Origin: Actinomycetota bacterium
Lineage (GTDB): Bacteria > Actinomycetota > Actinomycetes > Nanopelagicales > Nanopelagicaceae
Assembly: GCA_009700025.1 (NCBI GenBank)
Contig: WLMW01000010.1
Location: forward strand, 1 to 33,194
Length of the DNA: 33,194 nucleotides
Direction: 5' to 3'
The notes under the pieces are model-generated. The model had not been told where the DNA came from. It was given only the letters and a program-made list of their open reading frames with translations, and did no database searches. Position 1 is the first letter of the stretch, and the number at the start of each line of letters is the position of its first letter. Below are positions 1 to 33,194 of this stretch, piece after piece. The translations under genes and the position numbers were made by a program.

Positions 1-252
1 CGCGATCTTCGCGGTAAGGCTGCCAAGATTCGCGAAAAGCGCGATGGCATTGAAGGTTACGGTGATGGAATTCTTTCGACTCCAGAGCCAGTTGCAGTAA
101 TTGTTCCAGAGGCAGTCGTTGAAGCTCCAGTGGTTGAAGCAGTTGTTGAAGCTCCAGTGGTTGAAGCAGTTGTTGAAGCTCCAGTGGTTGAAGCAGTTGT
201 TGAAGCTCCAGTTACAGAAGTTGTAGCTGAAGACGAAACTCCTCAAGCTTAA
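1..252 (+). CDS. rplS: 50S ribosomal protein L19, C-terminal part (5' truncated by window), with E/A/P/V-rich repeat tail
   Basis: Frame 1 reads RDLRGKAAKIREKRDGIEGYG..., matching the L19 C-terminus (RGKAARIKE-like). It continues into (EAPVVEAVV)n and ends with TAA at 250-252. It lies directly upstream of lepB-rnhB, the usual actinobacterial order. Confidence 0.85.
   Translation, partial: RDLRGKAAKIREKRDGIEGYGDGILSTPEPVAVIVPEAVVEAPVVEAVVEAPVVEAVVEAPVVEAVVEAPVTEVVAEDETPQA
121..213 (+). repeat. 27-bp in-frame tandem repeat (gaagctccagtggttgaagcagttgtt), 3 identical copies plus a 12-bp partial copy
   Basis: Identical units at 121-147, 148-174 and 175-201, with a partial unit at 202-213. Encodes EAPVVEAVV repeats in the L19 tail. 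Confidence 0.95.
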
Positions 253-264
253 AGAACTTTACAC

Positions 265-918
265 ATGCGCCGAAAGGGATCCCTACTACGGGAGTTCCCA
301 GTTCTTGTAATTGTTGCTCTCCTTGTCTCGCTTTTAATTAAGACTTTCTTAGTGCAGTTTTTCTATATTCCATCGGGCTCAATGGAAAATACTTTGCAGA
401 TTCAAGATCGTGTTGCAGTCAACAGGCTTCCAATAATTTCAAAGAATATTTCTCGTGGTGATGTCGTGGTCTTTAGAGATCCCGCAAATTGGTTACCCGA
501 AATTGATGAGACCACATCTAATCCAGTTATCGCAAAAGTGAAGAGTGGACTAGTTGCCGTGGGGATACTCCCCAATCCGGCGAAGCAGTATTTAGTTAAA
601 AGGGCTATAGGTGTAGCCGGCGATCGCATAGTTTGTTGCACTAAAAAAGGTCTCCTGACCGTGAATGGGACGGCGATTAAAGAGCCCTATATATTTGCTG
701 GAAACACTCCTAGCGAAATGAACTTCGATGTGACGGTACCTAAGGGCAAACTTTGGGTGATGGGTGATCACCGTGGGGCTAGTGCAGATTCTCGCTACCA
801 CCAAGAAGATGTCAACGAGGGAATGGTCCCCGTATCACGAGTTACTGGTCGAGTTTTTGCGGTTATCTGGCCATTTAAAAATATTGCATATATTCCACAG
901 ATCGATGTTGTTAAGTAG
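265..918 (+). CDS. lepB: Signal peptidase I
   Basis: N-terminal TM segment, then IPSGSMENTL (catalytic Ser box), YLVKRAIGVAGDRI and VMGDHRGASADSR motifs. Confidence 0.95.
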   Translation: MRRKGSLLREFPVLVIVALLVSLLIKTFLVQFFYIPSGSMENTLQIQDRVAVNRLPIISKNISRGDVVVFRDPANWLPEIDETTSNPVIAKVKSGLVAVGILPNPAKQYLVKRAIGVAGDRIVCCTKKGLLTVNGTAIKEPYIFAGNTPSEMNFDVTVPKGKLWVMGDHRGASADSRYHQEDVNEGMVPVSRVTGRVFAVIWPFKNIAYIPQIDVVK

Positions 919-924
919 TTTCTA

Positions 925-1539
925 ATGAAAGTGATTGAGCAGCAGCTCATCAATGCAGGAATTTCACCTATCGCAGGAGTCGATGAAGCTGGCCGTGGTG
1001 CTTGTGCCGGGCCACTTGTTATTGCCGCGTTAATTTTAAAAGATCTCAGCGATCCTGGGTTAGAACAAGTGCGTGATTCCAAAGAACTTTCAGAGAATAA
1101 ACGCGAGCAAATCTTTGATCAGATACTAGCGTTGGCATCGAGTGTGAATATCGTAATTGTTCCAGCACAGGAAGTTGATTCACGGGGCGTTCATGCTGCA
1201 AACATTGATGGAATGCGTCGGGCGGTTCACGGTCTAGATCAAATACCTGCTTATGTACTAACTGATGGCTACGCTATTGAAGGGTTAGCTGTACCGAACT
1301 TGGCGGTCTGGAAAGGCGATCAAGTCGCGGTAACAATTAGCGCAGCTTCGATTATTGCGAAAGTAACTAGAGATCGAATCATGCGCGAGATGGATATTAT
1401 TTATCCGGCTTATGGTTTTGCTGGCCACAAGGGATATATCACTGCAGCACATACAAAAGCTCTAATTAAAAATGGTGTGTGTATAGAACATCGACGATCT
1501 TTTTCAAATATTGCCGCGCTCATCCACAGAGAAATTTAA
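925..1539 (+). CDS. rnhB: Ribonuclease HII
   Basis: GVDEAGRGACAGPLV, DSKELSENKRE and ASIIAKVTRDRIM motifs. Confidence 0.96.
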   Translation: MKVIEQQLINAGISPIAGVDEAGRGACAGPLVIAALILKDLSDPGLEQVRDSKELSENKREQIFDQILALASSVNIVIVPAQEVDSRGVHAANIDGMRRAVHGLDQIPAYVLTDGYAIEGLAVPNLAVWKGDQVAVTISAASIIAKVTRDRIMREMDIIYPAYGFAGHKGYITAAHTKALIKNGVCIEHRRSFSNIAALIHREI

Positions 1540-1581
1540 GAGAGTCCGCATTGTCAGGGTGTCTATTTATTCTCACCGACT

Positions 1582-1947
1582 ATGCAAACAAAACATAATC
1601 AACGCACCGGCGCATTAGGTGAAGAAGCAGTCACTAGATATCTAATTGAACACAATACCGAGATTGTCGAACGTAACTGGCGGATTCGAGAGGGTGAAAT
1701 TGACATTATTGCCCTCCACCCAAGCGGAGTATTTGCCTTCGTCGAAGTAAAGACGCGATCATCTTTGGTTTTTGGCCATCCTTTTGAAGCCATCAATCGT
1801 GACAAAGCCCACCGCATGCAGAGATTGGCACTTGCCTGGTTAGCAACACATGGATGTCTAGGTTGTGATTACCAAATTGATGTGGCCGCGGTATTAATTG
1901 GCAGTAATGGAGCACACTCGATTGAATACCGAGCCAAGATTTTATGA
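1582..1947 (+). CDS. YraN/UPF0102 family endonuclease-like protein
   Basis: GALGEEAVTRYL, WRIREGEIDIIA and FVEVKTRSS motifs; located between rnhB and yifB. Confidence 0.9.
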   Translation: MQTKHNQRTGALGEEAVTRYLIEHNTEIVERNWRIREGEIDIIALHPSGVFAFVEVKTRSSLVFGHPFEAINRDKAHRMQRLALAWLATHGCLGCDYQIDVAAVLIGSNGAHSIEYRAKIL

Positions 1948-3464
1948 CTTTAGCCCAGACAACTTCGGTGGCATTGCTAGGCCTTGATGGGCACCTAGTA
2001 ACCGTAGAAGTAGATATCGCAGATGGTGTTCCCATGTATTCACTTTTGGGTCTTCCTGACACAGCACTTTCAGAGTCTCGTGAACGCGTGCGGGCCGCAA
2101 TGGTCAACTGTGCAGAGATTTGGCCCAACAAAAAAGTGACCGTTTCACTATCACCTGCTTGGTTACCTAAAGGAGGCTCAGGTTTCGATCTTGCGATTTG
2201 CATTGCACTTTTATCGGCGCATGAAACTATCCAACCAGAACGCATTTGTGATGTGGTTTTTCTCGGTGAGTTATCTCTTGACGGAAGAATTCGGTCGGTA
2301 CGAGGTGTATTACCAGCACTTATGGCGGCATTTCGTTCGGGGATAAGAGTTGCAGTAGTTCCTGCCGCTAATGCTGCAGAAGCTGGCCTCATGCAAGGTA
2401 TGGAAATTATTGCCATGGATCATTTGAAAAGTGTTCTTCGATGGCTACGCACCGGACAGCGTGAAGTTTCGCAAGAAATTGATTATCAATGGACACACAG
2501 TGAAGAACTTTTAGATTTTGCTGATGTAGCGGGACAACCTCAGGCACGTTTAGCTGCTGAGATCGCAGCAACCGGTGGGCACCACATTTTATTGATTGGC
2601 CCGCCAGGAGCTGGTAAGACAATGATTGCCGAACGAATTCCTACAATCATGCCTGCGTTAACCATTGCACAAGCCCTTGAAGTCAGCGCCGTACATTCGT
2701 TAGCTGGAACATTTGCAACACGATCGCCAACATCACTCGTTGCTCCAATTGTAAGTCCGCATCACACAACTACTCGAGTTGCTATGGTCGGTGGTGGTGC
2801 ACACTCAATTAAACCTGGTGCATGCTCACTTGCTCATCATGGAGTTCTCTTCATCGATGAGGCACCCGAATGTCCATCAGGAGTATTAGATTCCTTGCGG
2901 CAACCTTTGGAGGCTGGAAGCATCTCAATTGCCCGGAGTATTGGAAATGTAACTTTTCCAGCTCAGTTTTTGCTTGTTTTAGCTGCAAATCCGTGTCCAT
3001 GTGGAAAGTTCAGTGGAAGAGGAAGAAATTGCACGTGCACTTCACAACAGGTTCGTCGTTACTTGGGAAAACTTTCAGGTCCGCTCATGGATCGGATTGA
3101 TTTACGTGTGCATGTAGACCCAGTAGGGCGAATTGATATGGCCCGTAGTGAACTTGGTGAATCAAGTGCTGCAATACGAGCGCGCGTCATTGCGGCGCGT
3201 GACGTCGCACGGAAGCGTTTTGTTGATTTGGGATACTCCTTGAACTCCCAGATTCCAGCACGTGCACTTCGAACAGTTTTTCAACCAGAGCGAACTGCAA
3301 TGAGCTTTCTGCACGATGAACTCGAACAAGAACAAATCACTGCACGTGGACTGCACAAAATTATAAGAGTCGCATGGAGTCTGGCTGATTTATATGGCCA
3401 TGAGATTCCAAATCTGGCCGATGTTATGCAAGCACATTCAATGAGAGGTGGAATTGAGATTTGA
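1944..3464 (+). CDS. YifB/ComM family Mg-chelatase-like AAA+ ATPase
   Basis: GLPDTALSESRERVRAA, LLIGPPGAGKTM (Walker A), GVLFIDEAPE (Walker B), AANPCPCG. Confidence 0.95.
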   Translation: MTLAQTTSVALLGLDGHLVTVEVDIADGVPMYSLLGLPDTALSESRERVRAAMVNCAEIWPNKKVTVSLSPAWLPKGGSGFDLAICIALLSAHETIQPERICDVVFLGELSLDGRIRSVRGVLPALMAAFRSGIRVAVVPAANAAEAGLMQGMEIIAMDHLKSVLRWLRTGQREVSQEIDYQWTHSEELLDFADVAGQPQARLAAEIAATGGHHILLIGPPGAGKTMIAERIPTIMPALTIAQALEVSAVHSLAGTFATRSPTSLVAPIVSPHHTTTRVAMVGGGAHSIKPGACSLAHHGVLFIDEAPECPSGVLDSLRQPLEAGSISIARSIGNVTFPAQFLLVLAANPCPCGKFSGRGRNCTCTSQQVRRYLGKLSGPLMDRIDLRVHVDPVGRIDMARSELGESSAAIRARVIAARDVARKRFVDLGYSLNSQIPARALRTVFQPERTAMSFLHDELEQEQITARGLHKIIRVAWSLADLYGHEIPNLADVMQAHSMRGGIEI

Positions 3465-4321
3465 ACGAGCGAGAAGCCAGAGCAACCCTCTTTAGCGCAG
3501 TAGAGGGAGCGCATCCTTTTTGGGCCCGTGAGATATTTTCGCAAGGCGCATTAACCGTGATAAAAAAACTACAAAATGGAAGCTATGACTCCATTAAATA
3601 TGAAAAGTTAATTAAAGCTGTGACAGCCACCTCGAGTGATTATGTGTTCACCTCGATTGAGAAAGCAGGCGCTGAGCTTCTAACCCCTGGCGATGCAATG
3701 TGGCCCCAGTCAGTTGATGATTTAATAGCACCACCTATTGCGCTGGTAATTAAAGGTAATAGCGCTACGTTGTCTATGCATTCACTTGCAATTGTAGGAA
3801 CTCGGAATCCAACACACTACGGCGCACGAATCGCTGGAGATTTTGCCGCAGGTTTTGTCGATCGCGAGTGGGGGATCATCAGCGGTGGGGCATACGGTAT
3901 AGATTCATATGCGCATAAAGGCGCCTTAATCGCCGAAGGAATAACCGTTGCCGTCATTGCTTCTGGAGTCGACATCAACTATCCGGCAGGCAATTCACGT
4001 CTATTTGCCGAAATATGCGAGGCCGGTGCAATTGTTAGCGAGGTGATGCCGGGTTACCCCGCATTACCTGCACGTTTCTTAACTCGTAATCGATTGATTG
4101 CAGCGCTGGCACAGGCGACGTTAGTGGTTGAAGCAGCATTTCGAAGCGGCTCATTGCGAACCGCTAGAGATGCAGCTGAGTTAATGCGTCCGGTCATGGC
4201 AATTCCCGGGCCGATAAATTCACCAACAAGTGAGGGTTGTCATCGATTAATTGGTGAGAGAGCCGCAGAGATCGTGACATCAGTGGCCGATGCAGTGGAG
4301 TTTATCGGCATTAATAGATGA
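3461..4321 (+). CDS. dprA: DNA-processing protein DprA
   Basis: LAIVGTRNPTHYG, GIISGGAYGIDSYAHKGAL, GVDINYPAGN and MPGYPALPARFLTRNRLIAAL motifs. TTG start overlapping the yifB stop. Confidence 0.93.
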   Translation: MNEREARATLFSAVEGAHPFWAREIFSQGALTVIKKLQNGSYDSIKYEKLIKAVTATSSDYVFTSIEKAGAELLTPGDAMWPQSVDDLIAPPIALVIKGNSATLSMHSLAIVGTRNPTHYGARIAGDFAAGFVDREWGIISGGAYGIDSYAHKGALIAEGITVAVIASGVDINYPAGNSRLFAEICEAGAIVSEVMPGYPALPARFLTRNRLIAALAQATLVVEAAFRSGSLRTARDAAELMRPVMAIPGPINSPTSEGCHRLIGERAAEIVTSVADAVEFIGINR

Positions 4322-4333
4322 GAGAATAAAGAC

Positions 4334-5254
4334 ATGAATCAACATCGTTCGGGTTTCGTTGCCATTGTTGGCCGCCCAAACGTTGGAAAATCCACTCTCA
4401 TTAATGCATTAGTCGGCAGCAAAATTGCTATTACTTCACATCATCCAAATACTACGCGAAGTGCAATCCGTGGAATCGTTCATGGACCGGATTTTCAAGC
4501 GGTACTCGTTGACACTCCGGGTGTTCACAAACCGAAAACTCTCTTAGGGCATCGCCTTAACGCCGTTGTCGATCAGAGTATGGACTCAGTAGATGTTGTA
4601 ATTATGTGCATTCCTGCCGATGAGACTTCAGGCGCGGGAGATTTGTATATTTCTGCAGAAATTGCAAAACACCCTCGAGCCAAGAAGTTTGCAGTTATCA
4701 CTAAAACCGACTTGATCTCTAAAGAGAAGTTAGCTTTGCGCTTAGCTGGCATCATGGCATTGGCGCAAGGTTTCGTCTGGGATGAAATCATTCCTGTATC
4801 GGCTGCAATCCATAATCAAATTGAATTATTGAACGAACTTATCGGCGATAACTTACCTATTGGGCCGGCTTATTACCCTGCAGGAACAACAAGTGATCAA
4901 GCAATTGAGGCGCTAATCTGTGAATTCATTCGCGAAGCTGCCTTGCAAGATGTGCGAGAAGAAATGCCGCACTCGATAGTTGTAACTATCGATGAGTTTG
5001 GTGAGCGCGAAGAAAAGGGATCTAGACCCTTCTATGACGTACATGCAACCATCCACGTCGAACGTGATACTCAACGTGCAATTTTGCTAGGCCATCAGGG
5101 AACTCGTTTGAAGGAAATCGGCATTAGGGCACGTGCTGATATCGAACGTGCTCTTGTAGCCAAAATATTTCTTGGCCTTCACATAAAAGTATCGAAAGAG
5201 TGGCAGCGAGATCCCAAACTACTTGAACGTTTAGGCTTCGGCGATAATAGCTAA
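4334..5254 (+). CDS. era: GTPase Era
   Basis: GRPNVGKSTL (G1), DTPGVH (G3), TKTD (G4) and a C-terminal KH-like region (GHQGTRLKEIGIRARADIE). Confidence 0.95.
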   Translation: MNQHRSGFVAIVGRPNVGKSTLINALVGSKIAITSHHPNTTRSAIRGIVHGPDFQAVLVDTPGVHKPKTLLGHRLNAVVDQSMDSVDVVIMCIPADETSGAGDLYISAEIAKHPRAKKFAVITKTDLISKEKLALRLAGIMALAQGFVWDEIIPVSAAIHNQIELLNELIGDNLPIGPAYYPAGTTSDQAIEALICEFIREAALQDVREEMPHSIVVTIDEFGEREEKGSRPFYDVHATIHVERDTQRAILLGHQGTRLKEIGIRARADIERALVAKIFLGLHIKVSKEWQRDPKLLERLGFGDNS

Positions 5255-6112
5255 ATTTGATTTTCGGCTAGCCAAGTAAGAACCTAGAACAACAAGTGGC
5301 AAGCCCACGATAATTCCAAGAGTTATTGGCTCGTTTAAAATTACTATGCCAAGGACTACTGCAACTGCGGTATTAACGTAAGTAGTCAAAGATCCACGAG
5401 CTGGACCTATTTCAACGATTACGATAAAAAACAACATAAATGCAATCGCCGTTGAAAATACGCCAAGTGCAACGAGTGCAGCAATGGCATTGATTGAAAC
5501 AGGATTACTTGGCCACATAAAGATTGAGATTGGCAGATAGAAAAGCGACGTGATTGCCATGGCAACGCCATTAATTGCAATGCCATCTACGCCAGGCAGA
5601 TTAGATGTGACCATCAATACGGCGTACGCATAGAGAATTGCAGCAAGAATGACCATTGCGATAGCTTTTGGATTACTTGTTCCAGTAATCGATTCAATTC
5701 CAACGAGTGCGACGATTCCAATAAATCCAACGATTAAACCGAAAATTCGCTTGGGTTGCCACACTGTGTGATCCCCGCGCATTGAAGTGAAGATTGTGGC
5801 GAAAATAGGTACCGTTGCAACCAACAAACCGGCTAATCCCGAAGAGATTTCTTTCTCCGCATTAGTAATGAGAATCCAAGGTCCCACCATTTCAAGAAAT
5901 GCGTAGGGCAGAACATATTTGATGCCCCGTATTGCATCCATAAAAGTTTTCTTGTGAATTGCAATGGGAATGAGAATTGCGGCACCGATAAGTGTTCGCC
6001 CAGCCACGATTAATGGTGGTGGAATATCGGCTACGGCCACTTTCATCAGTAAATATGGAATTCCCCACAGAAAGCCAACGAAAGCAAATTGAATCCAAGA
6101 TTTACGTGTCAT
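5231..6112 (-). CDS. EamA/DMT superfamily transporter
   Basis: About 10 TM segments with two EamA-like halves; 3' end overlaps era by 24 nt. Confidence 0.85.
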   Translation of the reverse strand: MTRKSWIQFAFVGFLWGIPYLLMKVAVADIPPPLIVAGRTLIGAAILIPIAIHKKTFMDAIRGIKYVLPYAFLEMVGPWILITNAEKEISSGLAGLLVATVPIFATIFTSMRGDHTVWQPKRIFGLIVGFIGIVALVGIESITGTSNPKAIAMVILAAILYAYAVLMVTSNLPGVDGIAINGVAMAITSLFYLPISIFMWPSNPVSINAIAALVALGVFSTAIAFMLFFIVIVEIGPARGSLTTYVNTAVAVVLGIVILNEPITLGIIVGLPLVVLGSYLASRKSNLAIIAEA

Positions 6113-7273
6113 CTATGCAAGCACGCGTCGATAAAGTTCCACGGTTGCTTCGGCAACAGATTTCCAGCCAAATAGTTCCATGGCTCGCATTCTGCCAGCC
6201 AGACCATACGCTTTGAGTAGATCTGGCTGTGACATCAAACGCGTTATAGCTTCGGTGAGTGCAGTTTCAAATTCAGCGCTATCGCCATGGTAATCAACTA
6301 ACTCACCTGTTTCTTTATCTGATACAACTTCAGGAATTCCACCAACGCGAGAACCCAGTACCGCAGTTTCACAGGCCATGGCCTCAAGATTGACAATGCC
6401 TAATGGCTCATAAACAGATGGACAGATGAAAAGTTCTGCACCAGTTAAAATCGCAGTCAATTCGGAGTGGGGCAGCATGTCTTTTATCCACCAGATGTTG
6501 GGCCTTGACTCTTGGAGCTGCTCAATGAGTTTGCCAACTTCAGTGCCGATTCCTATTTCATCCGGGCTGCCCGCGGCCAAAACTAAACCGTAATCCTTTG
6601 GGACATCTTTCCAAGCGCGCAGCAAGTGCGCTAAACCTTTTTGCCGAGTAATGCGACCAACAAAGATTGCATATCGACCAGTCACCCCGTATTTTGCTGA
6701 AATAGTTGAATCGTGATTAGGTGTAAAACTTGCTGTATCAACGCCATTGCGAATGGTGAAAACTTTTGCTGGATTTATTGCGGGGTAAGCGGCCAACACA
6801 TCGGCTCGCATTGCGTCACTGACAGCAATAATTGCGGCTGCAGATTCGAAAGCTGTTTTTTCTGCCCAAGAGGAAATGGCGAATCCGCCGCCTAGCTGTT
6901 CAGCTTTCCAAGGCCGCAGTGGTTCGAGAGAATGTGCGCTAATGACATGGGGGATTTGGTACTGCAAAGATGCAATGTGGCCCGCTATATTTGCATACCA
7001 GGTGTGTGAATGCACAACATCGACACCCTGCAGATGTGAAGCGATTTCAAGATCCGTTGCTAAGGCCTGCACAGCCGGGTTTGAATCTGCAAACCCATCG
7101 GGAGTTGAGTAACCAAAAGCATCAGTTCGTGGTCCGCCAAAGCAATGAACATCAACATTCACTCCATTGATTGTGCGAAGGGCTTGGGTTAATTGCAGTA
7201 CATGCACACCAGCACCGCCATAAATGGCAGGGGGCCACTCTTTGGTGACTATTCCGATTTTCAAATCGCTCAC
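6113..7273 (-). CDS. glgA: Glycogen synthase, actinobacterial GT4 type (GlgA/GlgM family)
   Basis: KEWPPAIYGGAGVHVLQL, FVGRITRQKGL, PSVYEPLGIVNLEAMACETAV motifs; divergent to glgC; AGGGGG SD before a GTG start. Confidence 0.9.
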   Translation of the reverse strand: MSDLKIGIVTKEWPPAIYGGAGVHVLQLTQALRTINGVNVDVHCFGGPRTDAFGYSTPDGFADSNPAVQALATDLEIASHLQGVDVVHSHTWYANIAGHIASLQYQIPHVISAHSLEPLRPWKAEQLGGGFAISSWAEKTAFESAAAIIAVSDAMRADVLAAYPAINPAKVFTIRNGVDTASFTPNHDSTISAKYGVTGRYAIFVGRITRQKGLAHLLRAWKDVPKDYGLVLAAGSPDEIGIGTEVGKLIEQLQESRPNIWWIKDMLPHSELTAILTGAELFICPSVYEPLGIVNLEAMACETAVLGSRVGGIPEVVSDKETGELVDYHGDSAEFETALTEAITRLMSQPDLLKAYGLAGRMRAMELFGWKSVAEATVELYRRVLA

Positions 7274-7307
7274 TGATTTCCCCCTACCTGGTCCACGGGC
7301 TACAGGC

Positions 7308-7313
7308 TATCGT
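7308..7313 (+). promoter_or_regulatory. Candidate -10 box (TATCGT) positioned for leaderless glgC mRNA
   Basis: TANNNT at -12..-7 from the ATG; no Shine-Dalgarno visible. Confidence 0.5.
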
Positions 7314-7319
7314 TAGCCC

Positions 7320-8543
7320 ATGGCAAAACTTAAACTCCCGCTCGGGATAGTACTTGCCGGTGGTGAAGGAAAGCGCTTAATGCCACTTACAGCTGATAGA
7401 GCCAAGCCCGCAGTTCCATTTGGTGGCTCCTATCGATTGATTGATTTTGTTTTATCGAACTTGGTAAATGCAAATATGTTAAAGATTGCAGTTCTTACGC
7501 AATACAAATCGCATTCACTTGATAGGCATATAACAACCACATGGCGCATGTCGGCTTTACTGGGAAATTACATTACGCCAGTACCAGCGCAACAGCGGCT
7601 AGGACCGCGTTGGTATACCGGTAGTGCAGATGCAATTTTACAGAACTTTAATTTAATTCACGATGAAAACCCTAAACACGTTTTAGTTTTTGGAGCTGAC
7701 CACGTTTATCGTATGGATCCAGGGCAAATGTTTGAACAACATGTTGAATCTGGCGCTGGGGTTACTGTTGCAGCTATACGGATGCCACGATCTGAAGCAC
7801 ATGAATTTGGCGTCATTGAATTAGCCGACGATGGAATAACTATTAAGGCATTCCATGAAAAACCATCTGACCCACCAGCTATGCCAGGTCACCCAGATCT
7901 GTGTTTAGTATCGATGGGAAACTATATTTTTAAGCGTGATGTGATGGAAGAAGCGCTCATTATTGATGCTGAGGATATTGAATCTCGTCATGACTTAGGT
8001 GCAAACATAATTCCATTCTTAACTAATAATGGCGTTGCAAAAGTCTACGATTTTGCGCACAACGTTGTGCCGGGTGAAACAGATCGTGACAAAGGCTACT
8101 GGCGCGACGTTGGTTCCATTGACGCTTACTACGACGCCCATATGGATTTAGTATCGGTGCATCCCATCTTCAATCTGTATAACCGCGACTGGCCGCTCTT
8201 GACTAACCCTCCTTCACTTCCTCCTGCAAAATTTAGCGAGGGAGGAGCCGCTCATGATTCAATCGTTGGCGCAGGAACGATTATCTCCGGTGGCATCTTG
8301 CACAATTCAGTTGTTTCTTATGATGTTGCGGTTGGTAGTGGCGCACTCATCGAAGGCTCTGTACTTATGCCTTCTGTTCATATTGGCAATAAGGCAGTAA
8401 TTAGAAATGCAATCCTTGATAAAAATGTTTTTGTTGAACCTGGAGCTTCAATCGGTGTAGACCTCGAGCGCGATCGCCAGAGGTTTACGATTAGTCCAGG
8501 TGGCGTAATCGTTGTTGGCAAAGGTGTCCGAGTTACAAATTAA
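7320..8543 (+). CDS. glgC: Glucose-1-phosphate adenylyltransferase
   Basis: [47 protein letters not shown] and [10 protein letters not shown] motifs. Confidence 0.96.
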
Positions 8544-8545
8544 TT

Positions 8546-9955
8546 TTAGCTTTTCCACCCAGTTGTGTTATCTCTCAACGTTCTGTATTTATCCATGACA
8601 TGCGGTGTTGATTTAGTTTCAATTTTAGTCGTATCACCAACATTCCATTCTGGCATTGTTCCAAGCAAGGCCCATGCCGCCTGCTTTGCAGCACCATCGG
8701 CAACATATTCACTAGTTGGTGGAACAACTATGGGACGCCCAAAAATTGCACTAGCAATGGTGGGAATAGCGGGATTTTTTGCTGCACCACCAATTAATAC
8801 AATGCGATTGACGGCGACACCTAAGGCGACAAGTGAATCAACAGCATCTGCCAAGCCACACAGCATTCCTTCAATCATTGCGCGAGCGATATCAGATTGA
8901 TTGGAGTTCTTAAGATTCATGCCAGCAAAGACACCAGTTGCATCAGGACGATTAGGTGTGCGTTCACCTTCAAAATATGGCAATAGCGTCAGCCCATTAG
9001 CACCCGCCGGCGACAACATCGCTAACTCGCCAACTTCGGTATGTGTTTTCCCAAGAATTCTAGTTGCGGCATCTAAAATTCTTGCAGCGTTTAAAGTACA
9101 AACGAGAGGTAAGTATCGACCTGTTGCATCGGCAAATCCTGCGACCGAGCCACTGGAATCATGGGTGGGAGTATCTGAAACAGCAAAAGCAGTGCCACTC
9201 GTACCAAGCGAGACGATGACATCTCCAGGTTGTGCCTGCACTCCAAGTGCTGCTGCCGCGTTATCACCAGCACCGGCAGCGATAGGTACTCCAGCAAGCG
9301 TTGTGCCTCCAAATTTTTCTGGCTCAATAATTCGTGGCAGAGTAATTTCAAAATCATGGCGAAGAGCTAAGCGCAGAATATCTTCACGGTAATGTGATGT
9401 TGTCGGATCAAAGTATCCAGTTCCGGATGCATCACTTCTATCTGTAAAAATCTTTGCGATATCTTTTCCACCTTGTAATTGCCAAGAGAGCCAGTCATGG
9501 GGAAGGGCTATTGCAGATATGCGTGCAGCATTTTCTGGTTCATGATCGGCCAACCAACGTAACTTTGAAGCAGTAAAAGAAGCAACTAGGACAGATCCGA
9601 CTTTGCGTGAAATCTCAAGATTGCCGCCTGCTTCGGCGTTTAATTCCAACGCTGCTTGGGCTGAGCGTGTGTCATTCCACAAGATTGCTGGACGAATCAC
9701 CTCACCTTGATTATCGAGTGCGACCATTCCATGTTGTTGGCCCGCCACTGAAATCGCCTCAACGTCGGCAAGACCACCAGCCATTTCAATTGCAGACTCC
9801 AGGGCTTTCTGCCAATGAATTGGATCAATTTCTGTGCCATCGGGATGAGATGCTCTTCCTTCGCGCAATAATTGGCCTGTATGCGCATCACGAATTACCA
9901 CTTTTACTGATTGGGTAGATGAATCCACGCCGGCGATGATTTGTCGATTTCCCAT
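8546..9955 (-). CDS. xylB: Xylulokinase (FGGY family carbohydrate kinase)
   Basis: IAGVDSSTQSVKVVI, VAGQQHGMVALD, WNDTRS, GAGDNAAAALG and LIGGAAKNP motifs. Sugar specificity not provable from motifs alone. Confidence 0.85.
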   Translation of the reverse strand: MGNRQIIAGVDSSTQSVKVVIRDAHTGQLLREGRASHPDGTEIDPIHWQKALESAIEMAGGLADVEAISVAGQQHGMVALDNQGEVIRPAILWNDTRSAQAALELNAEAGGNLEISRKVGSVLVASFTASKLRWLADHEPENAARISAIALPHDWLSWQLQGGKDIAKIFTDRSDASGTGYFDPTTSHYREDILRLALRHDFEITLPRIIEPEKFGGTTLAGVPIAAGAGDNAAAALGVQAQPGDVIVSLGTSGTAFAVSDTPTHDSSGSVAGFADATGRYLPLVCTLNAARILDAATRILGKTHTEVGELAMLSPAGANGLTLLPYFEGERTPNRPDATGVFAGMNLKNSNQSDIARAMIEGMLCGLADAVDSLVALGVAVNRIVLIGGAAKNPAIPTIASAIFGRPIVVPPTSEYVADGAAKQAAWALLGTMPEWNVGDTTKIETKSTPHVMDKYRTLRDNTTGWKS

Positions 9956-9961
9956 AGCGCA

Positions 9962-9967
9962 AGGCTA
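9962..9967 (-). promoter_or_regulatory. Candidate -10 box (TAGCCT) positioned for leaderless xylB mRNA
   Basis: On the minus strand TAGCCT-tgcgct-ATG: -12..-7 from the start codon. Confidence 0.45.
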
Positions 9968-10045
9968 GACTGTCCCAGTCAGCGTTGACCACAGGTAGGG
10001 CGAAATTGGCCCTTCATCAATGAAAATTTCGTAGTGGAGTAAAAA

Positions 10046-11071
10046 ATGCGTATTGGTGTGCTTACTGGTGGTGGAGATTGCCCAGGATTAAATGCTGTAA
10101 TCCGTGCAGTGGTCCGTAAAGGTGTAAAAGAGTACGGACATGAGTTCGTCGGATTTCGCGACGGCTGGAAAGGCCCACTCGAGGGCATAACAATGCCCCT
10201 TACTCTTGAAACAACGAGAGGCATATTGCCACGTGGAGGAACAATCCTTGGTTCCTCGCGCACCAACCCGTTTAAAATTGAAAATGGTGTCGAAAAGATT
10301 AAAGATAATTTAGCTAAAGCTGGAATTGATGCGCTGATTGCAATTGGCGGAGAAGACACTTTAGGCGTTGCAACAAAACTTGATTCACTTGGTGTTAATG
10401 TCATTGGAGTTCCAAAAACAATTGATAATGATTTAGATAATACCGATTACACATTTGGTTTTGATACCGCGGTTAACATTGCCGTTGAAGCCATTGATCG
10501 TTTGCACACAACTGCCGAGTCTCACCACCGTGCTTTAATCGTTGAGGTAATGGGTCGCCATGCAGGTTGGATTGCACTCCATGCCGGTCTAGCCGGAGGT
10601 GCAACATGTATCTTGATTCCTGAACAAAAGTTTTCTGTAGATAAAGTCTGTGAATGGGTTGAATCTCGTTTCAAATCACACTATGCGCCAATTATCGTTG
10701 TTGCCGAGGGCGCTATCCCACAAGATGGTGACATGGCAGTTAAAGATCAAAGCCTTGATTCCTTTGGACACGTCAAGCTCGCAGGAATTGGTGATTGGCT
10801 TGCACAAGAGATTGAAGCCAAGACTGGCAAGGAAGCACGCACATCCGTTCTAGGTCACATACAACGCGGTGGAACACCTACGGCCTTTGATCGAGTTCTT
10901 GCAACACGCTTTGGGCTTCAAGCAATCACCGCGGCTCATGAGGGCGACTGGGGCAAGATGGTTGCGCTTCATGGAACCGATATTGTCCGCGTGCCGCTTG
11001 CATCGGCTACTGAAAAGCTTAAGTTGGTACCAATCGAGCGCTATAAGGAGGCCGAGATTTTCTTTGGTTAA
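10046..11071 (+). CDS. 6-phosphofructokinase, probably pyrophosphate-dependent (residues D104/K124)
   Basis: LTGGGDCPGLNAVIR, AIGGEDTLG, VPKTIDNDLDNTDYTFGFDTA and VMGRHAGW motifs; GGAG SD upstream of the ATG. Confidence 0.93.
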   Translation: MRIGVLTGGGDCPGLNAVIRAVVRKGVKEYGHEFVGFRDGWKGPLEGITMPLTLETTRGILPRGGTILGSSRTNPFKIENGVEKIKDNLAKAGIDALIAIGGEDTLGVATKLDSLGVNVIGVPKTIDNDLDNTDYTFGFDTAVNIAVEAIDRLHTTAESHHRALIVEVMGRHAGWIALHAGLAGGATCILIPEQKFSVDKVCEWVESRFKSHYAPIIVVAEGAIPQDGDMAVKDQSLDSFGHVKLAGIGDWLAQEIEAKTGKEARTSVLGHIQRGGTPTAFDRVLATRFGLQAITAAHEGDWGKMVALHGTDIVRVPLASATEKLKLVPIERYKEAEIFFG

Positions 11072-11113
11072 TGGCATCGCGCGCTGACCAAGCAACTCTC
11101 TACTCTTACCCCT

Positions 11114-12460
11114 ATGAACTCATCACTTGAGAATCTCTTTACACCTGGCTTAGTTGCAGCCCAACAGCCGAACTGGCCAGGTGGTCCAGAGGGTCCAGCA
11201 ATTAAAGCTGCCGTTGCAGAATTGAAATCATTTCCGCCATTGGTCTTTGCTGGAGAGTGTGATGACTTGAAAGCGCGCATTGCTGTGGCTGCCAAAGGCG
11301 ATGCATTTTGGCTTCAAGGCGGAGATTGCGCTGAAACTTTTGCAGCAGCAACTGCCGATTCAATTCGCAATCGCATTAAAACTATCTTGCAGATGGCAGC
11401 GGTCTTGCAGTATCACTCCAGTTTGCCTGTCATTAAAGTTGGAAGAATGGCCGGTCAGTTTGCTAAGCCACGTTCAAATGATGTTGAAGTTCGCGGAGAT
11501 GTAACTCTTCCGGCTTATCGCGGAGATGCGGTCAATGATCTTGAGTTCACTGAAAGTGCAAGGACACCCGATCCTCATCGATTAGTGCGCGTATACAACA
11601 CATCTGCTGCAACTTTGAATTTAGTTCGTGCCTTTACTCAGGGTGGATTTGCAGATTTGCGGCAAGTGCATGAATGGAACAAAGGATTTATCCGTGATTC
11701 ATCAGTTGGTGAACGCTATGAGCAGATGGCAAATGAAATTGGACGTGCGTTAGCGTTTATGAAGTCCGCTGGCGTAGATCCAGAGTCTTTCAAGTCAGTT
11801 GATTTCTTCTCTAGCCACGAGGCATTGATTTTAGAGTATGAAAAGGCGCTCACCCGTATAGATTCACGAACTGGCAATCCATACGACGTTTCTGGACACT
11901 TTATTTGGATTGGCGAACGCACTCGTCAGCTAGACGGTGCACACGTTGATTTTGCATCTAAGGTGCGCAACCCAATTGGGATAAAACTTGGACCAAAATC
12001 AACGGTTGCTGATGCATTAGCGCTAATCGATAAATTAGATCCAGATCGCGAACCTGGCCGCATTACTTTCATTACCCGAATGGGTGCTGGCAAAATCCGC
12101 GAAGTTCTACCAGAACTTGTTGACGGGATTACTAAATCTGGCGCAACACCTTTGTGGGTCTGCGATCCAATGCATGGGAATACGTATGAAGCACCGTCTG
12201 GATATAAGACTCGAAGCTTTGATGATGTACTGGATGAAGTGAAGGGCTTCTTTGAAGTGCATAAAGCATTAGGAACACATCCAGGGGGAATCCATATCGA
12301 GCTCACCGGGGATGATGTAACCGAGTGCGTTGGCGGTGGAGAGAAAATTTCTCATGAAGATTTAGCCACGCGCTATGAGAGTGCATGTGATCCGCGACTT
12401 AATCATGCTCAATCACTCGAACTCGCATTTCTGGTTGCTGAAATGTTGCGCGACCGCTAA
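11114..12460 (+). CDS. aroF: Class II (plant-type) 3-deoxy-7-phosphoheptulonate synthase
   Basis: WLQGGDCAETFA, GRMAGQFAKPRS, VWVCDPMHGNT-like (LWVCDPMHGNT) and GGIHIELTGDDVTECVGG motifs. Confidence 0.95.
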   Translation: MNSSLENLFTPGLVAAQQPNWPGGPEGPAIKAAVAELKSFPPLVFAGECDDLKARIAVAAKGDAFWLQGGDCAETFAAATADSIRNRIKTILQMAAVLQYHSSLPVIKVGRMAGQFAKPRSNDVEVRGDVTLPAYRGDAVNDLEFTESARTPDPHRLVRVYNTSAATLNLVRAFTQGGFADLRQVHEWNKGFIRDSSVGERYEQMANEIGRALAFMKSAGVDPESFKSVDFFSSHEALILEYEKALTRIDSRTGNPYDVSGHFIWIGERTRQLDGAHVDFASKVRNPIGIKLGPKSTVADALALIDKLDPDREPGRITFITRMGAGKIREVLPELVDGITKSGATPLWVCDPMHGNTYEAPSGYKTRSFDDVLDEVKGFFEVHKALGTHPGGIHIELTGDDVTECVGGGEKISHEDLATRYESACDPRLNHAQSLELAFLVAEMLRDR

Positions 12461-12491
12461 TTTATTCCTTGTGCCTCTTCTTGTAGCATCG

Positions 12492-12944
12492 ATGAAAACC
12501 CCAATAGGGACGCTTAATCTATTGGCAGATGATCAAATTCTTATTGGTGCTAACTTATCTACTATTTCGGCATTCAATGTGAATCAAGATTTAAAAGTAG
12601 TTAAATCAATTCCAGTGATTTCTGATTTAATTTCAGATTATTTTAATGGAGACCTATCTGCTATAAATGCAATAAAAGTTCGCCAGCCGGGTGCAGCATT
12701 TTCACAGGCAGCTTGGAAATCTATGCGCAAAGTCAGTGCAGGGAAAGTTATTTCGTACGCAGATCTGGCGCAAAATTCGGGTTCAGCTGCAGCAGTTCGT
12801 GCGGCTGGAAGTGCTTGTGCAAATAACGCAATAATGTTGGTAGTTCCATGCCACCGAATCGTAAAGACCGGGGGAGCGCTTGGAAATTATGCTTATGGAG
12901 TAGAAAAGAAAGACTGGTTACTGCGTCACGAGGGTTATTTTTAA
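12492..12944 (+). CDS. ogt: Methylated-DNA--[protein]-cysteine S-methyltransferase
   Basis: MKTPIGTLNLL, AVRAAGSACANNAIMLVVPCHRIVKTGGALGNYAYG with PCHR active site. The ORF-track start (12375) lies inside aroF; the in-frame ATG at 12492 is the more plausible start. Confidence 0.9.
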   Translation: MKTPIGTLNLLADDQILIGANLSTISAFNVNQDLKVVKSIPVISDLISDYFNGDLSAINAIKVRQPGAAFSQAAWKSMRKVSAGKVISYADLAQNSGSAAAVRAAGSACANNAIMLVVPCHRIVKTGGALGNYAYGVEKKDWLLRHEGYF

Positions 12945-13955
12945 TATCTCGATTGCTTGACTGAGCGCTGCGTCATCAAAATCCATGTGAGTTACTAATC
13001 GGGCGTATTTAGGACCTAGTGCACTTATCCATAAACCAGCTTCTCTGCAGCGTTGTGCTAGCTCGGCTGCAGTTAATGAAATATTTGCGAGATCGAGACC
13101 AACGATATTGGTTGTTACGCCCGAAGGATCTATGAGGGTCGAATTGATTGCTGCGATAGCGAAGGCCAGTTCTTTTGCGCGGCGATGATCTTCGGCAAGG
13201 CGCTCGATATTGTTATCAAGTGCGTAGTGTCCTGCAGCAGCTAGTAAACCTACTTGACGCATTCCAGCGCCATAGCGCTTTCGCCAGATGCGAGCTTTAC
13301 TGATGCGATCTTTCGTTGAAAGCATAATTGAACCGACTGGTGCACCGAGACCTTTAGACAAACATACGCTTATAGTGTCGAAGTGCTTTCCATAGTCAAC
13401 AAATGAAACCCCGCTTGCGACGTGCGCGTTCCAAATTCGAGCGCCATCCAAATGAAGTGCTAGTCCTAATGCGTCTGCGCCTTCGCGAAGCGCGGCAATT
13501 TCACTTAAGGGTTGAACAGTTCCACCACCAAAGTTATGGGTGTTTTCAACGGCAATTGCAGTTGTTGATACTAAATATGGACCTGAGTCTGGCCGGGCTA
13601 TTGCCAGGGCATCTTCGGCCCTTAATAATCCATTGAGTGCGGGCCATGTGCGGGTTGTTATTCCACTAAAGACTGCAGCCGCACCTAATTCGGCTCGGAC
13701 AATATGTGAATTTGTCTCAGCAATCAACTCTTCGCCAGGTGCCACCAAAATTCGAATAGCTAATTGATTAGCTAAAGAACCAGTTGGAGTAAAAACGCCT
13801 GCCTCTTTGCCAAACATTTGCGCAACGCGCTCTTCTAGAGAATTTACGGTTGGATCATCACCATAAACGTCATCACCTACCGGTGCATGAGAAATGGCAT
13901 CTCGCATGCCTGGGCTTGGTTTGGTTACTGTATCTGAGCGAAGATCAATTGCCAT
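12918..13955 (-). CDS. ltaE: Low-specificity L-threonine aldolase
   Basis: DLRSDTVTKPSPGMRDAI, GDDVYGDDPTVNSLE, LHLDGARIWNA and CLSKGLGAPVGS (PLP lysine) motifs. Confidence 0.93.
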   Translation of the reverse strand: MAIDLRSDTVTKPSPGMRDAISHAPVGDDVYGDDPTVNSLEERVAQMFGKEAGVFTPTGSLANQLAIRILVAPGEELIAETNSHIVRAELGAAAVFSGITTRTWPALNGLLRAEDALAIARPDSGPYLVSTTAIAVENTHNFGGGTVQPLSEIAALREGADALGLALHLDGARIWNAHVASGVSFVDYGKHFDTISVCLSKGLGAPVGSIMLSTKDRISKARIWRKRYGAGMRQVGLLAAAGHYALDNNIERLAEDHRRAKELAFAIAAINSTLIDPSGVTTNIVGLDLANISLTAAELAQRCREAGLWISALGPKYARLVTHMDFDDAALSQAIEILKITLVTQ

Positions 13956-14826
13956 TGCGCGATTCTACATCTTTCATGACTATTAAATACATGGAAGTTA
14001 AAATGAGTACTCCTCCAATAGTATGTTGAATCGTTAAACGTTCACCACCAAATATGACGGCGAAAATCGCAGCAAATAACACTTCCATCGTTAGAATCAC
14101 GGCAACCTTAGTTGAACTCATATGAGCTTGCGCCCACGTTTGAATTATGAAAGCTATCGCTGTTGCAAAGACTGCCGTGAAAAGGACGACTCCCCAAACT
14201 CCTGCATCGGGTGGAGGTGAATAGCCTTGTGGAATAGATGCCAAACCGGCTAAGACTGCACACATCATAAGCTGGACCACGGTCATCGCGTAGGCATCTC
14301 TACCTGAACTCCATTGGCTCAACGCAATGATATGGAGCCCATAGAAAACTGCACTGATAAATACTAAAAACTCTCCAAAGCCAACTGAGAAGCCTTGAAT
14401 GGATAGCAGACCGAGCCCAATTGTCGCCATGGCAATACATAACCAAGTAAATCTATTTACTCTCTCCTTTAAAATTAGCCAAGCAAATAGTGGAGTCAGA
14501 ACCACATATAAACCTGTAACAAATCCAGTGATTGCAGCGCCGGTTCTCGCCAAGCCAAGAGTCTGAAAAATGTATCCAAAGCCGAGAAAGATTCCAGCAG
14601 TGGCAGCACGCATAACTAAATCTCGGGTTAACAGCCTTAAAACCTTGGGGCGAATGAGAATCATTACAACTGCTGCCACAGTGAAGCGTGTAAAGAGAAA
14701 GTTGTTCACGCTTTGTCGCTGGATCGCATCTTTCATAATGACAAATGCCCAACCCCAGGCCATTGCAACTGAAAGCAGTGCCCATGGGGCAAACTTCATT
14801 CTTAAAAGGTGACGCTCATTTGTCAT
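13945..14826 (-). CDS. EamA/DMT superfamily transporter
   Basis: Multiple TM segments, duplicated EamA architecture; overlaps the start of ltaE. Confidence 0.85.
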   Translation of the reverse strand: MTNERHLLRMKFAPWALLSVAMAWGWAFVIMKDAIQRQSVNNFLFTRFTVAAVVMILIRPKVLRLLTRDLVMRAATAGIFLGFGYIFQTLGLARTGAAITGFVTGLYVVLTPLFAWLILKERVNRFTWLCIAMATIGLGLLSIQGFSVGFGEFLVFISAVFYGLHIIALSQWSSGRDAYAMTVVQLMMCAVLAGLASIPQGYSPPPDAGVWGVVLFTAVFATAIAFIIQTWAQAHMSSTKVAVILTMEVLFAAIFAVIFGGERLTIQHTIGGVLILTSMYLIVMKDVESRNGN

Positions 14827-15686
14827 TGTTTGTCGCGAAGTCCCTTGAGTAGAGCCACTTCAATTGTGTGCTTTTCTTCTAATCCTGGAGTCTCCAACAC
14901 TAAAGGCACCCCTGCAGCTGCTGGGTGAGCAAGGAGTTCTGCAAATGGCTTCACTCCGATGTGCCCATCACCAATATTTTGATGACGGTCTTTGAGTGCG
15001 CCGCAAACATCCATAGAGTCATTTGCATGAATCAATTTAAAGCGTTCTGCTCCGGCAATTTCGACAAGAAGATCCAAAGTCTTTGCCATACCACCTTTAG
15101 CAGCAATGTCATGGCCGGCGGCGAATACGTGGCAGGTATCAAGACAGATACCAACTTTTGGATGGTATTCGAGTGCCTTCAAATAGTTTTCTAAATCGTC
15201 AAGTTTTTTGACAAGAGATTGGCCTTGACCAGCTGTTGGTTCAAGCAGCAAAAATGGTGAATCCTCATCGAGAGCATTCAAAATTGGCATCATGCCTTCA
15301 TGGATCTGCTTCCATGCCTGATCAACGAAGTTAACATCAACCGCTGAACCCGTATGGATAACCACTCCTAGCGCATTTATATCGGTTGCTCTTTGAAGTG
15401 AATATTTGGTTGATGCAAGTGAATTGAGATAGGTGGCTTCAGTGGGAGAACCTAAGTTAATGAGGAATGGCGCATGCACATATGTATGAATGTCTAATTC
15501 TGATGCTTTAATTTTGAACGCTTCATCTAAATCCAGTTTTGCCGGCGGCATCGCCCACATTCGTGGACTGGAAGCAAAAACTTGAATAACTTCTGCTCCA
15601 GTTACTTGTGCATATTCAATCGAGCGTTTAGCCATACCCCCAGTGGTGGGAGTATGTGCACCGATTCTTGAAAGGGGCTTAGGCAT
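14823..15686 (-). CDS. nfo: Deoxyribonuclease IV (AP endonuclease family 2)
   Basis: RIGAHTPTTGG, VIHTGS, LLLEPTAGQG, VGICLDTCHVFAAG, HANDSMDVCGALKDRHQNIGDGHIG motifs. Confidence 0.92.
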   Translation of the reverse strand: MPKPLSRIGAHTPTTGGMAKRSIEYAQVTGAEVIQVFASSPRMWAMPPAKLDLDEAFKIKASELDIHTYVHAPFLINLGSPTEATYLNSLASTKYSLQRATDINALGVVIHTGSAVDVNFVDQAWKQIHEGMMPILNALDEDSPFLLLEPTAGQGQSLVKKLDDLENYLKALEYHPKVGICLDTCHVFAAGHDIAAKGGMAKTLDLLVEIAGAERFKLIHANDSMDVCGALKDRHQNIGDGHIGVKPFAELLAHPAAAGVPLVLETPGLEEKHTIEVALLKGLRDKQ

Positions 15687-15690
15687 CGGC

Positions 15691-17586
15691 TTACCCTACG
15701 GTAATTGTGACGGTGCTGCCACGTTTAACTTTGCTGCCAACTTTTGGTGAGATATTTGTTGTTTTCTTCAGCTTTTTGACTCCTAATTTTTTGACACTTA
15801 CCTTTAGGTCTAAATCTTTCAGTGCCTTGATGGCACTTGCTTCATCGAGTGAAAATACGTTAGGTATAAATACATATTGAGATCCCTTAGAGATAATTAG
15901 GGTAACTATTGAATTCTTTGGTGCATCGATATCTCCAAGTGGCATTTGGGACACAACGGCTCCAGCCAAGATACTTTCATTAAATTTGTAAGTACTTACA
16001 ACTTCAAAACCAGCATCAGTTAATTCATTGAGGGCTTGCTCGCCACTTTTTCCTATGTAGGAAGCAAGCGGAATCGTTTCAGGGCCCTTACTCACAACAA
16101 GATTGACGGTTGTATCGCGTTTTACTTTTACTCCAGATTTTGGTTCGGATGTAATTACAAACCCTTTAGGAATGACACCGCTATATATTTGAGTAGTTGT
16201 ACCCAAGTTCAAGGGAAATTTTGTAATTGTTTTTGCTGCGGCTTCAGGCGTTAAACCGGTAAGAGTTGGAAAAATGTAACGCTCGATACCTTTTGAAATA
16301 ACTAATGTGACAGTTCCTGCTGGATCAATACGTCCACCACCAGGAGGTGAAGATTCAATGATTGTATTTAATGGAACGTCTTCATCAAAACGTTTTTCGA
16401 CAACAATATTGGTGATACCAAGTGGCGTGAGTTCTGCAAGTGCTTCTTTGTAGCTTCCTCCAACTGTCGATGGGACAACGATGCGAGACCCAGGTCCTAC
16501 AAGCGCGTACCAACCTCCAACTCCTAGCGCGATAGCTAAAAAAACCGCAACTTTACGATTGCGGCGCACCCGCTTGCTAGTCCGACGCTTCTTTTCAGTT
16601 ACTCGACGAACCTCTTTAGTATTTTCGAGAATTTCATTAGTTGGTTCAGCAATGACTTCGGGCTCAATTTTTGCTCGAGGTTTTTCACGAATTGGTTCAA
16701 CTGGCAGATCCAAATTTAATTTAAGTTGATTCTGTTTTGGATCTAAGCTAGAAGAAATAGCTTCCAGCGCAGCAAGGAAAGCAGCGGCATCTCGGGGACG
16801 TAAATCAGGGTTCCGATTGGTTGCCTGACTGATTAGTTCATCGAGAGCTTCGGGAATCTCTTTACGGACAGAGCGCAGGCGGGGAATATCTTGGTTGACG
16901 TGCATATAGGCGATTTGAATGGGAGTTTGTCCTATGAAAGGTTTCTCACCTGTCAATAATTCAAAAGCAATAATTCCGACGGCATACACATCACTTCGTG
17001 AGTCGGCTACACCCCGTTGTACTTGTTCAGGAGATAGATAAGAGACTGAACCAAGGATGATGCTCGATTCAGCAGTCATGGTTGATCCAATAATTTCTCC
17101 ACGAGCTAGACCAAAGTCTGCGATTTTTACTCGGCCCTCACGCGATATTAGGATATTTTCAGGCTTAATATCACGATGCACTATTCCAATTGCATGAGCG
17201 GCAGCAAGTGCACTTAAAATGGGAGTCAAATAATTAATTGCATCTTTAGTGGCAAAACGCCCACGTTCATTTAAATATTCGCGCAGAGTGCTTCCATCAA
17301 TTAACTCCATGACAAGAAAAACTGCAGGAGTTCCATGTTGATTCCATCCTTGATCTTGGACCGCGACGATATTGGGATGCGATAAGGCGGCTGCAGCTTT
17401 AGCTTCTCGGATGAAGCGGTTCACATATGCCTCATCCTGAGCTAGATGAGGGTGCATAATCTTTACAGCAACTTTGCGATCTAAGCGGGTATCGAGAGCC
17501 TCGTAAACGGATGCCATACCGCCTGTAGCCACCTGTCGAATTAATTGATAGCGATCATCAATGAGTTCTCCAGATAAGTCTGACAT
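15691..17586 (-). CDS. Ser/Thr protein kinase with one TM segment and four C-terminal PASTA repeats
   Basis: VATGGMASVYEALD, HRDIKPENIL, DFGLAR and SYLSPEQ; TM region KVAVFLAIALGVGGWYALVG; four PASTA-like repeats (e.g. PPGGGRIDPAGTVTLVISKG). Confidence 0.95.
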   Translation of the reverse strand: MSDLSGELIDDRYQLIRQVATGGMASVYEALDTRLDRKVAVKIMHPHLAQDEAYVNRFIREAKAAAALSHPNIVAVQDQGWNQHGTPAVFLVMELIDGSTLREYLNERGRFATKDAINYLTPILSALAAAHAIGIVHRDIKPENILISREGRVKIADFGLARGEIIGSTMTAESSIILGSVSYLSPEQVQRGVADSRSDVYAVGIIAFELLTGEKPFIGQTPIQIAYMHVNQDIPRLRSVRKEIPEALDELISQATNRNPDLRPRDAAAFLAALEAISSSLDPKQNQLKLNLDLPVEPIREKPRAKIEPEVIAEPTNEILENTKEVRRVTEKKRRTSKRVRRNRKVAVFLAIALGVGGWYALVGPGSRIVVPSTVGGSYKEALAELTPLGITNIVVEKRFDEDVPLNTIIESSPPGGGRIDPAGTVTLVISKGIERYIFPTLTGLTPEAAAKTITKFPLNLGTTTQIYSGVIPKGFVITSEPKSGVKVKRDTTVNLVVSKGPETIPLASYIGKSGEQALNELTDAGFEVVSTYKFNESILAGAVVSQMPLGDIDAPKNSIVTLIISKGSQYVFIPNVFSLDEASAIKALKDLDLKVSVKKLGVKKLKKTTNISPKVGSKVKRGSTVTITVG

Positions 17587-17642
17587 AGCGTGAATTTTAT
17601 GGATTCAACCTCAAAGTCAGGGTCGGGGCGCGCCCAACACGG

Positions 17643-18134
17643 CTATGAAGTCAGAAGATAATCAGCAAAGGTGCGAGTTGCGTCACCCTTAAAGTGTTTC
17701 TCCTGATCTATCTGCCACCGCCGCATCTGAGCTTCTATTTCAAAGCCATCTCTATTCAGAACACGGGCTAAGCCGATTTCAGGTTCCACGTCAAGCCAAT
17801 ACAGCGTTGCACCTGCGTCTCTGACTACTTTTTGACCGGAACCAACACCTTCAATAATAAGGATATCCGTGGGTTCGTATGTGCGTGAAGAGTCAAAAGA
17901 GTTGTTCGCCCAGTTATAAATTGGAACCGTGTGTTGAAGGCGAGCAGAAAAGGCCTCAACTATCTTGGCAAGAGTTACGGTTAAATCTTGACTCAGTGGA
18001 TTTGTCCATCCAGCATAAAGATCATCCATGTGGATGACATGGAGAGACTTCTCCTTAGAAAGATCTATCTGTAACTTCGCAGCTAAAGTAGTTTTGCCAG
18101 CACCGGCAGGACCATCAATGGCTATAAGTGTCAT
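17643..18134 (-). CDS. Small P-loop kinase, uridine kinase-like; candidate thiamine/pyrimidine salvage kinase from operon context
   Basis: IAIDGPAGAGKTTLAAKL (Walker A), HMDDLYAGW, LIIEGVGSG. ORF extends to 18161; the internal ATG at 18134 gives MTLIAIDGPAG. Overlaps the end of the riboswitch-controlled pnuT-like gene. Confidence 0.7.
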   Translation of the reverse strand: MTLIAIDGPAGAGKTTLAAKLQIDLSKEKSLHVIHMDDLYAGWTNPLSQDLTVTLAKIVEAFSARLQHTVPIYNWANNSFDSSRTYEPTDILIIEGVGSGQKVVRDAGATLYWLDVEPEIGLARVLNRDGFEIEAQMRRWQIDQEKHFKGDATRTFADYLLTS

Positions 18135-18690
18135 TCCAGCGCTTCCATCCGAGAATCGCAATTAACGTGAAAGCAAAATACAACACCGCCGTAAACCAAT
18201 AACCAAGTACCGCATATTGCACCGTTCCTGCTGCATCTACGATAAGCCAAACAACCCATGACTCAGTTTTTTCATAGACCATCAGAATCTGAGCAACCAG
18301 ACTTGCTACCAGTAAAAATGCATCTGACCATGTTGCTGCTGCACCGATGCGGGCTAGTACTGGGGTAAGTAGAGAAACTGAAACAATCGTTGCAACTGCC
18401 CATAACGCTCTATTGCGCGCAGAAAGTGCTCCAGGTTTAGCACCAGTTGGCGCCCAATCGCGCCAACCCCAGTAGGCGGCTAAAATAAAAATTATTTGAA
18501 GTGCGGCACTAGCAAATAAGTCAGCCTGATAAAAAAAGATCATGTACAAAAAGCTACTTGCTGCCCACCAAGGCCATGTGATGCGCTGTCCGGTTGTACC
18601 AAGCAACACACCTACAAATGAAACCACTGCTGACAAGAGCTCAAGGATTGAAACGTCATAGCCCCAAGCACTAAAAAGAATAGTTGACAT
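18115..18690 (-). CDS. pnuT: PnuC-family vitamin transporter, probable thiamine transporter PnuT
   Basis: PnuC-like fold: WPWWAASSFLYMIFFYQADLFASAALQIIFILAAYWGWRDW and SWVVWLIVDAAGTVQYAVLGYWFTAVLYFAFTLIAILGWKRW. A TPP riboswitch lies immediately upstream. Confidence 0.85.
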   Translation of the reverse strand: MSTILFSAWGYDVSILELLSAVVSFVGVLLGTTGQRITWPWWAASSFLYMIFFYQADLFASAALQIIFILAAYWGWRDWAPTGAKPGALSARNRALWAVATIVSVSLLTPVLARIGAAATWSDAFLLVASLVAQILMVYEKTESWVVWLIVDAAGTVQYAVLGYWFTAVLYFAFTLIAILGWKRWNDTYSH

Positions 18691-18696
18691 ACATAA

Positions 18697-18782
18697 TTCC
18701 TTTCCAAATCCGCATTACCGGATTGGTCAAACGGTCGGTCTGAATCTCAGACCCTCTCAGCCTTTGGCGGCTCCCGTGCGTC
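18697..18782 (-). ncRNA. TPP (THI-element) riboswitch aptamer
   Basis: Minus strand reads ACGGGAGCCGCCAAAGGCTGAGAGGGTCTGAGATTCAGACCGACCGTTTGACCAATCCGGTAATGCGGATTTGGAAAGGAA. It has the conserved GGCTGAGA core, a perfect GGTCTGA/TCAGACC hairpin, a CCAATCCG...CGGATTTGG stem with GTAATG loop, and terminal AGGAA that doubles as the SD. Confidence 0.92.
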
Positions 18783-18800
18783 ATAGAGTAGCGTTAACCT

Positions 18801-19121
18801 GTGTTGAAGTTTGGGTATTTAGCGATGATTATCTTCACTGTCGTTGGCTCATTTTGGCTTGAGATTTTTTTGAAGGTGGGAGTTTTAAGAAGATTTAAGC
18901 GGGCTTTTAAGGCAATTGCGCCTATAGCTCTCCTCTTCATTGCTTGGGATGCCTATGCAATACGCAGTGGACACTGGCGCTTTGATGATCAACAGATTCT
19001 TGGAATTTATGGCCCATTTTGTATTCCGGTTGAGGAGTACTTGTTTTTCATTGTTGTTCCATTTGCGGCGATCATGACTATTGAAGCGGTACGAACCGTC
19101 AAGAAACATTGGCAGATTTAA
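18801..19121 (+). CDS. crtYc: Lycopene cyclase heterodimer subunit, CrtYc type
   Basis: WDAYAIRSGHWRFD...GIYGPFCIPVEEYLFFIVVPF, typical CarR/CrtYc/Yd domain; GTG start. Confidence 0.9.
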   Translation: MLKFGYLAMIIFTVVGSFWLEIFLKVGVLRRFKRAFKAIAPIALLFIAWDAYAIRSGHWRFDDQQILGIYGPFCIPVEEYLFFIVVPFAAIMTIEAVRTVKKHWQI

Positions 19122-19426
19122 CTATGACATATACGCAAATTGCAATCATCGCAGTTGCATGTGCAGTCATCTTTGATTTTTATATCACTAGGAGTCGATT
19201 ATTGAGGCGTAGAGTTTTCTGGACTTCCTATGCGATTATTCTGCTTTTTCAGTTAGTCACTAATTGGTGGTTGACTTCACGAAATATTGTTATGTATCAC
19301 CCAGATGCAATCATCGGAATACGAATAGCATCTGCCCCAGTTGAGGACTTGCTTTTCGGTTTTGCTTTAGTGCTCGGGATCTCAACTAATTGGATACGAC
19401 TAGGCGCTTCAGAAAAGCAGCACTAG
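19109..19426 (+). CDS. crtYd: Lycopene cyclase heterodimer subunit, CrtYd type
   Basis: LVTNWWLTSRNIVMYHPDAIIGIRIASAPVEDLLFGFALVL; overlaps crtYc. Confidence 0.9.
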   Translation: MADLTMTYTQIAIIAVACAVIFDFYITRSRLLRRRVFWTSYAIILLFQLVTNWWLTSRNIVMYHPDAIIGIRIASAPVEDLLFGFALVLGISTNWIRLGASEKQH

Positions 19427-20258
19427 CAACACGCAGACGCCTTAAAGCCGAAGTTTTTGCACGCTTGTTAAAGATGTCGTAGCCAATTTTTTCAACTTCA
19501 TCAACGATTCCGCAGTACAGATTGCTGGCTGCCTGTATGCAGGGACGACTTGAAGCATCTAGCAATGCGATTCCTGGTGCTGCTTCAGATTGGAGTTGCC
19601 TAACGCGAGCTATCTGAAACTTGAGCGCCTCAATAATTTGAGGTGTCAAGACTCGTGCTTCCAACATTTCGCGAGAGACGCCAAACTGAGCCAGTTCTTG
19701 AATGGGAATATAAATCCGACCCCGTTCTAAATCTTCACCAACATCGCGGATGAAGTTAGCTAACTGGAAGGCGATTCCAAGTTTCTTAGCTGATTCAAAA
19801 GCCGCGATATCGCTATAACCAAGAACAGGAACCATTTCAAGGCCGATGACTGCAGCAGAGCCGTAAACATATTCCAATAAATCATCGTAGGTTTCATACT
19901 CTTGGACGGTTAGATCCATGGTCATAGAATGTAAAAATGCCTCAAAATGTGCGTGGGGAATTTGAAATTTATTCACTGTATCTATGAGCGCGCGGCCAAT
20001 TGCATCATCGCTCACCCCAGCCTTTAAATCAATAAGAATTTTTTTGCCCCAAATATCGAGAGCATCAGCTTTTTCTTGAACGCTTAATTCGGATTCCAAG
20101 TCATCAACAATTTCATCGGCATAGCGTGCGAAGCCGTAGAGGGCGTGAACGTATTGCCGTTTAGGTTTTGGCAGCAATAAAGTTGCTAAGTAGTAGGTCT
20201 TTCCATGAAGAGCATTTAATCTTTTGCACTCCGCATAAGATGCTTGGAGCTCATCCAT
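19386..20258 (-). CDS. crtB: Phytoene synthase
   Basis: YALYGFARYADEIVDDLE-like motif (HALYGFARYADEIVDDLE), QLANFIRDVGEDLERGRIYIP. Confidence 0.95.
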   Translation of the reverse strand: MDELQASYAECKRLNALHGKTYYLATLLLPKPKRQYVHALYGFARYADEIVDDLESELSVQEKADALDIWGKKILIDLKAGVSDDAIGRALIDTVNKFQIPHAHFEAFLHSMTMDLTVQEYETYDDLLEYVYGSAAVIGLEMVPVLGYSDIAAFESAKKLGIAFQLANFIRDVGEDLERGRIYIPIQELAQFGVSREMLEARVLTPQIIEALKFQIARVRQLQSEAAPGIALLDASSRPCIQAASNLYCGIVDEVEKIGYDIFNKRAKTSALRRLRVASAAFLKRLVVSN

Positions 20259-21743
20259 CTATTTAACCGGACCAACTATGCGTTCAGCAGCCAAGCGTCC
20301 TGAGATTAAAACCATCGGAACACCAACACCTGGCTGGGTACCAGAACCCGCAAAGACCACGTTCTCGATTCCGGCCGCCATATTACGTGGTCTAAAAGGT
20401 CCAGTTTGGAAAAACGTATGTGCACTTGCAAATGGTGCCCCGCGTTCCATTCCCTGGGCTTGCCAATCCAATGGAGTTGTTAGAACTTCGGTTTCTATAG
20501 CATCGCCAAAGCCTGTGTAACCACGTTTTTCTAAGGTTTCCACCATGTGATCACGATAAGGCTTCGCTTGAGTCTTCCAATCAATGTCGGCATCTAGGTT
20601 TGGCGTCGGGAAAAGCACGTAGTACGAATTCTTACCTGGAGGAGCCAAGGAGGGGTCATCTAAAGAAGGAATTGTTACTAGCACACTTGGATCAGACATT
20701 ACCTTCTTCTGTTTAATTAATTCATCAAAAACGCCATCCCATGATTCACCAAAATGGATATTGTGGTGGGCAGCAAATTCGTATTTTTTTGAGGAACCTA
20801 CCAGCATGGTGACGCACGATGGTGAATAGTTTAAACGCTTTACCGATAGTGGAGTTTTACCCAACAAGTCTCGCCATGCCACCGGTAAATCTGGATTCAA
20901 AATGACAGCGTCACATTCAATACGTTGTCCATCTTCTGTAAGTACAGCTTTTGCTCGACCGTTTGATACTTCAACCTTTGAGACTGTGGTTCCATATTTG
21001 AATTCAACACCGTGTTTGGTTGCAGCAGCTGCAAGTGCACGAGGGACAGCATGCATTCCTCCCTTAGGAAAGAAGACTCCATTTACAGAGTCCATGTATG
21101 CAATGACTGCATAAATTGCAAGAGCTTGCTGAGGACTTACACCCGCATACATAGCTTGGAATGAGTAAACCTTCTGTAGGCGCGGGTCTTTCATAAATTG
21201 ACTGACTTTAGGCGCTAAACGTCGAAATCCACCCAGTGCTATCAAGCGCGCAAGATTAGGGGTAAGTAGGTTCAAAGGCGAGTCAATGTTCCGATCAATA
21301 AAATCATTCATCTCGTACTTGTATAGCTTCGTTACAAAATCTACATATCTCGCATAACCCGCAGCTTCACTGGGGCTAATTTTTAAGGCAATTTCTGCCT
21401 CCATTTCTTGTGTGTTTGCATGCACGTCGAGTTGAGAACCATCGGCATAGTAAGCACGGTACAAAGGAGTAACAGGTTTGAGTTCCAACCAATCATTCAT
21501 ATCTTCGCCGACACAACTAAAAGCATCTTGAATCAGCGATGGCATAGTTAAAACCGATGGCCCGGTATCAAAAGAGTAACCATCTTTGTTTAGTAGCCCA
21601 TTGCGACCACCAGGTACTAACTCGCGTTCAATAACAGTTACTTTACGACCAGCTCCAGCTAAACGAAGTGCAGCACTGAGACCAGCTAATCCAGCCCCAA
21701 CGATGACAACATGATCTGTTGGGCCTTTTACTCGTGCGACCAT
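20259..21743 (-). CDS. crtI: Phytoene desaturase
   Basis: VVIVGAGLAGLSAALRLAGAGRKVTVIERELVPGGR, FDTGPSVLTMP, C-terminal GSGTQPGVGVPMVLISGRLAAERI. Confidence 0.95.
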   Translation of the reverse strand: MVARVKGPTDHVVIVGAGLAGLSAALRLAGAGRKVTVIERELVPGGRNGLLNKDGYSFDTGPSVLTMPSLIQDAFSCVGEDMNDWLELKPVTPLYRAYYADGSQLDVHANTQEMEAEIALKISPSEAAGYARYVDFVTKLYKYEMNDFIDRNIDSPLNLLTPNLARLIALGGFRRLAPKVSQFMKDPRLQKVYSFQAMYAGVSPQQALAIYAVIAYMDSVNGVFFPKGGMHAVPRALAAAATKHGVEFKYGTTVSKVEVSNGRAKAVLTEDGQRIECDAVILNPDLPVAWRDLLGKTPLSVKRLNYSPSCVTMLVGSSKKYEFAAHHNIHFGESWDGVFDELIKQKKVMSDPSVLVTIPSLDDPSLAPPGKNSYYVLFPTPNLDADIDWKTQAKPYRDHMVETLEKRGYTGFGDAIETEVLTTPLDWQAQGMERGAPFASAHTFFQTGPFRPRNMAAGIENVVFAGSGTQPGVGVPMVLISGRLAAERIVGPVK

Positions 21744-22856
21744 TTACGTGCTCCTCTTAGTTGCAATTTTAGCTAATTCAAGAAGTAATGGATGAGCTGC
21801 TTGCGCAATTAGTTCATCCTCGGCTGCTCGAAGTGCTTGGTCCGTAAGTTGATCAATCATCAACTCAAGTTTTTCTTTCGCTCCTGAAGTAATAATTATT
21901 TCCTGCAAGATTGAGATTCCCTGTGAATCCAAATCTGGTGCACCAAAATACTTCTTACTTTCTTCTCGCATTGATTCGGTACATGCCGCATCGGTTAGGG
22001 CAATAAGAACTGTACGTTTTCCTTCACGTAAATCATCACCAGCAGGCTTGCCAGTGACACTAGGTTCGCCAAATACACCCATTAAATCATCACGATATTG
22101 AAATGCTTCACCAAGGGGAAGTCCATAGTCAGAGAGTGCTTTAAGAAGTTCGGGGGACTGCTTGCCTGAGAGTGCTGCACCAATGTGAAGAGGTCGTTCA
22201 ATTGTGTATTTCCCTGATTTGTACCGTGCGATTTTTTGAGAGCGAGGCAAGTCAGTAGTTTTCTGAGTTTGTTCATGAATGTCTAAGAATTGTCCGGCCA
22301 TCAATTCAACGCGCATTTCATCATGGATAGGCATCACGTCTTGAAACTGTTTAAATGTAAGTTCTGCCGCATTGAGCATTTGGTTTGACCACACTAAAGC
22401 TAAATCTCCCAATAGCACGGCGGCAGCTAAGCCGTAAGCTGGTGCAAAACCCTCAAGCTCATCTTGCACATGCATTGATTCAAAGTGTCGATGTATTGAT
22501 GGCTTACCTCGTCGAGTATCTGACCCGTCCATTAAATCATCATGGATCAGTGCGCACGCTTGTAGTAGTTCCAAACTAGCCATTGCTTTTATTGTTGGAG
22601 TTTGTGGATTACAGCCAGCGCTTAAACATCCGGCGTAAGCAAAAAGTGGGCGTAGTCGTTTTCCGCTATCTAGCAGAAATGAAGATAATGCTTGAGCGAC
22701 TGGAGTTAAATCACTTGAAATAGTTTTTAGATAATCGGACTGCTCAGTGAGGAAACCAGCCAGCTCAATCTCCACTGCATCACGAATCTCTTGCAGTGCT
22801 GCCTTCGCCTCTAAACTCACTCCATAACGGTACCCGTAGATAGAGGTAGTTCGCAC
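21744..22856 (-). CDS. crtE: Polyprenyl (geranylgeranyl) diphosphate synthase
   Basis: GKRLRPLFAY, LIHDDLMDGSDTRRGKPS (first Asp-rich motif), YRDDLMGVFGEPSVTGKPAGDDLREGKRT. Start codon uncertain (GTG 22856 or GTG 22820). Confidence 0.93.
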   Translation of the reverse strand: MRTTSIYGYRYGVSLEAKAALQEIRDAVEIELAGFLTEQSDYLKTISSDLTPVAQALSSFLLDSGKRLRPLFAYAGCLSAGCNPQTPTIKAMASLELLQACALIHDDLMDGSDTRRGKPSIHRHFESMHVQDELEGFAPAYGLAAAVLLGDLALVWSNQMLNAAELTFKQFQDVMPIHDEMRVELMAGQFLDIHEQTQKTTDLPRSQKIARYKSGKYTIERPLHIGAALSGKQSPELLKALSDYGLPLGEAFQYRDDLMGVFGEPSVTGKPAGDDLREGKRTVLIALTDAACTESMREESKKYFGAPDLDSQGISILQEIIITSGAKEKLELMIDQLTDQALRAAEDELIAQAAHPLLLELAKIATKRST

Positions 22857-22979
22857 TTCGGAAAGCCCAGCACAAGTTTGGCGAAAAACAGCCCCGTACC
22901 TCCAGCTTGTCTGTATGTGACTTATGGCGCTTTCAAGGCTTCTATACTATGAGCAGCGCAACAACCTCCAAAGAGATTA

Positions 22980-23615
22980 ATGGAAACGTTAACGATGCTT
23001 ACTAAAGAAGAGTTCTATGCAAAGTGGAGTAGCTTGCATAGCGATGCACCCGTAAGCGGGGTGGTTGCTTGGTGGCTAAAGATTTCATATCGCTGTGGAT
23101 TGATTGCTACCTTGTTGAGGATTTCTCCAAATGCTTTGACGATTCTTGGGCTTATAAGTGCTGTAATAACGGCATTCACGGCAACTTCATGGTGGGCTCT
23201 AGTCTTTCTTGTATTTTCTCTTTTTTGTGATGGCATCGATGGCAGTGTTGCAATCTTCCAAAAGCGTGACAGTGCTTGGGGTGCAACTCTTGATTCAGTG
23301 GTTGACCGAGTCAGTGAAGCTTTTTGGCTGTATGCACTTTATGTAATTGGAATTCCTGCTTGGCTAGCAATATCTCTTTGGAGTGTTGCGGCATTTCAGG
23401 AGTATGCACGAGCCAAGTTAAGTTCGTTAAAAGTTTCAGAAATTGGCATTGTTACCCCGGCCGAGCGGCCAGTACGTGCAAGCTTCCTTTTTATAACGCT
23501 GGTGATGTATCAGCTAGGTATTCCAGGAATTGAGTTCGTTGCTATTGGGTTCTTGGCAATTCAAATCATAAGTTTTATTTTGGTTGCTCGTTTCGCGCAC
23601 TCCCAATTGCATTAG
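22980..23615 (+). CDS. CDP-alcohol phosphatidyltransferase-family membrane protein
   Basis: DGIDGSVAIFQKRDSAWGATLDSVVDR matches D-x2-D-G-x2-A-[R->I]-x8-G-x3-D-x3-D; several TM segments. Confidence 0.8.
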   Translation: METLTMLTKEEFYAKWSSLHSDAPVSGVVAWWLKISYRCGLIATLLRISPNALTILGLISAVITAFTATSWWALVFLVFSLFCDGIDGSVAIFQKRDSAWGATLDSVVDRVSEAFWLYALYVIGIPAWLAISLWSVAAFQEYARAKLSSLKVSEIGIVTPAERPVRASFLFITLVMYQLGIPGIEFVAIGFLAIQIISFILVARFAHSQLH

Positions 23616-25098
23616 CCACAATCTCACCGCTCATTCCAACAAGCGGAAGTCCACCACCAGGATGAGCTGAACCACCAACACAGTAGAGGTTCTTAATCGG
23701 AGAGCGGTTCTTTGCGCGCATAAAAGCTGCTTTCGCTCCATTGCTCGAAGTCCCATAAATGGAGCCACCAGGAGCATTTGCCGATAGCTCTAAATCCGCT
23801 GGCGTTCTAATTGACAGAGTCTCCAATCGATCTCTTACGGATATTCCTCGAGCTTCAATTTGATCTATAATCTTTTGAGCGTAATCTCTAGCAAATTTCT
23901 CATCACTCCAGTCGAAACCATTAACTCCGTGGAATGGAGCATTAACCAGGACACTCCAGCTTTCGAGATCTGGGCTTTTCACCATCGCGTCATCATCTGG
24001 AGAACAGATGTAAATCGTTGGTTTTTCTACTGGCTTTTTATCATTAAAAATTGAGTTAAATTCAGCGTCATAGTCTTCTGGAAATAGAATTGTATGGTGA
24101 CTTAATTTTGGGCTTTCATTTTTACGAAGACCTAATAGTAATGTGAAGCCTGCAATAGATGTGTCTGCGGCTTTTAGATTTTTGCGAACTTTACGTAGTT
24201 TTCTATTTTCACCCAAAATCAATTGGTTATAGATCAGTTCGGCATCAGCATTTGCAACAATACGGTCAGCAGTGATTTCTGATCCATCAGCCAGAACAAC
24301 TCCTTCTGCTACCCCTTTTTTGATAATAATTTGTTTAACTCTTGAGTTGAAGTGGAAATTCACTCCAACATCAACGCATCTTTGTTGCACTAGCTGTGCA
24401 AGAGTCCCCAGTCCGCCTTTTATATGCCAAGCACCAAAAGCCTCCTCAACGTATGCGATGGTTGCAAGTACTGCAGGTGCTCTGCGCGGATCTGATCCAC
24501 TATATGTTGCATAGCGATCAAGAATGAACCGGAGGTGTTGATCAGGCAATTGTTCGTTAGCAAAGGTACGCAGCGATTTCCATGGTGCAATTGTGAGGAT
24601 GTCCCTAACAAGACTCCTTCGCTTCAATAGAGAAAGTGGTGAACGAAGTTCAGATTCGATAAAAGGTTCGCGCGAAACATCCCACATTCTGGTTGCCCGC
24701 TTCATCATATTTTCCCAATACCCTGAGACTTCATCACCATAAGACTCTCTGATTGCGTTCAGAGTATGGTGTCTAGACGAGTTGGCAAATTTTACACTTG
24801 TACCATCTGTAAACCTATAGTCAAAGGATGGATTAACTGGTGTTATTTCGCAGAGTAAGCCAAGAGGTTTTCCAGTTCGGATAAAGAAATCTTTATAGAC
24901 AGCTGGCAGCGTTAATAATGATGGGCCAGTATCAAATGCAAATTTTCCAATCCACTCAGTTCGTAATTTCCCGCCATACGTATCTGATGCCTCATAAACA
25001 GTTACTGAGTGTCCAGAGCGTGCTAACCGCGCAGCCGCAGTCATTCCGCCCATTCCTGCACCGATTACAACAATTTTCACAATGTGCGGCCTTTCCAT
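23575..25098 (-). CDS. Second CrtI-family FAD desaturase/oxidoreductase (CrtD-like carotenoid desaturase)
   Basis: VVIGAGMGGMTAAARLARSGHSVTVYEASDTYGGK, FDTGPSLLTLP, GGSAHPGGGLPLVGMSGEIVANAI. Divergent from the crtI at 20259. Confidence 0.85.
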   Translation of the reverse strand: MERPHIVKIVVIGAGMGGMTAAARLARSGHSVTVYEASDTYGGKLRTEWIGKFAFDTGPSLLTLPAVYKDFFIRTGKPLGLLCEITPVNPSFDYRFTDGTSVKFANSSRHHTLNAIRESYGDEVSGYWENMMKRATRMWDVSREPFIESELRSPLSLLKRRSLVRDILTIAPWKSLRTFANEQLPDQHLRFILDRYATYSGSDPRRAPAVLATIAYVEEAFGAWHIKGGLGTLAQLVQQRCVDVGVNFHFNSRVKQIIIKKGVAEGVVLADGSEITADRIVANADAELIYNQLILGENRKLRKVRKNLKAADTSIAGFTLLLGLRKNESPKLSHHTILFPEDYDAEFNSIFNDKKPVEKPTIYICSPDDDAMVKSPDLESWSVLVNAPFHGVNGFDWSDEKFARDYAQKIIDQIEARGISVRDRLETLSIRTPADLELSANAPGGSIYGTSSNGAKAAFMRAKNRSPIKNLYCVGGSAHPGGGLPLVGMSGEIVANAIGSARNEQPK

Positions 25099-26171
25099 TG
25101 AATCTCTCGTCGCATGAGAAAAGAATAGGCGATGAGATAAATCAATAGGGCACTTGATGCAGGGTGTAGAAATGAGTAACTAAGACGACCTTTAGATTTA
25201 AAGGCACTCATCAGGCGCGATAGCACGATCAGTAGATACGCCAACAACCCGATTCTTGCGTTAGTCATGATAAAAATTAGAGGCGCAATGCCAGTCAAAA
25301 AGAGAAATACAGCAACTGAAATAGCACCCAATGTTGATCCAAAAGCAAAGCGAAGTGACTTTCCATAACCAGCTTCTATCTCATTCCAAGAAGCGTACAT
25401 TCGACACTCAGCAATATCTGCACCATTTACTACAACTCCACGAGCACCAGAGGCAACTAATCTGCGGGCTAGAAACACATCATCTAGAACTGCACTCTTT
25501 ACAGATTCATACCCACCGGCAACATCTAGAGCCGACCTTCTTGCGATAAAGAATTGACCATTTGCTACAGCCATAGAAGAAAACGATGTTCGTTCAGCAA
25601 TTCTTAGCAAAACCGTAGACATCCAGGACCACTGAAGTAACGGCTGAATTAATTTCTCACCAACAGTAAATGCCAACTGGCGCGGGTATGGTGACATGAA
25701 ATCAAGGCCAGTGGAGTTCATTAAAGAGATGGATTTGCTTATTGCATCAGGCTTTAATCGAACATCAGCATCGACTGAAATTATTATTTCACCTCTTGCT
25801 ACCTCTAATGATTGGTGAAGTGCCCAACTCTTACCAATCCAGCCTGGGGGGAGTAACGAACCTTTAATGATGTGAAAATTCTTCAACCCGGATACTGCGT
25901 CCTCGAGAAATTGGTAAGTCAGATCTTCAGAGTTATCGTCCAAAAAAATAAATTCAACATTCTTGAGTAATCGCTGATTCTTGAGGGAATCCACAAGCGC
26001 AATGACATTATTTGACTCATTGCGAAGTGGCACTAAAACACTAACGGACTCGGCAATCTCTGCAGTTTCTGAAGGGTTACGGATGGTGAAGAAGTTTATG
26101 AAAGTGATGATTACAAGAAATGTCGGCAATACAAGGATTAATTCCATGAAATCTATGGACGGCCAAGCCAA
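25077..26171 (-). CDS. Family 2 glycosyltransferase (CruC/CrtQ-like candidate carotenoid glycosyltransferase)
   Basis: SVLVPLRNESNNV, IFLDDNSED, GWIGKSWALHQ, ISVDADVRL and four C-terminal TM segments; within the carotenoid operon. Confidence 0.8.
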   Translation of the reverse strand: MAWPSIDFMELILVLPTFLVIITFINFFTIRNPSETAEIAESVSVLVPLRNESNNVIALVDSLKNQRLLKNVEFIFLDDNSEDLTYQFLEDAVSGLKNFHIIKGSLLPPGWIGKSWALHQSLEVARGEIIISVDADVRLKPDAISKSISLMNSTGLDFMSPYPRQLAFTVGEKLIQPLLQWSWMSTVLLRIAERTSFSSMAVANGQFFIARRSALDVAGGYESVKSAVLDDVFLARRLVASGARGVVVNGADIAECRMYASWNEIEAGYGKSLRFAFGSTLGAISVAVFLFLTGIAPLIFIMTNARIGLLAYLLIVLSRLMSAFKSKGRLSYSFLHPASSALLIYLIAYSFLMRREIQWKGRTL

Positions 26172-26956
26172 CGAGTGAAGAAATATGGCGCAAGAATTAC
26201 TCCAAAAATACTGCCTGCGAAGAATGCAATTCCTGGCCTACTAAAGAAGAAGAGATTGCCAATGATTCCTGAAAATAGTATCCAGCCAAGATATACATCT
26301 ACCGCAGTATGAGAAGCACCAATTTTTCGTAAATCCCGGGGGAGAATCAGATGCAAGCTACCTATTAATCCCATCCCGGCCAGTAACCAACCAAAAGTAT
26401 TCGAGAGTGGAATTTCTGGTTGGAAAGGAACATGCGCGCCTTTAACTACCCAGGTCCAGCGACCTGAAGAGACCATGAGTGGGTCAAGAAATAAATCCCA
26501 GGCAGCAAGTGCAACTCCACCATAGAGAAAAATCCAGTTACCAGCAATTCTCCTTGATGCAATAAGTATTGGATGCGCCATCATAATCCAAGCAAAGGGG
26601 ACAACTAACGGAACTGCAAAAACATAAAAACCCAAGTCTGTCGAATAACTATATTCACCAAATGGCCACGAAGTGAGGACACCTATATGCTCGACAATAA
26701 GTGCGAAAAAGAAAGTGAAAGCTAAATATGTAAGCGCATATCGACCGCCAAATGCAAGTAATGCATGTAACAGCATTGCGCCTGCACCCCAGTAAACAAC
26801 TGAGATAGTAATGAGGCGAAGTGCTTCGCCATCTACCAGAGGATAAATAATTTGCAGTCCGATAGCTATTGAGAGAACAACCACCAGCATTGTGTTCATG
26901 CGCCGTGAGATGCTTCTATGGCGATTGCGTTTAGGTGTGTAGTGGCGAATCGACAT
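26153..26956 (-). CDS. CruF-like carotenoid 1',2'-hydratase / carotenoid biosynthesis membrane protein
   Basis: SWPFGEYSY, ALAAWDLFLDPLMVSSGRWTW, IPLSNTFGWLLAG; polytopic membrane protein typical of the CruF/DUF422 family. Confidence 0.82.
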   Translation of the reverse strand: MSIRHYTPKRNRHRSISRRMNTMLVVVLSIAIGLQIIYPLVDGEALRLITISVVYWGAGAMLLHALLAFGGRYALTYLAFTFFFALIVEHIGVLTSWPFGEYSYSTDLGFYVFAVPLVVPFAWIMMAHPILIASRRIAGNWIFLYGGVALAAWDLFLDPLMVSSGRWTWVVKGAHVPFQPEIPLSNTFGWLLAGMGLIGSLHLILPRDLRKIGASHTAVDVYLGWILFSGIIGNLFFFSRPGIAFFAGSIFGVILAPYFFTRWLGRP

Positions 26957-26977
26957 GGTTGTAATTCTGCCCTATAA

Positions 26978-27640
26978 CTAGCCTTTGGTATTAATTGAGC
27001 CACGTACATTTATAAGCGCAAAGCGTGAAAACAGCTCTTCGGAGTACCACGAGTACTTTTTTGTCGCTGCAATTGCAGCATTATGAGCTTCACCCCGATA
27101 TGCAAAATCAGTAAGAGCGCCCGAGGACTCCCAAATTGAGAATGTGCCCTGAAGACCTATAGGCGCTTCTCCGATTCCTATAGCTGCTATGAGACCCGAA
27201 GAATCATGAAGCGAAGAGGTTACTGGTGGTACTGCGCGCCAAAATCTAAAGTTTTGAATGAATTTAATTCGTGCCCTCGTTATAGCGACTACCTGACCAT
27301 CCCATTTCTTTACTGAAGGCGTGAAGGGCTCTTGTTTTGACCACTTTCCATGAGATGAAATGGGTTCTAGAACTGCACGAAATTCGCTAATGGAGTTCTT
27401 GCGCCACTGTTTGACTACAAAGCATCGATCGAAATCTTCTACATCGTTGACTTGTGCGATTAATCCCCATCGCAGTGGATCTGCATCTTGTGGCGTAAAA
27501 GTTTCGCCTTTGCCAGTTCCTAGAGATTTGAAAAAACCAACATTCTTAGAACTCTTGAGAGAAAATCTTTCCAAAGCCATTGCTACTAAAGCAAAAGGTA
27601 ATGCCCTTTTTTTAATTGTCCAAAAATATGCAACTATCAC
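26978..27640 (-). CDS. Spheroidene monooxygenase-like protein (CrtA family), candidate carotenoid ketolase
   Basis: LGTGKGETFTPQDADPLRWGLIA, SHGKWSKQEPF, ITRARIKFIQNFRFWRAVPP, IGEAPIGLQGTFSIW, FAYRGEAHNAAIAATKKYSWYSEELFSRF. Confidence 0.82.
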   Translation of the reverse strand: MIVAYFWTIKKRALPFALVAMALERFSLKSSKNVGFFKSLGTGKGETFTPQDADPLRWGLIAQVNDVEDFDRCFVVKQWRKNSISEFRAVLEPISSHGKWSKQEPFTPSVKKWDGQVVAITRARIKFIQNFRFWRAVPPVTSSLHDSSGLIAAIGIGEAPIGLQGTFSIWESSGALTDFAYRGEAHNAAIAATKKYSWYSEELFSRFALINVRGSINTKG

Positions 27641-27880
27641 TTAGTGCCAGCGCACCATTCCAATTAATCCAGCCGTTGCATAGAAGAACTGCAGAAAGAG
27701 AATTCCTCTATGTTTTCCTAGATAAGCCCAGATTCCAATCAATATCGAAGAAGTCAAGAGGAGAAAAAAGCCAACGAACTCTGCACCAACATTTGCTGCA
27801 ACTAACAGCGAATAGATGATTGCTGTTAAAACACCAAGCCATTCAAATACTCGAGACTTCATTAAGTTATTCTCCAACAA
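27641..27880 (-). CDS. Small membrane protein of unknown function
   Basis: 79 aa, about 3 hydrophobic segments; 3' end abuts crtA-like with no gap and 5' end overlaps ybaK; start may be the internal ATG giving MKSRVFEW. Confidence 0.6.
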   Translation of the reverse strand: MLENNLMKSRVFEWLGVLTAIIYSLLVAANVGAEFVGFFLLLTSSILIGIWAYLGKHRGILFLQFFYATAGLIGMVRWH

Positions 27881-28352
27881 TCATTGATTTGGCACCAGTG
27901 ACACGAACCAACTCTTCAAAAGTTGTTGGATAAACGGCATGGGGATGGCCAGCCGCTGCCCAAATAATTTGATAGTCATTGAGCGCTTCATCTATCAGGG
28001 TCACTACGGGTGAAACCCAGCCAATGGGAGCGACTCCTCCTATTGAATAACCTGAAGAAGCTTTCACAAAATCAGCATCAACGCGGCCTAAAGAATCTAT
28101 GCCAAGCTTTAATGCGACAAGTTCAGTATCCACACGATGACGGCCTGAAGTAATGATTAAAAGAGGCGAGCCATTGGGTAATTTAAAAATAAGTGATGAT
28201 GCAATTTGACCAACTTCAACATTCAGGCTGGCTGCTGCTTCAGTTGCAGTACGAGCGCTCTCAGACAAAATATGGACTTCGCCGCTAACTCCTAATGAGT
28301 TTCGAGCCTCAATGAATCTTTTTACCGCGGCCTTTTCGAGGATATTTTCCAT
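27867..28352 (-). CDS. YbaK/EbsC-family aminoacyl-tRNA deacylase
   Basis: IASSLIFKLPNGSPLLIITSGRHRVD, GYSIGGVAPIGW, EALNDYQIIWAAAGHPHAVYPTTFEELVRVTGA motifs. Confidence 0.9.
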   Translation of the reverse strand: MENILEKAAVKRFIEARNSLGVSGEVHILSESARTATEAAASLNVEVGQIASSLIFKLPNGSPLLIITSGRHRVDTELVALKLGIDSLGRVDADFVKASSGYSIGGVAPIGWVSPVVTLIDEALNDYQIIWAAAGHPHAVYPTTFEELVRVTGAKSMIVGE

Positions 28353-28378
28353 CAGTGCAATTAACTCTCTATTATTTA

Positions 28379-29344
28379 TTAGTTCAGATCCGAATAGAAA
28401 CCAATACTATCTCTACGAAGCCGCGCAACCATTTCGTTATAGGCAGGGATAAATTCAGGATCCTTAATTTCTTCTCGCCAGCGACCCATTCTTGCAGCGG
28501 ATGGTTGCATCCGTTCGTGCAAAAAATCCGCCATCTGTGGAGAATCTTCAATCTTAAGAAAAGTCAGAAGCGAATTATAAGTCTCAGTCGATTTTTGGGA
28601 CACGAGCTCTTCGATTGAAATTGTAAGTTGTTGATCTTTAGGTACTCGTGATAGCGAAGAATGACCGGCTCTTATTCGCTTTTCAAACCACTCAATTCCT
28701 TCTAGGGCAGTGGTAGGTCCCCAGTCCTTAGTTAGCAATGAAGCGATTGTATCTCTCGGATCACGGACCATATTAATGAAAAGAGCGGTCGGATAAAGCT
28801 GAAAGAGGCGGTGAGCATTTGGAATATTCATAGGTGTCGTGTCAATCCAGAATTTTTCACCCCTATTATTACTTTGATGATTGATGAGTTGAATGAGTAA
28901 TTTTCTCGCTGCTTTTACTTTATTTCGGAAAACGCTTACTTTAAATTCACTGAAAGAGGAATCAAATTCTTCACGGGTAATGCCAGAGAGCAATCCACGT
29001 CCATGTGGAGGTGGCGCATCGATATCCCACCAGGTTGAATTGATTTTCGCCTCTAAGGCAATTAGAGCATTTCCAACCTTTTCTCTCTCACGAATTTTGC
29101 GATCACGTCTGGTCCGCAAGTTATAAAAGGGGATAGGATTATTTTCTTTAGGCGGCGCGAACTGAGAACCAAAGGTAAGATCTAGAAGTCCACCAGCGTT
29201 CGTTGTAAATTTCAATTCAATAGGAAGGCTAGCCCGGATAGCAGGGTGATTGTCGAGTAAGTCAGCGATAATAGTTGTTCCACTTCGACCTGTTCCGCCG
29301 ACAAAAATCATTATCGGCGTACGACTTTGATTCTCAATTCCCAC
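28379..29344 (-). CDS. Sulfotransferase family protein (paralog 1)
   Basis: FVGGTGRSGTTIIADLLDNHP (5'-PSB loop), FINMVRDPRDTIASLL (3'-PB motif); GTG start. Confidence 0.88.
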   Translation of the reverse strand: MGIENQSRTPIMIFVGGTGRSGTTIIADLLDNHPAIRASLPIELKFTTNAGGLLDLTFGSQFAPPKENNPIPFYNLRTRRDRKIREREKVGNALIALEAKINSTWWDIDAPPPHGRGLLSGITREEFDSSFSEFKVSVFRNKVKAARKLLIQLINHQSNNRGEKFWIDTTPMNIPNAHRLFQLYPTALFINMVRDPRDTIASLLTKDWGPTTALEGIEWFEKRIRAGHSSLSRVPKDQQLTISIEELVSQKSTETYNSLLTFLKIEDSPQMADFLHERMQPSAARMGRWREEIKDPEFIPAYNEMVARLRRDSIGFYSDLN

Positions 29345-29350
29345 TCGCTC

Positions 29351-29356
29351 AGAATA
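29351..29356 (-). promoter_or_regulatory. Candidate -10 box (TATTCT) for leaderless sulfotransferase 1
   Basis: Minus strand TATTCT-gagcga-GTG: -12..-7 from the start codon. Confidence 0.45.
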
Positions 29357-29436
29357 TCCTTGAAACTCTTGTAAACTGACAGGAAACTCTCAGCAAAAAA
29401 CGTCTGTGGTGCTGGCAGATAACTCACGGCCACCAT

Positions 29437-29442
29437 TAGCCT
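29437..29442 (+). promoter_or_regulatory. Candidate -10 box (TAGCCT) for leaderless sulfotransferase 2
   Basis: TAGCCT-caagac-ATG: -12..-7 from the start codon. Confidence 0.45.
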
Positions 29443-29448
29443 CAAGAC

Positions 29449-30375
29449 ATGAATTTGACGCCTATTTTTTCAGGTGGAAGTGGTCGGTCTGGAACGACAA
29501 TCATCATCAATTTACTGGATAAGCATGAGTCATTTAAGGCGAGCCTGCCTCGGGAGATTAGATTTCTTACTGACAGGCTTGGTCTCTTGGATCTAAATTA
29601 TGTAAGACCGTACCCTTTTGAGTTATCAATCAGACACATTCTCACCCGCTCCGCCTTAATGACATTACGGGTTACCAAGAGCGGTAAAAGAGGTTTATTT
29701 CTTTCGAGGATGCAGGATTATTGGTGGTCAACAGAAGGAAAAAATGGGAAGCCCCGTGGCTTAGTGCAAAGTATTGCTAAAAATGAACTTGAAAGAATCC
29801 TTGAAGAATTCAACAAGTCCCCAAAGAGCGAGTTAGAAAAAGCATCTTCTCAGCTATTTTTTGACATAGCGAATTCACAAATAAGTAAACCTGGAATCCG
29901 ATACTTTGGAGATTCGACACCAGCAAATATCACAAATTCTCAATACATCAAACAACTTCTCCCTACTTCGAAGTTTATTAATATGACTCGAGATGGTAGA
30001 GACGTTGCATTCTCAATTTCTAAACAACCTTGGGGACCGAATAACCCAGTGGAGTGTCTTGAGTTCTGGAAAAAAAGGTTACTAAGTGGGGTAAGTGCAT
30101 TAGAAAAAATTGACAGAGATTCTTGGATTGAAATCCGAATTGAGGAACTTGTTGAGCAAAAGCGTGATGAGACTTATACAAGACTGTCAAATTTTTTGGA
30201 TTTACCAGAATCAATCAAAATGAGAGATTTTTTTAATTCCACAGTAAATGTTGAGAATATGCATAGTGGAACTTGGCAATTTGCGTTACCGTCACCACAT
30301 CAATTCAACGCTAGATACTCAGAAATACTAAAAGAATTGAGCGATGAAGGAATTAATTTTATAAAGTACTATTGA
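29449..30375 (+). CDS. Sulfotransferase family protein (paralog 2)
   Basis: FSGGSGRSGTTIIINLLDKHE, FINMTRDGRDVAFSISKQPWGP; colinear similarity with the 28379..29344 product. Confidence 0.87.
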   Translation: MNLTPIFSGGSGRSGTTIIINLLDKHESFKASLPREIRFLTDRLGLLDLNYVRPYPFELSIRHILTRSALMTLRVTKSGKRGLFLSRMQDYWWSTEGKNGKPRGLVQSIAKNELERILEEFNKSPKSELEKASSQLFFDIANSQISKPGIRYFGDSTPANITNSQYIKQLLPTSKFINMTRDGRDVAFSISKQPWGPNNPVECLEFWKKRLLSGVSALEKIDRDSWIEIRIEELVEQKRDETYTRLSNFLDLPESIKMRDFFNSTVNVENMHSGTWQFALPSPHQFNARYSEILKELSDEGINFIKYY

Positions 30376-30385
30376 AACCCTCTGA

Positions 30386-31141
30386 TCAACCGTTTATTAC
30401 ACGAATTCCATTAAAAAGAATAATTGCTATTGAGACACAAATTGCTAGTGGTTTCTTAGGTAATTTACCAACTAAACGAGCAGCCAATGGAGCTATTAGG
30501 GTTCCACCGAGCGCAAGCCCACCTACAACACTCCAGTCAACATCAATACGAGAAAGATTTGCAATAAAACCGACACTTGCAGCTAGGGCAACGATGAACT
30601 CTGCCGCGCTTACTGTTCCTATGACCTTACGTGGCTCAGTTTTAGTTGTTGCTAAAAGTGTTGGCGTCACTATTGGTCCCCAGCCCCCGCCACCTGATGC
30701 ATCTACAAAACCACCCGTAAAGCCAAGATAGGTCAGAAAATTCGGATTTTTTATCTCAATTAAGTTAGCGCTGTCAGGGCTTTGAAAAATGTTGCGATAG
30801 AGCAAAAGGAATCCTAAAAAAAGTAGCAGCGTGGATATGAAAATTCTTCCATTAGAAGAGTCTATAAACGAAAGAAAGGTAGCGCCGCAGAGAGCTCCTA
30901 CTCCACCTGGAATTGCCAGGCGCTTGAGAATTTTCTTATCGACATTCTCAGCATGCCAATGTGATGCTCCTGAAGCTAACGTTGTCCCAATCTCTGCAAT
31001 GTGTACAGCTACAGAAGCTACTGATGCAGTTGCTCCAAGAGTGAGCAGAAGCGTAGAACTTGAGAGACCAAATCCCATTCCTAAGGAACCGTCAATAAGT
31101 TGTGCTATCGATCCTGCGAGTGCAAATAACATCCAACTCAT
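30386..31141 (-). CDS. TauE/SafE family sulfite/organosulfonate permease-like protein
   Basis: Polytopic membrane protein with GSLGMGFGLSSSTLLLTLG and GFTGGFVDASGGGGWGPIVTPTLL motifs; ATGA overlap with cysNC. Confidence 0.9.
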   Translation of the reverse strand: MSWMLFALAGSIAQLIDGSLGMGFGLSSSTLLLTLGATASVASVAVHIAEIGTTLASGASHWHAENVDKKILKRLAIPGGVGALCGATFLSFIDSSNGRIFISTLLLFLGFLLLYRNIFQSPDSANLIEIKNPNFLTYLGFTGGFVDASGGGGWGPIVTPTLLATTKTEPRKVIGTVSAAEFIVALAASVGFIANLSRIDVDWSVVGGLALGGTLIAPLAARLVGKLPKKPLAICVSIAIILFNGIRVING

Positions 31142-32961
31142 AAGATTAACTTTAACAGTGCGTTAACATTTTCAGAGACAGCGAGTTTGCCATCTAAGAC
31201 AATATTGGGATTTGTTGGAACCTCGTACTCCTGTCCAAGGCCGGTCAAGTTAGGAATCTCTCCAGCCGCCGCTTTCTTATAAAGGCCTTTTGGATCTCGA
31301 GCTTTGCAAATTTCAATTGGTGTGTCTACCCACGCTTCAAAGAATTCGCTCTCATCAAAGATAGATCGAGCTTGGTCACGATCACTCTTGAAAGGACTTA
31401 CAAGAGCAACGATGACATAAAGACCGGCATCAATCATTAATTTTGCAATTTCTGAAGTACGGCGTACATTCTCAGCACGTTCTTCTGGGGTAAATCCTAA
31501 ATCCTTGTTGATTCCTAATCGTAGATTATCGCCATCTAAAACATATGAATGAATTCCGAGATTGAAAAGTTTCTTCTCAAGCTCATTTGCAATTGTAGAT
31601 TTTCCAGAACCAGAGAGTCCAGTGAGCCAAAGAACCCCTGGCTTTTGATGCTTCATATGCGCCCGCTCGGTTTTGCCAACTTCATAGTTATGGTGCGTGA
31701 TGTTACTTCCTCTGCGCAATACATGGTCAATCATTCCAGCGCCAACAGTACGGTTTGAGGCTCTATCAACAAGAACGAAATTACCAAAATCTCTTGATTC
31801 TTTGTATGGCAGTAAAGCTAAGGCGGTATCAGTAGCAATTTCGATAGAACCAATTTCATTCATTAAAAGTGTTGTGGCTGAATTGTGCTCTCCGCTATTT
31901 ACTTCAATTTTATGTCTTATCTTGGTCACGATTGCTGGGGTAGTGGTGGTTCCGGCAATTAAAATATATGAGCGGCTATGAATGAGTGGATTCTCATCTA
32001 GCCAAACGATATTTGCCACATAACGATCACTAGAGATTAGTTCTTCGGTTGATTTAACAATTAAGTCTCCTCTAGTGGCGTCAATTTCAGGTTCAAGAAC
32101 AAGAGTGATTGCGGATTCATTCACAGCTTTTTCCATATCGCCGTTGAAAGTTACAATCCTAGATATTTTGGCAGTTACACCACCTGGAAAAGTCTTTATT
32201 GTTTCGCCAACAGTAAATTCACCATCATGAACTGTTCCGGAAACTCCGCGGAAGTTCTCGGCTCTAGAGATACTCTGTATCTGCAAGCGTGCACCGCGAT
32301 CTATTGTCGCTTTGGGCGCCCAATCTTGAATTGCTTGTATGAGAGTAGGACCTTTGTACCAGTCCATAAAGGTACTTGCATCCACAACGTTATCTCCAGC
32401 TAATGCACTCATCGGTATAACTGTTGAATTTTTGATGTTCAATCTATGGAGAGCATCTGAAATTTCAAGTGAAATGCTTTGGAAGATTGATTGCGAATAA
32501 TCTTTGGCGTCAAGTTTATTCACTGCAATAATGACATGACTCACACCCATTAAGGCACAGATTGTTAAATGCCTAAGGGTCTGTGTTCGGACACCTCTTG
32601 TGGCGTCTACTAGCACCAGTGCAATATCAGCACGTGATGCGGCTACTGCCATATTGCGTGTGTATTGTTCGTGTCCAGGTGCATCAGAGATGATCAAGCG
32701 CTTACCGTTGAGCAAGTTCATAGATCGATAAGCAACGTCGATAGTTATTCCTTGCTCACGTTCGGCTTCAAGGCCATCAGTGAGTAGGGAAAAGTCGATT
32801 TCACCGGTTGGAATAGTTGAACCACTTCGGCGTATTTTACGTGTGGCATCGATACTGTCATGAGGAACGCTATCTGTTTGAACTAAAAGTCTACCGATTA
32901 AAGTACTTTTTCCATCATCAACGCTGCCACATGTTAATAAACGAATAATAGATTTGGTCAT
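31138..32961 (-). CDS. cysNC: Bifunctional sulfate adenylyltransferase subunit 1 / adenylylsulfate kinase
   Basis: CysN: TCGSVDDGKSTLIGRLL, DAPGHEQYTRNM, NKLD. CysC: LWLTGLSGSGKSTIANELEKKL, LDGDNLRLGINKDLGFTPEERAENVRR. Confidence 0.96.
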   Translation of the reverse strand: MTKSIIRLLTCGSVDDGKSTLIGRLLVQTDSVPHDSIDATRKIRRSGSTIPTGEIDFSLLTDGLEAEREQGITIDVAYRSMNLLNGKRLIISDAPGHEQYTRNMAVAASRADIALVLVDATRGVRTQTLRHLTICALMGVSHVIIAVNKLDAKDYSQSIFQSISLEISDALHRLNIKNSTVIPMSALAGDNVVDASTFMDWYKGPTLIQAIQDWAPKATIDRGARLQIQSISRAENFRGVSGTVHDGEFTVGETIKTFPGGVTAKISRIVTFNGDMEKAVNESAITLVLEPEIDATRGDLIVKSTEELISSDRYVANIVWLDENPLIHSRSYILIAGTTTTPAIVTKIRHKIEVNSGEHNSATTLLMNEIGSIEIATDTALALLPYKESRDFGNFVLVDRASNRTVGAGMIDHVLRRGSNITHHNYEVGKTERAHMKHQKPGVLWLTGLSGSGKSTIANELEKKLFNLGIHSYVLDGDNLRLGINKDLGFTPEERAENVRRTSEIAKLMIDAGLYVIVALVSPFKSDRDQARSIFDESEFFEAWVDTPIEICKARDPKGLYKKAAAGEIPNLTGLGQEYEVPTNPNIVLDGKLAVSENVNALLKLIL

Positions 32962-33194
32962 TAGAAGTATCCCTCTGACTTCTTTTTCTCCATAGAATCT
33001 TCGTTTTCTCCATCAATTAGTCGCGTTGCACGCTCGCTTAGTTTTACTTGGAGTACTTCTTCTACTACCTCAGTGATGGTGCGCGCATCTGATTCAACGG
33101 CTGCAGTTAGCGGATAACACCCAAGTGTACGGAAGCGGACATTTCTTAATTCAGGTTTTTCATTCTCTGATAAAGGAAGTCGATCATCATCAAC
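32961..33194 (-). CDS. cysD: Sulfate adenylyltransferase subunit 2, C-terminal part (5' truncated by window)
   Basis: Minus-strand translation ...[58 protein letters not shown]; stop overlaps the cysNC start (TAATG). Confidence 0.92.

Follow-up and report, generated by a model that had tools for sequence, protein, structure and literature searches.

A variant TPP-type aptamer apparently lacking the known pyrophosphate pocket and P1 upstream of a putative thiamine uptake operon in acI actinobacteria

Introduction

Few RNA switches have been studied as well as TPP riboswitches, whose recognition of the pyrophosphate via J4/5 is regarded as their defining act; certain other riboswitch classes are known to have changed their ligand. 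In the solved aptamer, residues U39-A43 of J3/2, the U59-A80 pair of P4, G60 of J4/5, and C77 and G78 of J5/4 are nearly invariant; J3/2 residues contact the aminopyrimidine ring, and G78 contacts the pyrophosphate (PMC3764141). Pyrophosphate recognition was reported to be mandatory for canonical switching, with a KD of 50 uM for thiamine versus 50 nM for TPP (PMC4112796).

Kang et al. 2017 (PMC5301498) report thiamine auxotrophy in four acI strains, which lack nearly all enzymes of de novo synthesis and salvage, and describe a THI element before the acI pnuC gene, for which a role as the thiamine transporter PnuT was proposed; a second acI pnuC is described as FMN-linked. Both the PnuT proposal and the THI element were already known for acI from that source. 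What appears to be new at the locus studied here is a conserved TPP aptamer variant without the pyrophosphate pocket and without P1, together with a candidate thiamine kinase.

Results

A sequence-only reading of this DNA, which belongs to an acI/Nanopelagicaceae genome, had placed a near-complete THI element before a PnuC-family gene and had pointed to the RF00059 model on the minus strand. A default Rfam scan of the whole window (the entire stretch of DNA analysed, 33,194 nucleotides) gave no match at the gathering score. A local scan of 301 bases with an E-value threshold matched RF00059 at 18787-18685; the match had an E-value of 1.9e-5, but its 35.0 bits were below the curated gathering cut-off of 54.3 bits. 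Because the default scan was empty and the E-value scan positive, the negative result at the gathering score was misleading for the element at 18778-18697. This element was the only TPP-like match in a genome-wide search and scored 103.5 bits with our own model R1. On the plus strand, CRISPR-DR10 gave a weak match (0.16), which was dismissed as chance. The element has the following parts.

18697..18778, minus strand: TPP-type aptamer of trimmed form, with P2, P3, J3/2, P3a, J2/4, P4-P5, L5 and the Shine-Dalgarno sequence; P1 absent
18774..18777, minus strand: 5' strand of P2, ACGG, pairing with 18731-18734; three of the four pairs invariant
18731..18734, minus strand: 3' strand of P2, CCGU, with its pairing seen in the 30-sequence alignment
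18755..18771, minus strand: P3 (GCC/GGC) and the J3/2 pyrimidine sensor CUGAGA (18760-18755), the latter invariant in 30/30 sequences
18737..18753, minus strand: P3a hairpin GGUCUGA/UCAGACC, 100% paired, with double-sided changes in 4 of 6 counted pairs
18704..18726, minus strand: trimmed P4-P5, CC-x-R-UCCG / CGGA-Y-yz-GG, with L5 GUAAUG (18718-18713) and no J4/5 internal loop
18697..18701, minus strand: Shine-Dalgarno sequence AGGAA, directly past P4 and two A residues

The hairpin positions given by the sequence-only reading were exact (P3a, 18753-18747/18743-18737; P4/5 stem, 18726-18719/18712-18704). AGGAA indeed lies at the 3' edge of the aptamer; it is separated from the ATG at 18690 by 6 nt (18696-18691), and the 7 nt stated earlier hold only when counted from the end of AGGA. 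A GGAAAGGA-like Shine-Dalgarno sequence was present in nearly all relatives.

The fold of the single sequence was uninformative (z -1.23), and an alignment was required. The element was found directly upstream of the pnu gene in 81/81 loci, that is, in the window and in 80 relatives whose proteins are 47-87% identical and which nearly all belong to acI/Planktophila-type actinobacteria by title or gene content. Among 30 non-redundant sequences, 97.0% of the pair cells were standard (shuffles, 90.0, sd 0.6), and double-sided changes occurred in 10 pairs versus a shuffle mean of 4.5, a number reached by 0/500 shuffles. An independent fold computed alongside the covariation alignment was counted as further support. 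The presence at all loci and the pairing and covariation in the non-redundant set argue that the element is not due to chance. The model built on the 30 sequences matched 190/201 family genomes and 16/16 genera; a few of the weak matches among them (about 1e-4 to 1e-9) represented canonical elements before other genes.

The window element carried the pyrimidine sensor (P2, P3 and U39-G40-A41-G42-A43 of J3/2). The fourth P2 pair was A-U or G-C in 23/30 sequences. L5 contained UAAU in every acI row, a loop of the UNAN type, and docking of L5 on P3 is proposed for the trimmed aptamer. Of the pyrophosphate sensor, in contrast, U59-A80, G60, C77 and G78 were all gone. The THI element claimed before the PnuC-family gene is present, but its description as near-complete was wrong on the decisive point, since the pyrophosphate sensor is remodelled.

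In 40 of the 50 parsed aptamers, most of which precede other thiamine genes, 7 or 8 nt lay between CC and L5 in the left strand (11 as parsed in one row); this strand nearly always started with UG, and CGN nearly always preceded AGG in the right strand. In the pnu-linked aptamers of the family, the left strand had 6 nt and read x-R-UCCG or close to it, and the right strand read CGGA-Y-yz. R and Y were paired in 80/80 parsed loci (A-U 32, G-C 24, G-U 23, U-A 1) and in 30/30 non-redundant sequences, so that a covarying pair fills the former loop. P4-P5 formed an 8-bp helix that had at most one bulge. The base x can pair with y or z in every combination but one; a single x-y or x-z pairing in the bulge was considered, and neither fitted all rows (x-y in most, x-z in most of the remaining ones). 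In L159, L160, L163, L167 and L169, which come from other genera, P4-P5 was an unbroken 8-bp helix, and its variants CCAGUUCG/CGAAUUGG, CCAGUUUG/CAAAUUGG and CCAGUUCG/CGAACUGG kept the pairing. The 6-nt left strand, the covarying R-Y pair and the unbroken helices therefore indicate that the trimmed aptamer lacks a pyrophosphate pocket of the known form, while its pyrimidine sensor is invariant.

Intact aptamers were found in family genomes without this pnu gene (L142, L145, L148, L150-L153, L157, L170), before genes which we take, from their translated sequences, to be thiB, thiC and thiO. In a related family, the orthologous syntenic locus L111 (crtB, lycopene cyclase pair, pnu, kinase, pknB) carried a nearly intact aptamer that was one J4/5 base short and scored 66.9 bits. 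Because the syntenic aptamer is nearly intact, the trimmed form looks derived from a TPP riboswitch. Intermediate forms, in which just the A is missing from J4/5, were seen upstream of thiC and of this pnuT family (L145, L152, L111).

The trimmed-left-strand pattern was detected in 13/397 genomes of the phylum and the control pattern in 0; some of the 13 matches were ordinary J4/5 with a short P5, and others were trimmed. Trimmed aptamers CCGUUCCG/CGGAGCGG and CCGUCCCG/CGGGGCGG of a distant family, f84, are followed by what looks like thiT, and that of f33 (L182) precedes an apparent thiO. A trimmed aptamer of f14, missed by the pattern and found via Rfam, stands before a permease that we presume from its sequence to be cytX-like. 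Every trimmed element found elsewhere thus preceded thiamine genes, which we take by sequence recognition to be thiT, thiO and cytX. The idea that trimmed aptamers are exclusive to transporters was ruled out by the thiO case L182; trimming appears to have taken place in several lineages, chiefly but not solely at uptake genes. No description of the trimmed form was found in the mostly open-access literature searched, and its novelty is provisional.

Two side observations were made on these aptamers. At L164 and L166 (f14), the aptamer before the CytX-like permease has a one-sided J4/5 (ACCAGCCGG / CCGGCAUGAGG) that is off the TPP consensus. The thiB-like leaders of L142, L150, L151, L153 and L157 contain, past the aptamer, a CCCGUG-like stretch complementary to CACGGG of P2, and this could possibly serve as an alternative pairing for the switch.

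The sequence-only reading had recognised no convincing P1 stem. This absence was real: the P1 pairs were broken in the RF00059 alignment, and the position of a conserved -10 box predicts a transcript start at P2.

18785..18790, minus strand: predicted -10 box TACTCT of the pnuT promoter, with the transcript start at about 18778-18776, at P2

The motif TANNNT was found 13-15 nt upstream of CGGGAG in 80/81 loci (at exactly 14 nt in 64), and the columns flanking it were poorly conserved among the 81 loci. Because the predicted start, which we infer to lie at P2, is within about two bases of this helix, no 5' strand would be left for P1. Control is likely to be exerted by the folded aptamer directly covering the Shine-Dalgarno sequence.

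Several neighbours in the window were also recorded. Two short lycopene cyclase domain genes (18801-19426, plus strand) start on the opposite strand at a distance of about 110 bases from pnuT, and the 5' end of this pair adjoins the pnuT promoter. Farther away, two divergent and mutually similar genes, sulfotransferase-type by look, occupy 28379-30375, beside an apparent fused sulfate adenylyltransferase / APS kinase gene at 31138-32961.

Two genes on the minus strand follow the element.

18115..18690, minus strand: pnuT candidate, 191 aa, PF04973 (Pfam, 120 bits; profile match to NmPnuC 4qtn, 2.8e-14)
17643..18134, minus strand: kinU, a P-loop kinase of uridine-cytidine kinase fold and candidate thiamine kinase, overlapping pnuT by 20 nt

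A phmmer search of the PDB with the PnuT sequence alone gave no match, whereas the profile search reached 4qtn. As had been anticipated, automatic annotation would name the protein PnuC: it scored 62.4 bits with TIGR01528 (NCBIfam; cut-off, 42.45), a model that does not separate PnuT. In a tree of 38 proteins, with no experimentally proven PnuT among them, the window protein fell into a clade (100/99) whose members all have a TPP-type element. NR-type PnuC of E. coli and of NAD-salvage phages lay outside this clade, as did the PnuX-like paralogs of the same family, seven of which have FMN riboswitches, and there was no grouping of the window protein with proven or NAD-linked PnuC. To our knowledge, no member of this Actinobacterial PnuT clade has been assayed. 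The tree check thus came out as the sequence-only reading had expected, with the window protein outside both NR-type PnuC and PnuX, and its preference for PnuT over PnuC gained support, although Kang et al. 2017 had already put forward this idea for acI. A role of the window gene as PnuT in thiamine uptake is supported by these comparisons.

A second PnuC-family gene of the window's genome (L204, G000:C34:27597-28175) grouped with the FMN-riboswitch PnuX paralogs. No FMN riboswitch above the gathering score was found there in the stretch examined.

The kinU gene adjoins pnu on its downstream side in 79/80 relatives. The AF2 model of KinU had a pLDDT of 95.8, and its best Foldseek matches were uridine-cytidine kinases (1uej; E 1.2e-10, TM 0.78, 19% identity). 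No NR kinase was among the best 50 listed fold matches, which spoke against an NR-kinase reading of KinU.

Thiamine enzymes were sought in 25 genomes, of which most are acI and many consist of a single contig. Searches for TPK (PF04263) were negative in all of them (0/25), whereas ThiL was found in 25/25 (24 over the cut-off). ThiE exceeded the cut-off outright in just three genomes, G114, G260 and G147, all with canonical or near-canonical TPP elements; in G211 there was one marginal match. Since ThiL was present and TPK and ThiE were absent in the sampled acI genomes, a kinase making TMP for ThiL would be expected. KinU is a candidate for the thiamine kinase of this thiamine-to-TMP step, which was judged open on the searches for ThiL, TPK and ThiE.

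Discussion

Given the observed anatomy, conservation and gene order, and ThiL without TPK or ThiE in the sampled acI genomes, pnuT and kinU probably form an operon for thiamine uptake and trapping under a TPP-derived riboswitch that lacks P1 and the J4/5 pocket. The best reading is that the variant riboswitch represses this operon, its ligand being TPP, TMP or thiamine. The RNA would begin at P2. When one of these compounds is plentiful, it would bind the kept pyrimidine pocket, L5 would dock on P3, and the folded aptamer would cover the Shine-Dalgarno sequence just past P4, so that less PnuT and KinU would be translated. When the vitamin is scarce, the aptamer would loosen and PnuT would admit thiamine, which KinU would phosphorylate to TMP and ThiL would turn into TPP. 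In this scheme, we infer the ligand, the direct occlusion, the thiamine specificity of PnuT and the substrate of the kinase. An argument against it is that TPP binding by the known mode should not survive without G60, C77 and G78.

Because the pyrophosphate sensor is remodelled, TPP specificity cannot be transferred from the RF00059 family to the window element. The switch seems to keep the half that grips the ring and to have lost the known pocket for the phosphate tail, and it may sense another form of the vitamin than the studied switches do. The chances are nearly balanced that the trimmed aptamer still senses TPP, with the phosphates held otherwise, e.g., by Mg2+ and the backbone of the shortened P4-P5, and that only the architecture is new. 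TPP is the usual end-product signal, the trimmed form stands before thiO in f33 (L182), where TPP feedback would be expected, and the intermediates minus just the A of J4/5 precede thiC and the pnuT family. However, G60, C77, G78 and U59-A80 are all gone although near-invariant in the class (PMC3764141), and pyrophosphate recognition was reported to be mandatory for switching (PMC4112796).

It is a serious, if somewhat doubtful, alternative to the operon that kinU is a mere neighbour, a nucleoside kinase of other function outside the thiamine pathway. In relatives without pnuT, kinU occupies the same position between crt genes and pknB, and part of the pnuT-kinU linkage may therefore be positional. 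A thiamine role argued from adjacency to pnuT alone was weakened by this position; it was kept, at lower confidence, because of L162 in G137 (family f39), where pnu-kinU occurs with a trimmed aptamer in a 3.1-kb locus in which neither crt nor pknB genes were found. The open thiamine-to-TMP step likewise argues against a mere neighbour and for a kinase belonging to the operon.

Sensing of unphosphorylated thiamine or TMP, the operon's substrate or product, is possible but less probable than sensing of TPP; some other ligand is the third option. The invariant pyrimidine sensor and the replacement of the pyrophosphate pocket by a covarying helix would suit it, as would the unbroken 8-bp P4-P5, which occurs in several genera and also upstream of thiT in a distant family. 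The trimmed form is moreover found mostly at uptake genes, and intact aptamers of the same family precede thiB, thiC and thiO. On the other hand, the affinity of canonical aptamers is about 1000-fold lower for thiamine than for TPP (PMC4112796), the thiO case suits TPP better, and some intact aptamers likewise precede importers (thiB). The boldest combination is rather unlikely as a whole: a variant TPP class with a plain helix in place of the pocket that senses thiamine or TMP and controls an operon for uptake and a thiamine kinase of a new family in bacteria that rank among the most abundant in freshwater and, trimmed in a similar way, in further actinobacterial lineages.

That the window gene encodes a genuine nicotinamide riboside PnuC, with an NR kinase beside it, is very unlikely. 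The TIGR01528 cut-off was passed, the fold of KinU resembles uridine kinases, and a NadR-like kinase (PF13521), the usual partner of NR transporters, takes the place of kinU after pnuT in L111 (2209-2748) and L081 (1854-2471). This kinase may substitute for KinU or may point to NR salvage, and is possibly a second kind of thiamine kinase. However, the tree sets the protein apart from NR-type PnuC, all copies examined have a TPP-type element, and the gene is also present in acI strains that can make NAD de novo (PMC5301498). That the riboswitch is a decayed, non-functional remnant, as its low RF00059 score, absent P1 and lost key residues might suggest, is scarcely credible in view of its retention in 81/81 loci and 190/201 genomes, its compensatory changes and its invariant CUGAGA and UAAUG.

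The preferred reading, a variant riboswitch over a thiamine uptake and trapping operon, concerns a thiamine-auxotrophic group that is dominant in many lakes, where the route of uptake, sensing and trapping decides competition for a scarce vitamin. A pocketless form kept across a lineage poses the questions of what minimal aptamer is needed and whether the ligand changed within the class, and KinU offers a candidate for the missing thiamine-to-TMP step.

The window element resembles the TPP riboswitches of RF00059 in P2, P3, the optional P3a, J3/2 CUGAGA, L5 UAAU, the junction A residues and the thiamine genes downstream. It differs from them in having no J4/5 internal loop, a P4-P5 about two pairs shorter, no U59-A80, G60, C77 or G78, no P1 and a score below the gathering cut-off. 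With the acI pnuC of Kang et al. it shares the gene, the element and the proposal of thiamine uptake; the altered pyrophosphate sensor, the missing P1 and the kinase are undiscussed in the accessible parts of that paper (PMC5301498). Like other PnuT transporters, the window protein belongs to PF04973, has a TPP-type element upstream and comes from thiamine-auxotroph hosts; unlike them, it falls into an Actinobacterial clade, and its gene shares an operon with a uridine-kinase-like kinase. Finally, the proposed two-step route from thiamine via TMP to TPP without TPK parallels ThiK-ThiL salvage in E. coli, except that ThiK is an APH-type kinase, whereas KinU has a uridine-cytidine kinase fold.
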